Of a stretch of DNA of 64,000 nucleotides, positions 1 to 64,000 are shown one piece after another. The stretch's first letter is position 1. Each line of letters opens with the position of its first letter. Source of the stretch: Streptomyces sp. NBC_00178 (lineage in GTDB: Bacteria; Actinomycetota; Actinomycetes; Streptomycetales; Streptomycetaceae); NCBI RefSeq assembly GCF_036206005.1, contig NZ_CP108143.1, forward strand, positions 3,858,001-3,922,000, written 5' to 3'. A program made the translations under genes and the position numbers. The notes under the pieces are model-generated. The model ran no database searches. It was not told the DNA's origin and saw nothing but the letters and a program-made list of their open reading frames with translations.

Positions 1-2156
1 TCCTCGACGACAAGGCCGCCTCTGCCCGCGTCTACCTCTCCACCTACCAGACGATGATGAAGCAGATCGACGTTATCGACGGTGCGGGCCGCCGGCGCTT
101 CGGTCCCGGCTACTTCGACCTGATTGTCATCGACGAGGCGCACCGCTCCGTGTACGCGAAGTACGGTGAGCTGTTCCGCTACTTCGACTCGCTGCTGCTT
201 GGCCTGACCGCCACACCCAAGGACGAGATCGACCACAACACGTACAAGCTGTTCGCCATGGAGGACGGGGTCCCGACCGACTCCTATGACCTCCATGAAG
301 CCGCCGCCGAGGGTTATCTCGTCCTTCCCAAGGCGGTGAAGGTGCCGCTGAAGTTCATGGAACATGGCATTCGCTACGCCGACCTTTCGGAGGGGGAGAA
401 GGCGGAGTGGGACGCCAAGGAGTGGACCGAGGACGGTGACATCCCGGACGTGGTGGGCCGGCACGAGATGAACAAGTTCCTCTTCAATGAGGACACTGTG
501 GACAAGATGCTAGAGACGCTGATGACGCGCGGCCACCGCGTCGAGGGCGGCGACCAGCTCGGCAAGACGATCATCTTCGCGAAGAACAACGAGCACGCCC
601 GGTACATCGAGGAGCGCTTCAACGCGAACTACCCACAGGGTGCTGGCCACACGGCGCGCGTGATCACGTACAAGGAGACGTACGCTCAGTCCCTCATCGA
701 CGACTTCTCCAACCCCAAGAACCCGCCGAATGCCCCCGACATCGCCATCTCCGTCGACATGCTCGACACCGGCATCGATGTGCCCGAGGTGGTGAACCTG
801 GTCTTCGCCAAGCCTGTCTTTTCCAAGACCAAGTTCTGGCAGATGATCGGCCGCGGCACCCGCCTGCGCTCTGCCCTCTACGGCCCCGACCCCGACAACC
901 CCGAGCACAACAAGCGGAACTTCTACGTCTTTGACTTCTGCGGCAACATCGACTTCTTCAACAGTCAGCTCGACCGGTCGGAGGGGCGCAGGGCCGTCAC
1001 CCTCACGGAAAAGCTCCTCCAGCGCCAGCTCGACCTCGTACGAGTCCTGGACAAGCGGCAGCAGCCCGATCCGGCACGGGACGCCGGCCCCGACGCGATC
1101 GGCACCGAGGCGGAGATCCGCTGGTCGCTGGCCCACCGGCTGCACCACACCGTCACCGGCATGAACCTGGACAACTTCCTGGTCCGTCCTCACCGCCGGG
1201 AGGTCGAGGTCTTCAGCGACTTCGGCAGATGGCACCGGGTGGATGATGACGCGGACACCTCGGTCCGTGAGCACTTGCTCGGCCTGCCCAGTGAGTTCCG
1301 CCCGGATGACGAGGAGACGGGCGAGGAGGCCAAGCGGTTCGACCTGATGGCGTACGGTCTCCAGCTCGCCGCGCTGGAAGGCGGTAAGGAGTTCGCCAAG
1401 CTGCGCGCGAAGATCCAGGACATCGCTTCCAACCTGCTCACCAAGACCAATATCCCGGCAGTCGGCGAGCAGGCCGAGCTGCTGGAAGCGGTGGCGGGCG
1501 ACGAGTGGTGGGACGGCGTCACGCTCCCGCTGCTGGAGGACATGCGGCGCCGTATGCGCCGACTGGCGCGTCTCACCGACCCCAAGGTCAAGCGGAACGT
1601 CGTCTACACCGACTTTGCTGACACGCTCGGCGACATCACCGAGGCCGAGATCCAAGGAATGCCCCAGGGTACGGACGAGCAGCGCTTCAAGCAGAAGGCC
1701 CGCGCCTACCTCCTGCGCCACGAGGACCAGCCGGTGGTGCGCAAGCTGCGTCTCAATGAGCAGATCACCGAAGTCGATCTCGCGGACCTGGAAGAGATCT
1801 TCCTGTCAGAGGCCATCGCCTCCCCGGAGGACCTCGACGAGGTGCAGTCCTCCGGCGGCCTCGGCCTGTTCGTGCGCGGGCTGTGTGGGCTGGATCGGCA
1901 GGCCGCACAGAAGGCGTTCGAGGTCTTCTGCACAGGTAAGCAGCTCAGCTCCCGCCAGATCGACTTCCTGGCGTTGATCATCGATACGGTGGCAAAGCGC
2001 GGAATCCTGGGCTTGGGCGACCTCTACGAGGACTCGTTCGCCGATCTTGCCCCGGGCGGCCCCGACGACCTGTTCAGCGGTGAGGAACTCGAAGTTCTCA
2101 ACGTCATCTTCATGGAACTGGAGCGGACGGCCAGGCCCACCACCTTGGCGGCATGA
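1..2156 (+). CDS. hsdR: Type I restriction endonuclease R subunit (HsdR), 5'-truncated by the window edge
   Basis: The reading frame is open from base 3, so the N-terminal nuclease part and Walker A lie off the window. About 717 residues remain. Visible SF2 helicase motifs are VIDEAH (motif II), GLTATP (motif III) and QMIGRGTRLR (motif VI). The long tail resembles the EcoEI-type HsdR C-terminal region, with the phrase FDFCGNIDFF after motif VI. HsdR is the ATP-driven DNA translocase and nuclease of type I restriction-modification, working with HsdM and HsdS. Those partners are not in the window and would have to lie to the left. The gene ends about 160 bp from a tRNA-derived attachment site, so it is probably cargo of an integrated element. 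Confidence 0.9.
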   Translation, partial: LDDKAASARVYLSTYQTMMKQIDVIDGAGRRRFGPGYFDLIVIDEAHRSVYAKYGELFRYFDSLLLGLTATPKDEIDHNTYKLFAMEDGVPTDSYDLHEAAAEGYLVLPKAVKVPLKFMEHGIRYADLSEGEKAEWDAKEWTEDGDIPDVVGRHEMNKFLFNEDTVDKMLETLMTRGHRVEGGDQLGKTIIFAKNNEHARYIEERFNANYPQGAGHTARVITYKETYAQSLIDDFSNPKNPPNAPDIAISVDMLDTGIDVPEVVNLVFAKPVFSKTKFWQMIGRGTRLRSALYGPDPDNPEHNKRNFYVFDFCGNIDFFNSQLDRSEGRRAVTLTEKLLQRQLDLVRVLDKRQQPDPARDAGPDAIGTEAEIRWSLAHRLHHTVTGMNLDNFLVRPHRREVEVFSDFGRWHRVDDDADTSVREHLLGLPSEFRPDDEETGEEAKRFDLMAYGLQLAALEGGKEFAKLRAKIQDIASNLLTKTNIPAVGEQAELLEAVAGDEWWDGVTLPLLEDMRRRMRRLARLTDPKVKRNVVYTDFADTLGDITEAEIQGMPQGTDEQRFKQKARAYLLRHEDQPVVRKLRLNEQITEVDLADLEEIFLSEAIASPEDLDEVQSSGGLGLFVRGLCGLDRQAAQKAFEVFCTGKQLSSRQIDFLALIIDTVAKRGILGLGDLYEDSFADLAPGGPDDLFSGEELEVLNVIFMELERTARPTTLAA

Positions 2157-2207
2157 GCTCGGCATCGCGGCGATCGCTCTGCTGCGAGGCGGTGCCACTG
2201 TTCCGCG

Positions 2208-2236
2208 CTGACGGCAACCCTGACGGCAACGACGGC
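2208..2236 (+). repeat. 12-bp-phased direct repeat inside the island end (possible integrase arm sites)
   Basis: CTGACGGCAA occurs at 2208-2217 and again at 2220-2229, exactly 12 bp apart, with a weaker GACGGCA at 2231-2237. The pair lies about 80-105 bp inside the tRNA-derived core. Tyrosine integrases bind short direct repeats (arm sites) at such positions. That role is inferred. Confidence 0.4.
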
Positions 2237-2314
2237 ACACAGAGGCTGTTGATCACGACGATCAGCGACCAGCCGTTGGGATTGCGGAGCCCCAGCCCAA
2301 CAGCCTGCCCGATC

Positions 2315-2357
2315 CTACGGATCAGAAGGTTGCAGGTTCGAATCCTGCCGAGTGCAC
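2315..2357 (+). other. att core: 3' fragment of a tRNA-Arg(ACG) gene
   Basis: The fragment starts in the anticodon loop (CTACGGA, anticodon ACG) and continues through the 3' anticodon stem TCAG, variable loop, T arm GCAGGTTCGAATCCTGC and acceptor strand CGAGTGC. The sequence before 2315 cannot form the 5' half: there is no D arm and no GCACTCG acceptor strand. It is therefore not a functional tRNA but the chromosomal copy of an integration core. Identity as tRNA-Arg(ACG) rests on the loop and my recollection of the Streptomyces gene. Confidence 0.75.
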
Positions 2358-2362
2358 ATAGA

Positions 2363-2399
2363 TCGAAGGCCCCCTGGACATCGTCCAGGGGGCCTTCGA
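2363..2399 (+). terminator. Hairpin terminator of the former tRNA-Arg transcription unit
   Basis: A 17-bp perfect stem (arms 2363-2379 and 2383-2399, starting TCGAAGGCC) has a 3-nt loop and no strong T tract. It lies 5 bp beyond the tRNA fragment, the usual place for a tRNA terminator, which supports the chromosome resuming here. Confidence 0.75.
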
Positions 2400-2571
2400 C
2401 ATCAGCGGGTGACGTCCACTCGGTCCGCAGCTGCCCGCCGCGTCGTCTGCATCCCGACCGCATCTGGGCGTCAGTCGTCCATCAGCTGAGGTGACGAGCA
2501 GGGCAGCCCATGATCAGTGAGCCTTTTCAGCTACTTCGGGAGGAGGCGCTCACTCGGCTAGGGTGCGCCGC

Positions 2572-2772
2572 ATGACCGACGACAACCCGGCCTGTCCCGA
2601 GTGCGGCCGGCCCATGGAGTCCGGCGGTTTGGTCCTCGGGAAGCGTGAGGACGATGACCGGCGGACCTGCCGGACACTGTGGAGGTGTGCCGGTCGGCAT
2701 GTCTGGTGGCGCTGGGCCGACCTGCCGGAGGAGCCGCTGGAGACCTGCCCGGTGCCCGAGCTGTTCCGGTGA
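2572..2772 (+). CDS. Small zinc-ribbon-like hypothetical protein (66 aa)
   Basis: The protein begins MTDDNPACPECGRPME and contains CPEC near the N terminus and further cysteines/histidine around RTCRTLWRCAGRH, so a small metal-binding ribbon is plausible. The ATG at 2572 is preferred. A GTG at 2563 is also in frame, but TAGGGT just upstream looks like a -10 element, suggesting a leaderless or nearly leaderless transcript. No specific function is recognised. It is the first chromosomal gene beyond the island boundary. Confidence 0.6.
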   Translation: MTDDNPACPECGRPMESGGLVLGKREDDDRRTCRTLWRCAGRHVWWRWADLPEEPLETCPVPELFR

Positions 2773-3034
2773 CATCCAGCGCTGACATCGAACAGCCTTG
2801 GACTCGGGCGGCGCACAGCAGTCCTTGACTCGGTCGTCCGGCGGACAAGGCGGGTGGGCGAAGGCCAAGGCAGACGTCGGATTCGCGGGCCGTCTGGCGA
2901 CGGCTCGGCCTGCCGCAGACGGACCGGCGAGTGCTCCTGCTTCCGGTCGATGAGGCGGCCCGGAGCGGCCGGTACGGCCGTTCCCGGACGATCCGGCCGG
3001 AGCTGCGGACAGAGGGATGCGGGTTCGCAGAGCA

Positions 3035-4189
3035 CTAGTTGGCGCCCGCGCGGGCGGCCTCCGCCACGAGTTCGCCCGGCAGTCCCGGCGCCGCGCACGC
3101 GCGGTCGATCAGCAGTTTCCGGTACGAGGGGTTCGCGAGTTGCGGGGCCAGCGTGATCAGGGTCCGCAGGTCGTCGGGGGAGCCGGACAGGCGCGTGCGG
3201 TAGGCGGCGGCCGCCGCGCGCAGGGTGACTTCGCGCGGTTCGTGGCGCAGGCCCCGTTCGGCGAGGTCCGCGGCGGCGGCGTAGTCGCCCTGGTCGGCCC
3301 GCAGATCGGCAAGGTCCAGATGGACGGACCAGTTGGCGGGGTCCAGGGCCAGGGCGCTCTCGAAGGCCGCCGCTGCCTGGTCCAGGTCGCCCATCGCGCG
3401 CCAGGTGCTCGCGCGGGCGACCGCGGTCCACATGACCCGTTCGACGGCGTCGGCCCGGTCGCACAGGGTGAACGCCAGTTCGTGGCGGCCGCAGGCGCGG
3501 GGTAGTCGGGCCATGGCGGCCAGCGACTCCGGTACGGGGCTCCGGCCTGACACCCTGTCGATGGCGCGGAACCAGGGCGTGAACCGCTCGCGCATCTCGT
3601 CGGTGTCGAGGTTCTGGCCGTAGTCCAAGGTCCGCAGACACGCCTCCGCCAACGCCTCCGCGCTCACCGAGTCGAGGAGGCGGGCGTCGCTGAACCAAGG
3701 AGCCGTGCCCCACGCTACCTCGGGCCGCGCGCCGGTGACCGAGCCCAGGGACATGACCGCGTCGTCCATGTCCCCGTCGAGGAACTGGAAGTAGGCCTGC
3801 GCCAGTACGGAGGTCAAGGACCCGTCTCCGGCCAGACCCTGCTCGATCTCCGAGCGGCGGTCCCGCCACAGCTCGGCGAGGGCCTCATAGGGCTCGGGGA
3901 CTGCCGGCGCCGGGGCTGTCGCCCCCGCCAGGAACTTCACTGCGCCGACCGGGCTTCCGCCGCAGTGCGCCATGACCCGGGCGAAACTCACGCCTGCCGC
4001 GACCGACGGATCCGTCTGCGCCTGCGCCTGCGCCTGCGCCTGCGCCTGCGCCTGCGACGGTGACTCGGGCTCGGACGGTGACTCCGGCTGCGCTTCTGAC
4101 TTCGACACCGACAGAGAATATCCGTGGCCAAAGGTTCTCTGCTGCGTTCCGCTCCTGGTGGGAGGCATCGAGGAGCGACTGCGCCGCAT
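3035..4189 (-). CDS. TPR-type tetratricopeptide protein with a Gln-Ala repeat
   Basis: 384 residues. The N-terminal third is low complexity, with six Gln-Ala pairs (about residues 45-57) encoded by a hexanucleotide repeat. The C-terminal half shows degenerate TPR helices, for example AMGDLDQAAAAFESALALDP followed by DLADLRADQGDYAAAADLAERGL, typical of protein-interaction scaffolds. There is no signal peptide or membrane segment. The start is uncertain because the first 60 residues are poorly constrained; inner ATGs at 4168 (MPPTRSG) and 3973 (MAHCGG) are possible. The QA tract could vary in length between strains. The partner protein is unknown. Confidence 0.75.
   Translation of the reverse strand: MRRSRSSMPPTRSGTQQRTFGHGYSLSVSKSEAQPESPSEPESPSQAQAQAQAQAQAQTDPSVAAGVSFARVMAHCGGSPVGAVKFLAGATAPAPAVPEPYEALAELWRDRRSEIEQGLAGDGSLTSVLAQAYFQFLDGDMDDAVMSLGSVTGARPEVAWGTAPWFSDARLLDSVSAEALAEACLRTLDYGQNLDTDEMRERFTPWFRAIDRVSGRSPVPESLAAMARLPRACGRHELAFTLCDRADAVERVMWTAVARASTWRAMGDLDQAAAAFESALALDPANWSVHLDLADLRADQGDYAAAADLAERGLRHEPREVTLRAAAAAYRTRLSGSPDDLRTLITLAPQLANPSYRKLLIDRACAAPGLPGELVAEAARAGAN
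4016..4056 (+). repeat. Hexanucleotide tandem repeat (CCTGCG)n, in frame
   Basis: Six perfect CCTGCG units run from 4021 to 4056, with a partial unit before. On the minus strand they encode alternating Gln and Ala in the TPR protein. Being a multiple of three, slippage would change repeat length without a frameshift. Confidence 0.9.
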
Positions 4190-4227
4190 CCGTTGCCGGT
4201 GCCTGCCTCGACGCCTCCCACCGGCCG

Positions 4228-4344
4228 AACGACCGACCGCGAACGACCGGCCGACCGCGAACGACCGGCCGACCGCGAACGACCGACCGCGACGGACCGG
4301 CCGTCCGCGAACGACCGTCCGTGACCGACCGTCCGTGACCGACC
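4228..4344. repeat. Degenerate tandem repeat upstream of the TPR gene
   Basis: GACCGCGAACGACCGGCC recurs as an 18-bp unit and decays rightward into GACCGACCGTCCGT units. It fills most of the gap between the oxidoreductase stop and the TPR start. Its function is unknown. It is not a CRISPR array because there are no unique spacers. Confidence 0.8.
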
Positions 4345-4361
4345 TGGTCAGGCCGGCCCGG

Positions 4362-5594
4362 TCAGGCCGAGGCCTCGGCGGCCGAGCCCTCCACGGGCGC
4401 GCCCTCCCCCGTGACGTGACCTCCCGCGGTGAGGCCCGCCGTGATGCGGCGGCGCCGGACCGGGAGGCCGATCGTCGGGTTGGCCACGCCCCAGGCCGCG
4501 CCCTTGCAGACCAGTTCCTTGTAGAGGGCGGCGGTGCGTCCGGTCAGGGCCGCCCGGACGGACCGGTCGTCGGCGGTGACGTACTGGATCAGGCCTTCCC
4601 TGCGGCCCAGGGAGATGCACTGGTTGAAGTAGCGCAGCGGGGTGTTCGGGAGTTTCGTTCCGGTCAGGCGTGCCGCGATGGCGTCGGCGGCCTGCCATGC
4701 GGTCGGTGTGCCCGTCGCGCACGACATGCGCAGCGGCTTGTCGGCGGGGCCCGTCGCCATCGCCGCGTCGCCGATGGCGTAGACGTCGGGGTGCGAGACC
4801 GACCGCATCGTCCCGTCCACGACGATCTGGCCCGTGCCGGTGACCTCCAGCGCGGTGTCCCGCGCGATCGGGTGGACGGCGAAGCCGGTCGTCCACACGG
4901 TGACCGCGGCGGGGATCTCCTTGCCGTCGGCCGTGGTGACGCTGTCGGTCCCGACGGCGGTGACGGCCGTGTGCTCGTGCACGGTGATGCCGAGCCTGTC
5001 GCAGACCTTCCACACGTGCCCCCTGCCCTTGGGGGAGAGCCAGTCGCCGAGTCCCCCTCGGGCGGCGAGGGCGACGTCGAGGTCCGGCCGGGCCTCGGCG
5101 ATCTCGGTCGCGGCCTCCAGGCCGGTGAGGCCGCCGCCCACGACGACCACGGTCTGTCCGGCACCGAGGCCGGCCAGGCGTGCGCGCAGCCTGAGTGCTC
5201 CGGGGCGGCCGGCGATGTCGTGGGCGTGTTCGGCGGTGCCGGGGACGTCCTGGGTGTTCCAGCTGCTGCCGAGGGCGTACACGAGGGTGTCGTACGCGAG
5301 CTCCTCGGGTCCGCCGGTCGTGTCGCTCACGGCGACGGTGCGGCGGCCGACGTCGACGCCGGTCACCTTCGCGAGCCTCAGCTCGACGCCGGTGCCCGCG
5401 AACATCTCGGCGAAGGGCCGGGATTGGAGGTCCTGGCCGGCCGCGACCTGGTGCATCCGTACCCGCTCGACGAAGTCGGGCTCGGCGTTGACGAGGGTGA
5501 TGGCGACGTCGTCGCCGTGCAGTCGCCTGGCGAGGCGGCCGGCTGCGATGGCTCCGGTGTATCCGGCTCCGAGGACGATGATCCGGTGCTTCAT
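4362..5594 (-). CDS. FAD-dependent pyridine nucleotide-disulfide oxidoreductase (NDH-2-like)
   Basis: 410 residues starting MKHRIIVLGAGYTGAIAAGR, an N-terminal dinucleotide (FAD) fold. A second GxGxxG fold, TVVVVGGGLTGLEAATEIAE (about residues 145-165), would bind NAD(P)H. A later DVYAIGDAA (residues 270-280) is the conserved FAD-contacting ATG/GD motif of this family. No membrane segment is obvious, so it is a soluble or peripheral oxidoreductase transferring electrons from NAD(P)H to an unknown acceptor. It lies directly downstream of the ECF41-type sigma gene on the same strand. Oxidoreductases are among the standard partner and target genes of ECF41 sigma factors, so regulation by that neighbour is likely. 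Confidence 0.88.
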   Translation of the reverse strand: MKHRIIVLGAGYTGAIAAGRLARRLHGDDVAITLVNAEPDFVERVRMHQVAAGQDLQSRPFAEMFAGTGVELRLAKVTGVDVGRRTVAVSDTTGGPEELAYDTLVYALGSSWNTQDVPGTAEHAHDIAGRPGALRLRARLAGLGAGQTVVVVGGGLTGLEAATEIAEARPDLDVALAARGGLGDWLSPKGRGHVWKVCDRLGITVHEHTAVTAVGTDSVTTADGKEIPAAVTVWTTGFAVHPIARDTALEVTGTGQIVVDGTMRSVSHPDVYAIGDAAMATGPADKPLRMSCATGTPTAWQAADAIAARLTGTKLPNTPLRYFNQCISLGRREGLIQYVTADDRSVRAALTGRTAALYKELVCKGAAWGVANPTIGLPVRRRRITAGLTAGGHVTGEGAPVEGSAAEASA

Positions 5595-5633
5595 TTCCCT
5601 GCTCCTGTCTCGCGCGGGTTCGCCCCTTGAACC

Positions 5634-5656
5634 GGACAGCCCGCAGATTCCTGACA
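5634..5656 (-). promoter_or_regulatory. Candidate ECF41-type promoter of the oxidoreductase gene
   Basis: Read on the minus strand, TGTCAGGAATC is followed by TGTCC, 40-63 nt before the oxidoreductase ATG. ECF41 promoters carry a TGTCA-type -35 box and a CGTC-like -10 box. The -10 match and the short spacing here are imperfect, so this is tentative. Confidence 0.4.
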
Positions 5657-5687
5657 GGACCTGGGTGTGAACCAGCTCACACGGGGG

Positions 5688-6632
5688 TCAGAAGGCGATG
5701 AGCAGGGGTTCCCCGTGGTCGGAGGCGGCCCATCGGAGGGTCGCGCGTTCGAGCTTGTCGGGGTTGACCTGGCTGCGGAACGCGGCGATGCCCTCCGTGG
5801 TGAACTCCAGGCACATGACGCCGATGACCCGGCCGTCGATGACGACCACGACGGCGGGGGCGTTGTTGGCGTCCGAGACGTAGACCTCGGGGGAGCCGCC
5901 GACGATCGCGCGCTTCGCCTTGCCGGGCTTGAACATGCCCCGCATGAACGTCGCGACCGCGCGGGCGCCCTCGAACGCCTTCGCGCGGGCCGGGACCTTC
6001 CCGCCGCCGTCGCCGATCGCGATGGCGTCCTGGGTGAGCAGCCGCACGAGTGGCTCGGTCCGGCCGCTGGTGGCGGCCGTCAGGAACTCCTCGACGATCC
6101 GACGGGCGGCGGCCTCGTCGATCTCGGTGCGGGTCCGTCCGTCGACGACGTGCTTCTTGGCGCGGTGGAAGATCTGCTGGCAGGCCGGCTCGGAGATGTC
6201 GAGGATCTCCGCGATCTGCCGGTGCGGGTAGTCGAAGGCCTCCCGCAGGACGTAGACCGCCCGCTCGTTGGGGGTGAGGCGTTCCATGAGGGCGAGGACC
6301 GCGTACGAGACGGATTCGCGCTGCTCGGCGGTGTCGGCGGGGCCGAGCATCGGGTCGCCTGCGAGCAGGGGCTCGGGCAGCCACTGGCCCACGTACGTCT
6401 CGCGCCGGGCGCGCGCGGAGGTGAGCTGGTTGAGGCACAGGTTGGTGAGGACCTTCGTCAGCCAGGCCTCGGGGACCTCGATGCGGCCGGTGTCGGCGGC
6501 CTGCCAGCGCAGGTAGGTGTCCTGTACGGCGTCCTCGGCGTCGCTCGCGGAGCCGAGGAGGCGGTAGGCGATGGCCTGCAGGCGGGGCATGGAGGCTTCG
6601 AACCGGGCCGTGTCGTTCGCGGTCAGCGCCAT
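5688..6632 (-). CDS. sigJ: ECF41-family RNA polymerase sigma factor (SigJ-like) with a SnoaL-like C-terminal domain
   Basis: 314 residues. Region 2 appears as AYRLLGSASDAEDAVQDTYL (residues 18-40), and region 4 as LTPNERAVYVLREAFDYPHR (residues 105-125) with QIAEILDISEPACQQIFHRA as its helix-turn-helix. The C-terminal half (residues 165-314) is the SnoaL/NTF2-like extension that defines ECF41 sigmas and modulates their activity without a classical anti-sigma factor. The ATG at 6632 (MALTAND) is chosen because it fits the family N terminus; longer upstream reading lacks homology. The FAD oxidoreductase lies 93 bp downstream. The symbol sigJ is a family label, not a proven orthology. Confidence 0.88.
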   Translation of the reverse strand: MALTANDTARFEASMPRLQAIAYRLLGSASDAEDAVQDTYLRWQAADTGRIEVPEAWLTKVLTNLCLNQLTSARARRETYVGQWLPEPLLAGDPMLGPADTAEQRESVSYAVLALMERLTPNERAVYVLREAFDYPHRQIAEILDISEPACQQIFHRAKKHVVDGRTRTEIDEAAARRIVEEFLTAATSGRTEPLVRLLTQDAIAIGDGGGKVPARAKAFEGARAVATFMRGMFKPGKAKRAIVGGSPEVYVSDANNAPAVVVVIDGRVIGVMCLEFTTEGIAAFRSQVNPDKLERATLRWAASDHGEPLLIAF

Positions 6633-6898
6633 GGCCCGGATAGTAGCCCGCGCGTCACCCAGGGGGCGGGTGCCCGTGGCACGCACCGTGCGGCGCTGCG
6701 GATCCGCGGCACGGCACCGTACGGCGCTGATCCGGGCCCGCCCCGTACCCCTCGGAGCCTTCCTCCGGCGGCGGGTGGCCGCGGACCGGCAGGCGGGGTG
6801 AGGGGCGCGGCGGGAGGGACAATGGGGCTTCGAGGCGTGCACGGTCCGGGTGGCCGGGCGATCCGCACGCCCGCCGCGCGAAGCCGACCGGGGGTGCC

Positions 6899-7786
6899 AT
6901 GAGTGGCTGGCGGTGCACCGGTCTGAGCTGGCCCGCAGGCGCGCCCGTGCTCGGCTGGGCGCGGAGCGGCGGAGCGGTGCGGGGGCGGACGAGCACCCTG
7001 GCGTACGGGGCGGAGCTGGGGTTCCGGGCCGAGGGCGAGCGGACGTGCGTGGGGGCGCGCGGGAACGCCTGCCCCGTGTCGGCCGTCGTGCCGGTGCGGA
7101 GCACGGGTGCGCGGTGCGCCGAGTGCGCGCGGCTGGACCGGGCACACTCGGTGGCGGCCGACACGATCGCCGACGACCCCCGGACGTACCGCGTCTATCT
7201 GGCCTGGTTCGGGCCCGGCATGGTGAAGGTCGGGATCACCGGGGAGGCGCGGGAGGCGGCCAGGCTGCGCGAGCAGGGGGCCGTGGTCTTCAGCTGGCTG
7301 GGACGCGGGCCGCTGATGGCCGCCCGGCGCACGGAGGAGCTGCTGCGTTCCGCGCTCGGTGTGCCCGACCGGATCCCGTACGCCCGCAAACGGGCGGTCC
7401 GCGCGGTCCTGCCGGGTGCGGCGGAACGGGCCGCGGAGATCGAGGGACTGTACGGGCGGGCTGCCGCGCTGGAGGGCGCGGGCTGGCCGGAGGCCCTGGA
7501 GCGGCTGCCGTTCGAGGCGGTCGACCATGCCGGGGTGTTCGGGCTGGCGGGTGCCGGGCCCCCGGGGCGGGTGGTGACCGGGCTGGTGGACGGGGGTGTG
7601 GTGGCCGGGCGGCTGGTCGCGGCGGCCGGCCCCGATCTGCATCTGGAGACGGCGGACGGGGACGTCGTCGTCCTGGACACTCGGCTCATGACCGGCTGGG
7701 ACCTGGTGGCCGCCGACGCCCGGGCGGGGGTCAGCGCACCGGCCGTGGCCGTGGGGGGCGGTGGTGTGCAGGACGGCCTGTTCTGA
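6899..7786 (+). CDS. DUF2797 domain protein
   Basis: 295 residues. The middle contains YRVYLAWFGPGMVKVGITG (about residues 97-115), resembling a GIY-YIG-like core, and TCVGARGNACPV plus CAECARLDR give cysteine pairs (about residues 50-80) suitable for metal binding. The family is conserved in actinobacteria, but its function is not established and I infer none. The ATG at 6899 follows a 266-bp intergenic gap. The amidohydrolase begins 39 bp downstream on the same strand, so they may be co-transcribed. Confidence 0.8.
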   Translation: MSGWRCTGLSWPAGAPVLGWARSGGAVRGRTSTLAYGAELGFRAEGERTCVGARGNACPVSAVVPVRSTGARCAECARLDRAHSVAADTIADDPRTYRVYLAWFGPGMVKVGITGEAREAARLREQGAVVFSWLGRGPLMAARRTEELLRSALGVPDRIPYARKRAVRAVLPGAAERAAEIEGLYGRAAALEGAGWPEALERLPFEAVDHAGVFGLAGAGPPGRVVTGLVDGGVVAGRLVAAAGPDLHLETADGDVVVLDTRLMTGWDLVAADARAGVSAPAVAVGGGGVQDGLF

Positions 7787-7825
7787 GATCGTCGCCGGGG
7801 GCGTTCCCGGAGACGTACGAGGCGG

Positions 7826-8731
7826 GTGGGTGTGGTGGGGCGGACGAGCGGTGACGGACGTGACCGTGAACGCGAGGACGTGCTGCGCTTCCAGCGGCGG
7901 CTCGGGCTGCCCGGGATCATCGACGTCCACACGCACTTCATGCCGGATCAGGTGCTCCGCAAGGTCTGGGCGTACTTCGACTCGGCCGGCCCGCTGACCG
8001 GGCTGGAGTGGCCGATCACCTACCGGCACGACGAGGACGAACGGCTCGCCCTGCTGCGCTCGTTCGGTGTCCTCCGGTTCACCTCGATGCTCTACCCGCA
8101 CAAGCCGGGGATGGCGGCCTGGCTGAACGGCTGGGCGGCCGGGTTCGCCGCCGAGGTGCCCGACTGCCTGCACACCGCGACCTTCTTCCCGGAGGAGGAC
8201 GTGGAGACCTACGTGCGGGAAGCGGTCGGGGCGGGGGCCCGCGTCTTCAAGTCGCACCTCCAGGTGGGTGCGTACGACCCGAACGACCCGCTGCTGGAAC
8301 CGGTCTGGGGACTGCTGGCGGAGGCGGGCGTCCCGGTCGTGATGCACTGCGGCTCCGGGCCGGCGCCGGGTGCGTACACCGGGCCGGGGCCCGTCTCCCG
8401 GGTGCTCTCCCGCCATCCCCGGCTGCGGCTGATCGTGGCGCACATGGGCATGCCGGAGTACGCGGACTTCCTGGACCTGGCCGACGCGTATCCCGAGGTG
8501 CGGCTCGACACGACGATGGCGTTCACGGACTTCACCGAGGACTTCACCCCTTTCCCGGCGGGCGAACTCGGGCGGCTCGCGGACCTGGAGGACCGGATCC
8601 TGCTCGGTACGGACTTCCCGAACATCCCGTATCCGTACGTCCACCAGCTGCACGCCCTGGAGCGCCTCGGGCTGGGCGACGACTGGCTGCGGGCCGTCTG
8701 CCACGGGAACGCGGACGCGTTGTTCCGGTGA
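7826..8731 (+). CDS. Amidohydrolase family 2 (TIM-barrel metal hydrolase)
   Basis: 301 residues. The N-terminal IIDVHTHFMPD supplies the HxH metal ligands (about residues 31-36), VVMHCGSG and LIVAHMGMPEY supply the middle histidines, and LGTDFPN (about residue 270) supplies the catalytic aspartate, as in amidohydrolase_2 enzymes (decarboxylases or hydrolases of small carboxylates). The substrate cannot be read from sequence. The start is a GTG at 7826. The protein is probably cytosolic because no signal peptide is seen. Confidence 0.82.
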   Translation: MGVVGRTSGDGRDREREDVLRFQRRLGLPGIIDVHTHFMPDQVLRKVWAYFDSAGPLTGLEWPITYRHDEDERLALLRSFGVLRFTSMLYPHKPGMAAWLNGWAAGFAAEVPDCLHTATFFPEEDVETYVREAVGAGARVFKSHLQVGAYDPNDPLLEPVWGLLAEAGVPVVMHCGSGPAPGAYTGPGPVSRVLSRHPRLRLIVAHMGMPEYADFLDLADAYPEVRLDTTMAFTDFTEDFTPFPAGELGRLADLEDRILLGTDFPNIPYPYVHQLHALERLGLGDDWLRAVCHGNADALFR

Positions 8732-8855
8732 AACCGGGGCCCGTGAGCCCGGTGTCCGTGCGCCTCGCCCACGGGGCCTCGCTTTCGTGAGCCCGCCGCC
8801 TGCGGGCCCTTCGCAGGCCGGGCCCGGCGGGGCGGTCCCACGGGCCGGCCTGTTT

Positions 8856-8905
8856 CTCAGGAAATTCACAGGTGGGCGAAAGGTCCCTCTCACCGCCGTC
8901 TCACA
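8856..8905 (+). promoter_or_regulatory. Two 11-bp-phased direct repeats before the response-regulator gene
   Basis: CTCAGG (8856) and CACAGG (8867) are 11 bp apart, as are CTCACC (8889) and CTCACA (8900). OmpR/PhoB-type regulators bind such 11-bp-spaced half-sites. The second pair ends about 10 bp before the ATG. The same CACAGG motif recurs at 11342, upstream of the glycosyltransferases. Confidence 0.55.
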
Positions 8906-8915
8906 GGCTTGGGCC

Positions 8916-9653
8916 ATGACGACGACCTCGCCCCAGGGGCGTACCGAACTGCTCAGGCCGGACCGCACCCCTGTCCGTGTGCTGGTCGTGGACGACGAGG
9001 CGCCGCTGGCGGAGCTGCTCTCCATGGCGCTGCGCTACGAAGGGTGGGAGGTGCGCAGCGCGGGGGACGGTGCGGACGCCGTCCGGACCGCGCGCGATTT
9101 CCGTCCGGACGCGGTGATCCTCGACGTGATGCTCCCCGACATGGACGGGCTGGCCGTGCTGGGCCGGCTGCGGCGCGAACTGTCGGACGTGCCGGTGCTT
9201 TTCCTCACGGCGAGGGACGCGGTGGAGGACCGGATCGCGGGGCTCACGGCGGGCGGGGACGACTACGTCACCAAGCCGTTCAGCCTGGAGGAGGTCGTGG
9301 CGCGGCTGCGCGGGCTGATCCGCCGTTCCGGCACCGCTTCCGTCCGCAGCGAGTCGACGCTCGTCGTCGGTGACCTGGTGCTGGACGAGGACAGCCACGA
9401 GGTGAGCAGGGGCGACGACTTCATCCATCTGACGGCGACCGAGTTCGAGCTGCTGCGCTTCCTGATGCGCAACCCGCGCCGGGTGCTGAGCAAGGCCCAG
9501 ATCCTCGACCGGGTCTGGAACTACGACTTCGGCGGCCAGGCGAACGTGGTCGAGCTCTACATCTCCTACCTGCGCAAGAAGATCGACGCCGGGAGGTCCC
9601 CGATGATCCACACCCGGCGCGGGGCGGGGTATCTGATCAAGCCGGGGGAATGA
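8916..9653 (+). CDS. OmpR/PhoB-family two-component response regulator
   Basis: 245 residues. The receiver domain shows the acidic pair VVDDE (residues 24-28), the phospho-acceptor Asp70 in VILDVMLPDMDG, and the conserved Lys in DDYVTKPFS (about residue 120). The winged-helix DNA-binding domain is C-terminal (ATEFELLRFLMRNPRRVLSK, ending YISYLRKKIDAG and RGAGYLIKP). The ATG at 8916 is chosen because the upstream in-frame sequence lacks receiver homology and contains the probable operator. The kinase gene begins 4 bp after the stop, so the pair is translationally linked. Confidence 0.93.
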   Translation: MTTTSPQGRTELLRPDRTPVRVLVVDDEAPLAELLSMALRYEGWEVRSAGDGADAVRTARDFRPDAVILDVMLPDMDGLAVLGRLRRELSDVPVLFLTARDAVEDRIAGLTAGGDDYVTKPFSLEEVVARLRGLIRRSGTASVRSESTLVVGDLVLDEDSHEVSRGDDFIHLTATEFELLRFLMRNPRRVLSKAQILDRVWNYDFGGQANVVELYISYLRKKIDAGRSPMIHTRRGAGYLIKPGE

Positions 9654-9657
9654 CGCC

Positions 9658-11376
9658 GTGGCCGGGAGGGAGAGGTCCGGCGGGCGCCCCTGGACGCTGC
9701 GGACCCGGCTCGTCGTGTACGCGGTGACGCTGATCGCGGTCGTCGCGGCGGTGATCGGCTCGGTCACCGCCATCGCGTTCCACAGCTACATGTACGGCAA
9801 GCTCGACGGCCAGCTGCGCGACATCTCCCTGATGGCCCAGGCGCGCCCGCCGGGCAGCGGCAGGATCACGCCGGGCGGCCCGGAGGACCGGGAGCCGCTG
9901 GACTTCGTCGGCCGGGGCGGCGGACAGCCGTTCAACACGTTCGGGGCCGTGGTCGCGGACGGTTCCGTCACCCTGTCGAAGGTGGTGAAGAAGAGCGGCA
10001 GCCCGGGCGCCCAGCAGGTCACCGAGGAGCTGACCGGCGCGCAGGCGAAGGTCCTGGACGCCGCCGGGGTGAGTGCGGGCGGCGGGCCCCGCGACGTCGA
10101 ACTCCCGGGGCTCGGCGGCTACCGCGTGCAGGCCGTGCCGCACGGCGGCTCCACGTCCGTCCTGGTGGGCATCCCGACGGCCGAGGTGGACAAGGCCGTC
10201 GCGACCCTGATCCTGGTCGAGGTCTGTGTGACCGGCGCCGGGCTCATCGCCGCCGGGATCGCCGGTGCGGCCATGGTCGGTGTGGCCCTGCGCCCGCTGC
10301 GCCGGGTCGCGGCCACCGCCACGCGGGTCTCCGAACTCCCCCTGCACAGCGGCGAGGTGGCCCTCTTCGAGCGGGTCCCGGACGCCGAGGCCGATCCGCG
10401 TACCGAGGTGGGGCAGGTCGGTGCGGCCCTCAACAGGATGCTGGGGCACGTCGGTCTGGCCCTGGACGCCCGGCAGAAGAGCGAGACGCGCGTGCGGCAG
10501 TTCGTCGCGGACGCGAGCCACGAGCTGCGCACCCCGCTGGCCTCGATCCGCGGTTACGCCGAACTGACCCGGCGGGGGCGGGAGAGCACCGGCCCCGACA
10601 CCCGGCACGCCCTGGGGCGCATCGAGTCCGAGGCCGAGCGGATGACGGGCATGGTCGAGGACCTTCTGCTGCTGGCCCGGATCGACGCCGGGCGGCCGCT
10701 CTCGTACGAGAGCGCCGATCTCACGGCCCTGGTCGTCGACGCGGTGAGCGACGCGCGCGCCGCGGACCGCGCGTCCGGCGGGGCACCGCAGGGCTCCCAC
10801 CGGTGGCGGCTGGAACTGCCCGGGTCGCCCGTGACGGTGTCGGCGGACACGACGAGGATCCAGCAGGTCCTGGTCAACCTGCTGGCCAACGCCCGTACGC
10901 ACACACCGCCCGGGACCACCGTCACGGTGCGGGTGAGCGCTGCGCGGGGGAACGTGCCCTGGGCGGTCCTGGAGGTCCGGGACGACGGACCGGGCATCCC
11001 GCCCGGGCTGCTGCCGCGGGTCTTCGAACGGTTCGCGCGCGGCGACGCCTCGCGCTCCCGCCACGCCGGTTCGACGGGCCTCGGCCTGGCCATCGTGCAG
11101 GCGGTCGTCACCGCCCACGGCGGCCTGGTCGAGGTCCGTTCGGCGCCGGGTGACACGGCCTTCACCGTCCACCTGCCGGCGGACGCGGAGCACGGGGGCG
11201 AGCGAGGACCCGGGGACCCGAGCGCCGGCTGCGCCCCGGTGCGCGGCGCGGGTGTCCCCACCTCCGCGGCACCGGCCGACGGGTCCCCCGCGGGCCCTGG
11301 GACGTGCGGAAACGGTGTCGGTGGCCCGGACGCCGGGCACTCACAGGCGGGCCACAGGCTCAGCACACGGATGTGA
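9658..11376 (+). CDS. Membrane sensor histidine kinase
   Basis: 572 residues, GTG start. A first membrane segment (about residues 18-40) and a second (about 180-202) flank an external sensor loop. A HAMP linker follows, then the HisKA H-box ASHELRTPLASIRGY (phospho-acceptor His near residue 287), and the ATP-binding domain with NLLANARTHTPPG (N box), DDGPGIPPGLL (G1), FERFARGD (F box) and STGLGLAIVQAVV (G2). After the kinase core comes a disordered Ala/Gly/Pro tail of about 65 residues, whose codons also contain the 11-bp repeats before the next gene. It is the cognate kinase of the preceding regulator; the stimulus is unknown. Confidence 0.92.
   Translation: MAGRERSGGRPWTLRTRLVVYAVTLIAVVAAVIGSVTAIAFHSYMYGKLDGQLRDISLMAQARPPGSGRITPGGPEDREPLDFVGRGGGQPFNTFGAVVADGSVTLSKVVKKSGSPGAQQVTEELTGAQAKVLDAAGVSAGGGPRDVELPGLGGYRVQAVPHGGSTSVLVGIPTAEVDKAVATLILVEVCVTGAGLIAAGIAGAAMVGVALRPLRRVAATATRVSELPLHSGEVALFERVPDAEADPRTEVGQVGAALNRMLGHVGLALDARQKSETRVRQFVADASHELRTPLASIRGYAELTRRGRESTGPDTRHALGRIESEAERMTGMVEDLLLLARIDAGRPLSYESADLTALVVDAVSDARAADRASGGAPQGSHRWRLELPGSPVTVSADTTRIQQVLVNLLANARTHTPPGTTVTVRVSAARGNVPWAVLEVRDDGPGIPPGLLPRVFERFARGDASRSRHAGSTGLGLAIVQAVVTAHGGLVEVRSAPGDTAFTVHLPADAEHGGERGPGDPSAGCAPVRGAGVPTSAAPADGSPAGPGTCGNGVGGPDAGHSQAGHRLSTRM
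11342..11369 (+). promoter_or_regulatory. Triple 11-bp-phased CACAGG repeat before the glycosyltransferase genes
   Basis: CACAGG at 11342, CACAGG at 11353 and CACACG at 11364 are spaced exactly 11 bp, within the last codons of the kinase gene and 33-60 bp before the GT2-GtrA start. The match to the elements at 8856-8905 suggests the response regulator controls both units. Confidence 0.55.
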
Positions 11377-11401
11377 CAGCGGGGTTGGCGAGTGTCGTCC
11401 C

Positions 11402-12703
11402 ATGCGAACCGACACCCCGTGGAGCACCCTGCCGGCCCGGGAGCATCTCCTGGCCGCGGCGGTCGGCGCTCCGGTACCCGTACTCGATGTGGTGATCCCC
11501 GTGTACAACGAGGAGAAGGACCTCGAACCGTGTGTGCTGCGCCTGCACGACCACCTCACGCGGACCTTCCCCTACGGCTTCCGTATCACCGTCGCCGACA
11601 ACGCGAGCACCGACCGGACCCCCCGGGTGGCGGCGGCTCTCGCGTCGCTCCTCCCCGAGGTCAGGTCCCACCGGCTGGAGGAGAAGGGCCGGGGCAGGGC
11701 GCTGGGGACCGTGTGGTCCCACTCCGACGCCCCGGTCCTCGCCTACATGGACGTGGACCTCTCCACGGACCTGAACGCCCTGCTCCCGCTGGTCGCCCCG
11801 CTGATCTCCGGCCACTCAGACCTGGCCATCGGCTCGCGGCTGTCCCGCAGTTCGCGGGTCGTGCGGGGCTCGAAGCGGGAGTTCGTCTCGCGGGCGTACA
11901 ACCTCGTCCTGCGGTCCTCGCTGGCCGCCGGGTTCAGTGACGCGCAGTGCGGCTTCAAGGCCATACGGCGGGAGGTCGCCGAGAGGCTGCTGCCGATGGT
12001 CGAGGACACGGGCTGGTTCTTCGACACGGAGATGCTGGTGCTCGCCGAGCGGGCCGGGCTGCGCATCCACGAGGTGCCGGTGGACTGGGTCGACGACCCC
12101 GACTCGACCGTGCACCTCGTGCGGACCGCGGCGGACGACCTCAAGGGGGTCTGGCGGGTGGGCAGGGCCCTGGCCACCGGGGCGCTGCCCCTGGACCGGC
12201 TGGCACGGCCCTTCGGGGACGACCCGCGCGACCGGGCCGTGCCCGGCGTCCCGCGCGGACTCGCCGGGCAACTGGTCGGCTTCTGCGTCGTCGGCGCGCT
12301 CTCCACCCTCGCCTACCTCGCCCTGTACTCCCTCTTCCGGATGGGTCTCGGCCCGCAGACCGCCAACGGCGCGGCCCTCCTGGTGTCCGCCGTCGCGAAC
12401 ACGGCGGCGAACCGGCGGCTCACGTTCGGCGTACGCGGCCGGGGCGGCGCCGTCCGCCACCAGGCGCAGGGACTCGTCGTCTTCGCTATCGGGCTCGCGC
12501 TCACCAGCGGTTCGCTCGCGGGTCTGGGCGCCGCCTCCGGTCAGGCGTCGCACAGCACGGAACTCGCCGTACTGATCGCGGCCAACCTCGCTGCGACGGT
12601 GCTGCGCTTCCTGCTCTTCCGCGCCTGGGTCTTCCCCGACCGGCGCCCCGACGGCCGGGACGACCGCAGGGGTCCCGCCCACGCACCGAGGAGCGCCTCA
12701 TGA
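11402..12703 (+). CDS. GT2 glycosyltransferase fused to a GtrA-like membrane domain
   Basis: 433 residues. The N-terminal GT-A fold has VIPVYNEEKDLEPC (residues 30-43), ADNASTDRT, and the DxD-type YMDVDLSTDLN (about residues 117-127). DAQCGFKAIRREVA is typical of dolichyl-phosphate mannosyltransferase-like (Dpm1/polyprenyl-P) enzymes. The C-terminal 130 residues form four hydrophobic helices of the GtrA type (LVGFCVVGALSTLAYLALYS onward). Such fusions make polyprenyl-phosphate sugars and help move them across the membrane. The ATG at 11402 is chosen because upstream sequence lies in the kinase gene region. The stop overlaps the next start (ATGA). Confidence 0.87.
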   Translation: MRTDTPWSTLPAREHLLAAAVGAPVPVLDVVIPVYNEEKDLEPCVLRLHDHLTRTFPYGFRITVADNASTDRTPRVAAALASLLPEVRSHRLEEKGRGRALGTVWSHSDAPVLAYMDVDLSTDLNALLPLVAPLISGHSDLAIGSRLSRSSRVVRGSKREFVSRAYNLVLRSSLAAGFSDAQCGFKAIRREVAERLLPMVEDTGWFFDTEMLVLAERAGLRIHEVPVDWVDDPDSTVHLVRTAADDLKGVWRVGRALATGALPLDRLARPFGDDPRDRAVPGVPRGLAGQLVGFCVVGALSTLAYLALYSLFRMGLGPQTANGAALLVSAVANTAANRRLTFGVRGRGGAVRHQAQGLVVFAIGLALTSGSLAGLGAASGQASHSTELAVLIAANLAATVLRFLLFRAWVFPDRRPDGRDDRRGPAHAPRSAS

Positions 12704-14889
12704 CCGCGGCCACACACCCCGACCACCTCCAGGCGCCGCCCGGCGCGCCGGCCGGGACCGCGGCGCACGCCGGCGGCCGGGGGCAGTCGCCGGCGCGCCG
12801 CCTGGTCCGCGGCAGGCCGGAGGACCCGCGGTGGGCGAGGCCGGCCTTCCTGGGCCTGCTGCTGGTCGTCGGCCTGGCGTACCTGTGGAACCTCAGCGCG
12901 TCCGGCTACGCGAACTCCTTCTACTCCGCCGCCGTGCAGGCCGGCAGCCGGAGCTGGAAGGCCTTCTTCTTCGGCTCGCTGGACTCGGCCAACGCCATCA
13001 CCGTCGACAAGCCCCCTGCCGCTCTCTGGCCGATGGCTCTGTCGGTGCGGATCCTCGGTCTGGGTTCCTGGGCGATCCTCGCGCCCCAGGTGCTGATGGC
13101 GGTCGCCACGGCGGGCGTCCTGTACGCGGCCGTACGCCGCCGCTTCAGCGCCGCCGCGGGGCTGATCGCGATGGTGGTCCTCGCCCTCACCCCGGTCGCC
13201 GCCCTCATGTTCCGCTTCAACAACCCGGACGCGCTGCTCGCGCTCCTGATGACCGTCACCGTCTTCTGTGTGCTGCGCGCGATGGAGGGCGGCAGGACGA
13301 AGTGGCTGGTGTGGGCGGGCGTCGCCGTGGGCCTCGCCTTCCTGTCGAAGACGCTGCAGGCGTTCCTGATCCTGCCGCCGCTGGCCGTGCTGTACGCGGT
13401 GTTCGCGCCCGGCTCCGTCCGCCGACGGATCGGCCAACTGGGCCTGGCGGCACTGGCGACGGTCGTGTCCGGCGGCTGGTGGGTGGCGATCGTCGAGCTG
13501 TGGCCGGCCTCCTCGCGGCCGTACGTCGGCGGTTCGCAGAACAACTCCTTCCTGGAGCTGACCTTCGGCTACAACGGACTGGGCCGGATCAACGGCGAGG
13601 AGGCCGGCAGCGTCGGAGGCGGCGGTGGCGGAGGCCGGGGCGGCGGCTGGGGCGAGACCGGAATCGGGCGGATGTTCGACTCCGAGATCGGCGGCCAGAT
13701 CTCGTGGCTGCTGCCCGCGGCGCTGATCCTGCTGGCCGCCGGGGTGTGGCTGACGTGGCGGGCGAAGCGGACCGACACGGCGCGCGCGGCGTTCCTGGCC
13801 TGGGGCGGTTCGCTGCTGATGACGGCGCTCGTCTTCAGCTTCATGGCCGGCATCTTCCACCAGTACTACACCGTCGCCCTCGCGCCCTACGCCGCCGCGC
13901 TGACCGGTATGGGAGCCACGGTCCTCTGGGAGGAGCGCGGCAGGTGGTGGGCCGGGGCCGTGCTCGGGGTGACCGTGGCCGTGACGGCGGTCTGGTCGTA
14001 CGTCCTGCTGGCGCGTACGCCGGACTACGTCCCCTGGCTGCGCTGGGGCGTCCTGATCGGCGGTCTGCTGGGCGCGGTGGGGCTGCTGCTCGTCGCCCGG
14101 CTCGGGCGGGCGCTCGCGCTCGGCGCGGTGGGGCTGGGCCTCGCGGCCTCGCTCGCCGGGCCGGCGGCGTACACGGTCAGCACGCTGAGCACCGGGCACG
14201 AGGGTTCGATCGTCACGGCGGGCCCGGCCGGCGCGAGCATGGGCGGTCCGGGCGGCGGCCGGGGTGGCGGCTTCCCCGGCGGCGGGGACGGCGGCGGCCC
14301 GCAGTCCCCCGGGCAGGGTGCCCAGCAGGGCGGCCGGGCCCCGGGCAACGCGCAGGCCGGCGGCTTCCCGGGCGGTGGGACACCGGGCCAGGGGGGCGGC
14401 CGGGCTCCCGGCGGACAGCGAGGAGGAAAGCAAGGCGGACAGCAGGGCGGACAGGCCCCCGGCGGCCGTCAGGGCGCCATGCCCGGCGGGGCGGGCGAAG
14501 GGGGCGCGGGTGGTATGGGCGGCCTGCTCGACGGTGCCTCCGTCGACGCCGAGGCCGAGGCGCTCCTGAAGGAGGACGCCGACGCCTACACGTGGGCGGC
14601 GGCAGCCATCGGCGCGCAGAACGCGGCGAGTTACCAGCTAGCGACCGGTGACCCGGTGATGGCCATCGGCGGCTTCAACGGCAGCGACCCGTCCCCGACG
14701 CTCGCCCGGTTCAAGAAGTACGTCGAGGACGGCAGGGTCCACTACTTCATCTCGGGAGGCATGGGCGGCGGCATGGGTGGCGAGGGCACCGCGTCCCGGA
14801 TCTCGTCGTGGGTCGAGGACACCTTCGAGGAGGTCACGGTCGGCAGCGCCACCTTCTACGACCTGACCTCGCCCAAGAGCGGGCAGTAG
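12700..14889 (+). CDS. GT39/ArnT-like polytopic membrane glycosyltransferase with a Gly-rich linker
   Basis: 729 residues, ATG overlapping the previous stop by 4 bp. The first 500 residues hold about 11-13 hydrophobic segments with the family signature SANAITVDKPPAALWPMAL, where the Asp after VDKP is expected to be catalytic in PMT/ArnT enzymes. Residues 500-600 are a Gly/Gln/Pro-rich linker. The last 130 residues form a conserved extracytoplasmic domain (ending GSATFYDLTSPKSGQ). These enzymes transfer sugar from a polyprenyl-phosphate donor, which the upstream GT2-GtrA protein would supply, to a cell-surface acceptor that cannot be named from sequence. Confidence 0.87.
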   Translation: MTAATHPDHLQAPPGAPAGTAAHAGGRGQSPARRLVRGRPEDPRWARPAFLGLLLVVGLAYLWNLSASGYANSFYSAAVQAGSRSWKAFFFGSLDSANAITVDKPPAALWPMALSVRILGLGSWAILAPQVLMAVATAGVLYAAVRRRFSAAAGLIAMVVLALTPVAALMFRFNNPDALLALLMTVTVFCVLRAMEGGRTKWLVWAGVAVGLAFLSKTLQAFLILPPLAVLYAVFAPGSVRRRIGQLGLAALATVVSGGWWVAIVELWPASSRPYVGGSQNNSFLELTFGYNGLGRINGEEAGSVGGGGGGGRGGGWGETGIGRMFDSEIGGQISWLLPAALILLAAGVWLTWRAKRTDTARAAFLAWGGSLLMTALVFSFMAGIFHQYYTVALAPYAAALTGMGATVLWEERGRWWAGAVLGVTVAVTAVWSYVLLARTPDYVPWLRWGVLIGGLLGAVGLLLVARLGRALALGAVGLGLAASLAGPAAYTVSTLSTGHEGSIVTAGPAGASMGGPGGGRGGGFPGGGDGGGPQSPGQGAQQGGRAPGNAQAGGFPGGGTPGQGGGRAPGGQRGGKQGGQQGGQAPGGRQGAMPGGAGEGGAGGMGGLLDGASVDAEAEALLKEDADAYTWAAAAIGAQNAASYQLATGDPVMAIGGFNGSDPSPTLARFKKYVEDGRVHYFISGGMGGGMGGEGTASRISSWVEDTFEEVTVGSATFYDLTSPKSGQ

Positions 14890-14996
14890 GGGCCGACGGC
14901 GGGAGGGGGCGGGGTGCGGCCCGGGGCGAACACCCCCCGGGCCACACCCCGTTCGGCGTCGGGGGGAGGGGGTGCGCGGTGGGGAAGGCAAACGGG

Positions 14997-15029
14997 TTGT
15001 ACACCGTACAGGAGTCCTTTACGGTGTAC
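14997..15029 (+). promoter_or_regulatory. Promoter with overlapping 10-bp inverted repeat (TetR-type operator)
   Basis: GTACACCGTA (14999-15008) and TACGGTGTAC (15020-15029) form a perfect inverted repeat with an 11-bp spacer. TTGTAC (14997) and TACGGT (15020), 17 bp apart, read as -35 and -10 boxes inside it. Repressor binding would block the promoter of the exporter gene; the TetR gene after the exporter is the obvious candidate. Confidence 0.75.
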
Positions 15030-15066
15030 GAGACCGCTTCCCGCACCCCCGGCGAGCACCGCGCGG

Positions 15067-15120
15067 CGCACCGGGACGTGCATCACCCGCGCACCGGGAC
15101 GTGCATCACCCGCGCACCGC
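15067..15120 (+). repeat. 23-bp tandem repeat (2.3 copies) in the exporter leader
   Basis: CGCACCGGGACGTGCATCAC starts the unit at 15067 and again at 15090, and CGCACCG at 15113 starts a third, partial copy. The repeat lies between the operator and the ATG of the exporter, in the untranslated leader. It may form hairpins (the unit contains ACGTGCAT). Its role is unknown. Confidence 0.8.
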
Positions 15121-15146
15121 CCCATGCACCGGAGACAGGAGTCCGC

Positions 15147-16646
15147 ATGACGGCCACCGCCGCCGAACAGCACGATCCAGCCCTCCGGGGCGCCCACGCG
15201 CAGCGCTGGCTGATCCTCGGCGTCATCTGCCTCGCCCAGCTCACCGTGCTGCTCGACAACACCGTCCTGAACGTCGCCATCCCCTCGCTCACCGACGAGC
15301 TCCACGCCTCCACCTCCGACGTGCAGTGGATGATCAACGCGTACTCGCTCGTCCAGTCCGGTCTGCTGCTCAGCGCGGGAAGCGCCGCCGACCGGTACGG
15401 CCGGAAGAGGATGCTGATCGCCGGCCTGGCGCTGTTCGGCGTGGGCTCGCTCGTGGCAGGGCTCGCGCAGTCCTCCGGCCAGCTGATCGCGGCCCGCGCG
15501 GGCATGGGAGTCGGCGGCGCGCTGCTGCTCACGACCACCCTCGCGGTCGTGGTGCAGATCTTCGACGACACCGAGCGCGTCAAGGCGATCGGTATCTGGT
15601 CGACCGTCAGCTCCCTGGGGTTCGCCGCCGGACCGCTGATCGGCGGCGTGATGCTCGACCACTTCTGGTGGGGCGCGATCTTCCTGGTCAACATCCCGGT
15701 GGCGGCCGTCGGACTGATCGCGGTCGCCCGGCTGGTCCCGGAGTCGAAGAACCCCAGCGGTGACCGCCCCGACCTCGTCGGCGCGCTGCTCTCCACCCTC
15801 GGCATGACGTCCGTCGTGTACGCGATCATCTCCGGCCCGGAGCACGGCTGGGACTCCGGCCGGGTCCTGCTGACCGCCTTCGCCGGGGTCGCCGTCCTGA
15901 CCGGGTTCGTCCTCTGGGAACTCCACGTCCCCCACCCGATGCTGGACATGCACTTCTTCCGGGACCAGCGGTTCACCGGGGCGGTGGCCGGCGCCGTCCT
16001 GGTCGCCTTCGGGATGACCGGATCGCTGTTCCTGCTGACCCAGCACCTCCAGTTCGTGCTCGGCTACGAGCCCTTGGAGGCGGGTCTGCGCACGGCCCCG
16101 CTCGCCCTCACCGTCGTGGCACTCAACCTCACCGGTCTCGGTGCCCGGCTGGTCCCGAGGTTGGGGACGCCCGCGACGATCGCCACCGGGATGGGGCTGC
16201 TGTCGGCGGGGCTCGCCGCGATCGCCCTGCTGGGGCGTCACGGGTACGGCGGCATGCTGCTCGGGCTCGTCGTCATGGGCGCGGGCATCGCCCTCGCCAT
16301 GCCCGCGATGGCCAACGCGATCATGGGCGCCATCCCGCCGGAGAAGGCGGGCGTGGGCGCGGGGGTGAACGGCACGCTCGCCGAGTTCGGCAACGGCCTC
16401 GGCGTCGCGGTGCTCGGCGCCGTGCTCAACTCCCGCTTCGCCGCGCTCGTACCGGGCGCCGTCGGAGCGGCCTCGCTCCCGGCGGCCCTGGCGTCCGCGG
16501 AGGGGCCCGGGGAGCGTGCGGACATCACGGACGCCTTCGCCTCCGGCCTGGAGACCAGTCAACTGGTGGGCGCGGCGGCCGTCCTGGCCGGCGGTCTGCT
16601 CGCGGCCGCTCTGCTGCGGAGGGCGGAGCGCACCCGGACGGACTGA
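15147..16646 (+). CDS. DHA2 (EmrB/QacA) family MFS drug exporter
   Basis: 499 residues, with about 14 membrane segments expected. The family motif C-like and A-like stretches are visible: LDNTVLNVAIPSLTDEL in TM1, GSAADRYGRKRMLIAG between TM2 and TM3, and GPLIGGVMLDHFWWGAIFLV around TM5-6. Proton-driven efflux of lipophilic compounds is the usual role; the substrate is not predictable. The ATG at 15147 is preceded by GGAGACAGGAG. Expression is probably governed by the palindromic operator at 14997-15029 and the TetR protein encoded 80 bp downstream. Confidence 0.9.
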   Translation: MTATAAEQHDPALRGAHAQRWLILGVICLAQLTVLLDNTVLNVAIPSLTDELHASTSDVQWMINAYSLVQSGLLLSAGSAADRYGRKRMLIAGLALFGVGSLVAGLAQSSGQLIAARAGMGVGGALLLTTTLAVVVQIFDDTERVKAIGIWSTVSSLGFAAGPLIGGVMLDHFWWGAIFLVNIPVAAVGLIAVARLVPESKNPSGDRPDLVGALLSTLGMTSVVYAIISGPEHGWDSGRVLLTAFAGVAVLTGFVLWELHVPHPMLDMHFFRDQRFTGAVAGAVLVAFGMTGSLFLLTQHLQFVLGYEPLEAGLRTAPLALTVVALNLTGLGARLVPRLGTPATIATGMGLLSAGLAAIALLGRHGYGGMLLGLVVMGAGIALAMPAMANAIMGAIPPEKAGVGAGVNGTLAEFGNGLGVAVLGAVLNSRFAALVPGAVGAASLPAALASAEGPGERADITDAFASGLETSQLVGAAAVLAGGLLAAALLRRAERTRTD

Positions 16647-16726
16647 ATCCCCCAGGTGGCGGGCATAGCATCGGACGGGGGTGCCGGTACGCGGTCAGTG
16701 CCGCCGGATGAAGAGGAGTGTGCGCC

Positions 16727-17500
16727 ATGGGGTCCGCGGAAGACCGTGTGAAGAGCCCTTCGCGGGTCAGTGTGTGGCTGGACCGGCGTACACCGTCACG
16801 CTCCCGCAAGGCGGACCAGCCGGCCGGCCTCGACCGCGACAGGATCACGTCCGCGAGTGTGAGGCTGCTCGACGCCGACGGTCTGGCGAAGTTCTCCATG
16901 CGCCGCCTCGCCGCCGAGCTCGACGTGACGGCGATGTCCCTCTACTGGTACGTCGACACCAAGGACGACCTGCTGGAACTCGCCCTGGACACCGTCTTCG
17001 GCGAGATCCCGCCCACCCGCGAGGACGCCGACTGGCGCGACCGGCTGCGCGAACTGGCCACCAGCTACCGCCGGATGCTGGTCCGCCATCCCTGGGCCTC
17101 GGCGCTCGCCGGGAGCTTCCTGAACATCGGCCCGCACTCGATGCTGTTCTCGTACGCGGTCCAGGACGTCATCCGGGCCACCGGGCTGCCCCTCGAACGC
17201 CGGACGGGCGGGATGTCCGCCGTCTTCCAGTTCGTCTACGGATTCGGCACGATCGAGGGGCACTTCGTGCAGCGCACGGCCGAGTCCGGGCTCAGCCAGG
17301 ACGAGTACGTCGAGCGGGCGATGGGCTCGATCCGCGCGGACCCGGAGCTGAACCGGGCGATGGCGCCCTCGGAGAGCCTGATGCAGGCACGTGGCGGCGG
17401 CACCGTGGAGGAGATGCGCGAGAGGGACTTCGGGTTCGCGCTCGACCTCCTGATCGCCGGTATCGAGGCGATGTGCGAGCGGCCGGTGCGGCCCTCGTAG
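16727..17500 (+). CDS. TetR-family repressor (TetR_C-type C-terminal domain)
   Basis: 257 residues. The helix-turn-helix lies at about residues 40-85 (FSMRRLAAELDVTAMSLYWYVDTKDDLLE), the form seen in tetracycline-repressor-like proteins with long C-terminal ligand domains. The ATG at 16727 has GAAGAGGAG 8 nt upstream; a GTG at 16718 is also in frame but would overlap that Shine-Dalgarno sequence. It follows the exporter by 80 bp on the same strand and probably represses it through the inverted repeat at 14999-15029. Confidence 0.9.
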   Translation: MGSAEDRVKSPSRVSVWLDRRTPSRSRKADQPAGLDRDRITSASVRLLDADGLAKFSMRRLAAELDVTAMSLYWYVDTKDDLLELALDTVFGEIPPTREDADWRDRLRELATSYRRMLVRHPWASALAGSFLNIGPHSMLFSYAVQDVIRATGLPLERRTGGMSAVFQFVYGFGTIEGHFVQRTAESGLSQDEYVERAMGSIRADPELNRAMAPSESLMQARGGGTVEEMRERDFGFALDLLIAGIEAMCERPVRPS

Positions 17501-17556
17501 GACCGCCCCGACACCCGTGGCCACCTGAGGCACCGACCGGGTGACGGAAGGCGCCG

Positions 17557-18504
17557 TCAGTAGCCCCGGCGCGTGTCCACGGCGAGTGCGGGCACGCGGC
17601 CTGCGGTCACGGCCTCCCAGCAGGCCGCGAAGTCCGCGACGACGTCCTCGTCGGCCGTGACGCCGGACGAGTGCGAGGTGATCACGGTGTGCGGCAGCAC
17701 CCAGGCAGGGTGGTCGGGGCCCGCGGGTTCGTCCGGCAGTACGTCGAGCACGGCCCGCCGCACGGTCCCGCTGTCCAGGGCGTCCCGGAGCGCGGTCATG
17801 TCGACCGTCGCACCCCGGCCCACGTTGATGAACGAGGCACCCCGCATCGCGCTGAACCGCGCGGCGTCGAAGAAGCGTTCCGTCGCGTCGGTCAGGGGGA
17901 GCGTGGACACCACCCACCGGGCGTCCGCGAGGGCGGCGTCCTCGTCGGCCGACCCGGCCGGGACGACCCGGTCGAAGTCCGCGGGTGCGGCGCGCGCGGT
18001 GCGGCCGACGCCCACCGTGCGGATCCCGCACGCCCGCAGGAGCCCGGCCACGCGCGATCCGATGCGGCCGGTGCCGTGGACGACGGCCGTGTGCCCTGCG
18101 GCGAGTTCGGAGGGGAGGCGGCGCCATTCGGCCCGCGCGTGCTGGGCGGTGTGCTCTGCCACCGCCTGGCACTCGGCCAGGATCCAGCCCAGCGTGTACT
18201 GCGCGATCCGCTCGCCCATCCGGCCGACCGTCCGGGTCAGCAGGGCGCCTTCGGGCCAGGCCCCGGAGGCCAGCAGGGCGTCCGTGCCGGCGTTGACGCT
18301 GTGGAACCAGAGCAGCCGCGAGGTCCGCAGGCCGTCGGGCAGGACGTCGCCCACGTACACGAAGGGGTCGTCGGGTCCGGCGCCGTCCCCGGGTCCGGCC
18401 GGCCTGCCGGTGACGCGTTCCAGTTCGCGGACCACGGACGGGCCGACGGACGGCGAGGTGAGCAGGCGGGCCCGTGACAGCGGGCCCCCAGAGGGCGGCT
18501 TCAT
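17557..18504 (-). CDS. D-isomer-specific 2-hydroxyacid dehydrogenase family protein
   Basis: 315 residues. The NAD-binding fold is marked by TAVVHGTGRIGSRVAGLL (about residues 140-157), with the family phrase ASFINVGRGATVD (about residues 220-232) and the C-terminal LPHTVITSHSSG carrying the catalytic His (about residue 276). It resembles glyoxylate/hydroxypyruvate reductase-type members; the natural substrate is unknown. Its start lies 11 bp after the PPOX gene stop, so the two probably share a transcript. Confidence 0.85.
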   Translation of the reverse strand: MKPPSGGPLSRARLLTSPSVGPSVVRELERVTGRPAGPGDGAGPDDPFVYVGDVLPDGLRTSRLLWFHSVNAGTDALLASGAWPEGALLTRTVGRMGERIAQYTLGWILAECQAVAEHTAQHARAEWRRLPSELAAGHTAVVHGTGRIGSRVAGLLRACGIRTVGVGRTARAAPADFDRVVPAGSADEDAALADARWVVSTLPLTDATERFFDAARFSAMRGASFINVGRGATVDMTALRDALDSGTVRRAVLDVLPDEPAGPDHPAWVLPHTVITSHSSGVTADEDVVADFAACWEAVTAGRVPALAVDTRRGY

Positions 18505-18515
18505 CGGCGTACGGG

Positions 18516-18986
18516 TCAGCTGCCGCCGGCCAGGCGGGCGGGGAAACCACCGGTGGCGACGGGGCCCCAGCGCTCCGGGGTGATCCGGATGATGGACTTA
18601 CCCTGCTTGACCATCGCCGCGCGGTACTCGTCCCAGTCCGGGTGCTCCCCGGAGATGTTCCGGAAGTACTCGACCAGGGGCTCGACCGAGTCGGGTGAGT
18701 CGATCACCTCGGCCGAGCCGTCGATCTGGACCCACGGGCCGTTCCAGTCGTCCGACAGGACGATGACGCTCACGCGGTCGTCGCGCTTGGCGTTGCGGGT
18801 CTTGGCCCGTTCGGGGTAGGTCGAGACGACGATCCGGCCCTCGTCGTCGACGCCGCAGGTGAGCGGCGACCCCTGGGGGCGGCCGTCGGCCCGGGTGGTC
18901 AGCAGGATCGCCCGGTGCCTGGGGCGCACGAAGTCCAGCAGGTCCGCGAGTTCCACGGCGGTGTTGGTCGCGATGTCGGGTGCCAT
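18516..18986 (-). CDS. PPOX-class (pyridoxamine 5'-phosphate oxidase-like, F420/flavin) protein
   Basis: 156 residues with the split-barrel signature: RHRAILLTTRADGRPQGSPL near residues 22-42, then IVVSTYPERAKTRNAKRDDRVSV and a C-terminal IIRITPERWGPV. Actinobacterial relatives bind F420 or flavin and reduce small substrates. The ATG at 18986 (MAPDIA) is used because the longer upstream reading has no family similarity and enters the palindromic element at 18996. It is probably co-transcribed with the dehydrogenase gene. Confidence 0.87.
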   Translation of the reverse strand: MAPDIATNTAVELADLLDFVRPRHRAILLTTRADGRPQGSPLTCGVDDEGRIVVSTYPERAKTRNAKRDDRVSVIVLSDDWNGPWVQIDGSAEVIDSPDSVEPLVEYFRNISGEHPDWDEYRAAMVKQGKSIIRITPERWGPVATGGFPARLAGGS

Positions 18987-18995
18987 ACGGCCCAG

Positions 18996-19165
18996 CCTAA
19001 GGGCTGTCCCGTGATCCCCGGCGGGCGCGCGACGACAGCTACGGCGCCTCGCCGCGTTGTCGGAACGCCCGAATGCACCCAGTATGCGGACGTCCCTCCG
19101 CCGTGCGATGCACCGCATCCGACGCCGCGCGCCGATCCACCGGGGACGACGGGACAGCCTTTAGG
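18996..19165. mobile_element. MITE-like palindromic element (170 bp)
   Basis: The terminal inverted repeats begin CCTAAGGGCTGTCCCGTGAT on the left and, read from the right end inward, CCTAAAGGCTGTCCCGTCGT, differing at few positions over about 26 bp. The interior has further short palindromes (for example around GCGATGCACCGCATC) and no coding capacity. I recall closely similar sequences scattered in other Streptomyces genomes. It sits between the PPOX gene start and the YceI gene end and may affect the PPOX promoter. Confidence 0.7.
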
Positions 19166-19270
19166 CGGTGGCCGCGCGGTCCCGCCCTGCGCCCGGCGCC
19201 GCGTCCCCGTGACGGGAGCGGGCGGGGGCGGGACCGTGCCGGAGGGCGGCCCGAGGTGGCCCTGCGGGCC

Positions 19271-20086
19271 CTACGCCGGGACGGCCTCGCCCTGGACCGC
19301 CTGGATGTCGAGTTCGATGCGCAGCGTCGTGCCGATCGCGGAGATCCCCGCCTGCAGCACCTGGTTGTAGTTCATGGCGAAGTCGTCGCGGCGCAGTTCC
19401 GCCGTCGCGTGGAACGCGGCCCGCACGCCTCCCCACGGGTCGGGTCCCGTGCCCAGGTAGCTGAGGTCCAGATCGACGTCGCGGGCGACGCCGTGCATCG
19501 TCAGCACGCCGTTCACGGTCCAGCGGTCGGGGCCCGCGGGGGTCAGGGCGCGGGACCGGTAGGTGATCTCGGGGAAGACCTCCACGTCCAGGAAGTCCGC
19601 CGAGCGCAGGTGCTTGTCCCGCATGGCGTTGCCCGTGTCGATGCTGTTCGAGGCGATGTAGGCGTCGACCCGCGAGCGCTGTACGTCCTCGGCGATCTCG
19701 ATGCGCCCGCCGAACTCGGTGAACCGGCCGTGGACGCTGGAGATCCCCAGGTGCTGGGCGACCGCGGCCACGGAGGAGTGCACCGGGTCCAGCGACCAGG
19801 TGCCCGGCGGCGGCAGTTCCACGCCGCCCTGCCGGGCCAGCACCACGGTGCCGGCCTCCACCCGCCCGCCGGCCGTGACGAGTGCGGTGGAGGCGGCCGG
19901 GGCGTAACCGACCGCCGTGACGATCACCGTGTACGCGCCGGCGGGCAGGAGGTCTTCGGTGCGGACGGCCCCGTTCTCGTCGGCGGCGGCCCGCAGGATC
20001 TGGGTGCCCGTCATGTCGGTCACCGTGACGACCGCGTGCTGGACCGCCCAGCCGTCCCGTGTCCGTACCTGTGCGCGAAGTCCCAT
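19271..20086 (-). CDS. YceI-like lipid-binding protein with an N-terminal carboxypeptidase-regulatory-like domain
   Basis: 271 residues. Residues 1-80 form a beta-sandwich of the carboxypeptidase-regulatory/Cna-B-like kind (AVVTVTDMTG ... AGAYTVIVTAVGYAP). Residues 90-271 are a YceI lipocalin-like barrel (GTWSLDPVHSSVAAVAQHLG, SFDTGNAMRDKHL-type region, NGVLTMHGVARDVDL), which binds isoprenoid-like lipids. No signal peptide is seen. The ATG at 20086 (MGLRAQ) has GGAGAG about 8 nt upstream; an upstream ATG would include non-homologous sequence. The neighbouring exporter carries three domains of the same regulatory type. Confidence 0.85.
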   Translation of the reverse strand: MGLRAQVRTRDGWAVQHAVVTVTDMTGTQILRAAADENGAVRTEDLLPAGAYTVIVTAVGYAPAASTALVTAGGRVEAGTVVLARQGGVELPPPGTWSLDPVHSSVAAVAQHLGISSVHGRFTEFGGRIEIAEDVQRSRVDAYIASNSIDTGNAMRDKHLRSADFLDVEVFPEITYRSRALTPAGPDRWTVNGVLTMHGVARDVDLDLSYLGTGPDPWGGVRAAFHATAELRRDDFAMNYNQVLQAGISAIGTTLRIELDIQAVQGEAVPA

Positions 20087-20139
20087 CCCGTTTTCTCTCC
20101 TTGCTCGAATCACTGGTGAGGCAGCGACTCCGATGAGTC

Positions 20140-20200
20140 GGGCCCCGGGCGGGACCGGCAGGCCGTCCCCTGCCTGCCGGCCCCGCCCGGGGCCCTTTTT
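20140..20200. terminator. Strong 23-bp hairpin between the exporter and the YceI gene
   Basis: Arms 20140-20162 and 20173-20195 pair with one mismatch (starting GGGCCCCGGGCGGG), and TTTTT follows on the plus strand. It lies after the exporter stop and before the YceI start on the minus strand, so it should end exporter transcripts. The T run also suits plus-strand termination. Confidence 0.8.
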
Positions 20201-20268
20201 CCGCCGGCGGCTCAGCCTCTCCGCTCGAAGTGCTGTTCCGCCAGGGGTCTTTGTGGATCTTCCGTGAG

Positions 20269-22749
20269 TTACGCGCCCGGGTGGGCGAGCTCGATGTCGT
20301 GGCCGTCGACGCCGTTGCCGGCCACGGTCAGCGCACCGGCCACCGGCGGGTAGCCGGTCGCGATCACGGAGTACTCGCCGGCGTCCAGGTCGGTGAAGGC
20401 GTACACGCCGTCCTCCCCGGTCGTCGACGTCGCCACGACGTTGCCCGCCGCGTCGATGAGCGTCACGCGGGCGTCGGTCAGGGGCGTCCGGCCGGAGCCG
20501 GCCCTGACGACGCCGCGCACCAGCGCACCGGACCGCAGGGCGGCCTCGACCCGGGTGACGCCCTGGCCGCCGATGTCCACCGGCAGGGCCAGCGGGCGGA
20601 AGCCCGCGGCCGTGACAGCGACGGTCACCGAGCCGGGGATCAGCTCACCGAAGGTGAACTCACCCGCGTCGCCCGAGACGCCCGTGGCCAGCACGTCGCC
20701 GCGCACGTCGGTCACCACGACCATGGCGCCCTGGACGGGCGCGCCGCCCTCGACGGTCCGCACGGACCCGGAGAGACCGCTCGTCCCGGCGAGGAGGATG
20801 TCGTAGGCGACGGCCTCGTCGCCGACCACCACGGTGGACGCCTGGGGCTGGAAGCCGTCGGCGGACGCGATCAGGACGTAACTGCCGGAGCCCGGCGCGT
20901 CCAGGACGTAACCGCCGTCGGCCTGGGCGACGGAACGCCCGAGCTGGCGGCCGCCCAGCGAGATCAGCGTGACGGCGGCCTGGGCGACCGGTGCGCCCTC
21001 CGCGCCGCGCACCACACCGCGTACGGGTGTGCCCTGGACCGTCGGCTCGGTGGCGGCCGTCGCCGCGACCGGGGCGTCGGCCCGGGGAAGCGCCGCCGTC
21101 GCCTGGAGGGCAGGCGCGGTGGCGGCCTCGACGGCCTCCGGCACCTCCGCGGTCTCGGGCTTGTCGTTGCCCGCCCTCGTCTTCAGCGCGACCTCCTTGA
21201 TGAAGAGGGTCAGCACGAACGCGACGAGCGCGGCCGGCGCGGCGTACAGGAAGACGTCACCGACACCGTGACCGTAGGCGGCCTCCACCACCGTACGGAA
21301 CGGTGCGGGGAGCTTGTCCAGGTCGGGGATGCCCCCGCCGCCGGTGCCGCCGTGGCCCATCGCGGCGCCTTCGGGACCGAGGTCGGCGAGCCCGTCCTTG
21401 ACGTACCTGGTGACGCGGTTGGCGAGGACGGCGCCGAGCGCCGAGACACCGATCGCACCACCGAGGGAGCGGAAGAAGGTGACGACGGAGCTGGCCGCGC
21501 CCAGGTCGGCCGGGGCCACCTGGTTCTGCGTGGCGAGCACCAGGTTCTGCATCATCATGCCGATGCCGAGGCCCATGACGAACATGAAGACCGCGATGTG
21601 CCAGTACTCGGTGTCGTAGCGGATCGTGCCGAGCAGCCCGAGGCCGGCGGTGACGAGGAAGCCACCGGTGACCAGCCATGCCTTCCAGCGGCCCGTCTTG
21701 GTGATGACCTGGCCCGAGATGGTCGAGGACAGGAAGAGGCCCGCGATCATCGGGATCGTCATGACGCCCGACATCGTCGGGGACTTGCCGCGCGCCAGCT
21801 GGAAGTACTGGCTGAAGAACACGGTGCCCGCGAACATCGCGATGCCGACGAACAGCGAGGCCACGGAGGCCAGCGTGATCGTGCGGTTGCGGAAGAGGCG
21901 CAGCGGGATGATCGGCTCGCTGGCCTTCGACTCGATGAGCAGGAAGATCCCGATGAGGACGACGGTGCCGCCCAGCATCGTCCAGGTCTGCCAGGAGACC
22001 CAGTCGTACTTGTCGCCCGCGAAGGTCACCCAGAGCAGGAGCAGCGAGACCGCCGCGCTGATGAAGAACGCGCCCGACCAGTCGACCTTGACCTCGCGCT
22101 TGACCACGGGGAGCTTCAGGGTCTTCTGGAGCACGAAGAGGGCGATGATCGCGAACGGCACACCCACGTAGAAGCACCAGCGCCAGCCCAGCCAGCTGGT
22201 GTCGGTGATGACACCGCCGAGCAGCGGGCCGCCGACGGTGGCGACGGCGAAGACCGCGCCGAGGTAGCCGCTGTAACGCCCGCGCTCGCGCGGGGAGATC
22301 ATCGCGGCCATCACGATCTGGGCGAGGGCGGAGAGACCGCCGACGCCGATGCCCTGCACGACGCGGCAGGCGATGAGCATGCCGCTGCTCGTCGACAGAC
22401 CGGCCACCACCGAGCCGCCGACGTAGATGAGCAGGGCTATCTGGACCAGCAGCTTCTTGCTGAACAGGTCCGCGAGCTTGCCCCACAGCGGGGTAGTGGC
22501 GGTCATGGACAGCAGCGCGGCCGTCACGACCCAGGTGTAGGCGCTCTGGCCGCCACCGAGGTCGGAGATGATCTCGGGCAGGGCGTTGGAGACGACCGTC
22601 GACGACAGGATCGCGACGAACATGCCGAGCAGCAGCCCGGTCAGCGCTTCCATGATCTGCCGGTGTGTCATCGGCGTGCCTGCGGGGGCCTCGACGGCCC
22701 CGTGCTTGGCGTGGCCGCCCCGCACACCGGATGGTGTGGTCGTAGCCAT
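20269..22749 (-). CDS. DHA2-family MFS exporter fused to three carboxypeptidase-regulatory-like repeats
   Basis: 826 residues. Residues 1-520 are a 14-TM EmrB/QacA exporter (VVSNALPEIISDLGGGQSAY in TM1, PLWGKLADLFSKK between TM2 and TM3, GPLLGGVITDTSWLGWRWCF around TM5-6). After an Ala/Pro linker (about 520-570) come three beta-sandwich repeats: about 575-655, 656-740 and 741-826, each ending in a phrase like GGYVLDAP, GEFTFGEL or GVYAFTDL. Such domains are usually extracellular, but an even number of TMs would put the C terminus in the cytosol. The ATG at 22749 is 23 bp after the MarR gene, so they form an operon. A homologous exporter without the repeats lies at 27199. Confidence 0.9.
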   Translation of the reverse strand: MATTTPSGVRGGHAKHGAVEAPAGTPMTHRQIMEALTGLLLGMFVAILSSTVVSNALPEIISDLGGGQSAYTWVVTAALLSMTATTPLWGKLADLFSKKLLVQIALLIYVGGSVVAGLSTSSGMLIACRVVQGIGVGGLSALAQIVMAAMISPRERGRYSGYLGAVFAVATVGGPLLGGVITDTSWLGWRWCFYVGVPFAIIALFVLQKTLKLPVVKREVKVDWSGAFFISAAVSLLLLWVTFAGDKYDWVSWQTWTMLGGTVVLIGIFLLIESKASEPIIPLRLFRNRTITLASVASLFVGIAMFAGTVFFSQYFQLARGKSPTMSGVMTIPMIAGLFLSSTISGQVITKTGRWKAWLVTGGFLVTAGLGLLGTIRYDTEYWHIAVFMFVMGLGIGMMMQNLVLATQNQVAPADLGAASSVVTFFRSLGGAIGVSALGAVLANRVTRYVKDGLADLGPEGAAMGHGGTGGGGIPDLDKLPAPFRTVVEAAYGHGVGDVFLYAAPAALVAFVLTLFIKEVALKTRAGNDKPETAEVPEAVEAATAPALQATAALPRADAPVAATAATEPTVQGTPVRGVVRGAEGAPVAQAAVTLISLGGRQLGRSVAQADGGYVLDAPGSGSYVLIASADGFQPQASTVVVGDEAVAYDILLAGTSGLSGSVRTVEGGAPVQGAMVVVTDVRGDVLATGVSGDAGEFTFGELIPGSVTVAVTAAGFRPLALPVDIGGQGVTRVEAALRSGALVRGVVRAGSGRTPLTDARVTLIDAAGNVVATSTTGEDGVYAFTDLDAGEYSVIATGYPPVAGALTVAGNGVDGHDIELAHPGA

Positions 22750-22772
22750 GTGTTTCCTTCTCTTTGCTTCTG

Positions 22773-23300
22773 TTACACGGGTGTACGGGTGTGCGAATCG
22801 GCCGGGTGCCCGGTGCGGCACTCGCCGCTGTGCCTCCCGGGGGCGCAACCCCCGGAGCCGCGGCAGGAGAAGCTGTCGCGCAGCCGCGACAGCAACGTGT
22901 TCAGCTGCCCGACCTCGTCGTCGGACCAGTCGACGAGGTGATGGGCGAACATCTCGGTCGTCCGCCGTGTCAGCTCGTCGAGCACCTCGTGCCCCGCGGG
23001 GGTCAGCCGCAGGATGCGGGACCGTTTGTCCGCCGGGTCCGGGGACCGTTCGATCCAGCCGTTCTCCACCGCGTGGGTCACATGTCTGCTGGTCACGGAC
23101 ATGTTCACGGCCAGGAGCTCGGCCAGCCGGGTGATCCGCATCTCGCCGTACCTGGCCAGCAGCGTCAGCACGGTGGCCGAGCCACCAGGACACTCGGCGG
23201 GCAGGATGCGGGCGAGGCCCCGTTTGACGGCTCCGACGGCGCTGAGCTGCCGGGCCAGTTCTTCGTACTGGCTCCGTGCCGCCACCGGCCCTCCATACAT
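22773..23300 (-). CDS. MarR-family transcriptional regulator
   Basis: 175 residues. The winged helix spans about residues 50-110 (MRITRLAELLAVNMSVTSRHVTHAVENGWIERSPDPADKRSR), with the DxRxR-type wing typical of MarR. The C-terminal 40 residues are Cys/His-rich (SFSCRGSGGCAPGRHSGECRTGH), unusual for MarR and perhaps metal- or redox-sensing. It starts the operon with the fused exporter. Two 15-bp inverted repeats overlap the probable promoter. Confidence 0.87.
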   Translation of the reverse strand: MYGGPVAARSQYEELARQLSAVGAVKRGLARILPAECPGGSATVLTLLARYGEMRITRLAELLAVNMSVTSRHVTHAVENGWIERSPDPADKRSRILRLTPAGHEVLDELTRRTTEMFAHHLVDWSDDEVGQLNTLLSRLRDSFSCRGSGGCAPGRHSGECRTGHPADSHTRTPV

Positions 23301-23316
23301 CTCGCAGGGACATCTT

Positions 23317-23360
23317 GTTGCTTAGGGCAACGATAGGAGCAGATGGTTGCCGCAGGCAAA
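23317..23360 (-). promoter_or_regulatory. Twin operator over the marR promoter
   Basis: GTTGC-TTAGG-GCAAC (23317-23331) and GTTGC-CGCAG-GCAAA (23346-23360) are similar inverted repeats 29 bp apart. On the minus strand TTGCCT and TATCGT, about 18 bp apart, form a plausible -35/-10 pair, one within each site. MarR proteins bind this type of short palindrome, so autorepression is likely. I see nothing else in 23361-23611. Confidence 0.6.
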
Positions 23361-23611
23361 CGAAATCGGCCTTGCATAAGTAAAGGAACGCAAAAGCCCG
23401 TGCAGGGGGCAGGTCAAGCGCCCAGCGCACGCGGGGGTGGCCCGCGCCGGATGTGTTCCTCGTCACAGACCCCGGGTCGTCCTCCGGCCGGTGTGTGCCG
23501 CGCAGCGCCCCTGGCCAAAGGGTGAAGAGGCCGTGGGCGCGAGGGAGGGGTATCACCCGCCGCATCCCCGGGGGTTGGGCGAAAGGCCTGCGTTCGCTAG
23601 GGTCCTGGGCC

Positions 23612-23827
23612 ATGGCACATAACCCCCACGCCCCGCAGCCGGGCCCCGAGGGCACTCACGACCCGGCGGGCAGCACGCAGATGTTCCGCGCGTTCGTCGA
23701 CGACGGCGAGCCGCAGGGCAGGCAGCAGCCCGCCGCCACCTCGTCCGGTCCGAGGACCGGAGTGATCGCGGCCGTCGTGGCGGTCGTCCTCGTCCTCGGT
23801 GCGGTCGCCTGGCTCGCGCTCGGCTGA
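23612..23827 (+). CDS. Small single-pass membrane protein (71 aa)
   Basis: A polar, Pro/Gln-rich N-terminal part (about 48 residues, containing MFRAFVDDGEPQGRQQ) precedes one hydrophobic helix at the C terminus (GVIAAVVAVVLVLGAVAWLALG). It is a tail-anchored-like or bitopic protein of unknown function. GCTAGGGT 13-20 bp before the ATG resembles a -10 element, suggesting a nearly leaderless transcript. A low-complexity spacer separates it from sigN. Confidence 0.7.
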   Translation: MAHNPHAPQPGPEGTHDPAGSTQMFRAFVDDGEPQGRQQPAATSSGPRTGVIAAVVAVVLVLGAVAWLALG

Positions 23828-24189
23828 CCGGACTCCGTCCGCCGCGCCGCCGGCCCTCCGTGTCGCCCGGTTCCCGGGTCGCCGGAGGACGCGCCGTGCG
23901 CGCCCCCTTCTCACGCAGCCGCTCCCGCCCCGCTCGCCGGTGCGGGAGCGGCTGCGTTCGGGCGTCGTACGTCAACGGGTGCGTCCGGCGGGGGCGTACG
24001 CCACCAGGGAATGCCGAACTCGCGTCCCCGCGGGGGCCGGTGGAGATTCCGCGGGACCTGGTGAGGCCGCGACCTCGCGGGCCGGCGGGGTCCGGTGGCC
24101 GTAGGGGCTCAGCCGGACGTGGTGAGGCCGCCGGGCGAGGAGCCCGGTGCCCGGGCGGCCGTGGACCGTTACGCGTCGGCCCGCCGGGG

Positions 24190-25056
24190 TCAGTCGGCGA
24201 CGAGCCCTTCCCTGAGCTGGGCGAGTGTGCGGGTCAGCAGCCGTGAGACGTGCATCTGCGAGATGCCGACCTCCTCGCCGATCTGCGACTGCGTCATGTT
24301 GGCGAAGAACCGCAGCATGATGATCTGCCGCTCGCGCGGCGCGAGCTTGGCGAGCAGCGGCTTGAGGGACTCGCGGTACTCGACGCCCTCCAGCGCCGCG
24401 TCCTCGTAGCCGAGGCGGTCGGCGAGCGAGCCCTCGCCGCCGTCGTCCTCCGGGGACGGGGAGTCCAGCGAGGACGCCGTGTAGGCGTTGCCCACGGCCA
24501 GGCCGTCGACCACGTCCTCCTCGGACACCCCGAGGGCCTTGGCGAGTTCCGGGACGGTCGGTGAGCGGTCGAGTTTCTGGGCGAGCTCGTCGCTGGTCTT
24601 GGTGAGGGCGAGGCGCAGCTCCTGGAGCCTGCGGGGCACCCGCACCGACCACGAGGTGTCGCGGAAGAAGCGCTTGATCTCCCCCACGACCGTCGGCATC
24701 GCGAACGTCGGGAACTCCACGCCCCGTTCGCAGTCGAACCGGTCGATCGCCTTGATCAGGCCGATGGTGCCGACCTGGACGATGTCCTCCATGGGTTCGT
24801 TACGGCTGCGGAACCGTGCCGCCGCGTACCGCACGAGAGGGAGGTTGAGCTCGATGAGTGTGTCCCGCACATAGGCCCGCTCCGGGCTGTCCGTTCCGTC
24901 GGGGCCCGAAGCGGGACCCAGCGCGGCGAGCCGCAGGAACAGGGAGCGGGACAGGGTGCGGGTGTCGATGGCTTCCGACGAGCTGGTGAGCACGTCAGGT
25001 GCCGGCACGCTCTTCGTGAGCGTGAGCACCTTCGAGCTGCCCTGTTCTGCGGACAT
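24190..25056 (-). CDS. sigN: SigB/SigF-type RNA polymerase sigma factor, probably SigN
   Basis: 288 residues with regions 2 to 4 of the sigma-B/F group: [21 protein letters not shown] (region 2), [22 protein letters not shown] (2.4), region 3 at ELAKALGVSEEDVVDGLA, and region 4 at LAPRERQIIMLRFFANMTQS with [20 protein letters not shown] as helix-turn-helix. In S. coelicolor two such genes, sigN and sigF, lie side by side near tadA and upp, matching the arrangement here; the member farther from tadA is taken as sigN from that order. Control would be by anti-sigma/anti-anti-sigma factors elsewhere. The naming is inferred from synteny. Confidence 0.85.
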   Translation of the reverse strand: MSAEQGSSKVLTLTKSVPAPDVLTSSSEAIDTRTLSRSLFLRLAALGPASGPDGTDSPERAYVRDTLIELNLPLVRYAAARFRSRNEPMEDIVQVGTIGLIKAIDRFDCERGVEFPTFAMPTVVGEIKRFFRDTSWSVRVPRRLQELRLALTKTSDELAQKLDRSPTVPELAKALGVSEEDVVDGLAVGNAYTASSLDSPSPEDDGGEGSLADRLGYEDAALEGVEYRESLKPLLAKLAPRERQIIMLRFFANMTQSQIGEEVGISQMHVSRLLTRTLAQLREGLVAD

Positions 25057-25166
25057 GCCACCCCCTTGAGGTCGCGGACGGTCGCGGTGGCCACGACCAT
25101 CGGAGGAACGCAGCCTCCACCTGAATACCGGAGGTAGGGCTGCGGCAAACGCGGTTCGAGCAGAAT

Positions 25167-25205
25167 GTCACATGTCGGCAACACGCTGTAGTGACATGTC
25201 GACAA
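25167..25205 (-). promoter_or_regulatory. 24-bp-spaced direct repeat upstream of the first sigma gene
   Basis: ACATGTCGGCAA (25170-25181) recurs as ACATGTCGACAA (25194-25205), about 115-150 bp before the sigma start. ACATGTC also appears at 26217-26223, upstream of the second sigma gene. A shared regulator is possible. No known consensus is claimed. Confidence 0.4.
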
Positions 25206-25290
25206 GTCAGCGGCGAAAGTGCGCAGGAAACAGGGGGTGTGGGGCTTTTACGCCTGCGGAACAGATCTTTCTCCGGTCTACCCGTTCAAG

Positions 25291-26148
25291 CTATGCCTCG
25301 ATCCTGTTTGCGGATCGCAGACGGGCGAAGCTGCGGGCCAGAAGCCTTGACACGTGCATCTGGGAGACGCCGAGTTCGGCGCTGATCTGGGACTGCGTCA
25401 GGTTGTTGTAGTAGCGCAGGAGCAGGATCCGCTGCTCGCGCTCGGGCAGCTGCACGAGCAGGTGGCGTACCAGGTCGCGGTGTTCGACCCCGGCCAGGGC
25501 GGGGTCCTCGTAGCCGAGCCGGTCGAGGAGGCCGGGCAGTCCGTCGCCCTCCTGGGCCGCCTCCAGCGAGGTCGCGTGGTACGAGCGGCCCGCCTCGATG
25601 CAGGCGAGGACCTCCTCCTCGGAGATCTTCAGCCGCTCGGCGATCTCGGCCGTGGTGGGGGAGCGGCCGTGAGCGGTCGTCAGGTCCTCGGTGGCGCCGG
25701 TGACCTGGACCCAGAGTTCGTGCAGGCGGCGCGGCACGTGCACGGTCCGCACGTTGTCCCGGAAGTAGCGCTTGATCTCGCCGACCACGGTGGGCATCGC
25801 GAACGTCGGGAACTGGACGCCCCGTTCCGGGTCGAAGCGGTCGATGGCGTTGATCAGGCCGATGGTGCCGACCTGGACGACGTCCTCCATCGGCTCGTTC
25901 CGGCTGCGGAAGCGGGCCGCCGCGTAGCGCACGAGGGGCAGGTTCGCCTCGATGAGCGCGGTGCGCACGCGGTGGTGCTCCGCGGTACCGGGTTCGAGGT
26001 CCTTGAACCGCGCGAAGAGCACCTGGGTGAGCGCCCGGGTGTCCGCGCCCCGGGTCCTGGCGGGCGTGGTGGGGTCGGGGGTCTCGGTCTGGATGTCGTC
26101 CGTCTGGACGTTCTGGGGCGGGACTTGAGGCGCTGTACTGGCCGGCAC
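25291..26148 (-). CDS. sigF: SigB/SigF-type RNA polymerase sigma factor, probably SigF
   Basis: 285 residues, strongly similar to the neighbouring sigma across all regions (same [21 protein letters not shown] core; region 4 [20 protein letters not shown] with [20 protein letters not shown]). The N terminus is Thr/Pro-rich ([13 protein letters not shown]). The length is close to that of S. coelicolor SigF, the late spore-compartment sigma, and this copy is nearer to tadA/upp, as sigF is in that species. The tandem pair probably arose by duplication. Anti-sigma partners are not adjacent. The symbol rests on synteny and length. Confidence 0.85.
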
Positions 26149-26281
26149 GGTGTCGCCACCCCTTTGCGGTCAACTACGGTCAACTCATCCGTCAAAAGCG
26201 GTCATAGCATCACAAGACATGTCCACTGTGTGCAAGCACCGCATAGAGTCGTGTTGAGGGCGTTTTGGTTTAAACATGGCG

Positions 26282-26310
26282 AAAAGCCCCTCTCCTGAAA
26301 GGGAGGGGCC
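26282..26310 (-). terminator. Terminator of the Dabb gene
   Basis: On the minus strand GGCCCCTCCC and GGAGAGGGGC pair around a short loop, followed by TTTTC. It lies 25 bp after the Dabb stop, in front of the sigF upstream region. Confidence 0.8.
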
Positions 26311-26334
26311 TCGCGTGCCTGATCGGGGAGCGCG

Positions 26335-26628
26335 TCAGAAGGGGTAGTCGGCGATCACCCAAGTGGCGAACGCGGTCCACTGACCGGCGGCGGCCTGGTG
26401 TGCGGGATGCCCGACGTACCGCTTGAGCGCGTCCTCGTCCGCGACGGCCGAGTTGATGGCGAAGTCGTAGGCGATCGGCCGGTCGGTGATGTTCCAGGCG
26501 CACTCCCAGAACTCCAGCTCCGGGATCTGCCCGCCGAGCTCGCGGAACGCCTGGGCTCCGGCGACGACCCTCGGGTCCTCGCGCTCGACGCCCTCGTTCA
26601 GCTTGAACAGGACCAGGTGGCGGATCAT
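26335..26628 (-). CDS. Dabb family (stress-responsive A/B barrel) protein
   Basis: 97 residues, a complete Dabb domain: MIRHLVLFKLNEGVE at the first strand, FWECAWNITDRPIAYDFAINSAVADEDALKRYVGHPAHQ with the conserved YxxHPxH-like phrase near residue 72, and a C-terminal strand. These ferredoxin-like barrels dimerise; some are enzymes, and most are unassigned. It is co-directional with a 54-residue membrane-protein gene ending 10 bp upstream and is closed by a terminator. Confidence 0.87.
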   Translation of the reverse strand: MIRHLVLFKLNEGVEREDPRVVAGAQAFRELGGQIPELEFWECAWNITDRPIAYDFAINSAVADEDALKRYVGHPAHQAAAGQWTAFATWVIADYPF

Positions 26629-26638
26629 GGGGGTTCTC

Positions 26639-26803
26639 CTACTTCACGAGCTCGGACATGAAGTCTCCGACGCCCTGGGCGGCACTGGAAATGCCCTCGA
26701 ACCCCACTTGCACGAGGTCGGCGGCACGTTCCGGGGACGTGATGATCGTGTACAGCACGAAGACCACAATCAAGTAGAGCGCGATCTTCTTCGCTTGCAC
26801 CAC
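26639..26803 (-). CDS. Small membrane protein (54 aa)
   Basis: Read on the minus strand from GTG 26803 (or the adjacent GTG at 26800), it gives a short basic start (QAKK), one hydrophobic helix (IALYLIVVFVLYTIITS), then an amphipathic tail ending GDFMSELVK. A GGGAGAGGCGGG stretch just upstream serves as ribosome binding site. The gene is below usual length cut-offs but has a clear stop, codon bias like its neighbours, and 10-bp spacing to the Dabb gene. The function is unknown. Confidence 0.65.
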   Translation of the reverse strand: MVQAKKIALYLIVVFVLYTIITSPERAADLVQVGFEGISSAAQGVGDFMSELVK

Positions 26804-27146
26804 AGTCCCGCCTCTCCCCTTCGATCACCTGTGCAGTCGGGAGATTGTAGCCGCACGTATGGTCGTATCCGGTGGCTGTTTTCGATCACTGATACGCCTT
26901 TTAGGGACCAAGGACTGGTCGAATCGGGCCCTTTGACCCCGGATGGGGTGTACGAGAGGGAGGAGGATGGAAAGCAGGCCCGCCGGTTGAGCAGGAATGT
27001 GCGGGCCGAGGAACGGGACCTCCCCGAGGTCCCCACCGCGTACGTCCCCCGACCGCGGTGAGGGCCCTGGTGTCCGTTCTCATCGGGGGAAGCGGCTTGT
27101 CCCCCCGATGCCGCTTCCCCCGACCTGCTCCCCCTCCGCGACACAC
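26804..27146. other. Intergenic region without a supported gene
   Basis: 343 bp holding the promoter area of the small membrane-protein gene and one 13-bp inverted repeat (CGGGGGAAGCGGC at 27084-27096 with its complement at 27110-27122), which could be a second terminator for the exporter transcript or part of a small RNA. No reading frame here has credible start, ribosome site and codon use. Confidence 0.5.
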
Positions 27147-27175
27147 GAAGGGCCCGGCACCGCGCCGGGCCCTTC
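27147..27175 (-). terminator. Terminator of the exporter operon
   Basis: A 12-bp perfect stem (GAAGGGCCCGGC, 27147-27158, with its complement at 27164-27175) lies 24 bp after the exporter stop. There is no T tract, as often in Streptomyces. Confidence 0.8.
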
Positions 27176-27198
27176 GCCGTACGTCCGCCGGATGCGGG

Positions 27199-28857
27199 TC
27201 AGTCCTTGCGGAGGCCGACCGTCCCGGCCGCGCCGTCCGGGGTGCCGGCGGGCTCACCGCCGCGCGGGCCGGGGACGGTGACCGGCGTGCCGTCGGCGGC
27301 AGCGTCCTCGGTCGCCAGGCGCTCCATGCCGCTCGTCGTCTTGAGGGGCTTCTCCTTGATGAAGAGGACGGCGAGGAGGCCGAGGAAGGCGAACGGGGTG
27401 GCGACGAGGAAGAGGTCGCCCGTCGCGATCCCGTAGGCGTGCTCGATGACGTCCTTCATCGGCTCGGGCAGCTTGGTCATGTCCGGCACCGCACTGCCGT
27501 GGCCTCCGCCGGCCACCGGGATGCCCTTCTCCGTGAGTCCCCTGGAGATCTCGTCCGCCACCCGGTTGGCGAGGACCGCACCGAGCACGCTGGTCCCGAC
27601 GGTGCCGCCGAGGCTGCGGAAGAAGGACAGCACGGAGGTGGCCGCGCCCAGTTCGTGAGCGGGCACGTCGTTCTGCGCGGCGAGGACGAGGTTCTGCATC
27701 AGCATGCCGACCCCGATGCCCATGAACGCCATGTAGACGCTGAGCAGGCCGAAGTGGGTGTCGGCGTCGATGGTCGAGAGCAGGCCGAGGCCGGCCGTCA
27801 TGACCACGGCACCGGCGATCAGGTAGATCTTCCACTTGCCGGTCGCCGAGATGATCTGCCCGGCCACGGTCGAGGAGACCAGGAGTCCGCCGATGAGCGG
27901 AAGGCTCATGAGCCCCGCGACCGTCGGGGACTTGCCCAGCGAGATCTGGAAGTACTGGGAGAGGAACACGGTCCCGGCGAACATCGCGATGCCGACGAAG
28001 AAGCTCGCCAGGGTCGTGAGCGTCACCGTGCGGTTGCGGAAGATGTCCAGCGGGATGATCGGCTCGGCGGCCCTGGACTCGACGTAGACCGCTGCGGAGA
28101 GCAGCACCACGCCGGTGGCAACCAGCGCGGCGGTCTGCCAGGACGCCCAGTCGAAGGTGTTGCCCGCGAGGGACGACCAGATCAGCAGTGCGCAGACGCC
28201 CGCGACGATGAGGAAGGCGCCCAGCCAGTCGATCCGGACCTTCCGGCGCACGGTCGGCAGCTTCAGGGTGCGCTGGAGCAGCACGATCCCGGCCAGCGCG
28301 AAGGGCACGCCGACGAAGAAGCACCAGCGCCAGCCGAGCCACGACGTGTCGACGAGGACGCCGCCGATCAGGGGACCCGCGACGGTGCCGACCGCGAAGA
28401 CCGCGCCGAAGATGCCCGCGTACTTGCCGAGCCTGCGCGGCGGGATGATCGCCGCCATCACGATCTGCGCCAGGGCCGTCAGGCCACCGGCGCCGACACC
28501 CTGGATGACGCGGCTGACGATCAGGGTGCCGACGTCCTGGGAGAAGCCCGCGACCAGGGAGCCGACCACGAACAGGCCGAGCGATAGCTGGAGCAGCAGC
28601 TTCTGGTTGAAGAGGTCGGCGAGCTTGCCCCAGAGCGGCACGGTGGCCGTCATCGCGAGCAGCTCGGAGGTCACGACCCAGGTGTAGGACGACTGGCTCG
28701 CGCCGAGGTCCGCGATGATCCGGGGCAGGGCGTTGGCGACGACCGTGCCCGCGAGGATGGCGACGAACATGCCGGCCATCAGGCCGGACATGGCCTGCAG
28801 GATCTGCCGGTTGGACATGGAGGCGGGCACCTGTCCGGGTGCCTCTGTTGCGGTCAC
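27199..28857 (-). CDS. DHA2-family MFS exporter
   Basis: 552 residues with about 14 membrane segments: VVANALPRIIADLGASQSSY in TM1, PLWGKLADLFNQK between TM2 and TM3, GPLIGGVLVDTSWLGWRWCF around TM5-6. It aligns closely by eye with residues 1-520 of the exporter at 20269-22749, so the two are paralogues, but here the C terminus is a short Gly/Pro tail rather than three beta-sandwich repeats. GTG start at 28857. It lies 57 bp after a TetR gene on the same strand and is probably repressed by it. The substrate is unknown. Confidence 0.9.
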   Translation of the reverse strand: MTATEAPGQVPASMSNRQILQAMSGLMAGMFVAILAGTVVANALPRIIADLGASQSSYTWVVTSELLAMTATVPLWGKLADLFNQKLLLQLSLGLFVVGSLVAGFSQDVGTLIVSRVIQGVGAGGLTALAQIVMAAIIPPRRLGKYAGIFGAVFAVGTVAGPLIGGVLVDTSWLGWRWCFFVGVPFALAGIVLLQRTLKLPTVRRKVRIDWLGAFLIVAGVCALLIWSSLAGNTFDWASWQTAALVATGVVLLSAAVYVESRAAEPIIPLDIFRNRTVTLTTLASFFVGIAMFAGTVFLSQYFQISLGKSPTVAGLMSLPLIGGLLVSSTVAGQIISATGKWKIYLIAGAVVMTAGLGLLSTIDADTHFGLLSVYMAFMGIGVGMLMQNLVLAAQNDVPAHELGAATSVLSFFRSLGGTVGTSVLGAVLANRVADEISRGLTEKGIPVAGGGHGSAVPDMTKLPEPMKDVIEHAYGIATGDLFLVATPFAFLGLLAVLFIKEKPLKTTSGMERLATEDAAADGTPVTVPGPRGGEPAGTPDGAAGTVGLRKD

Positions 28858-28914
28858 GGGGTCCTTCTTCGATGCGGGTCTGAACAGGTTCGGTGGGTGC
28901 GGAGGGGACCGGGA

Positions 28915-29562
28915 CTACTCCGGTCGCGGGAGCCCTTGAGCGAGGTGGGCGAAGACCTCCTGGAAGGCGTCCGTCAGCGCGGTCCCCCCGGGGTGCTCGC
29001 ACCAGTGCTCGAGGGCGACCCGCAGCGCGGTCTGGGTGACGGCGGCGAGCAGCCGGGGGAAAAGACCGGAGCCCGCGGACGCCGTCGCGCCCGAGGCGTC
29101 CAGCCAGTCGGTGAGGGCGGCGGCGAGGGCCCGCTCCTCAGCCACATGGGCCTTCAGGCCGCGCTGGATGAGGTGCGGCGAGCGCTGGAGCACCTTGGAC
29201 TGCAGGGTCCACAGCTCCTGGCGGTCCTCGAAGCCGGCGAGTTCGGCGACGAGCGCTTCGCGCACGACGTCGAGCGGCGCCCGGCCGGCCGGGGCGTGCC
29301 GTACGGAGTGCCTGATCCGTTCGCCGATCTCGTCGTCGACGAGGACGAACGCGTCGTCGTGGCTCGGGAAGTAGTTGAAGAACGTCCGGGGTGACACGCC
29401 GGCGGCCTCGCTGATGGCCTCGACCGTGACGTTCTCCACGCCGTGCTCGGCGGCGAGGCGGATGGCGGCTTCCGCGATGGCATGGCGCGTGGCCTGCTTC
29501 TTGCGCTCCCGGAGCCCGGGTTCGGAGGTCGTCGTCTTCGGCACAACGTGCATCGTAGGCAA
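28915..29562 (-). CDS. TetR-family repressor
   Basis: 215 residues. The helix-turn-helix occupies about residues 20-65 (KKQATRHAIAEAAIRLAAEHG then AISEAAGVSPRTFFNYFPSHDDAF), and the rest is an alpha-helical ligand domain. The start at 29562 (MPTMHVV) or 29553 (MHVV) is unresolved; the operator-like repeats overlap both. It probably represses itself and the downstream exporter. Confidence 0.88.
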   Translation of the reverse strand: MPTMHVVPKTTTSEPGLRERKKQATRHAIAEAAIRLAAEHGVENVTVEAISEAAGVSPRTFFNYFPSHDDAFVLVDDEIGERIRHSVRHAPAGRAPLDVVREALVAELAGFEDRQELWTLQSKVLQRSPHLIQRGLKAHVAEERALAAALTDWLDASGATASAGSGLFPRLLAAVTQTALRVALEHWCEHPGGTALTDAFQEVFAHLAQGLPRPE

Positions 29563-29580
29563 AGATGCACATCGTGCAAA
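29548..29580 (-). promoter_or_regulatory. Overlapping inverted repeats at the tetR start (operator)
   Basis: GTGCATC (29548-29554) is complementary to GATGCAC (29564-29570), and TGCAC-ATC-GTGCA (29566-29578) is a compact perfect palindrome. Both overlap the start of the TetR gene next to an AT-rich stretch (AAAATTATTAC) that could hold the -10 box. This arrangement suits autorepression. Confidence 0.55.
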
Positions 29581-29781
29581 ATTATTACCCGAGGTATACG
29601 CACCACCCCTGCGTCCTGGAGAGCTGGGGACGCACGGAAGGGACGGTCCGAGCCATCCGGCCAGGCGTCCGGGGGCGCCTTGTCGCCGCTCGCGGTCTTC
29701 TCAGTCCGGCGCCGGTCGGTCATGCTGGCGGGCACGCATCGGCCGGGGGGCCGGTCCGGAGGCGGAGTCGGGGGAGTGGCC

Positions 29782-30519
29782 GTGTCGCTCGATCTTGCGG
29801 TGAATCTGGCCGCCTCGCTCATCGCGTTCGTGACCGGATGGCTGGCCCGCAACGCGCTCATGTACTACCGGGGCAGCCGGCCCGTCGCGCGCCTGTGGCG
29901 CATCGACGCCCGGAAGCCCGTGACAGCGGTGGTGGGCAGAGTCAACGGAGGCAAGACGCTCTGGGAGGCGGACGCGCTGGCGGCCATGAACATCCGCCTG
30001 AGCCTCGCCCGCGAACTCAAGATCCATTCGATCGGCACCGTGAGTTCGGCCTCCTTCAGGATGGCCGCACACGCGGAGGACAACGTGGTCGTCATCGGCG
30101 GGCCCGCGATGAACGAGGTGTGGGAGACCTACGCGAGCAGGCTGGACGTGCCGTACGACTTCCGGATCGTCGAGGACAGGTACCGCATCGTCGCCCGGGA
30201 GGGCGACGTCTCGTACGGCGAGACGAGGAACGCCGAGGTCAAGCAGGACCACGCCTTGGTGATCCTCGCCCCCAACCCCTTCGAGCCGGGCAGTCGCGTG
30301 GTCATGCTCGCGGGTTGCGGGTACCTGGCCACGCTGGCCGCGCCGGTCGTGTTCTCGCCCGACTTCGCCAGGACGCTCAACCGGCGGTTCGACACCTCGA
30401 AGCCCTTGGCGCTGATCCTGTCCGTGGAGGACGTCCGCGGCTACATGCCGAGACCCGAGATCGTCGCGGGGAAGCAGTTCGCGCAGTCGACCCGTCGCGG
30501 AACAGGGAGCCTCCGGTGA
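29782..30519 (+). CDS. Unrecognised membrane-anchored protein with a Rossmann-like soluble domain
   Basis: 245 residues. It starts with one hydrophobic helix (LAVNLAASLIAFVTGWLA, about residues 4-22). The soluble part contains TAVVGRVNGGKT (residues about 50-60), NVVVIGGPAMNEVWETY (about 97-113), and NPFEPGSRVVMLAGCGYLATLAAP (about 172-195), suggesting alternating beta strands and glycine turns of a nucleotide-binding-like fold, but no family is named with confidence. GTG at 29782 has GGGGGAG 6 nt upstream; a GTG at 29776 would overlap it. It stands alone before tRNA-Ser(CGA), a common island position. Signalling or defence roles are possible but unproven. Confidence 0.65.
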   Translation: MSLDLAVNLAASLIAFVTGWLARNALMYYRGSRPVARLWRIDARKPVTAVVGRVNGGKTLWEADALAAMNIRLSLARELKIHSIGTVSSASFRMAAHAEDNVVVIGGPAMNEVWETYASRLDVPYDFRIVEDRYRIVAREGDVSYGETRNAEVKQDHALVILAPNPFEPGSRVVMLAGCGYLATLAAPVVFSPDFARTLNRRFDTSKPLALILSVEDVRGYMPRPEIVAGKQFAQSTRRGTGSLR

Positions 30520-30521
30520 GC

Positions 30522-30545
30522 AACTGAGACGGGAACTGAGACGGG
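30522..30545 (+). repeat. Perfect 12-bp tandem repeat beside tRNA-Ser(CGA)
   Basis: AACTGAGACGGG occurs twice head to tail, 30522-30533 and 30534-30545, about 50 bp from the 3' end of the tRNA. The same TGAGAC-N6-TGAGAC layout appears inside the mini-element at tRNA-Ser(GGA) (60357-60375). Confidence 0.7.
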
Positions 30546-30553
30546 ACGCAGAG

Positions 30554-30583
30554 AAGGGACCGACCCAAGCGGGTCGGTCCCTT
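30554..30583. terminator. Hairpin between the membrane-protein gene and tRNA-Ser
   Basis: GAAGGGACCGACCC and GGGTCGGTCCCTTC form a 13-bp perfect stem around a 4-nt loop. It can stop both the plus-strand gene and the minus-strand tRNA transcript. Confidence 0.8.
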
Positions 30584-30593
30584 CATCCATCTG

Positions 30594-30678
30594 CGGTAGC
30601 GGAGGGATTTGAACCCTCGGTGAGTTTCCCCACACTCGCTTTCGAGGCGAGCTCCTTCGGCCGCTCGGACACGCTACC
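30594..30678 (-). tRNA. tRNA-Ser(CGA)
   Basis: 85 nt, class II with a long variable arm. The acceptor strands GGTAGCG/CGCTACC pair, the anticodon stem-loop is CTCGC-CTCGAAA-GCGAG with anticodon CGA, and the T arm reads GAGGGTTCAAATCCCTC. CCA is not encoded. A hairpin terminator follows. Confidence 0.95.
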
Positions 30679-30756
30679 GAGAGAGAGCTTAGACCATCCC
30701 GGGCCCAGGTCCGAAATCGGTTACGCGAGACGGCGCCGGGCGGTGGTGCGGACCGG

Positions 30757-31185
30757 TCAGCGGTCGCGGAAGAAGGCCGTCAACTGGCTCGCGCAGGCGT
30801 CCTCCAGGACGCCGTGGATCACCTCGGGGCGGTGGTTGAGCCTCCGGTCGCGTACGACGTCCCAGAGCGAGCCGGCGGCGCCGGCCTTCTCGTCGCGGGC
30901 GCCGTAGACCACCCGGGCGACGCGGGACTGGACGAGTGCGCCCGCGCACATGGTGCACGGCTCCAGGGTGACGACCAGGGTGCAGCCGGTCAGCCGCCAG
31001 GCACCGAGCGCGGCGGCGGCCCGGCGCAGGGCGAGGACTTCGGCGTGTGCCGTGGGGTCGCCGGTCGCCTCGCGTTCGTTGTGGCCGGTGGCGAGCGGGG
31101 CGCCGTCCGGGCCGAGGACGACGGCGCCGACCGGCACATCGCCGGCCGACGCCGCCTGCGCGGCCTCGTCCAGGGCATGGCGCAT
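30757..31185 (-). CDS. tadA: tRNA-specific adenosine(34) deaminase TadA
   Basis: 142 residues from ATG 31185. Zinc ligands are visible: His and the catalytic Glu in PTAHAEVLAL (about residue 49), and the two cysteines in LEPCTMCAGAL (about residues 80-83). The C-terminal half shows the family phrase RVVYGARDEKAGAAGS and NHRPEVIHGVLED. The enzyme converts A34 to inosine in tRNA-Arg(ACG), essential for reading CGN codons. The ATG is preferred because GGAAGG stands 5-7 nt upstream; a GTG at 31257 would add a Pro-rich leader without homology. It follows the TadA-associated gene on the same strand. Confidence 0.9.
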   Translation of the reverse strand: MRHALDEAAQAASAGDVPVGAVVLGPDGAPLATGHNEREATGDPTAHAEVLALRRAAAALGAWRLTGCTLVVTLEPCTMCAGALVQSRVARVVYGARDEKAGAAGSLWDVVRDRRLNHRPEVIHGVLEDACASQLTAFFRDR

Positions 31186-31266
31186 GGGTGCCTTCCACGG
31201 ATCCCGTACGGGATCGGGCGGAGGCGGTGAGGAGGGGTCGGGTGGTGGCGCGTTCACCCGCGGACC

Positions 31267-31848
31267 CTAGCGGACGGCCTCCAGGACCTCGGCCGCTCCC
31301 AGCGCGTCCGCGATGTCCGCCAGGGCGTCGGTGCGCAGGGTCAGCAGGCCCTTCTCGGACAGCCCGAGGTCGGCGAGCACCCCGAGTTCCCCGAGTGGCC
31401 CCGCCGGCACGGCGTCGGGGTCGTGGTCGAGGTCGGAGGCCGTGACCTCGTCGTCGCGGTCCTCGGGCCGGTCGGGCTCGCCGTCCTCCGTGCCGTCGAG
31501 GTCGACGAGCTCCTCGAGTGCGGCGATCTCGTCCTCGGCCCCTGGTTCGCGGCCGAGCAGTTCGTCGGTGAGCAGGATCTCCCCGTACGAGGAGCGGGCG
31601 GCGGCGGACGCGTCCGAGACGTAGATACGGGGGTCCTCCTCACCGTCCACCCGGAGGATGCCGAACCAGGCGTCCTCCTGCTCGATGTAGACGAGGACGG
31701 TGTCCTCGTCCACCGAGGCCTCACGGGCCAGGTCCGTCAGGTCGGACAGGGTTTCCACATCGTCGAGCTCTGTATCGCTCGCTTCCCACCCGTCTTCGGT
31801 GCGCGCGAGCAGTGCGGCGAAGTACACCGGGACTCTCCCACTGGTCAT
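31267..31848 (-). CDS. Putative tRNA adenosine deaminase-associated protein
   Basis: 193 residues, very acidic. The N-terminal [21 protein letters not shown] and the region [37 protein letters not shown] match the actinobacterial family always found beside tadA. A central Asp/Glu-rich stretch is probably disordered, and the C terminus is a helical segment ([27 protein letters not shown]). The ATG at 31848 is used. Its molecular role is unknown; constant linkage to tadA suggests it assists or regulates the deaminase. Confidence 0.85.
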
Positions 31849-32043
31849 AGGCGAATCGGTCCGACGGGAGGGCAGCCGGTGCTCCGGCTGCTCTGGGCCC
31901 CGCCCAATCGGCATCGTGGCAGAAACGAGCGCGATGCGAGACCTCTTCGACCGTTGCGTCGGCCATCAGTTCCTGGAGGACCGGCCGGCGGGCGGTCTCC
32001 CGGTGGTCGTTTCCGGACGGCCGGGCGGTCTCGGGAGGGGGTC

Positions 32044-32292
32044 TCACCAGCGGAACGTACGCATCCGCATCTGTTGGCGCATACGGGCCGCACGGGCTCT
32101 GCGCGGCTGGACGCGGTCGCGCAGCTGCTTCGCCTCGTGGAGCTCGCGCAGGAACTGGGCCCTGCGCCTCCGGCGCACAGCGTCACTCTCCTGCGCGTCC
32201 GCCGCGCTCTCCTGCGCGTCGGGCAGGTCGCGCGCGTCGCGTCCGGTCCGCCGCTGGTTCCGCTGCTCCCCGTCGGGCAATCGACACACCAC
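32044..32292 (-). CDS. Arginine-rich small conserved protein (82 aa)
   Basis: The C-terminal half is strongly basic and distinctive: [20 protein letters not shown] then [23 protein letters not shown] at the end, a pattern I recall as conserved among Streptomyces. It is probably nucleic-acid binding, perhaps a helical RNA- or DNA-associated protein, but no function is established. GTG starts at 32292/32289 follow TTGGGG. It is divergent from upp, with 103 bp between the starts. Confidence 0.65.
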
Positions 32293-32395
32293 CCCAAGCC
32301 TGGGTCCGTATGCCCCCACCTTCCCCCCGAACAGGTGGTTGATGCCAGCGCGGACTGGCGGAAAGCGGGTCCGGGGCCCGGCTACTGTTGACGGC

Positions 32396-33031
32396 ATGCG
32401 GATCCACGTCGTCGACCACCCGCTGGTGGCACACAAACTCACCACACTGCGCGACAAGCGCACCGACTCCCCGACCTTCCGGCGGCTCGCCGACGAGCTG
32501 GTCACCCTCCTCGCGTACGAGGCCACCAGGGATGTGCGGACCGAGCAGGTCGACATCGAGACCCCGGTGACGCCCACGACCGGCGTGAAGCTGTCCCACC
32601 CGCGGCCCCTGGTCGTGCCGATCCTGCGCGCGGGTCTCGGCATGCTGGACGGCATGGTGCGGCTGCTCCCGACCGCCGAGGTCGGCTTCCTGGGCATGAT
32701 CCGCAACGAGGAGACGCTCCAGGCGGAGACGTACGCCACGCGGATGCCCGAGGACCTCTCCGGCCGTCAGGTCTACGTCCTCGACCCGATGCTGGCCACC
32801 GGCGGCACGCTCGTCGCGGCCATCCGGGAACTGATCAAGCGCGGCGCCGACGACGTGACGGCGGTCGTCCTGCTCGCGGCGCCCGAGGGCGTCGAGGTGA
32901 TGGAGCGCGAGCTGGCCGGAACCCCGGTCACCGTGGTCACGGCCTCGGTCGACGAGCGGCTCAACGAGAACGGCTACATCGTGCCGGGCCTCGGCGACGC
33001 CGGTGACCGGATGTACGGCACGGCCGACTGA
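32396..33031 (+). CDS. upp: Uracil phosphoribosyltransferase
   Basis: 211 residues, the usual length. The N-terminal [20 protein letters not shown] and central [16 protein letters not shown] fit Upp, the PRPP-binding loop is [17 protein letters not shown] (about residues 126-142), and the C-terminal [20 protein letters not shown] is the uracil-binding end. It salvages uracil to UMP with PRPP in the cytosol. The ATG at 32396 is the family start. Confidence 0.96.
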
Positions 33032-33074
33032 CCCCGGATGCGGGTGCCTCCCGGCGCCCGGGCCTCCTGGACTC

Positions 33075-33695
33075 TCAGCAGGAGGACGGCGCCGGGGCGG
33101 GCTTCGTCAGGGCCACGAGCGCCGTCGCCGCCGCCGCGGGGGTGCTGAAGGTCGTGAACTTCGTACCGATGATCAGATCGATGTCCGCCGTGCTGCGGGT
33201 GTCGGTCTTCTGCGTGGCGCCCGGCAGTTGGGTGGCGAGCACGGGGAACGAGCCGTTCATGGCGGTCGGGCCGCCGAGCAGCATCCCGGTGCCGGGCACC
33301 TTCTTGTCGTAGGCGGCCGGGGCGTTGTCCACCTTGCCGATGACGAAGCCGCGCTTCTTCAGCTCGTCGGCCGCGGCCTTGGCCAGTCCGCTGCGCGGCG
33401 TCGCGTTGTAGATGTTGACCTTGATCGCGGCCGGCTTCGGGAGCACCTTCGCCTGTGCCGAGGCCTTCGGGGAGGGGCAGGCGCGCGGGTGGGACGCCGC
33501 GTTCGCCCGCCCGTCGCCGCCGGTGAAGACGTCGACGATCTGGAGAGTGCCCCAACCGGCCAGGCCGAGGGCCACCGCGGCCGCGGCCGCCGAGAGAACC
33601 AGCTTGCGGCGATGACGGGGGCGGCGCATACGGGGATAGGTGTTACCCGTGATGCGGTACTTTCCGCCCATGCCGGGAGGGGTCAGCATGCTCAT
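33075..33695 (-). CDS. LytR C-terminal domain (LytR_C) membrane protein
   Basis: 206 residues. A basic N terminus (RMRRPRHRRK) precedes one membrane helix (LVLSAAAAAVALGLAGWGTL, about residues 32-52). The outside part holds a LytR_C domain: IKVNIYNATPRSGLAKAAADELKKRG (about residues 90-115), then IDLIIGTKFTTF. It lacks the LytR-CpsA-Psr catalytic domain. Such proteins are cell-envelope associated with no firm function. It is convergent with upp. Confidence 0.87.
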   Translation of the reverse strand: MSMLTPPGMGGKYRITGNTYPRMRRPRHRRKLVLSAAAAAVALGLAGWGTLQIVDVFTGGDGRANAASHPRACPSPKASAQAKVLPKPAAIKVNIYNATPRSGLAKAAADELKKRGFVIGKVDNAPAAYDKKVPGTGMLLGGPTAMNGSFPVLATQLPGATQKTDTRSTADIDLIIGTKFTTFSTPAAAATALVALTKPAPAPSSC

Positions 33696-33813
33696 GGGCG
33701 CAGCGTAGTGCGACCCGGTGATGATGCCTACTAAACGATCAACCTATGGCACCCGTCCGAGCATAAAAGCACCCGAAAGGCGCCGAAATGCTCCACGGGT
33801 GGGAGTGGCGTGG

Positions 33814-34110
33814 TCAGCCCAGTTCGAGGACGCGGGCGTGCAGCACCTGGCGCTGCTGCAGCGCGGCGCGTACGGCGCGGTGCAGCCCGTCCTCGAGGTA
33901 GAGGTCGCCCTGCCACTTCACGACGTGGGCGAAGAGGTCGCCGTAGAACGTGGAGTCCTCGGCGAGCAGGGTTTCGAGGTCCAGCTGGCCCTTGGTGGTC
34001 ACCAGTTGGTCCAGGCGGACCGGACGCGGCGCGACATCCGCCCACTGTCGGGTGCTTTCCCGGCCGTGGTCGGGATATGGCCGCCCATTTCCGATGCGCT
34101 TGAAGATCAC
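33814..34110 (-). CDS. Conserved small protein annotated in relatives as VapB-family antitoxin-like
   Basis: 98 residues: MIFKRIGNGRPYPDHGREST at the start, VRLDQLVTTKGQLDLETLLAE in the middle, and LYLEDGLHRAVRAALQQR near the end. The DGLHR phrase recalls ParB/Srx-type domains, yet actinobacterial databases often call this family VapB-like. No toxin gene is adjacent, so the antitoxin label is doubtful. The protein looks highly conserved in Streptomyces, suggesting a housekeeping role rather than accessory DNA. Confidence 0.7.
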   Translation of the reverse strand: MIFKRIGNGRPYPDHGRESTRQWADVAPRPVRLDQLVTTKGQLDLETLLAEDSTFYGDLFAHVVKWQGDLYLEDGLHRAVRAALQQRQVLHARVLELG

Positions 34111-34284
34111 ACGGAAAGCCTACCGGGCCGGGGCCTCCGGGCGCAGCCACGGGACGGGACTGCGATGGCGGGCACCGCGGGATCATTCGGCCGAATACGG
34201 CGCACGGCCCGGTTCCGCTCCGGTGTGTCACGCTGCGGGCGGTGGGTGTGGCCCACCGCCCGCGGTCGCCGGTCCGGGCGGCTC

Positions 34285-35832
34285 CTACTCGGTGACACCG
34301 TGGGCGTGGCCCTCGCGGAGCCCTCCGCCGCCGGCGGGCTCACCGGTGGCGGATGCCGCGGGGGCGGGGCGGCTCAGGGAGCGCAGGTCGTGGGCGTAGG
34401 TGCCCACGGCGTTGGCGATCACGTCGATGTTGGTGTCGAAGTGGCCCATGTCGACGTTGTCGAGGTCGTCGCAGGCCGCGTGGTAGCAGGGGTCGTACGC
34501 GATGCCCGCCGTCCCGCCGAAGGTCTCGGCCTGGGCGGCCGTCTTGATGCCCTCGGCGCCGGTGTCGGTGCCGCCGGACGGGATGCCGGCCTCGATGAAC
34601 GGCCCGTAGTCGGAGCGTCCGGTGAAGTCCGTGCCGGTGTGCGGCTTGTTCTTCCGGTCCAGGAAGTCGTTGATGTCGCGCTCCAGTTGGGCCGATCCCT
34701 CGGGGCCGGGGCCCTCGCCCACGCCGTCGGAGTCGTCACCGTCGAAGACGAACTGCGCGCCGTTCGGGGACGCGATCATGTCGAAGTTGAGGTAGAGCGC
34801 GATCTGCTCGCGCTGCGCGTCGGAGAGCTTCGCGACGTACGCCTCGGAGCCGAGCAGCCCGTTCTCCTCGGCCGACCACCAGGCGAAGCGCACCTTGTTG
34901 GCGGGGTCGCGGTGCGTCTTGGCGAGTTCCAGGGCGACTTCGAGGAGACCGGCCGAGCCGGAGCCGTTGTCGTTGATCCCGGGGCCGTCGGTGACCGAGT
35001 CGAGGTGGGCGCCGAGCATGACCGTCTTCGCGGCGTTCCCGCCGCGCGTCTCGGCGACGACGTTACGGGTCGTGCGCTCCTCCTGGAGCTGGCGGATCTC
35101 GAAGGAGACCTTCACCTCGCCCTTGTCCAGGTCGGCGACGAGCTTCTCGCCCTCGGCCAGCGTGAGACCGCCGGTGGGTATCTTTCCCGCGGCGACCTCG
35201 CCCAGGGTGCCGGAGAGGACTCCCTCGGTGTTGTTGTAGATCACCGCGCCGGCCGCGCCCGCGGCGCCGGCCGCGTCCTGCTTCTGGGCGAACGAGCAGC
35301 CGCCCCGCTTGATGAGGGCGATCTTGCCGGTGAACGCCGCCCCGGCGTAGTCGGCGGCCTCGCAGCCGGTGGTGTCGTCGACCGGGACCGCGGCGAGCGC
35401 GGCGGTGATGCCGCCCTCGGGTGTGGAGCGGGTGTAGGTCATCGCCTTGATGCCGATGTCGCGGGGCCTGGGCGAGACCACGGAGAGCTTCTGGGCGAGG
35501 GTCTCGGTGTAGATGAAGTCGAAGGCCTGGTAGCCGACCCGGTAGCCGGCCTTCTGGAGCAGCCGGTAGACGTAGGCGGCGGAGGCGTCGTGGCCGAGCG
35601 AGCCGGCCGCGCGGTGGCCGTCCGCCGAGTCGGCTATGGCCTGGAAGCGTTCCAGGTGCCGGAACGCGTCCTTGGCGGACGAGCGTTCGACCAGCTTCCG
35701 GGAGAGCTTGGCGGCCTCCTTGGCCGGGTCGTTCGAGGGGTGCCCGTGGTGGGGCGACGCGGCGAGGAGGAGTGGTGTGGCCAGGGCGGTGGCGGCCACA
35801 ACAGCCATGGCTCTGCGACGAGTTGCGTACAC
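34285..35832 (-). CDS. Secreted M28-family zinc aminopeptidase with a PA domain
   Basis: 515 residues. A Tat/Sec-like leader MYATRRRAMAVVAATALATP precedes the mature enzyme. The protease-associated domain lies at about residues 130-245 (CSFAQKQDAAGAAGAAGAVIYNN). The M28 core has zinc ligands His and Asp in VMLGAHLDSVTDGPGINDNGS, the Glu-Glu pair in WWSAEENGLLGSE, and later ligands near YLNFDMIASP and YHAACDDLDNVD. It trims N-terminal residues (typically Leu) from peptides outside the cell. Confidence 0.92.
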   Translation of the reverse strand: MYATRRRAMAVVAATALATPLLLAASPHHGHPSNDPAKEAAKLSRKLVERSSAKDAFRHLERFQAIADSADGHRAAGSLGHDASAAYVYRLLQKAGYRVGYQAFDFIYTETLAQKLSVVSPRPRDIGIKAMTYTRSTPEGGITAALAAVPVDDTTGCEAADYAGAAFTGKIALIKRGGCSFAQKQDAAGAAGAAGAVIYNNTEGVLSGTLGEVAAGKIPTGGLTLAEGEKLVADLDKGEVKVSFEIRQLQEERTTRNVVAETRGGNAAKTVMLGAHLDSVTDGPGINDNGSGSAGLLEVALELAKTHRDPANKVRFAWWSAEENGLLGSEAYVAKLSDAQREQIALYLNFDMIASPNGAQFVFDGDDSDGVGEGPGPEGSAQLERDINDFLDRKNKPHTGTDFTGRSDYGPFIEAGIPSGGTDTGAEGIKTAAQAETFGGTAGIAYDPCYHAACDDLDNVDMGHFDTNIDVIANAVGTYAHDLRSLSRPAPAASATGEPAGGGGLREGHAHGVTE

Positions 35833-36013
35833 AGGAGTCCTTCCGGTGCGAACGGGTGTGCAGGAAAGCTAGCGAGCCCGCCGGTTCCTGTGAACCGGTG
35901 GGACGGTTCCCGGCCCGAGCATGGCCTGTCGGCGACGGCGCGGCCCCGCGCACGGCCGCCTGTAGGCGAGGCGCGGTTCCCGGCCCCCGGTGGTCCGCAC
36001 GGCCCGGGCGTGA

Positions 36014-36625
36014 TCATCCGGATGTCCCGGCCGCCTTGGCCGCAGCCTTCGCCCGCTGCTTGTACGCCCGCACCTCGACGAGGGACTCCGGCCCGGTGAT
36101 GTCGGCGACCGAGCGGTGCGCCCCCTGCTCGCCGTACGCGCCGGCGGCCTCCCGCCAGCCTTCCGGCCGTACGCCGAACTGCTTGCCCAGCAGCGCGAGG
36201 AAGATCTGGGCCTTCTGCGGGCCGAAGCCGGGCAGCGCCTTGAGCCGTCTCAGCAGGTCCGCACCGGTGGGGGCGTCCTCCCAGACCGCTTCGGCGCGCC
36301 CCTCGTACTCGGCCACCAGGTACTGGCAGAGCTGCTGCACCCGCTTGGCCATCGAGCCCGGGTAGCGGTGCAGGGCGGGCTTCTCGGTGAACAGCCCGGT
36401 GAAGGCCTCGGGGTCGTAACCGGCGATCGCCCCGGCGTCCAGATCGTCCGCGCCCATCCGCCGGGCCAGGGTGAGGGGGCCGGTGAAGGCCCACTCCATC
36501 GGCACCTGCTGGTCCAGCAGCATGCCGACGAGGGCCGCCAGCGGACTGCGGGCCAGCAGCGCGTCCGCGTCGGGCTGCTGGGCGATACGCACGGTGCGGT
36601 CTCCGCCGCTGTCGCTCTTGCTCAT
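36014..36625 (-). CDS. HhH-GPD-type base-excision repair-like protein
   Basis: 203 residues from ATG 36625. The helix-hairpin-helix is at LLRRLKALPGFGPQKAQIFLALL (about residues 130-152), within an HhH-GPD helical fold beginning ALVGMLLDQQVPMEWAF. The catalytic Lys or Asp of classical glycosylases is not clearly in place, so enzymatic activity is uncertain. In-frame upstream sequence encodes 11-residue APAPPAVVRA repeats and lacks family similarity. It follows the ECF42 sigma gene on the same strand after a short repeat. Confidence 0.8.
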   Translation of the reverse strand: MSKSDSGGDRTVRIAQQPDADALLARSPLAALVGMLLDQQVPMEWAFTGPLTLARRMGADDLDAGAIAGYDPEAFTGLFTEKPALHRYPGSMAKRVQQLCQYLVAEYEGRAEAVWEDAPTGADLLRRLKALPGFGPQKAQIFLALLGKQFGVRPEGWREAAGAYGEQGAHRSVADITGPESLVEVRAYKQRAKAAAKAAGTSG

Positions 36626-36675
36626 GCTTTCGATGATCGCGAGAGTGGCCGGGATCGGCGAGTCGGTGGCGGGTC

Positions 36676-36748
36676 CCGGGGCGGGTGCACGGACTACCGC
36701 CGGAGGTGCCGGGGCGGATGCACGGACCACCGCCGGAGGTGCCGGGGC
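36676..36748. repeat. 33-bp tandem repeat (2.2 copies)
   Basis: The unit starting CCGGGGCGGGTGCACGGACT repeats at 36676 and 36709 with two changes; a 7-bp third start follows. It lies just after the ECF42 sigma stop and before the HhH-GPD gene and has a length divisible by three. Confidence 0.85.
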
Positions 36749-36749
36749 C

Positions 36750-38006
36750 CTACCGGGAGCCGTCCGTGCCGGGCCGTACAAGCCGGGATGCCCGCATCCG
36801 CAGGTACCGGGCCTCGGGTTCGCTGAGCGTGTGGTCCGCGGCCCGCCGGTACGCCGTGCGCGCGGCCTCCCCGTCCCCGGCCCTCTCCAGCAGATGGGCC
36901 CGCACGGCGTCCAGCCGGTGATGGCCCGCGAGCCGGTCCTCCAGGGCCGCCACGGCGGCCAGGCCGGCCCGCGGCCCCCGGACCATGGCGAGCGCGACCG
37001 CCCGGCCCAGCTCCGCCATCGGCTCGGGGGCCAGAGCCACCAGGACGTCGTACAGGGCGAGGATCTGCGGCCAGTCGGTGTCCTCGGCGCGGTCCGCCTC
37101 GTCGTGCAGCGCGGCGATCGCCGCCTGCAGCTGGTACGGGCCGGCGGGGCCTTCGGACAGGGCCTCCTCGACCAGGGCGGTGCCCTCCCGGACGGCCGCG
37201 CGGTCCCAGCGGGAGCGGTCCTGCTCGTCCAGCGGCACCAGCTCGCCGTGGGGTCCGGTGCGGGCGGCACCGCGGGCCTCGGTGAGCACCATCAGGGCCA
37301 GCAGTCCGGTCACCCGGCCGTCCCGGGGCAGCAGGGCGCGCACCGCACGGGTCAGCCGGATCGCCTCGCGGGCCAGGTCCGCGCGGTGCAGGGTGCTGCC
37401 CGAGGTCGCGGTGTACCCCTCGTTGAAGATCAGGTAGAGCACCTGGAGCACCGCCGCGAGCCGCGCGTCCCGGTCGCCGGGCCCCGGCTGCCGGAACCGC
37501 TCCCCTCGCACCTTCCGCTTGGCCCTGCTGATCCGCTGGGCCATCGTCGCCTCGGGCACCAGATGGGCGCGCGCGATCTCGGCCGTGGTCAGGCCGCCCA
37601 CGGCGCGCAGGGTCAGCGCGACCTGCGCGGCGGGCGACAGCGCGGGGTGGCAGCAGAGGAAGAGCAGGGTCAGGGTGTCGTCGTCGGACGGCGCCCGGTC
37701 CACCCCCGGCGCCGACGACGTGCGGGTGTCGCGGGACGCGAGCGCGGCGGCCCTCTCCTCGCGCCGGCGGCGCGCCGAGTCGCTGCGCAGCTGGTCGGTC
37801 AGCCGCCGTGAGGCGGTCCTGATGAGCCAGCCCCTCGGATTGCCCGGCACCCCCTGGGACGGCCACGTCCGGTACGCGTCGAGCAGCGCCTCCTGCACGG
37901 CGTCCTCGGCCGTGTCGAAGTGGCCGTACCGGCGCACGAGCGCTCCGAGGACCTGCGGCGCGCACCGGCGCAGCAGGTCCTCCGTGTCGCTCGGGCCGTG
38001 GTCCAC
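36750..38006 (-). CDS. ECF42-type RNA polymerase sigma factor with a TPR-like C-terminal extension
   Basis: 418 residues. Region 2 is YGHFDTAEDAVQEALLDAYRTW (residues 28-48), region 4 contains LTTAEIARAHLVPEATMAQRISRAKRKVR (about residues 140-168), and the following 230 residues are helical repeats (LQVLYLIFNEGYTATSG; ALYDVLVALAPEPMAELGRAVALAM), the hallmark of ECF42 sigmas. It starts 10 bp after the DGPF/YCII gene, its standard partner, in one operon. The extension probably replaces an anti-sigma factor in activity control. Confidence 0.92.
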   Translation of the reverse strand: MDHGPSDTEDLLRRCAPQVLGALVRRYGHFDTAEDAVQEALLDAYRTWPSQGVPGNPRGWLIRTASRRLTDQLRSDSARRRREERAAALASRDTRTSSAPGVDRAPSDDDTLTLLFLCCHPALSPAAQVALTLRAVGGLTTAEIARAHLVPEATMAQRISRAKRKVRGERFRQPGPGDRDARLAAVLQVLYLIFNEGYTATSGSTLHRADLAREAIRLTRAVRALLPRDGRVTGLLALMVLTEARGAARTGPHGELVPLDEQDRSRWDRAAVREGTALVEEALSEGPAGPYQLQAAIAALHDEADRAEDTDWPQILALYDVLVALAPEPMAELGRAVALAMVRGPRAGLAAVAALEDRLAGHHRLDAVRAHLLERAGDGEAARTAYRRAADHTLSEPEARYLRMRASRLVRPGTDGSR

Positions 38007-38016
38007 CCGTCACCTC

Positions 38017-38445
38017 TCAGCCGGTGGCGGACGTGAGCTCGCCGCCGTCGTCCATGATCGGCCGGATCACCACCGGGTACACCGGGGCGCCCTCGGGCTG
38101 CGGGCAGAGCGCGATGCGGGCGGCGATCTCGGTCACCCTGTCCAGGCTCTCGCAGTCGAGCACCCAGTACCCGGCGAGCAGTTCCTTCGTCTCCCCGTAC
38201 GGTCCGTCCGTGATCACCGGCCTGCCGTCCGGGCCGGGAAGCACGGTGCGGGTCATGGCGGGTGCGGCCAGGCCGTGGCCGGCCACCATCTCGCCGGACT
38301 CGGCCAGATCGTTGTTGACGTCCTCCATGAAGGCGAACATCGCCTTCAGGTCCTTCTCGCTCCAGGCCGGGCTCGCGGCCGACGCCGTGCCGCCCATCGC
38401 CTCGTAGTCGGCCTGCGAGCCCTGAACCATCACGAGGTACTTCAT
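38017..38445 (-). CDS. YCII/DGPF-domain protein partner of the ECF42 sigma factor
   Basis: 142 residues starting MKYLVMVQGSQADYEAMGG. The conserved GPDGRPVITDGPYGETKELLAGYWV stretch (about residues 70-95) is the DGPF motif region, and YPVVIRPIMDD closes the domain. DGPF proteins occur next to ECF42 sigmas and are their usual targets. Enzymatic function is unknown. The ATG at 38445 follows GGAGCACACC. Confidence 0.9.
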   Translation of the reverse strand: MKYLVMVQGSQADYEAMGGTASAASPAWSEKDLKAMFAFMEDVNNDLAESGEMVAGHGLAAPAMTRTVLPGPDGRPVITDGPYGETKELLAGYWVLDCESLDRVTEIAARIALCPQPEGAPVYPVVIRPIMDDGGELTSATG

Positions 38446-38598
38446 GGTGTGCTCCTCGGATCCGCTCCGCCGCCCCGTGCGGGCGGCTCTCACAGGGGAC
38501 GTCGGAGCCGGCCGGGGGGTCTCGACACCACGCGGGCGTTTTCCCGGAATCACTCCGCCGCGCGGGGCCGGAGACGGCCCCCGTAGAGTTCGGCTGCG

Positions 38599-39942
38599 TT
38601 GTCCGACGAACACCCCGAGGTACCGGCCGTGTCCCCCGCATCCCCTCCGCCCCGCGCCCCGGCGCCCGCGTCCGCCGTGAGTGTCGTGGGGATCGGCGCC
38701 GACGGCTGGACGGGTCTCACCGGACAGGCCCGCGCCGTCCTCGCGGACGCCGAGGTCCTGATCGGCGGCGAGCGCCAGCTGCGGCTGCTCCCCCCGGACT
38801 GCACGGGGCTCCGTGTGCCCTGGCCCTCGCCGCTGCGGCCGGCCGTGCGCGGGCTGCTCGCCGCGCACGCGGGCAGCAGGACCGCCGTCCTGGCCAGCGG
38901 TGACCCCATGTTCTACGGCATCGGCCGGGCCCTGGCCGATGAGCTGGGCGCCGGGGCGCTGCACGTCCTGCCGCACCCGTCCTCCGTGTCGTACGCCTGC
39001 GCCCGGCTGGGCTGGCCGGTGGAGGACACCGAGACCGTCACCCTGGTCGGCCGGCCGGCAAGCCGGCTCGCCGCCGCGCTGCACCACGGGCGCCGGGTGC
39101 TCGTCCTGTCCGCCGACGCGGCCACTCCCGCCGCCGTGGCCGCCCTGCTGCGGGACCTGGGCTTCGGGCCCAGCCGGATGCGGGTGCTGGAACAGCTCGG
39201 CGGCACGGACGAGGACTGCCTGGACGGCACCGCCGGCACCTGGGAACACCCGCCGGGCGACCCGCTCAACGTGATCGCCCTCGACTGCGTGCGCGCAGCG
39301 GACGCCCTCCGTCTCGGAGCCGTCCCCGGGCTTCCCGACGAGGCCTACGAGCACGACGGGCAGCTGACCAAGCGCCACGTGCGGGCCGCCACCCTCGGCG
39401 TGCTCGCGCCCGCGCCCGGCGAACTCCTGTGGGACATCGGCGGCGGCTCCGGATCGATCGCGGCCGAGTGGATGCGCACCCATCCCTCCTGCCGCGCCGT
39501 CACCGTGGAGCGGGACCCCGTGCGCGCCGGGCGCATCGCCCGCAACGCCGGACGGCTCGGTGTGCCCGGGCTGCGCGTGGTCACCGGACGGGCGCCGGAC
39601 GCCCTGGCCGGGCTGCCCGCGCCGGACGCCGTGTTCGTCGGCGGCGGGCTCACCGCACCCGGACTGCTGGACGCCTGCTGGGACGCGCTGCCCCCCGGCG
39701 GCCGGCTGGTCGCCAACACGGTCACGCTGGAGTCCGAGGCGCTGCTCACCCAGTGGTACCGGCTCCACGGCGGCGACCTGGTCCGCCTCGCGGTGGCCCA
39801 CGCGGTTCCCGTCGGCGGGTTCACGGGGTGGCGTCAGGCGATGCCGGTCACGCAGTGGTCCGTACGGAAGCCGGCGGCCGCGCCCCCTCAGGACCTCCGG
39901 ACCGCCCCAGACCCCTCGCACGCTCCAGGAGACGACAGATGA
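38599..39942 (+). CDS. cobL: Precorrin-6Y C5,15-methyltransferase/decarboxylase (CobL, CbiE-CbiT fusion)
   Basis: 447 residues. The N-terminal CbiE-type tetrapyrrole methyltransferase has VSVVGIGADGWTGLT (residues 27-41) and TAVLASGDPMFYGIGRAL. The C-terminal CbiT-type class I methyltransferase has LLWDIGGGSGSIAAEWMR (about residues 275-292) for SAM binding. It methylates C5 and C15 and decarboxylates the C12 acetate of the corrin. The start may be TTG 38599 or GTG 38629, the latter with GAGG upstream. The stop overlaps the cobM start (ATGA), giving translational coupling. Confidence 0.92.
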   Translation: MSDEHPEVPAVSPASPPPRAPAPASAVSVVGIGADGWTGLTGQARAVLADAEVLIGGERQLRLLPPDCTGLRVPWPSPLRPAVRGLLAAHAGSRTAVLASGDPMFYGIGRALADELGAGALHVLPHPSSVSYACARLGWPVEDTETVTLVGRPASRLAAALHHGRRVLVLSADAATPAAVAALLRDLGFGPSRMRVLEQLGGTDEDCLDGTAGTWEHPPGDPLNVIALDCVRAADALRLGAVPGLPDEAYEHDGQLTKRHVRAATLGVLAPAPGELLWDIGGGSGSIAAEWMRTHPSCRAVTVERDPVRAGRIARNAGRLGVPGLRVVTGRAPDALAGLPAPDAVFVGGGLTAPGLLDACWDALPPGGRLVANTVTLESEALLTQWYRLHGGDLVRLAVAHAVPVGGFTGWRQAMPVTQWSVRKPAAAPPQDLRTAPDPSHAPGDDR

Positions 39943-40688
39943 CCGTGTACTTCATCGGTGCGGGCCCCGGTGCCGCCGACCTCATCACGGTGCGCGGCGC
40001 CCGCATCCTCGCCGCGAGCCCGGTCTGCCTGTACGCGGGCAGCCTGGTGCCGCGCGACCTGCTCGCGGAGTGCCCGCCGGACGCCCGGCTGGTGGACACG
40101 GCGCTGCTCGACATCGACCAGATCACCGCCGAGCTGGTACGGGCCCACGAAGGGGGCCACGACGTGGCCCGGCTGCACTCCGGCGACCCCTCGGTGTTCA
40201 GCGCCGTGAACGAGCAGATGCACCGGCTCGACGAGGCCGGTGTGCCGTACGAGGTCGTCCCCGGCGTCCCCGCGTTCGCGGCCGCCGCGGCTGCCCTCAA
40301 GCGCGAGCTGACGGTGCCCACCGTCGGGCAGACCGTGATCCTCACGCGGATCGCGCAGCGTGCCACGGCGATGCCCGAGGGCGAGGACCTGGCGACGCTG
40401 GGCCGCAGCGGGGCACTGATCGTGCTGCACCTGGCGGCGCGCTACGCGGACCGGGTCGTGGCCGAACTGCTGCCGCACTACGGCGCGGACTGCCCCGCCG
40501 CGGTCGTCGCCATGGCCTCCCGTCCGGACGAGATCGTCCTGCGCGGGACGCTGGAGACCATCGCGGACCAGGTGAAGTCGGCCGGAGTGATCCGTACCGC
40601 GGTGATCATGGTCGGACGGACGCTGGGCGCCGAGCAGTTCCGCGACAGCCACCTGTACTCCCCGGCGCGGGACCGCCACACCTGCTGA
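39939..40688 (+). CDS. cobM: Precorrin-4 C11-methyltransferase
   Basis: 249 residues. MTVYFIGAGPGAADLITVRG is the typical tetrapyrrole methylase start, RLHSGDPSVFSAVNEQ (about residues 80-95) and VVPGVPAFAAAAAALKREL are family motifs, and VAMASRPDEIV with TAVIMVGRTL closes the SAM site. It methylates C11 of precorrin-4. It overlaps cobL by 4 bp with GGAGACGACAG upstream. Confidence 0.94.
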   Translation: MTVYFIGAGPGAADLITVRGARILAASPVCLYAGSLVPRDLLAECPPDARLVDTALLDIDQITAELVRAHEGGHDVARLHSGDPSVFSAVNEQMHRLDEAGVPYEVVPGVPAFAAAAAALKRELTVPTVGQTVILTRIAQRATAMPEGEDLATLGRSGALIVLHLAARYADRVVAELLPHYGADCPAAVVAMASRPDEIVLRGTLETIADQVKSAGVIRTAVIMVGRTLGAEQFRDSHLYSPARDRHTC

Positions 40689-40713
40689 GGGCCGGGGCGC
40701 ACGGTCCGCCGGA

Positions 40714-41832
40714 TCAGCGGACCGTGCTGCGCCCCACGACCGTGCCCGCCCGGTCGACGCAGATCACGTCCACCGCCACCGGCGCCCCGCGCAGCACCGA
40801 GAGCGCCTGGTCCCGGGCCTCGGCCGCCACCAGGTCGCCGAGCGGCACCCCGGCGGCGACGCACAGCTGAAGTGCGGCGAGCCCGGTGTTGGCCACCTCG
40901 ATCTCCGCCGCCAGTGCCTCGCTCGCGCCACCCCGCCGGGCCAGCCGCGCGAGGAAGGGCTTGTCGACCTGGGAACGGGCGGAGTGCAGGTCCAGGTGAC
41001 CGGCGGCGAGCTTGGACAGCTTGGCGAACCCGCCGCAGATCGTCAGCCGCTCCACGGGGTGCCGGCGCACGTACTTCAGTACCGCGCCCGCGAAGTCGCC
41101 CATGTCCAGCAGGGCGATCTCCGGCAGGCCGTACTCCGCCACCACCGTCTTCTCCGAGGTCGAGCCCGTGCACCCCGCCACGTGCCGGTGCCCGGCGGCC
41201 CGTGCCACGTCCACCCCGCGCCGGATCGAGTCGATCCAGGCGGAGCAGGAGTAGGGCACCACGACGCCGGTGGTCCCCAGGATCGAGATGCCGCCCAGGA
41301 TGCCCAGGCGGATGTTCCACGTGAAACGTGCGATCTCCTCGCCGTCGTCCACCGAGACGGTGATCTCGACGTCTCCGGTGCCGCCGTGCTCCCGCGCCAC
41401 CCGTGCGACGTGGTCCCGCATCATCTGGCGGGGGACGGGGTTGATCGCCGGTTCCCCGACGTCGAGGGGCAGCCCGGGAAGCGTCACGGTCCCCACGCCG
41501 GGGCCGGCCCGGAACACCACCCCGGAACCGGGCGGCAGCAGCCGTACGGTCGACCGTACGAGGGCGCCGTGCGTGACGTCCGGATCGTCGCCCGCGTCCT
41601 TGACCACACCCGCCGTGGCCCGCCCGTCCGCCAGTTCCTCCACCGCGAGGGCGAAGGCGGGGGTCTGGCCCTTCGGCAGGGTGATGGTCACCGGATCGGG
41701 GAACTCGCCGGTCAGCAGCGCCGTGTACGCGGCCGTCGTCGCCGCCGTCGCGCAGGCGCCGGTCGTCCATCCGGGCCGCAGACCGGTGTGCTTGAGTTGG
41801 GCGGCGCGCCCGCCCTGCGCCTCACCGCTCAT
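40714..41832 (-). CDS. cbiD: Cobalt-precorrin-5B C1-methyltransferase (CbiD)
   Basis: 372 residues. The N-terminal LRPGWTTGACATAATTAAY is the CbiD signature, followed by ITLPKGQTPAFA, INPVPRQMM and FTWNIRLGILGGISILGTTG. It methylates C1 in ring contraction. In the aerobic route that step is done by CobF, which is not seen in this window, so CbiD probably replaces it. It is convergent with cobM (25 bp) and divergent from cobK with only 17 bp between start codons. Confidence 0.94.
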   Translation of the reverse strand: MSGEAQGGRAAQLKHTGLRPGWTTGACATAATTAAYTALLTGEFPDPVTITLPKGQTPAFALAVEELADGRATAGVVKDAGDDPDVTHGALVRSTVRLLPPGSGVVFRAGPGVGTVTLPGLPLDVGEPAINPVPRQMMRDHVARVAREHGGTGDVEITVSVDDGEEIARFTWNIRLGILGGISILGTTGVVVPYSCSAWIDSIRRGVDVARAAGHRHVAGCTGSTSEKTVVAEYGLPEIALLDMGDFAGAVLKYVRRHPVERLTICGGFAKLSKLAAGHLDLHSARSQVDKPFLARLARRGGASEALAAEIEVANTGLAALQLCVAAGVPLGDLVAAEARDQALSVLRGAPVAVDVICVDRAGTVVGRSTVR

Positions 41833-41849
41833 ATGGATGGACCGATCCG

Positions 41850-42602
41850 ATGCCCTTGCACGTACTCGTCCTCGGCGGCACGACGGAGGCCCGCCGCATC
41901 GCGGAGTCCCTGTCGGCCGCGGACGGGACCCGGGTCACCAGCTCGCTGGCCGGCCGGGTCGCCCGGCCGAGCCTGCCACCGGGCGAGGTCCGGATCGGCG
42001 GCTTCGGGGGCGTCGAGGGCATGGCCGACTGGCTCCGCGCACACCGCGTGGATGCGGTCATCGACGCCACCCATCCCTTCGCCGGAACGATCAGTTTCAA
42101 CGCGGCCTCCGCCGCCTTTGCCGTCCATGTTCCCCTCCTGGCCGTGCGCCGGCCCGGCTGGGTGCCGGTGGAGGGCGACCGGTGGCACCTCACCGACTCC
42201 CTCGCGGGAGCGGCGCGGCTGCTGCCGGAGCTGGGACGACGGGTGTTCCTCACCACCGGACGCATGGGACTCGCCGCCTTCGCGGAGCTGGACGCGCTGT
42301 GGTTCCTGATGCGCTCGGTGGACGCCCCCGAGGCACCGTGCCCCCCACGGATGGAGATTCTGCTGGACCGGGGGCCGTTCTCCCTGGAGGACGAGCGCGA
42401 ACTGATCCGGCGTCACCGCATCGACGTCCTCGTCACCAAGGACAGCGGCGGCGACGCGACGGCCCCCAAGCTCACGGCCGCCCGGGAGGCGGGAATCCCC
42501 GTGGTCGTGGTCCGGCGCCCGCCGGTCCCGGCCGGGGTGCCGGTGGCCGCGACCCCGGAGGAGGCCCTGGACCTGCTGCGGACCGTCCTCGGGGATTGCT
42601 GA
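41850..42602 (+). CDS. cobK: Precorrin-6A reductase (CobK/CbiJ)
   Basis: 250 residues. MPLHVLVLGGTTEARRIAE is the typical NADPH-binding start, DAVIDATHPFAGTISFNA (about residues 68-85) is the family core, and LVTKDSGGDATAPKLTAA near residue 200 is the second conserved block. It reduces precorrin-6A to 6B (or the cobalt form). It is divergent from cbiD, convergent with cobIJ. Confidence 0.93.
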   Translation: MPLHVLVLGGTTEARRIAESLSAADGTRVTSSLAGRVARPSLPPGEVRIGGFGGVEGMADWLRAHRVDAVIDATHPFAGTISFNAASAAFAVHVPLLAVRRPGWVPVEGDRWHLTDSLAGAARLLPELGRRVFLTTGRMGLAAFAELDALWFLMRSVDAPEAPCPPRMEILLDRGPFSLEDERELIRRHRIDVLVTKDSGGDATAPKLTAAREAGIPVVVVRRPPVPAGVPVAATPEEALDLLRTVLGDC

Positions 42603-42663
42603 GCCGGCGGCCGGCCCGCCGGCCGTGGCCGGACCGTGGCGACCGGTCGGGATCACGGCCCGG

Positions 42664-44205
42664 TCAGTCCGCGGGACCCTGTCCATCCGCGTCCCGCGGG
42701 TAGCGGCGCGGCGTCCAGACGATCTGCCGGCCGTCTCCCCGCCGGACCCAGCGGGTCTGCGAGGACCCCACGATCAGGATCGTCCGCATGTCCACCTCCA
42801 GCGGATCGAGGTCGGCCAGCCGCACCGTGCGCACGCTCTCCGACGGGCCGCCCACATCGCGGCCCAGCACGACGGGCGTGTCGGGGGAGCGGTGTTCGAG
42901 GAGCAGGTCGCGGGCCTTGCCGACCTGCCACGTGCGGCTGCGGGAGCCGGGGTTGTACAACGCCATGACCAGGTCGGCCGCCGCTGCCGCGCGCAGCCGC
43001 TCGGCGATGACCTCCCACGGCTTGAGCCGGTCCGAGAGCGAGATCGTGGCGTAGTCGTGGCCGAGCGGCGCCCCCGCGCGGGCGGCGGCGGCGTTGGCCG
43101 CGGTCACTCCGGGCAGCACGCGCACCGGGATGCCGGAGTAGGCGTCCTGCGAGGCGGCCTCCAGGACGGCCGTGGCCATCGCGAAGACCCCGGGGTCGCC
43201 ACCGGACACCACGGCGACGCGGTGCCCCCGGCGTGCGAGGTCGAGGGCGAACTCCGCGCGCTCGGACTCCACCTTGTTGTCGGAGCCGTGCCGCTGCTGG
43301 CCGGGACGGACCGGCACCCGGTCCAGATAGGTGGTGTAGCCGACCACGTCGTCGGCGGCGGCGAGGGCGCCCCGCGTCTCGGGGGTCAGCCACAGCGGTC
43401 CGGCCGGTCCGGTGCCGACCACGACGACCTCGCCGGAGCCCGGGGCCCGCTCGGGGCGGGGCGCGTCGATCCGGCTGGGCAGCACCGCGACCGCGAAGTA
43501 GGGCACGGAGTCCGCGTCGGTGTCCGCCAGGTCCCCGGTCCGCTCGCCCGCCATGGTGGCGCGCTCGACGTACCGCGCCTCGGCGAGCCGCCCGGACGCC
43601 TCGAACGCGCGCCGCACCGCGGGGAACGTCCGGCCCAGCTTCATCACGACCGCCGAGTCCGTGGCCGCCAGACGCGCCGTCAGCTCCTCCTCGGGCAGGG
43701 TGCCGGGCAGGATCGTCAGCACCTCCTCGGCCTCGACGAGCGGGGTGCCGAGCCGGGCGGCGGCGGCGCTGACCGAGGTGACACCGGGGATGACCTCGGT
43801 GTCGTAGCGGTCGGCGAGACGCTTGTGCATGTGCTGGTACGAGCCGTAGAAGAGGGGGTCGCCCTCCGCGAGCACGGCGACGGTGCGTCCCGCGTCCAGG
43901 TGCGCCGCGAGCCGGGCGGCGGCCTGCTCGTAGAACTCGTCGAGCGCGCCCCGGTAGCCGCCGGGGTGGTCCGTGGTCTCCGTCGTGACCGGGTAGACCA
44001 GGGCTTCCTCGATGTGGTCGGCGCGGATGTGCTGCGCCGCGATCGAGCGGGCGATGGAGCGGCCGTGCCGGGCCGAGTGGTAGGCCACGACGTCGGCCTC
44101 GCCGATGATCTGCACGGCTCGCACGGTCATCAGCGCCGGGTCGCCCGGGCCGAGCCCGACGCCGTACAGCCGTCCGGTGCCTGCGGTCCCCTGCTGCTCG
44201 GGCAT
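42664..44205 (-). CDS. cobIJ: Bifunctional precorrin-2 C20- / precorrin-3B C17-methyltransferase (CobI-CobJ fusion)
   Basis: 513 residues, two tetrapyrrole methylases in tandem. The N-terminal CobI half has LYGVGLGPGDPALMTVRAVQ and VAVLAEGDPLFYGSYQHM (about residues 112-129). The CobJ half starts at about residue 262 with EVVVVGTGPAGPLWLTPE and contains VAVVSGGDPGVFAMATAV. CobI makes precorrin-3A, and CobJ performs ring contraction after CobG. ATG 44205 is preferred over GTG 44211 because GAGGAGG lies 7 nt upstream. It starts right after the cobH stop. Confidence 0.94.
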   Translation of the reverse strand: MPEQQGTAGTGRLYGVGLGPGDPALMTVRAVQIIGEADVVAYHSARHGRSIARSIAAQHIRADHIEEALVYPVTTETTDHPGGYRGALDEFYEQAAARLAAHLDAGRTVAVLAEGDPLFYGSYQHMHKRLADRYDTEVIPGVTSVSAAAARLGTPLVEAEEVLTILPGTLPEEELTARLAATDSAVVMKLGRTFPAVRRAFEASGRLAEARYVERATMAGERTGDLADTDADSVPYFAVAVLPSRIDAPRPERAPGSGEVVVVGTGPAGPLWLTPETRGALAAADDVVGYTTYLDRVPVRPGQQRHGSDNKVESERAEFALDLARRGHRVAVVSGGDPGVFAMATAVLEAASQDAYSGIPVRVLPGVTAANAAAARAGAPLGHDYATISLSDRLKPWEVIAERLRAAAAADLVMALYNPGSRSRTWQVGKARDLLLEHRSPDTPVVLGRDVGGPSESVRTVRLADLDPLEVDMRTILIVGSSQTRWVRRGDGRQIVWTPRRYPRDADGQGPAD

Positions 44206-44207
44206 GC

Positions 44208-44834
44208 TCACTCCTCCTCGCTGGCGATGGCGTTCACCGCGGCGGCCGCGATGGCGCTGCCGCCGCGCCTGCCCCGCACGACGAGGTGTTCGAGCCCGGA
44301 CGGGTGGGCGGCGAGGGCGTCCTTCGACTCGGCCGCGCCGATGAAGCCGACCGGCACGCCGATGACGGCGGCGGGGCGCGGGGCGCCCTCCTCGATCATC
44401 TCCAGCAGGCGGAAGAGCGCGGTGGGGGCATTGCCGACGGCGACGACGGCCCCTTCCATCCGGTCCCGCCAGAGTTCAAGGGCGGCGGCGCTGCGGGTGG
44501 TGCCGAGCTTCGCGGCGAGCGCGGGGACGGCCGGGTCGGACAGGGTGCAGACGACCTCGTTGTCCGCGGGCAGCCGCTTGCGGGTGACGCCGCTGGCGAC
44601 CATGGCGACGTCGCACAGGATGGGCGCGCCGGACCTGAGGGCGGCGCGCGCGTCGGCCACGGCGTTCGGCGAGAAGGCGAGATCGCGTACGAGGTCGACC
44701 ATGCCGCAGGCGTGGATCATGCGGACGGCGACCTGGCTCACGTCGGCGGGCAGCCCGGCCAGATCCGCCTCCGCGCGGATGGTGGCGAAGGACTGGCGGT
44801 AGATCGCCGGTCCGTCCTTCTCGTACTGGTGCAC
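44208..44834 (-). CDS. cobH: Precorrin-8X methylmutase (CobH/CbiC)
   Basis: 208 residues. [19 protein letters not shown] (residues 11-29) and [12 protein letters not shown] carry the catalytic His region, with [14 protein letters not shown] and [18 protein letters not shown] as further family blocks. It shifts the C11 methyl to C12 to give hydrogenobyrinate. The stop is 2 bp from the cobIJ start, so both are on one transcript. Confidence 0.94.
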
Positions 44835-44919
44835 AGTGCTGTCGCTTTCTTCTTCTACGTCTTCTGCGGGGAACGGGGTGGGTCGAACGGGGTTGACACG
44901 AAATGGTGGTGATGCGCCG

Positions 44920-46224
44920 TCAGCCGCCGGAGCCCCGGGCCGAGGCCACGGCGGCGGCCAGCGCGGCCGGGTCGTCCCGGACCGTCACCGGCCCGTCGGC
45001 CCGGTCCCCCCGCACGTGGGAGATCCGGTGTCCGTCCGGGGTGGCGACCACGTCGATCCACTCGCCGCGCGGGTGGCCGCACCGGCGTGCGCAGCCCGAC
45101 CAGTACACCGGGAGCCGTCCGGGCGGTCCCACGGCGGCCCCCGCCTGGGCCCGCACGTCGGCCAGCGACTTCGCGCAGCCGGGCCGCCCGATGCAGGCGC
45201 CCACCCCGGCCCACGGAGAGCCGGGTCCAGTGATCAGGCCCGCCTCGGCGAGGGTGCCCGCCAGGGCGTCCGCCGCGCCGGGCGCGACGCCGGTGACGAC
45301 CACTCCGCGCCACGGCGTGAGCCTCATCCCCCCGGCGCCGGAAAGCAGTTGCCACTGGGTCAGGTCCAGCCGCCCGAGCGGTACGCCGACGGACAGCGCG
45401 GTCGCGCGCGGGCCGCCCGGGACCGGGCCCGGCTCGGGGGAGCGGGCTTCGAGGGGCCGGGGGTGGCGGCCGGGCGAGGTGGTGACGCCGGCCTGCCCCA
45501 GACGTCGTACGACCTCGTCGGGCAGTGCGGCCTTCGCGTCGTCCGGCAGGTCCGCGACCCGCCAGGCGCCGGTGCCGTCGGCCGCGTCCAGGAACGCCCC
45601 GGCGGCGGCGAGCAGGGCGCGGGGCCCTTCGGCGGCCGGGAGGCGGAAGACGGTGTCGGCGGACCCGACGCGCAGTGCGGCGCCGGCGCCGAGGCCGATC
45701 AGGGTGAGATCCGCGCCGAGGGCGTCGACATCGCCCCGGCCGTCGTCGAGGGCGAACAGGAAGCGCCCGGAGAGGCGCGTGGCACGGTCGCTCCCGCAGA
45801 GGAGGCGGTCCAGCTCCGCCAGCCAGGGGCCGACGTCGGCGGCCCCGCCGCCGTCAAGCCCGGACAGCGGGGAGGCGACCACGTTGCGTACGCGTTCGTG
45901 GCGCTCCGAGGGAAGCAGCGCGGCCGCGTCCAGGAGCCCGGCCAGCTCCGCGCCGCAGCCGGGGGTGAGCCCGCGCAGCTGGACGTTCCCGCGCGAGGTG
46001 AGATGCAGCTCACCGTCGCCGAGACGCCCGGCGGCCTTTCCCAGGGCCCATGCCTGTCGGGGTGTCAGCACCCCGCCGGGTATCCGGATCCGCGCCAGCG
46101 CACCGTCGTCCGCCCGGTGCAGACGCAGGGCTCCGGGGCAGGCGTCATCACTGCTCCGGGCACGCGCGTCGCCCGGCGAACGGGGCGTAAGGGGGGAGGC
46201 GGACATGGCGGCGAGCATACCCAC
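44920..46224 (-). CDS. cobG: Precorrin-3B synthase (CobG), nitrite/sulfite reductase-like
   Basis: 434 residues. [19 protein letters not shown] and [14 protein letters not shown] (about residues 75-90) are ferredoxin-like sulfite reductase-family blocks. Fe4S4/siroheme-type cysteines appear in [12 protein letters not shown] and [14 protein letters not shown] (about residues 345-395). CobG is the O2-dependent enzyme that hydroxylates precorrin-3A. The start may be 46224 or the ATG at 46206 (MSASPL). It is co-directional with cobH and cobIJ and divergent from cobN. Confidence 0.88.
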
Positions 46225-46359
46225 CGTGACCGGGGCGGGTCCCTGCCGTCACTGTGACCTACGGGACACCCGCCGCGGCCCCGGCCGGGGTGGGGGCCGT
46301 CTGGTCAGCACCCCCCACCCGCCGCCTACTATGCCTAGCGGCGGTCCGTCGGGTCCGCC

Positions 46360-46465
46360 ATCGCCAGACGGCGACAGGGGAGGAAGCCCGGTGTGATTCC
46401 GGCGCGGTCCCGCCACTGTGAGCCCGGCCCACCGGCCGTGCGAGTCAGGAACTCCCTTCCCGAAC
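46360..46465 (+). ncRNA. Cobalamin riboswitch upstream of cobN
   Basis: The B12-aptamer core is clear: AGGAAGCCCGGTGTGATTCC near 46381, then GCGGTCCCGCCACTGTGAGC (46403-46422) and, after a stem, GAGTCAGGAAC (46442-46452). Binding of adenosylcobalamin would reduce cobN expression. The expression platform probably lies in 46466-46540, where CCGGGCAGGGG-type pairing can hide the cobN ribosome site GAGGAAGGG. Ends are approximate. Confidence 0.93.
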
Positions 46466-46544
46466 CCCCGGTCTCCGTGCCGGGCAGGGGAGACCCGACG
46501 ACACTGCCCGGGGCGTGGACACCCCGAGGAAGGGCCGACGCCGC

Positions 46545-49500
46545 ATGATCCTGCTCCTGTCGACGTCCGACACCGACCTGCTGAGCGCGCGCGCCTCGCA
46601 GGGACCGGTCAGCTACCGCTACGCCAACCCTTCCCGGCTGGCCCCGGACGGACTTCCGCAGCTGCTGGAGGGCGCCGACCTCGTCGTCGTACGCCTCCTC
46701 GGCGGTGTGCGTGCCTGGCAGGAGGGCCTGGACGAGGTGCTGGCGACCGGCCGCCCCGTCGTCGTGCTGACAGGTGAACAGGCCCCCGACGCCCAGCTGA
46801 TGGCCGCGTCGACCGTGCCCATCGGCATCGCCGCCGAAGCGCACGCCTACCTCGCGCACGGCGGCCCCGCCAACCTGGAACAGCTGGCCCGGTTCCTCTC
46901 CGACACCGTGCTGCTCACCGGCCACGGCTTCGAGCCGCCCGCCCCGGCCCCCGCGTGGGGCCCGCTGGAGCGGACGGCCAGGGACGTCACCGGCCCGACG
47001 GTCGCGGTGCTCTACTACCGCGCCCACCACATGAGCGGGAACACCGGCTTCGTCGACGCGCTGTGCACGGCCGTGGAGGACGCGGGCGCCCGCCCCCTCC
47101 CGCTGTACGTCGCCTCGCTGCGCACCCCGGAGCCCGAGCTCATCGACACCCTCCGGGCCGCCGACGCCATCGTCACCACGGTCCTCGCGGCGGGCGGCAC
47201 CAAGCCGGCCACCGCGTCGGCGGGCGGTGACGACGAGTCCTGGGACGCGGGCGCCCTCACCGGCCTCGACGTCCCCGTCCTCCAGGCGCTCTGCCTCACC
47301 AGCTCCCGCGCGGCCTGGGAGGAGAACGACGAGGGCGTCTCCCCGCTGGACGCGGCCACGCAGATCGCGGTGCCGGAGTTCGACGGGCGGCTGATCACGG
47401 TCCCGTTCTCCTTCAAGGAGATCGACGAGGACGGTCTGCCCGCGTACGTCGCCGACACCGAGCGCGCCGCCCGGGTCGCCGGGATCGCCGTACGGCACGC
47501 CAGGCTCCGTCACATCCCGGCCGCCGAGAAGCGGATCGCGCTCGTCCTGTCCGCCTACCCGACCAAGCACTCCCGCATCGGCAACGCCGTCGGCCTGGAC
47601 ACCCCCGCCAGCGCCGTGGCGCTGCTGCGCAGGCTCCGGGCGGAGGGCTACGACTTCGGTCCCGAGGAGGAGATCCCGGGGCTGGTGTCCGGCGACGGCG
47701 ACGAGCTGATCTACGCGCTCATCGAGGCCGGCGGCCACGACCAGGAGTGGCTCACCGAGGAGCAGCTGGCCGCCAACCCGGTCCGCATCCCCGCCGCCGA
47801 CTACCGCCGCTGGTTCGCCACGCTGCCCGCCGAACTCCGCGAGTCCGTCGAGGAGCACTGGGGCCCGGCCCCCGGCGAGATGTTCGTCGACCGCTCCCGC
47901 AACCCCGAGGGCGACATCGTGCTCGCCGCCCTGCGGCGCGGGAACCTGCTGATCCTCATCCAGCCGCCGCGCGGCTTCGGCGAGAACCCGATCGCGATCT
48001 ACCACGACCCGGACCTGCCGCCCTCGCACCACTACCTCGCCGCGTACCGCTGGATCGCCGCCTCCGCCGAGGACAACGGCTTCGGCGCCGACGCGATGAT
48101 CCACCTCGGCAAGCACGGCAACCTGGAGTGGCTGCCCGGCAAGAACGCCGGCCTGTCCGCCGCCTGCGGTCCCGACGCGGCGCTGGGCGACCTGCCGTTG
48201 GTCTACCCGTTCCTGGTCAACGACCCGGGCGAGGGCACCCAGGCCAAGCGCCGCGTGCACGCCACCCTCGTCGACCACCTGGTGCCGCCGATGGCCCGCG
48301 CCGACAGCTACGGCGACATCGCCCGGCTGGAACAACTCCTGGACGAGCACGCCCAGATCGCCGCGATGGACCCGGCCAAGCTGCCGGCGGTCCGCGCCCA
48401 GATCTGGACCCTCATCCAGGCCGCGAAGCTCGACCACGACCTGGGCCTGGAGGGCCGGCCCGAGGACGAGGGCTTCGACGAGTTCATCATGCATCTCGAC
48501 GGCTGGCTCTGTGAGATCAAGGACGTCCAGATCCGCGACGGCCTCCACGTCCTCGGGAGCGCCCCGGCCGGCAAGGACCGCGTCAACCTGGTCCTCGCCG
48601 TGCTGCGCGCCCGGCAGATCTGGGGCGGCACCGCGTCCCTGCCCGGCCTGCGGGAGGCGCTGGGCCTCGACGAGTCGGCCGCCACCCGTACCGCCGCCGA
48701 CGAGACCGAGGAGCTGGCCCGCGCGCTCGTCCAGGCGATGGACGACGCGGACTGGGACGCTGCCGCCGTCGCCGGTGTGGCCGCCGGGCACCCGCAGGCC
48801 GTCGCCGACATCCTCGGCTTCGCCGCCCGCGAGGTCGTGCCCCGCCTGGCCGCGACGACCGACGAGCTCGACCACGCGGTCCACGCGCTGAACGGCGGCT
48901 TCGTGCCCGCCGGACCGTCCGGCTCCCCGCTCCGCGGCCTGGTCAACGTCCTGCCGACCGGCCGCAACTTCTACTCCGTCGACCCGAAGGCCGTCCCCTC
49001 CCGGCTCGCCTGGGAGACCGGCCAGGCCCTCGCCGACTCGCTGCTGGAGCGCTACCGCGCCGACAACGGCGAATGGCCCACCTCGGTCGGCCTGTCCCTG
49101 TGGGGCACCAGCGCGATGCGCACCGCCGGCGACGACATCGCCGAGGCGTTCGCCCTGCTCGGCGTCCGCCCCGTCTGGGACGACGCCTCGCGCCGGGTCA
49201 CGGGCCTGGAGGCGATCCCGTACGAGGAACTGGGCCGCCCGCGCATCGACGTCACCCTGCGCATCTCCGGCTTCTTCCGCGACGCGTTCCCGCACACCAT
49301 CGGCCTGCTCGACGACGCCGTGCGCCTCGCGGCCTCGCTCGACGAGCCGGCCGAGCAGAACTTCGTGCGCGCCCACACCCAGGCCGACCTGGCCGAACAC
49401 GGCGACGAGCGGCGCGCCACCACCCGCATCTTCGGCTCCCGGCCGGGGACGTACGGCGCCGGACTCCTCCAGCTCATCGACTCCCGCGACTGGCGCACGG

Positions 49501-50144
49501 ACGCCGACCTCGCCGAGGTGTACACGGTGTGGGGCGGTTACGCCTACGGCCGTGAGCTGGACGGCCGTCCGGCCAGGGACGAGATGGAGACCGCGTACAA
49601 GCGGATCGCCGTGGCGGCGAAGAACACCGACACCCGCGAGCACGACATCGCGGACTCGGACGACTACTTCCAGTACCACGGCGGCATGGTCGCGACCGTA
49701 CGCGCGCTGAAGGGCACCGCCCCCGAGGCGTACATCGGCGACTCGACCCGCCCGGAGACCGTCCGTACCCGCACGCTGGTCGAGGAGACGTCCCGGGTCT
49801 TCCGCGCCCGGGTGGTCAACCCCAAGTGGATCGAGGCGATGCGCCGCCACGGCTACAAGGGAGCCTTCGAGCTGGCCGCCACGGTCGACTACCTCTTCGG
49901 GTACGACGCGACGACCGGCGTGGTCGCGGACTGGATGTACGACAAGCTGACCGAGACGTACGTCCTCGACCCCACGAACCGCGCGTTCCTCCAGCAGGCC
50001 AACCCGTGGGCGCTCCACGGCATCGCCGAACGCCTTCTGGAGGCGGAGTCCCGGGGGATGTGGGAGAAGCCGGACCCTGCGGTCCTCGACGCCCTGCGGA
50101 AGGTCTTCCTGGAGACGGAAGGCGACCTGGAGGGCGAGGACTGA
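46545..50144 (+). CDS. cobN: Cobaltochelatase large subunit CobN
   Basis: 1199 residues, as expected. It starts MILLLSTSDTDLLSARAS; key family blocks include VAVLYYRAHHMSGNTGFVDA (about residues 150-170), GNAVGLDTPASAVALLRRL, MIHLGKHGNLEWLPGKN (about 515-532), ISGFFRDAFPHTIGLLDDAV and DYFQYHGGMVATVRALKG (about 1040). It inserts cobalt into hydrogenobyrinate a,c-diamide using ATP; partner ChlI/ChlD- or CobS/CobT-like subunits are not in the window. ATG 46545 has GAGGAAGGG upstream. It is controlled by the cobalamin riboswitch. Confidence 0.96.
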   Translation: MILLLSTSDTDLLSARASQGPVSYRYANPSRLAPDGLPQLLEGADLVVVRLLGGVRAWQEGLDEVLATGRPVVVLTGEQAPDAQLMAASTVPIGIAAEAHAYLAHGGPANLEQLARFLSDTVLLTGHGFEPPAPAPAWGPLERTARDVTGPTVAVLYYRAHHMSGNTGFVDALCTAVEDAGARPLPLYVASLRTPEPELIDTLRAADAIVTTVLAAGGTKPATASAGGDDESWDAGALTGLDVPVLQALCLTSSRAAWEENDEGVSPLDAATQIAVPEFDGRLITVPFSFKEIDEDGLPAYVADTERAARVAGIAVRHARLRHIPAAEKRIALVLSAYPTKHSRIGNAVGLDTPASAVALLRRLRAEGYDFGPEEEIPGLVSGDGDELIYALIEAGGHDQEWLTEEQLAANPVRIPAADYRRWFATLPAELRESVEEHWGPAPGEMFVDRSRNPEGDIVLAALRRGNLLILIQPPRGFGENPIAIYHDPDLPPSHHYLAAYRWIAASAEDNGFGADAMIHLGKHGNLEWLPGKNAGLSAACGPDAALGDLPLVYPFLVNDPGEGTQAKRRVHATLVDHLVPPMARADSYGDIARLEQLLDEHAQIAAMDPAKLPAVRAQIWTLIQAAKLDHDLGLEGRPEDEGFDEFIMHLDGWLCEIKDVQIRDGLHVLGSAPAGKDRVNLVLAVLRARQIWGGTASLPGLREALGLDESAATRTAADETEELARALVQAMDDADWDAAAVAGVAAGHPQAVADILGFAAREVVPRLAATTDELDHAVHALNGGFVPAGPSGSPLRGLVNVLPTGRNFYSVDPKAVPSRLAWETGQALADSLLERYRADNGEWPTSVGLSLWGTSAMRTAGDDIAEAFALLGVRPVWDDASRRVTGLEAIPYEELGRPRIDVTLRISGFFRDAFPHTIGLLDDAVRLAASLDEPAEQNFVRAHTQADLAEHGDERRATTRIFGSRPGTYGAGLLQLIDSRDWRTDADLAEVYTVWGGYAYGRELDGRPARDEMETAYKRIAVAAKNTDTREHDIADSDDYFQYHGGMVATVRALKGTAPEAYIGDSTRPETVRTRTLVEETSRVFRARVVNPKWIEAMRRHGYKGAFELAATVDYLFGYDATTGVVADWMYDKLTETYVLDPTNRAFLQQANPWALHGIAERLLEAESRGMWEKPDPAVLDALRKVFLETEGDLEGED

Positions 50145-50151
50145 GGCAGGC

Positions 50152-50179
50152 ACCCGGCCGGGCAGGGCTCCGGCCGGGT
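50152..50179 (+). terminator. Terminator after cobN
   Basis: A 10-bp perfect stem (ACCCGGCCGG at 50152-50161 with its complement at 50170-50179) and an 8-nt loop lie 7 bp after the cobN stop. Confidence 0.75.
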
Positions 50180-50209
50180 CCCCGCGGTCCTGCCTTGCCG
50201 CCCCGGCGC

Positions 50210-50225
50210 CCAGGGTTCACCCTGG
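50210..50225 (+). promoter_or_regulatory. 7-2-7 palindrome just before the iclR start
   Basis: CCAGGGT-TC-ACCCTGG is perfectly palindromic and ends 4 bp before the ATG. It covers the probable transcription start, so it may be an autoregulatory operator for the IclR protein. Confidence 0.45.
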
Positions 50226-50229
50226 TGGC

Positions 50230-50979
50230 ATGGGTGATCCGGCGGACCACACGCCGATGACGGGTGTCCAGCACGCGTTCCGCCTGCTGGAGGCCGTGGC
50301 GGCGCACGAGGGCGGCGCGCCCGCGAAGCAGCTCGCGCGCGAGGCCGGGCTGCCCTTGGACGAGGCCCTGGAAGCGCTGCGGGGACTCGTCGACGACGGT
50401 TACCTCCGCAGGCTCGACGACGGCGGCCTGATCCTCAGCGACAGACTGCACGGCAACGGCTCGGGGCCCTCGGTCGACCCGGTGCGCCCGGCCCTCGCCT
50501 CGCTGCGCGACGAGGTGTCGGCCGCCTCCTACCTCACCTTCTACGAGGAGGGCGAGATCCGGATCGCCGAGATCGTCGACGGGCCGCAGACCCCGAAGGT
50601 CGACCTCTGGGTCGGGTTCGAGGACGCCGGACACGCGACGGCCCTCGGCAAGTGCGTCCTGCGTGAGCTGGACGACGAGGCGCGGGGTGACTACCTCGCG
50701 CGGCACGAACTCCCCGACCTCACCCCGCGCACGATCACCCACCGGGAGGATCTGCTGCGGCAGCTCGAATCGTCGATGTCGACGCCGGTGATGATGGACC
50801 GCGAGGAGTACGACCTGGGGACCGTGTGCATCGCGGTGCCCGTCTACCACGGCACGAAGCTAGGGTCGCTGGGCGTCTCGTTCCGGGCGGACCGCATGTA
50901 CCGCACGAGGCAGGTCAGGGAGAGCCTGCTGGCCTCGGCGGAGCGCGTGAGCAGGAGCCTGTCCTTCGGCGGCGGCTGA
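50230..50979 (+). CDS. IclR-family transcriptional regulator
   Basis: 249 residues. The winged helix is N-terminal (VQHAFRLLEAVAAHEGGAPAKQLAREAGLPLDEALEALRGLVDDGYL, residues 13-59), and the GAF-like effector domain follows (about residues 80-245), with ALGKCVLREL and TVCIAVPVYHGTKLGSLGVS as family-like blocks. The domain is shorter and more divergent than in classical IclR. ATG 50230 sits close to a palindrome that may be its own operator. The target genes are unknown. Confidence 0.82.
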   Translation: MGDPADHTPMTGVQHAFRLLEAVAAHEGGAPAKQLAREAGLPLDEALEALRGLVDDGYLRRLDDGGLILSDRLHGNGSGPSVDPVRPALASLRDEVSAASYLTFYEEGEIRIAEIVDGPQTPKVDLWVGFEDAGHATALGKCVLRELDDEARGDYLARHELPDLTPRTITHREDLLRQLESSMSTPVMMDREEYDLGTVCIAVPVYHGTKLGSLGVSFRADRMYRTRQVRESLLASAERVSRSLSFGGG

Positions 50980-51011
50980 GAGCGCCGGCGGGGCACCGCG
51001 CACCGGCTGGA

Positions 51012-51105
51012 CGGCGTACCAGCTCTGTGGGTCGGCCCGCCGCACGGGTGCGGACCCGGGCGGCGTACCGGCTCTGTGGGTCGGCCCGCCGCACGGGTGC
51101 GGACC
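51012..51105. repeat. 49-bp-period direct repeat between the iclR and tetR genes
   Basis: Two 45-bp copies (51012-51056 and 51061-51105, starting CGGCGTACC) differ at one base (A/G at the tenth position). They fill the gap between the convergent regulator genes. No terminator with a T run is seen, though each copy contains the palindromic CCGCACGGGTGCGG. Confidence 0.85.
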
Positions 51106-51122
51106 CGTGCGGCGGCTGCGCC

Positions 51123-51695
51123 CTACGTGCCGCTTCCGCCCGCCGTCAGCGCCCCGAGGTCGTCCAGCAGGCCGCGCATCAGGCGGGACATGTCGCGTTC
51201 CTCGGAGTCACCGACCCAGCGTTCGAAACCGACCTTGAACACGGCGATGCCCGCTTCGGCCGTCAGGCTCGCTGCCGCTTCCGCCACGCCGCGGTGGCGC
51301 AGGGTCTCGGCGAGGGCGGCGGACAGTGAGGCCAGCTTCATCAGCTCGCGCTCCTGGAGCTCCGCGTTCGCCATGATCACGGCCTGACGGGTGCGTGCGT
51401 ACGCCCACCGGCCGGTGAACATCCCGGAGACCGCGTCGAGGCCCACCGCCAGCGCTTCGACGGGCGCCGCCGTCCGCGGGGCGTCGGCGACGGCGCCGAC
51501 GAGCAGGTCCCGCAGGCCGGTGCCGTCGAACAGCACCTCCCGCTTGTCCGCGTAGTGCCGGAAGAAGGTCCGCTCGGTGAGGCCGGCCCGCTTGGCGATC
51601 TCCGCGACGGTGGTCTGCTCGAACCCGCGCTCGCTGTAGAGCTCCAGCGCCGCCCGCGCCAGGCGGCCGCGCGCGTCCGGCTCCCATCTACCCAT
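51123..51695 (-). CDS. TetR-family repressor
   Basis: 190 residues. The helix-turn-helix spans residues 12-55 (RAALELYSERGFEQTTVAEIAKRAGLTERTFFRHYADKREVLF), followed by a helical ligand domain. The gene is divergent from the epimerase gene, with a near-perfect inverted repeat over the shared promoter region, the standard arrangement for TetR repressing its neighbour. Confidence 0.9.
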   Translation of the reverse strand: MGRWEPDARGRLARAALELYSERGFEQTTVAEIAKRAGLTERTFFRHYADKREVLFDGTGLRDLLVGAVADAPRTAAPVEALAVGLDAVSGMFTGRWAYARTRQAVIMANAELQERELMKLASLSAALAETLRHRGVAEAAASLTAEAGIAVFKVGFERWVGDSEERDMSRLMRGLLDDLGALTAGGSGT

Positions 51696-51715
51696 GGGCC
51701 GATCCTACGTGATGG

Positions 51716-51756
51716 CAGTGCCTGACATCAGGTGTTAGCGTTGATGACAGGCACTG
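51716..51756. promoter_or_regulatory. 15-bp inverted repeat between tetR and the epimerase gene
   Basis: CAGTGCCTGACATCA (51716-51730) and TGATGACAGGCACTG (51742-51756) match at 14 of 15 positions with an 11-bp spacer. The element is centred in the 86-bp divergent intergenic region, so one bound dimer or pair of dimers could block both promoters. Confidence 0.8.
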
Positions 51757-51781
51757 ACATCGAGAGTTTCGAGGTTCTCCC

Positions 51782-52699
51782 ATGCGCATCTTCGTGACCG
51801 GAGCATCCGGCTGGATCGGCTCCGCCGTCGTACCCGAACTCATCGGCGCGGGACACCGGGTGACGGGGCTCGCCCGGTCCGACGCCTCCGCCGCCGCGCT
51901 CACCGAGGCCGGGGCCGGGGTCGTCCGGGGCACCGTCGACGACCTCGACGTCCTGCGAGACGCGGCCGAGGCGTCCGACGGGGTCGTCCACCTCGCCTTC
52001 AAGCACGACATCGCCTTCAGCGGCGACTTCCAGGGTGCCGCCGAGGCGGACCGCCGTGCCGTCGACACCTTCGGTGACGCGCTCGCCGGCTCCGGAAAGC
52101 CGTTCGTCCTGGCCTCCGGGCTGGCCGGTCTCGCACCGGGACGGACGGCGACGGAGCGGGACATGCCGACGATCGACGGCTCACCGGCCGCGGTCCGCGC
52201 GGCCACCTCCCTGGCGGCGCTCGGCCTCGCCGCGCGGGGTGTCCGCTCCTCGGTGGTGAGGCTCGCCCCCACCTGCCACGGCGAAGGGGACAACGGCTTC
52301 ATGGCCACCCTGGTCGGCATCGCCCGCGCCAAGGGCGTCTCCGGTCACGTCGGGGACGGTGCCAACCGCTGGCCCGCGGTCCACCGCCTCGACGCGGCAC
52401 GGCTGTTCAGGCTGGCGGTGGACGAGGCGCCCGCCGGGTCGGTCCTGCACGGCGCCGCCGAGGAGGGCGTCGCGATCCGGGACATCGCCGAGGTGATCGG
52501 CCGCCACCTGGGCGTACCGGTGGTGTCCGTGGCTCCGGAGGACGCCGCGGCGCACTTCGGCTGGCTGGCCGGTTTCCTCGGTGCCGACGCGCCCGCGTCG
52601 CACGCGCTGACCGGTGAGCTGCTGGACTGGCGCCCCACCCGGCCCGGTCTCCTCGAAGACCTCGACGCGGGGCACTACTTCAAGGCCGCCGACGCCTGA
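51782..52699 (+). CDS. NAD(P)-dependent epimerase/dehydratase-like SDR protein
   Basis: 305 residues. MRIFVTGASGWIGSAVVPEL is the GxxGxxG cofactor site, VVHLAFKHD (about residues 60-68) is the extended-SDR strand, and VRLAPTCHGEGDNGFM with WPAVHRLDAARLFRLAVD fits the substrate-binding half. The classical YxxxK is not clear, so catalytic activity is uncertain. It is probably derepressed when the divergent TetR binds its ligand. Confidence 0.85.
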   Translation: MRIFVTGASGWIGSAVVPELIGAGHRVTGLARSDASAAALTEAGAGVVRGTVDDLDVLRDAAEASDGVVHLAFKHDIAFSGDFQGAAEADRRAVDTFGDALAGSGKPFVLASGLAGLAPGRTATERDMPTIDGSPAAVRAATSLAALGLAARGVRSSVVRLAPTCHGEGDNGFMATLVGIARAKGVSGHVGDGANRWPAVHRLDAARLFRLAVDEAPAGSVLHGAAEEGVAIRDIAEVIGRHLGVPVVSVAPEDAAAHFGWLAGFLGADAPASHALTGELLDWRPTRPGLLEDLDAGHYFKAADA

Positions 52700-52733
52700 G
52701 GGCTGCTGCTTCCTGCCGCGCGCCGAGCGTCCG

Positions 52734-52795
52734 GGTCCCGGGGGCCGGCCGCGACGGGGGTCCCGGGGGCCGGACGCGACCGGGGTCCCGGGGCG
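52734..52795. repeat. 25-bp tandem repeat (2.5 copies)
   Basis: Copies starting GGTCCCGGGGGCCGG lie at 52734, 52759 and 52784, between the convergent SDR and NmrA-like genes. No function is assigned; it may act as a terminator because each unit contains CCCGGGGG. Confidence 0.8.
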
Positions 52796-52863
52796 GGAAG
52801 CGGGGGCGCAACCCCCGGTGGTGGCGTGCCGGCCACCGGTCCGGGAGGCCGCGTCCTGGTGGG

Positions 52864-53598
52864 TCAGCGCGCCAGCCACTCGCGGTAGCGGGTCGGGGCG
52901 ATGCGCGCGTCGGGTCCCGCGGTGATCGCGTCCCCCTGGACGGCGCCGAACATCCCCGCCGAGCCGTCCGTGACGACGGTGCGCTTGTCGCCCCGTGCGG
53001 CCAGCGTGATGCCGCCGAGCTCGTCGAGCGTGTACGTGTCGGCGCCCGCGATGTCGAGGGTCCCCTGAAGGGGGCGGCCCGCCGCGACCTCGGCGACGAT
53101 CGCAGCCACGTCCGCGGCCGCGATGGGCTGGATCGGGGTGGCGGGCAGCCGGACGGTCTCCTCGTCCGCGCTCCAGGACATGACGGAGTCCATGAACTCG
53201 AAGAACTGCGTGGCGCGCACGATCGAGTACGGGACCCGGCCGGCCTTGAGCAGGTCCTCCTGGAGCACCTTGGCGCGGTAGTAGTCGAGCTCGGGCACCT
53301 TGTCGACGCCCACGATGGACAGCACCACCGCGTGTCCGACGCCCTGCTCCCGGGCGGCGGCGAGCAGGTTCTCCATCGTCGTCCGGAAGAAGTCGAACGA
53401 GGCCTCGTCGAAGGTGGGTGAGTTGGTCACGTTGACGACGGCGTCCACCCCCTCCAGGGCGGCCTGCAGGCCCTCCCCGCTGATGAGGTCGACGCCGGTG
53501 GACTGCGAGTGCGGCACCGCCTCGTGTCCGGCCGCCTGGAGATCCCGGACCACCTGTGAACCGATGAGTCCGGTTCCGCCGAGCACTGCGATCTTCAT
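52864..53598 (-). CDS. NmrA-like NAD(P)-binding SDR protein, partner of the RsrR-like regulator
   Basis: 244 residues. MKIAVLGGTGLIGSQVVRDL is the dinucleotide-binding start, VDAVVNVTNSPTFDEASFDFF (about residues 49-70) and YYRAKVLQEDLLKAG (about 108-122) fit atypical SDRs of the NmrA type, which sense NAD(P)(H) rather than reduce substrates. It is divergent from an Rrf2 gene with a double 11-3-11 operator between them. In S. venezuelae RsrR controls a divergently placed NmrA-family gene, so this is probably the same module. Confidence 0.88.
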   Translation of the reverse strand: MKIAVLGGTGLIGSQVVRDLQAAGHEAVPHSQSTGVDLISGEGLQAALEGVDAVVNVTNSPTFDEASFDFFRTTMENLLAAAREQGVGHAVVLSIVGVDKVPELDYYRAKVLQEDLLKAGRVPYSIVRATQFFEFMDSVMSWSADEETVRLPATPIQPIAAADVAAIVAEVAAGRPLQGTLDIAGADTYTLDELGGITLAARGDKRTVVTDGSAGMFGAVQGDAITAGPDARIAPTRYREWLAR

Positions 53599-53671
53599 GT
53601 CGTACCTTCCCTGGCATGGATGAATGGGCGATATGCCGGTAATGCCCGGCTCCGCAACACTCTACGCCTCA

Positions 53672-53723
53672 AACTCGGATAACTCTTGTCCGAGACAATA
53701 CTCGGACAAGGCTTATCCGGGTA
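53672..53723. promoter_or_regulatory. Double 11-3-11 Rrf2 (RsrR-type) operator
   Basis: Site 1 is AACTCGGATAA-CTC-TTGTCCGAGAC (53672-53696) and site 2 is TACTCGGACAA-GGC-TTATCCGGGTA (53699-53723), two adjacent inverted repeats. Together they also form a larger palindrome, CGGATAA...TTATCCG. They lie in the divergent promoter region of the NmrA-like and Rrf2 genes. The 11-3-11 layout is the RsrR/NsrR-type class. Confidence 0.85.
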
Positions 53724-53743
53724 TCGGAAGGTACTGTGAAGTG

Positions 53744-54226
53744 GTGAAGATGTCGGGTGGAGTCGAATGGGCGTTGCACTGCTGCACCGTGCTCACGACG
53801 AGCAGCGAGCCGGTCCCCGCCGCGCGCCTGGCCGAGCTGCACGACGTGTCGGGCAGCTACCTCGCGAAGCAGCTCCAGGCCCTCGCGCGCGCGGGGCTGA
53901 TCCACTCCACCCAGGGGAAGTCCGGCGGCTACGCCCTGACCCGGCCCCCGGAGACGATCACCGTCCTCGACGTCGTCCAGGCCGTGGACGGACCTGCACC
54001 CGCCTTCGTCTGCACGGAGATCAGGCAGCGAGGTCCCCTGGCGACGCCTGCGGCCGCCTGCACCACCCCCTGCGCGATCGCCCGCACGATGGGGGCGGCG
54101 GAGTCCGCGTGGCGCGCGTCGCTCGCGGCGGTCACGATCGCCGACCTCGCCCGTGACGTCGAGGCGGACTACGGTCCGCAGGCCATGGCGGGCATCGGCA
54201 ACTGGCTGGCGGACAGGGACTCCTGA
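53744..54226 (+). CDS. rsrR: Rrf2-family [2Fe-2S] redox regulator, RsrR-like
   Basis: 160 residues from GTG 53744. This start places Glu8 and His12 in MKMSGGVEWALHCC, as in RsrR, whose cluster uses Glu8 and His12 of one subunit with cysteines of the other. Cys90, Cys106 and Cys110 (FVCTEIRQ, AACTTPCAIA) are candidate cysteine ligands. The winged helix is at about residues 22-65 (LAELHDVSGSYLAKQLQALARAGL, with the QGKSGGYAL wing). The pairing with a divergent NmrA gene and a double 11-3-11 operator supports RsrR. It is expected to sense redox state through cluster oxidation and to autoregulate. Confidence 0.88.
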   Translation: MKMSGGVEWALHCCTVLTTSSEPVPAARLAELHDVSGSYLAKQLQALARAGLIHSTQGKSGGYALTRPPETITVLDVVQAVDGPAPAFVCTEIRQRGPLATPAAACTTPCAIARTMGAAESAWRASLAAVTIADLARDVEADYGPQAMAGIGNWLADRDS

Positions 54227-54429
54227 CCCGACGGCGGGGGCGCTCCGTCCCGGAAGCGTGCACGGTGTCGTCGCAGCGCCTCACCGCCGCGGGGCCACTA
54301 CGGCGGTACGTGCGCTTGGCCGGGAGCCGGCCGGCCGCATCTCCGTGAGGCGGCCGCGGGCATCACGGCGAGGCGGGCCGCGGGTATCGGCCCGGGGCGG
54401 CCTCGGAGAACTCCGAACCCGGCAGGGCC

Positions 54430-55230
54430 TCAGGAGGATGCGGAAGCCCGCGACCCGCCCTCCAGAGGCAGCAGTTCGGGGCGCTTCGCGCTGCGACCGT
54501 CGCCCGAGGACCGTCCGCGCAGCCGCCGCCCGATCCACGGGCCGAGGAAGCCGGCCGCCCAGCGGAGTTCCGCCCCCGCCGCGTGCAGTCGGGAGGGAAG
54601 CTCCTGGGGCGGCAGGGGCTGGGCCCAGCTCTTGTCGTCGCCGAGGAGCCCCAGGGCGTGGGCGGCCGCCGCGGCGATCCGCGCGTGGCCGAGCGGACTC
54701 GCGTGCAGGCGGTCCTCGCTCCACAGCCGGGGGTCGGTGGCCACGGGCAGCAGGGCCACGTCGGCGAGCACGACACCGTGCCGGGCCGCCGCCTCGCGGA
54801 TGCGGTCGTTCATGTCGAACACCCGGGCCCGCACCGGGCGGGCGACGGGGGCGATCTTCGCCACGTCGGGGAAGGTCAGGGTCAGCACGCGCGCCCCGGA
54901 TGCCGTGAGCGCGGCGAACATCTCCTCGAGCTGCCCGGCGACTCCCGCGGCGTCGAACTTCGGCCGGAGCAGGTCGTTGACACCCGCGACGACGGTGGCC
55001 AGGTCGGGGCGGAGGGCCAGCGCGGGCGCCAGCTGCTCGGCGCGCACCTGCCCGGCGACCCGTCCGCGTACGGCCAGGTTGGCGTACCGCAGGCGGGGCT
55101 CCGAAGCGCCGATGTGCTCCGCGAGCCGGTCCGCCCAGCCACGCAGCCCGGTCGCGTCGTCGCCGTCCCCGACGCCCTCGGTCTGACTGTCGCCCAGTGC
55201 GACGTACCGCAGGAACTCACCGTTCGGCAC
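54430..55230 (-). CDS. SGNH/GDSL hydrolase
   Basis: 266 residues. Block I is YVALGDSQTEG (nucleophile Ser near residue 15), block III is VVAGVNDLLRP (Gly-x-Asn), and block V is WSEDRLHASPLGHARIA with the catalytic Asp and His (about residue 176). Esterase activity is likely; there is no clear signal peptide. It overlaps the PadR gene by 14 bp, so the two are co-transcribed and the regulator probably controls it. Confidence 0.9.
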   Translation of the reverse strand: MPNGEFLRYVALGDSQTEGVGDGDDATGLRGWADRLAEHIGASEPRLRYANLAVRGRVAGQVRAEQLAPALALRPDLATVVAGVNDLLRPKFDAAGVAGQLEEMFAALTASGARVLTLTFPDVAKIAPVARPVRARVFDMNDRIREAAARHGVVLADVALLPVATDPRLWSEDRLHASPLGHARIAAAAAHALGLLGDDKSWAQPLPPQELPSRLHAAGAELRWAAGFLGPWIGRRLRGRSSGDGRSAKRPELLPLEGGSRASASS

Positions 55231-55819
55231 GGCTGGTCCGCCTTTCCTCGAGTGCGCCCACGGTGTGCAGGCACCAGTCCCGGTGACTCCGTTCGAAGGA
55301 CAGCCCGCGCAGGCACGTCAGATACGGCCCGATGCGGTCCCCTGTACGCAGGTACTCCTCCTCGGAGGCGTCGCCGCGCAGCCGGAGGAGGACCTTTCCG
55401 AGCAGCTCGATCCTGGCCTCGGCCGCGGCGGCCCGCTCGCGCAGCTGCAGGACGACCGGTGCGGTGTCGATGTGATCGGCGGCCTGCACCTTGACGAGCA
55501 GGTCGTCCCGGATGAAGGAGGGTCTGGACGCGTCGGCGGCGAAGCGTTCCAGCTCCGCGAGACCGGCCTCGGTGACATGGAAGAGCCGCTTGTTGGGCCG
55601 GCTCTCCTGGATCACCTGGCGGCCGGCGACCAGCCCTCTCCGCTCCAGCTCGGCCAGCTCGGCATAGAGCTGCTGGGGCACGGCGTGCCAGAAGTTCGCG
55701 ACGCCGACGTCGAAGGTCTTGGCCAGCTGGTACCCGCTGGACTCGCCGTCCAGGAGCGCAGCCAGCACCGCGTGCCGCAGTGCCACCGGACCTCCCACCC
55801 GCAGGGTCGTTCCCGTCAT
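55217..55819 (-). CDS. PadR-family transcriptional regulator
   Basis: 200 residues. The winged helix is N-terminal (ALRHAVLAALLDGESSGYQLAKTF, residues 13-36, with WHAVPQQLYAELAELERRGLV as recognition/wing region), and a C-terminal helical dimerisation part follows, with AELERFAADASRPSFIRDDLLVKVQ. ATG 55819. A perfect 7-4-7 palindrome lies 18 bp upstream. It is operonic with the GDSL hydrolase and divergent from the VOC gene. Confidence 0.9.
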   Translation of the reverse strand: MTGTTLRVGGPVALRHAVLAALLDGESSGYQLAKTFDVGVANFWHAVPQQLYAELAELERRGLVAGRQVIQESRPNKRLFHVTEAGLAELERFAADASRPSFIRDDLLVKVQAADHIDTAPVVLQLRERAAAAEARIELLGKVLLRLRGDASEEEYLRTGDRIGPYLTCLRGLSFERSHRDWCLHTVGALEERRTSRAER

Positions 55820-55836
55820 GTAGTCATCGACAAGAA

Positions 55837-55854
55837 TAGTCAGTTTTCTGACTA
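55837..55854. promoter_or_regulatory. 7-4-7 palindrome upstream of padR
   Basis: TAGTCAG-TTTT-CTGACTA is a perfect inverted repeat 18-35 bp before the PadR start. The AT-rich spacer and position suggest an operator over the -10/-35 region; the VOC gene on the other side may share it. Confidence 0.6.
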
Positions 55855-55958
55855 GGGCAAGGGCGGGTCCGACGGCCGCGGCGTGCGAGGAGCGGCCGCC
55901 ACCGCATCGGTCAGGAATCGAGAAGCGCGCGGCCGGAACCGGACTTAGCGTCGGTTCC

Positions 55959-56591
55959 ATGACTTCCACGGCTTCCACGGCTTCCATCGCTTCCGTCTTC
56001 CTCGACGCGGCCGACCCGACCGCCGCCGCGTGCTTCTACTCCGACGCCTTCGGGCTCGAGTCCCTGGTCGGTGTCCGGGCCTCGGACACACCCGCGGAGG
56101 GCTTCCGCGGCTTCACGCTGTCGCTCACCGTGTCCCAGCCCTCGGGCGTCGACCGCCTCGTCGAAGCGGCCCTGACCGCAGGTGCGACCACGACGAAGCC
56201 CGCCACGAAATCGCTCTGGGGCTACGGCGGTGTCGTCCGGGCCCCCGACGGCGCGCTCTGGAAGATCGCGACCTCGGCGAAGAAGGACAAGGGCCCCGCC
56301 ACCTCGGAGATCGACCAGGTGGTGCTCCTCCTCGGAGTCGACGACGTCGTCGCGAGCAAGAAGTTCTACGTCGGTCAGGGCTTCACGGTGGGGAAGAGCT
56401 TCGGACGCAAGTACGTGGACTTCGACACCCCCGCGAGCCCGCTCAAGCTCGGGCTCTACGGCCGCAAGGCCCTGGCCAAGGACGCCGGGGTCGCCCCCGA
56501 GGGCACGGGGCCGCACGGGATCACGATCGGTGGGGCCGGCGGGCCGTTCACCGACCCGGACGGATTCGCCTGGGAGGCGGTGCGGGCCTGA
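55959..56591 (+). CDS. VOC (glyoxalase/bleomycin-resistance) family protein, two modules
   Basis: 210 residues. Two beta-alpha-beta-beta-beta VOC modules are visible: residues about 8-107 (VFLDAADPTAAACFYSDAFG, ending VVRAPDGALWKIA) and about 115-210 (VVLLLGVDDVVASKKFYVGQGF, ending GPFTDPDGFAWEA). VOC proteins bind metals and act as lyases, dioxygenases or drug-binding proteins; the specific role is unknown. It is divergent from padR and possibly under the same regulator. Confidence 0.87.
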   Translation: MTSTASTASIASVFLDAADPTAAACFYSDAFGLESLVGVRASDTPAEGFRGFTLSLTVSQPSGVDRLVEAALTAGATTTKPATKSLWGYGGVVRAPDGALWKIATSAKKDKGPATSEIDQVVLLLGVDDVVASKKFYVGQGFTVGKSFGRKYVDFDTPASPLKLGLYGRKALAKDAGVAPEGTGPHGITIGGAGGPFTDPDGFAWEAVRA

Positions 56592-56779
56592 GCGGACGCG
56601 GGCCGGGGGAGGGCTGCTGGCCCCGGGGGGTCTGCGTCGAGGGCGACTCTTGAACAGGTTCGAAATCAGAGGGCGTTCGCTGTGGCCCTCCTGGTACTGT
56701 CGCCCTCTCGCGCGGGGATCGAGCGGCGGTTCCGTAAGCGCCCCCCCTGCAGCGATCATCTTGGGGAGGGGCTCCTTTC

Positions 56780-59700
56780 ATGATTCGTCCGCTGGAAAGA
56801 CGGGCCGGGCGCCGGCAGCGCGTGCTCGGCCGTATCGCTCTCACCGTCACGCTCACCGTGACCGCCGGCATCGGCACTGCTGCGGGGTCGGCTGTCGCCG
56901 ACACCCCCGGCGCATCCGCCGGTCCCGTCGTCATCAGCCCGGGTGCACGCTTCGTGCCCCGCGCCACCATCATCCTGAACGCCGGTGAGACGGGATTCCT
57001 CACCGCGCAGGAGGGCGACGACCGCCTTCGATGGATCGACTACGCCACCGGTGCGACGACCGTCGCCGACCACCGGCTGTCCGAGCCGCTCACCTACGAC
57101 GTGGACGATTTCCGATTCACCCGGTACCCGCCGGACTTCGGCCACGGCTCCGACACCGTCGCGGTCTACGCGGACTCCCCCGCACCGCACGTGACGCTCC
57201 AACAGCGGGCCGGCGACGGACCGGAGACCACCGTGGTGATTCCGGAGGGACAGGCGTACGTCGCGACCTACGGCGACACCGTCCTCACCCGGACCGGAGC
57301 CGAGCAGGCCGTGACCAGCCTGCACCTCCTGCACCTGGAGGACGGCGAGGTGAGGGACCGGAGACTGGAAGGCCTGCCGGAGGGGTGGGACCTCTCCGTC
57401 AGCGAGGGCGACGCCCGGTCCATCGCGGTCCGCGGCATCAAGTGGGAGGACTCCCACATGTCCCAGGGGTGGTGGGTCGTCGACCTCGCCACCGGCAGCG
57501 TGAAAACCCTGTCCACGAGGGGCGAAAGCGTTTCCTTCGACCGCGACACGATCTTCCACGTCGGCGCTCCGTCAGGAGACACCGCCCAGGTGTACCGCCG
57601 CGACGATCCGGAAGCGGAGCCGACCACCGTCGACCTGCGGGACGTGGCCTCGTACAACGACGTCGTGCGGCCCCTCGGCGACCGCTTCGTCACCGTGGCC
57701 CCTCCCAACGACGGCAACGGCGAATACCGGGGTAACCAACTCGTCCTGCGGGATGCCACGGGGAGCTGGAAGTCCCTGCTGGCCGTGGCCTCGCCCTCGG
57801 TGCACCGGACGCCCGACGGCTCGCTCCTGCTGGCAGGCGCGGAAGAGCGCACCACCTACGGCGCGCTCGACTGGGGCTACTACCTCTTCAGCCTCGCCGC
57901 GGACGGCACGGTCACCCGCAAGCGCCTGGCGGACATCGAGGACCGGGAGGCCGAACCGGCCGGCATCTCGCTGGGCAGTGGCATCCTCACCACGGCCGAC
58001 GACTCGAAGCACTACGGCCCCGCCACCACCATCGGCGGTTACCGGAGCACCTGGCTGAAGACCGCCGGCCGTCCTGAGGAACTCGACTCGACGGTCGACG
58101 GCGTCGTGTCCGGCCGGGACGACGACTGCGGCAGCAGCGAGGACGCCTACTGCGTGACGATGTTCGCGAGCGGCGACGGTCACCATGGACGCAAAGCCTC
58201 GACCGAACAGGACGCCACCGTGCTCTACCGGAACGGTGCAGCTCCATGGGGCCCGCAAGTGACCTCCGGGCTCGGCAGCCCGCAACTCGTGGACCTTTCC
58301 GGCCGCTTCGGCGTCGTGAACCAGGGCTGGGGCGGGCAGCAGGCTGTCCTCCACTTCAAGGACTCCACCACCGGGAACGTAGTTCTGAAGCGGGACCCGG
58401 TGGCAACCTCGGTCTGGGGCGACACACTGTGGAGCGCCGTCGGCCGGTGGGACAACACCAGTTCCGGCGTGTCGACCCGGGTGGAGGCGAAGAACCTGTC
58501 GACGGGCGCTGCCGGTGCGTCGTTCGACGCGGGCTGCGTCCCCAGCGACCTGCAAGCCGTGGGCCGCTGGGTGTACTGGCGGTGCAGCGACTACTGGCAC
58601 GCCTTCAAGGGCGCAGGCGTCTACGACCTGCAGTCCAGGACGTCCCTCGGACTCGGGCCCGACGAGACACTGCTCGGCGACGGCTACCTGGTCCACCGCT
58701 CGGACGCCGCGGGCCTCACCCTCCTCGACCTGCACAACGGTCTCCCGGCCGGCGGCAAGGAGGCGGATCTGCCCCAGCGCCTGGTGGCCACCGCCGCCGA
58801 GCTCGGCAACCGGACCGTTCGCCGTTCCGGGTGGACCGTCGACCGATTCGGCGGGCACGTCGCCTACACGGGCGCGGACCGTCGGGTGCGGGTCGTCCCG
58901 TCCGGCGTACCTGCCTCCCAGATCGCCGTCATCGACTCCGACACGCCCGCACTGGACATCAAGGCGGGTCCCTGGAAACCGCGTTGGTGGCTCTCGAAGC
59001 CGGCGGGGTCGTGGGTGCTGACTCTGGTGGACAAGGCGACCGGGCAGACCGTACGGACACTGTCCGGCGGAGAGGCCCGAGGGCAGGTGGCACCGTCGTG
59101 GGACGGCAAGGACGCGACCGGGAGGTATGTCCCGAACGGGGCCTACTCCTGGACCCTGACCGCGAAGCCCGCGGACGGCGTCAAGTCGGACGCCTCCACC
59201 CTTGGGACGGTGGCGGTGACCGGCGGTGCCGCTGTGCGGCGTGACTACGTGGGCGAGGACGGGTACCCGGACCTGTACGCCCGCGGTACCGACGGATCCC
59301 TGCTCGTCTACCAGGGCAATGCCTCAGGGACGGTGTCGGCGAAGACTGCCGGCGGTACCTGGCCCACCACCTCGGCCCTCGTCCCCTTCGGCGATGCCGT
59401 CGGCGACGGCGCCAACGACACCCTGGTCGCGGACAAGGACGGCTTCCTGTACCGCTATTCCCCTGAGCGCGGCATGGCCGTCACTCCGGAAGCCCCGTAC
59501 ACGAAGATCGGCAGCGGCTGGGCGGCCTTCGACGGTTTGACCTACTCGGGCGACCTCACCAACGACCGGATCCCGGATCTGGTGGCCCGGCAGACCGCGA
59601 CCGGTGACCTGTACCTGTTCGCGGGGACCGGCGCCGGGGGCTTCACGCGCACCGGCCGGATCGGCACCAGTTGGAAGAGCCTCACCATCGTCGGCGCGGG

Positions 59701-59995
59701 TGACCTCAACGGTGACGGACACGCGGACCTCGTCGCCCGCACCACGAACGGCGACCTCTACCGCTACTACGGGACCGGCACGGGGACCATCTCGTCCGGC
59801 ACGAAGATCGGCTCTGGCTGGGGCGGCATGGCCGACTTCGTCGGCATCGGCGACCTCACCGGCGACGGCAAGGACGACATTCTCGGCCGCACCACGACCG
59901 GTGACCTGTACCGGTATGCCGGCAACGGCACCGGTGGCATCGGCTCCGGTGCCAAGATCGGCACCGGTTGGAAGAGTTTCGCCAGCGTCCGCTAG
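56780..59995 (+). CDS. Secreted VCBS/FG-GAP repeat protein with a FlgD-like Ig domain
   Basis: 1071 residues. A basic signal sequence (RRAGRRQRVLGRIALTVTLT, then Ala-rich) ends near residue 40. The long N-terminal region (about 45-730) is beta-rich, probably a propeller. A FlgD-type Ig-like domain follows (SWDGKDATGRYVPNGAYSWT, about residues 773-792). The C terminus has FG-GAP/VCBS repeats such as AGDLNGDGHADLVARTTNGD and GDLTGDGKDDILGRTTTGD, which bind calcium in integrin-like propellers. Adhesion or extracellular binding is likely; no catalytic motif is seen. GGGGAGGGG stands before the ATG. Confidence 0.85.
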   Translation: MIRPLERRAGRRQRVLGRIALTVTLTVTAGIGTAAGSAVADTPGASAGPVVISPGARFVPRATIILNAGETGFLTAQEGDDRLRWIDYATGATTVADHRLSEPLTYDVDDFRFTRYPPDFGHGSDTVAVYADSPAPHVTLQQRAGDGPETTVVIPEGQAYVATYGDTVLTRTGAEQAVTSLHLLHLEDGEVRDRRLEGLPEGWDLSVSEGDARSIAVRGIKWEDSHMSQGWWVVDLATGSVKTLSTRGESVSFDRDTIFHVGAPSGDTAQVYRRDDPEAEPTTVDLRDVASYNDVVRPLGDRFVTVAPPNDGNGEYRGNQLVLRDATGSWKSLLAVASPSVHRTPDGSLLLAGAEERTTYGALDWGYYLFSLAADGTVTRKRLADIEDREAEPAGISLGSGILTTADDSKHYGPATTIGGYRSTWLKTAGRPEELDSTVDGVVSGRDDDCGSSEDAYCVTMFASGDGHHGRKASTEQDATVLYRNGAAPWGPQVTSGLGSPQLVDLSGRFGVVNQGWGGQQAVLHFKDSTTGNVVLKRDPVATSVWGDTLWSAVGRWDNTSSGVSTRVEAKNLSTGAAGASFDAGCVPSDLQAVGRWVYWRCSDYWHAFKGAGVYDLQSRTSLGLGPDETLLGDGYLVHRSDAAGLTLLDLHNGLPAGGKEADLPQRLVATAAELGNRTVRRSGWTVDRFGGHVAYTGADRRVRVVPSGVPASQIAVIDSDTPALDIKAGPWKPRWWLSKPAGSWVLTLVDKATGQTVRTLSGGEARGQVAPSWDGKDATGRYVPNGAYSWTLTAKPADGVKSDASTLGTVAVTGGAAVRRDYVGEDGYPDLYARGTDGSLLVYQGNASGTVSAKTAGGTWPTTSALVPFGDAVGDGANDTLVADKDGFLYRYSPERGMAVTPEAPYTKIGSGWAAFDGLTYSGDLTNDRIPDLVARQTATGDLYLFAGTGAGGFTRTGRIGTSWKSLTIVGAGDLNGDGHADLVARTTNGDLYRYYGTGTGTISSGTKIGSGWGGMADFVGIGDLTGDGKDDILGRTTTGDLYRYAGNGTGGIGSGAKIGTGWKSFASVR

Positions 59996-60137
59996 GCGTT
60001 CTGCCAACGGAGGGCGGGTGCGGTGACAGTGATCACCGCCCTGGGATCCGAATCCTGAGTGAGGGCCTGCCGGTCCGGTGCGGAGTGCGACGTCCACACC
60101 GGCCCGGGAGGCCCTCGTGCCCCGCACTGCGCAGGAT

Positions 60138-60257
60138 CCACCAACGTCGAAGGGCCCCGCAGCAAGCTGCGGGGCCTTCGACGTATTGCCCGGTGAGAGC
60201 AATGGCGGAGGATACGAGATTCGAACTCGTGAGGGGTTGCCCCCAACACGCTTTCCA
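60138..60257 (-). repeat. Left att copy: tRNA-Ser 3' fragment plus terminator
   Basis: 120 bp matching 61480-61600. It holds a hairpin (60146-60182) and the tRNA-Ser 3' part up to the anticodon loop (TTTCCA at 60252-60257), after which similarity ends. Without a 5' half it is not a functional tRNA. Confidence 0.92.
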
Positions 60258-60356
60258 CACGCTCGTCCGGCGGTACGGGGACGATCAGGGGGCATGCCGA
60301 CCTGCGGGCAGAACCAGCGGTTACAGGCTTGCCGAACTGTGGTGTGCGCGTGTGGA

Positions 60357-60375
60357 TGAGACCAGAACTGAGACC
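60357..60375 (+). repeat. 12-bp-phased TGAGACC pair inside the mini-element
   Basis: TGAGACC at 60357-60363 and 60369-60375 lie 12 bp apart, about 100 bp inside the left att copy. The arrangement equals that beside tRNA-Ser(CGA) (TGAGAC at 30525 and 30537) and resembles the 12-bp pair at 2208-2229. Integrase arm sites are a possible explanation. Confidence 0.5.
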
Positions 60376-60385
60376 GGGCACGTGT

Positions 60386-60808
60386 TCATTTACCGGCCTC
60401 CGGGCCGTACCACTGCATGGCCTGGCCGGTGATCGCAGCGATGCATGCGAAGTCGTGGTCGCGATGCAGGAGGGTCAGCCCCTGGAGTTCTGCGGTGGCG
60501 GCGACGACGAGGTCAACAGCTCCCGCGCTGCGGTGCTGACCACGCTGGGTCAGTAGCTCTTGAACCTGCCAGGCGCGGTCGTATGCGCGGTCATCGACGG
60601 GCACCCAACCGAACAGCAGCCGCATGTCCTCGACGCCGCGCGCACGGTCTGCGGCGGAGCGGGCGCTGTAGAAGAACTCCAGCTCGGTAATAGGGCACGT
60701 CGCGATGAGCCCTGCCGTGGCAGCCTGGTCCCAGCCGTACTGTTCGGCGTCGTCGCGGAAGAATCGAGCGAGCGCGCTGGTGTCGATCAGGAACTGTGCC
60801 GCGCTCAC
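60386..60808 (-). CDS. vapC: PIN-domain ribonuclease toxin VapC
   Basis: 140 residues. PIN acidic residues are visible: Asp in FLIDTSALARFF (about residue 9), Glu in ITELEFFYSAR (about residue 42), Asp in HRSAGAVDLVVAATAELQG (about residue 99), and a late Asp in LLHRDHDFACIAA (about residue 117). These bind Mg2+ for RNA cleavage, usually of tRNA. The start overlaps the antitoxin stop by 4 bp (ATGA), the typical toxin-antitoxin coupling. It lies inside the mini-element. Confidence 0.92.
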   Translation of the reverse strand: MSAAQFLIDTSALARFFRDDAEQYGWDQAATAGLIATCPITELEFFYSARSAADRARGVEDMRLLFGWVPVDDRAYDRAWQVQELLTQRGQHRSAGAVDLVVAATAELQGLTLLHRDHDFACIAAITGQAMQWYGPEAGK

Positions 60809-61020
60809 CGCCGGTATTCCCTCTTGTCCGCGAAGACATCCAGATCAAAGCCTCCCCCGCCCGCTGCGGCCCGCAGCCGAGTGAGAGCGAGAGCCCGTCG
60901 GCGGTTCTCGAGTACCTCGCGCAGCGCACTGTTGACCGTCTCCCTCTTGGTGCCGGTACCCAGGGCCTGAGCTACGGCGGCCAGTAGTTCGTCGTCAAGG
61001 TCGATCACTGTGCGGCTCAT
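60805..61020 (-). CDS. vapB: VapB-type antitoxin
   Basis: 71 residues. The N-terminal MSRTVIDLDDELLAAVAQALG is a ribbon-helix-helix DNA-binding domain, with KRETVNSALREVLENRRRA as its second helix. The C terminus (GGGGFDLDVFADKREYRR) is a flexible toxin-binding tail. GGAGGTG precedes the ATG. It should neutralise VapC and repress the operon through the AT-rich palindromes just upstream. Confidence 0.92.
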   Translation of the reverse strand: MSRTVIDLDDELLAAVAQALGTGTKRETVNSALREVLENRRRALALTRLRAAAGGGGFDLDVFADKREYRR

Positions 61021-61032
61021 CGAGCACCTCCG

Positions 61033-61076
61033 GTGATATCATCTCGTACGCCGAGTATATCTCAATAGGTATCTAC
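61033..61076 (-). promoter_or_regulatory. vapBC promoter/operator region
   Basis: A short AT-rich island in GC-rich DNA contains GATATC (61035-61040) and GAGTATATCTC (61053-61063), both palindromic or nearly so, 13-45 bp before the vapB ATG. VapBC complexes commonly bind such palindromes for autorepression. Confidence 0.5.
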
Positions 61077-61479
61077 CACGGGCAAGCTTCTGGTGAGCGC
61101 CACGACAGGGGTCACTCAGGGTGCTGAGCTGGACCACCACGCAGGGGCGCCTCCCGGCCGACCCGTGTTGCACGGTAGCGCCGACGACGAGCGCGACTTC
61201 CTGCATGGCCAGGTCCAGGCTTGCCGTCCCGAAGGCCCTTGTCTGCACCAGAAATGAGGCTTCTTGTGATCTTCGCCTACAAGGTGAAGGCACCATCAGC
61301 CACTGTTCAGGCCTGATCGCTGCTCGCCGGCCTCCGGGGACGGACGGGACGCGCGAAGCGCGCGCGCTCCTGGCATTGCCGACGAACGTCGTGCGGCAGC
61401 CCGAGTGGGAGTGGCTGCAGGATGCCGAGGGCATCGGGACCGGAGGGTCCCGCGGAGTCCCGTTGAGGCGCTGATTAGA
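61077..61479. other. Element interior without a supported gene
   Basis: About 400 bp between the vapBC promoter and the right att copy. Short frames exist on both strands (for example a minus-strand stretch with VQTRAFGTASLDLAMQEVAL), but none has a convincing start, ribosome site and stop together. It may hold gene debris. Confidence 0.4.
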
Positions 61480-61600
61480 CCACCAACGTCGAAGGGCCCC
61501 GCAGCAAGCTGCGGGGCCCTTCGACGTATTGCCCGGTGAGAGCAATGGCGGAGGATACGAGATTCGAACTCGTGAGGGGTTGCCCCCAACACGCTTTCCA
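61480..61600 (-). repeat. Right att copy within and beyond tRNA-Ser(GGA)
   Basis: 121 bp equal to 60138-60257 apart from one inserted C in the terminator stem. It covers the terminator, spacer and the 3' part of the intact tRNA up to the anticodon loop. Confidence 0.92.
61488..61525 (-). terminator. tRNA-Ser terminator
   Basis: An 18-bp perfect stem (GTCGAAGGGCCCCGCAGC and its complement) around AA lies 24 bp beyond the tRNA 3' end. Its left att copy (60146-60182) lacks one C. Confidence 0.85.
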
Positions 61601-61633
61601 AGCGTGCGCCCTAGGCCACTAGGCGAATCCTCC
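61549..61633 (-). tRNA. tRNA-Ser(GGA)
   Basis: 85 nt, class II. Acceptor strands GGAGGAT/ATCCTCC pair, the anticodon stem-loop is CACGC-TTGGAAA-GCGTG with anticodon GGA, and the variable arm and T arm (ACGAGTTCGAATCTCGT) are intact. CCA is not encoded. Its 3' part is the integration core of the mini-element to the left, and integration restored a complete gene. Confidence 0.95.
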
Positions 61634-61765
61634 GCGGCAAACAATACAAGACGCCAGGGGGTGCTCGCGAACACGTTCCCCGTAGATCGTTCCGGAGGGC
61701 TCTCCGGCCGGATCGTCGTGGGGGAGCGGGTGGACGGCAGGGGGCGGGGATCGGCTAAGGTGGGC

Positions 61766-61857
61766 GTCAGCCCCTCACGTGGCGCTATCTGACTGAACTC
61801 CCCCAGGGCCGGAAGGCAGCAAGGGTAGGTCGGCTCTGGCGGGTGCGTGGGGGGCCC
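61766..61857 (+). ncRNA. ffs: Signal recognition particle RNA (small bacterial SRP RNA)
   Basis: The universally conserved SRP domain IV core GGCCGGAAGGCAGCAAGGGT (61808-61827) lies in a hairpin, and the outer CCCCTCACG near the 5' end pairs with CGTGGGGGG near 61847-61855. TAAGGT (61756-61761) is a plausible -10 box. It binds Ffh and acts in co-translational membrane targeting. Its place before dnaX is the actinobacterial norm. Ends are approximate. Confidence 0.93.
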
Positions 61858-61942
61858 TTGCGTGCCCGGGGTGTGGTGTCCCGCCGGGGGCGCCGGTCCG
61901 GGGCGGGCCCGGTTGTCGGTGCGCCCCGATAACCTCGTATGT

Positions 61943-64000
61943 GTGTCGTCCCTTGCGCTGTACCGCCGCTATCGCCCCGAGTCCTTCGCCGAGGTCATCG
62001 GTCAGGAGCATGTCACTGACCCGTTGCAGCAGGCCCTGCGGAACAACCGGGTCAACCACGCGTACCTGTTCAGCGGGCCGCGCGGCTGTGGAAAGACGAC
62101 CAGCGCGCGCATCCTCGCCCGCTGTCTGAACTGCGAGAAGGGCCCCACGCCCACACCCTGCGGAGAGTGCCAGAGCTGCCGGGACCTGGCGCGCAACGGG
62201 CCGGGGTCGATCGACGTCATCGAGATCGACGCCGCGTCCCACGGTGGCGTGGACGACGCCCGTGACCTGCGGGAGAAGGCCTTCTTCGGTCCGGCGTCGA
62301 GCCGGTACAAGATCTACATCATCGACGAGGCCCACATGGTCACCCCGGCGGGGTTCAACGCCCTGCTGAAGGTCGTCGAGGAACCGCCGGAGCACCTCAA
62401 GTTCATCTTCGCGACCACGGAGCCCGAGAAGGTCATCGGCACGATCCGTTCGCGTACGCACCACTACCCCTTCCGGCTCGTGCCGCCCGGGACGCTGCGC
62501 GGCTACCTCGCGGAGGTCTGCGACAAGGAGGGCAGCAACGTCGAGGACGGTGTGCTGCCCCTCGTGGTGCGGGCGGGCGCCGGATCCGTGCGTGACTCGA
62601 TGTCCGTCATGGACCAACTCCTCGCCGGCGCACGCGACGACGGTGTGACATACGCCATGGCGACCTCTCTTCTCGGCTATACGGACGGGTCCCTGCTGGA
62701 CTCCGTCGTGGACGCCTTCGCGGCGGGCGACGGGGCCGCCGCCTTCGAGGTCGTGGACCGCGTGATCGAGGGCGGGAACGACCCCCGGCGCTTCGTCGCC
62801 GATCTGCTGGAGCGGCTGCGCGACCTGGTGATCCTCGCCGCCGTGCCCGACGCCGGCGAGAAGGGGCTCATCGACGCCCCCGCCGACGTGGTGGAGCGGA
62901 TGCAGGCCCAGGCTTCCGTCTTCGGCGCCGCTGAGCTGAGCCGTGCCGCCGACCTGGTCAACGAGGGCCTCACGGAGATGCGCGGGGCGACCTCGCCCCG
63001 CCTCCAGGTGGAGCTGATCTGCGCCCGGGTCCTGCTGCCCGCCGCCTTCGACGACGAGCGTTCGCTGCAGGCCAGGCTGGACCGGCTCGAGCGCGGTGCG
63101 GCGTCCTTCGTCCCCGCGGGACCCGGCCCCGCCATGGGGTACGCCCCGGGGCCGGACGCCCATGGAGCCGGTGCGGGGATGCCGGGTGGCCCGGCCGCCG
63201 CCCGTGCCGCCGTCCGCGGCGACGCCCAGGGCGGGGCTCCCGCCGGCATGCCGCCGGCCGCGCCCGTCGCCGCCGAGGCCGTGGCGCCCCCGGCCGTCCA
63301 GCGGCCCCCCGCGCCGTACGAGCCCCCGGAGCAGCAGCCCTCGGCCGCCCAGCAGCCCCCGGAGCAGCAGCCCCCGGCCGCTCACCAGCCCCCGGCCGCC
63401 CAGCAGTCCCCGGCCGCCGAGCAGCCCCAGGCCGGGCAGCGTCCCGGAGCATGGCCCGCCGCGGCCGGAGCCGGCAGCGGGGGCGAAGCGGCTCGTCGCC
63501 CCGGCGGCTGGCCGACGGCTTCCGCGCCCGGCGGTGGCGTCCCGCAGGCGCAGCCGCCCGCTCCGTCGCCCGACCGGGCGGCATCGGCTCCCGCTCCCGC
63601 CCCGGCGGCCCCGGCACCTGCGCCGGCGGCCCCCGGCACGGCTCAGGGCGCCGCCCAGGTCCGCACCATGTGGCCGGACATCCTGGAGGCCGTGAAGAAC
63701 CGCCGCCGCTTCACCTGGATCCTGCTCAGCCAGAACGCCCAGGTCACGGGCTTCGACGGCAGCACCCTGCAGATCGGCTTCCTGAACGCCGGGGCGCGCG
63801 ACACCTTCACGAGCAGCGGGAGCGAGGAGGTGCTGAGGCAGGCGCTGGCCCAGCAGTTCAACGCCAACTGGCGTGTGGACGCGGTCGTCGACCCGTCCGG
63901 CGGCGGCATGCCGCCGCAGTCCGGTGGCGGCGGAGGTGGGGGCCGGCCGCCGGCCGCCCCGTACCAGCCCCCCTCGGCGCCGCAGGCTCCCGCCTACGAA
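61943..64000 (+). CDS. dnaX: DNA polymerase III subunit gamma/tau (3' end outside the window)
   Basis: 686 residues are visible and the frame is open at the window end. GTG start at 61943 (encoding SSLALYRRYRPESFAEVIGQ). Walker A is FSGPRGCGKTTSARIL (about residues 42-57), zinc cysteines are in CLNCEKGPTPTPCGECQSC (about residues 64-82), Walker B is YIIDEAHMV, and the SRC-type arginine finger is IRSRTHHYPF. After the AAA+ part and the collar domain (to about residue 390) comes a long Pro/Gln/Ala-rich linker (about 390-570), then a conserved domain (MWPDILEAVKNRRRFTWILL). It is the clamp loader ATPase of the replicase. Confidence 0.96.
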   Translation, partial: MSSLALYRRYRPESFAEVIGQEHVTDPLQQALRNNRVNHAYLFSGPRGCGKTTSARILARCLNCEKGPTPTPCGECQSCRDLARNGPGSIDVIEIDAASHGGVDDARDLREKAFFGPASSRYKIYIIDEAHMVTPAGFNALLKVVEEPPEHLKFIFATTEPEKVIGTIRSRTHHYPFRLVPPGTLRGYLAEVCDKEGSNVEDGVLPLVVRAGAGSVRDSMSVMDQLLAGARDDGVTYAMATSLLGYTDGSLLDSVVDAFAAGDGAAAFEVVDRVIEGGNDPRRFVADLLERLRDLVILAAVPDAGEKGLIDAPADVVERMQAQASVFGAAELSRAADLVNEGLTEMRGATSPRLQVELICARVLLPAAFDDERSLQARLDRLERGAASFVPAGPGPAMGYAPGPDAHGAGAGMPGGPAAARAAVRGDAQGGAPAGMPPAAPVAAEAVAPPAVQRPPAPYEPPEQQPSAAQQPPEQQPPAAHQPPAAQQSPAAEQPQAGQRPGAWPAAAGAGSGGEAARRPGGWPTASAPGGGVPQAQPPAPSPDRAASAPAPAPAAPAPAPAAPGTAQGAAQVRTMWPDILEAVKNRRRFTWILLSQNAQVTGFDGSTLQIGFLNAGARDTFTSSGSEEVLRQALAQQFNANWRVDAVVDPSGGGMPPQSGGGGGGGRPPAAPYQPPSAPQAPAYE

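Follow-up and report, generated by a model that had tools for sequence, protein, structure and literature searches.

A predicted rsrR-nmrA redox switch with a doubled operator in Streptomyces sp. NBC_00178

Introduction

RsrR of Streptomyces venezuelae (SvRsrR, encoded by Sven6563) is a [2Fe-2S] protein whose oxidized form binds DNA tightly and whose apo form does not bind at all (PMC5015018). A doubled operator and a divergent nmrA-like gene are already published for this species: two class 1 sites, both strongly bound, lie between rsrR and sven6562, and sven6562 was up 5.41 log2 in an rsrR mutant (PMC5015018). In a second account, the cluster is held by two Cys of one monomer and the His and Glu of the other, and Trp9 rotates upon reduction (PMC11138216). 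SoxR, with which RsrR has been compared, likewise uses the redox state of a [2Fe-2S] cluster as its signal (PMC5015018), yet it belongs to the MerR family and is unrelated to RsrR. NsrR and IscR share the Rrf2 fold and winged helix with the RsrR studied here; they are far weaker matches to it and differ in cluster ligands and operators.

Here, we describe an rsrR-nmrA locus in Streptomyces sp. NBC_00178 (Table 1), contained in a window of 64,000 nucleotides, which is the whole stretch of DNA analyzed. Common to this locus and that of S. venezuelae are the ligand positions, the divergent nmrA-like gene, and two 11-3-11 sites whose centers lie 27 bp apart. What is new is comparative detail on conservation, promoter layout, local scope, partner, and ligands, of which we infer the promoter layout, the enzyme role, and the local scope from sequence.

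Table 1. Predicted features of the rsrR-nmrA locus, in window coordinates
Feature	Position	Strand	Evidence
NmrA-like NAD(P)-binding protein, 244 aa; GGTGLIG motif, YxxxK (Y106, K110)	52864..53598	-	Pfam, alignment, predicted structure
Operator site A (11-3-11), predicted	53672..53696; 23-bp core 53673-53695		Dyad pattern and comparison
TATTGT, putative nmrA -10 box between operators	53695..53700	-	Conservation only
Operator site B (11-3-11), predicted	53699..53723; 23-bp core 53700-53722		Dyad pattern and comparison
TACTGT, putative rsrR -10 box, 6 nt ahead of start codon	53732..53737	+	Conservation only
rsrR orthologue, 160 aa, GTG start	53744..54226	+	Open reading frame, Pfam, alignment to SvRsrR

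Results

The 160-aa product was identified by Pfam and PDB matches as an Rrf2 protein with a winged helix. Its top PDB match by phmmer was SvRsrR (entries 6hsd, 6hse, 6hsm, and 6y42; E value 1.1e-73), with the variant entry 6y45 likewise among the matches, and residues 1 to 157 aligned with 6hsd without gaps, such that Glu8, Trp9, His12, Cys13, Cys14, Cys90, Cys106, and Cys110 all coincided. The next PDB matches (a BadM/Rrf2 regulator, IscR, CymR, and NsrR; E values of 2.2e-9 and up) fell short of it by over 60 orders of magnitude. By this alignment, the gene is an orthologue of rsrR and a member of an already characterized system. The initial annotation had called the protein RsrR-type, had placed Glu8 and His12 as in RsrR by reading from this GTG, had pointed to Cys90, Cys106, and Cys110, and had suggested an alignment with SvRsrR; the gapless alignment bears out each of these points with the ligand positions in register, and the accompanying doubt about a different cysteine spacing is dismissed because the spacing is the same. 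Identity to the RsrR of genome G015, which is identical to SvRsrR across the 157 residues compared, was 74%. A second close RsrR was absent from the 7.38-Mb genome, where the two other Rrf2-like matches reached 34% and 29% identity.

Conservation was assessed in the best 80 of 315 relatives in named genomes, picked by RsrR alone and spanning Streptomyces, Micromonospora, Amycolatopsis, Kitasatospora, Catellatospora, Sinomonas, and others. Across the 82 orthologues (these 80 loci, the window, and G015), Glu8, Trp9, His12, Cys13, Cys90, Cys106, and Cys110 were constant. The paralogues, sampled as 58 of 85 rows below 65% identity (G285, with a stop, was among the 27 left out), shared 45 to 62% identity; all 58 retained Glu8, Trp9, His12, Cys90, and Cys110, while 45 lacked a Cys at aligned position 106 and 36 lacked one at position 13. 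The alignment thus shows that the wider family can do without Cys106. The pattern agrees with a Glu/His/Cys/Cys cluster, and it fits Cys90 and Cys110, which we take to be the cluster cysteines of RsrR.

These data also bear on whether the window protein might be an NsrR-type [4Fe-4S] nitric oxide sensor that uses all three cysteines. The three C-terminal cysteines would suit such a sensor, and S. venezuelae RsrR was itself originally annotated as NsrR (PMC5015018). Against it, NsrR structures matched with an E value of only 8.5e-6 (versus 1.1e-73 for RsrR), the NCBIfam NsrR equivalog model scored 36.3 bits where its cutoff is 182, and Cys106 was the residue lost in the 45 paralogues that kept Glu8, His12, Cys90, and Cys110. 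NsrR identity was rejected on the far weaker PDB match and the subthreshold NCBIfam score, and we regard it as extremely improbable.

The paralogues without Cys106 (including L124, L135 to L139, L141, L142, and L146 to L149) had upstream regions of their own character. Of 45 counts of TANNNT, 41 fell 7 or 8 nt ahead of the start codon; the best 11-3-11 palindrome began 25 or 26 nt ahead of it in 34 of the 45 loci, and palindrome arms of length 8 or more occurred in 27, versus 6 of 45 shuffled stretches; in these paralogues, the TANNNT box seems from sequence to lie inside an operator abutting the gene. No nmrA homologue was found by tblastn (1e-3) beside the 18 paralogues for which at least 2 kb was fetched on each side. 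Three further relatives of about 60% identity (L143, L144, and L145) carried two RsrR-like sites 33 to 34 bp apart, with no nmrA homologue found; upstream of L143, a divergent transporter-like frame was seen by eye.

Two adjacent 11-3-11 sites between rsrR and the NmrA-like gene, as first proposed from the letters alone, were recovered by pattern search: with up to 3 mismatches allowed, an 18-letter dyad pattern matched sites A and B and nothing else in the 64 kb, and had no match in 100 shuffles. Both sites were present in 76 of the 79 loci with upstream sequence, a count uncorrected for relatedness (L063, whose contig begins at the gene, is left out of all upstream counts). Site B stood alone in two Planotetraspora, and in L055, where the scans were mis-anchored, site A was found by eye together with a site B bearing one extra base. 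Spacing between centers in the 76 loci was 27 bp (53 loci), 28 bp (19), 29 bp (1), 30 bp (2), or 31 bp (1); in the window it was 27 bp. In a consensus scan of positions 53500 to 53900, positions 53703 to 53719 in site B were also scored as a minus-strand terminator-like hairpin, a score that probably just reflects the dyad.

Such regular spacing raises the question of whether the two sites form one compound operator, on which touching dimers bind cooperatively, or have separate jobs. The centers lay 27 or 28 bp apart in 73 of 77 pairs, as touching dimers would favor. However, four loci had spacings of 29, 30, 30, and 31 bp, which at 10.5 bp per turn amounts to a rotation of up to about 137 degrees from the 27-bp arrangement, the two Planotetraspora loci did with site B alone, and each full site was bound strongly in S. 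venezuelae (PMC5015018). On balance, a compound operator is rather unlikely.

The sites themselves departed from symmetry in a consistent manner. The last base of site A was A in 72 of 76 loci, although the symmetry of the site calls for T; the base preceding site B was T in 76 of 76, and the matching A at the mirror position was present in only 31. Both departures create a minus-strand TANNNT that takes in the first base of site B and spans the gap. All 77 paired sequences, the window among them, had this wedged box, whatever their spacing (27 to 31 bp). Over all 80 sequences it was found in 79, compared with fewer than 5 at any other offset within 60 bases, and the lone exception was the mis-anchored L055, which carries the box by eye. 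It is possible, judging from this conservation, that the wedged TANNNT is the nmrA -10 box. A minus-strand TTG lay 19 bp upstream of the box in 41 of 80 sequences, the window not among them, and at no other tested offset.

On the rsrR side, TANNNT stood 6 nt (47 sequences) or 7 nt (19 sequences) ahead of the start codon in 66 of 80 sequences, including the window. Because TANNNT so close to a start codon predicts a leaderless mRNA, the rsrR transcript looks leaderless in these 66. Of the 14 remaining sequences, 13 had TANNNT at positions 7 to 12 of site B, and 11 of those 13 had a ribosome-binding stretch. Both placements co-occurred in only 6 of the 66 (Fisher p of 1.1e-9 between layouts, uncorrected for relatedness). 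G015, whose operator is the same as that in the published primer JM0141 (PMC5015018), belongs to the second type, having TAGTCT inside site B and GGGGAGG ahead of an ATG, whereas the window has its TANNNT 6 nt before the GTG and none at site B positions 7 to 12.

A sigma-70 consensus scan of positions 53500 to 53900 returned no promoter above threshold. For S. venezuelae, Table 1 of PMC5015018 places the two start codons at distances of 72 and -35 from the ChIP peak and lists one transcription start site distance, 36, whose gene is unstated; ChIP peaks are broad, which bears on how these distances are read. If the value of 36 belongs to sven6562, the nmrA start would lie about 36 nt ahead of the start codon and about 20 nt downstream of that predicted from the wedged box, which may count as a contradiction, and for this reason our preferred explanation and its extension to a one-target switch (see Discussion) were each rated lower.

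The divergent 244-aa product exceeded the Pfam cutoffs for NAD_binding_10, NmrA, and Epimerase, in keeping with the NmrA partner of the initial annotation. A divergent NmrA-like homologue preceded rsrR in all 79 loci with upstream sequence, at 41 to 88% identity to that of the window. G8, G10, I12, and G13 were kept in 110 of 110 NmrA-like rows, and Y106 and K110, the YxxxK pair that is catalytic in this superfamily, in 109 of 110. The predicted structure (pLDDT of 95.4) had KstA11, QOR2, triphenylmethane reductase, SwaQ2, and SimC7 among the matches listed; the QOR2 quinone reductase, KstA11, and triphenylmethane reductase matched over their full-length fold (Z of 22.6 to 23.0; 2.6 to 3.1 Å over 233 to 239 residues), although at just 19 to 27% identity. 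No NmrA structure was among the 50 matches listed in either fold comparison. Sugar epimerases and complex I subunits tied with the reductases in Z, and VIA-align gave no separation, so the substrate is not readable from the fold.

The counterpart in S. venezuelae has been proposed to be an NAD(P)+-sensing transcription regulator, and the Pfam NmrA match above cutoff is in line with such a role. Speaking against it are the length of the protein (244 aa, or 248 aa in G015, whose homologue has the same three Pfam assignments), the near-invariant YxxxK, and a Pfam search for helix-turn-helix domains that found none in the window partner (E values up to 0.001) or the G015 homologue (up to 1). The protein may regulate via another protein, and overall we consider a regulator here improbable. 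The published LysR label for sven6562 was likewise considered and is unsupported, as Pfam found no N-terminal helix-turn-helix in either the window partner or the G015 homologue. From its sequence and modeled fold, the partner is most likely an enzyme, namely, an NAD(P)H-dependent oxidoreductase, and not a transcription factor, and we infer that it reduces quinone-like or aromatic compounds.

The strong operator hardly occurs in this genome outside the rsrR-nmrA locus: with up to 3 mismatches, a 20-letter dyad pattern matched sites A and B and no other place in 7.38 Mb (reversed-pattern control, 0). All regulon scans used consensus patterns for full dyads. Among 150 genomes of the genus, 21 had a close orthologue (at least 69% identity) and 3 a distant one. 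A 16-letter dyad with at most 1 mismatch was found at 38 local and 5 other sites in the 21 carriers and at 54 sites in the 129 others, so that strong dyads outside the locus were not enriched in carriers (binomial p of 0.26). With at most 2 mismatches, a scan covering the window genome and G015, there were 7 further places in the former (reversed control, 2), of which 5 lay inside likely genes and 2 did not, and 10 further places in G015 (control, 3). Since the genome yielded no further strong operator, the comparison suggests that RsrR is here mainly a local switch for one gene and not a wide regulator.

A wide role has its own basis in S. venezuelae, where 117 ChIP-seq and 630 ChIP-exo sites and 14 class 1 sites were reported and several further targets were shifted in vitro by EMSA (PMC5015018). 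RsrR could accordingly regulate globally, through half-sites numbering in the hundreds, with the doubled operator being simply its strongest site, and by analogy weaker sites may matter in the present genome too. However, of the class 1 targets associated with ChIP signal, only sven6562 changed significantly in expression, although Table 1 of that study prints -5.21 log2 for sven6227 (PMC5015018), and strong dyads outside the locus were no more frequent in carriers, as above. We judge global regulation unlikely and favor the mainly local switch.

The window RsrR was 92% identical to that of Streptomyces sp. HB132, while homologues from Micromonospora (mostly 78 to 81%) were nearer to it than those of most Streptomyces apart from HB132. 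In a quick-method tree, the window and HB132 sequences adjoined Micromonospora and not other Streptomyces (SH-aLRT of 86, not starred). The gene was patchy within the genus (the 21 of 150 genomes above), and 47 full-length rows with at least 70% identity to SvRsrR were found among 392 genomes, leaving out the partial close rows G212 and G385. Horizontal transfer of the window rsrR is possible on these comparisons. Adjoining the pair, positions 51123 to 52699 hold a minus-strand TetR regulator (best NCBIfam match MftR, below cutoff) and, on the plus strand, a second NAD(P)-binding epimerase-like gene; between the latter and the nmrA end, GC-rich repeated GGTCCCGGGGGCCGG-like units were seen by eye at positions 52735 to 52800.

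Discussion

We read the locus, with a probability of roughly three in four, as an rsrR-nmrA redox switch that is mainly local and has a reductase as its outlet. By analogy with S. venezuelae, two Cys of one RsrR subunit and the Glu8 and His12 of the other would hold a [2Fe-2S] cluster in the dimer, the oxidized protein would occupy both operators, and reduction would turn Trp9 and free the DNA. The bound dimers would cover and shut both divergent promoters, as published for S. venezuelae, at -10 boxes whose exact positions are those predicted above. Opened upon reduction, nmrA would most likely make an NAD(P)H-dependent oxidoreductase, and the switch may thus constitute a dedicated outlet under over-reduction or in the presence of quinone-like compounds.

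A broader proposal, offered tentatively and at less than even odds, is that RsrR represents a single branch within a large family of actinobacterial [2Fe-2S] sensors with Glu/His/Cys/Cys ligation, a family that can do without the third cysteine. The nmrA-linked branch would be a one-target switch, with its operators interlocked with the nmrA -10 box, controlling a reductase and not a regulator, and most of the ChIP sites would lack conserved function.

The window RsrR is a diverged relative of S. venezuelae RsrR with the same parts. Comparison of the two sharpens three questions about the latter, namely, which cysteines are needed, whether it regulates locally or widely, and whether its partner acts as an enzyme or in regulation. 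Beyond this locus, many candidates for clusters of mixed Cys/Glu/His ligation are to be found among the two-cysteine paralogues.
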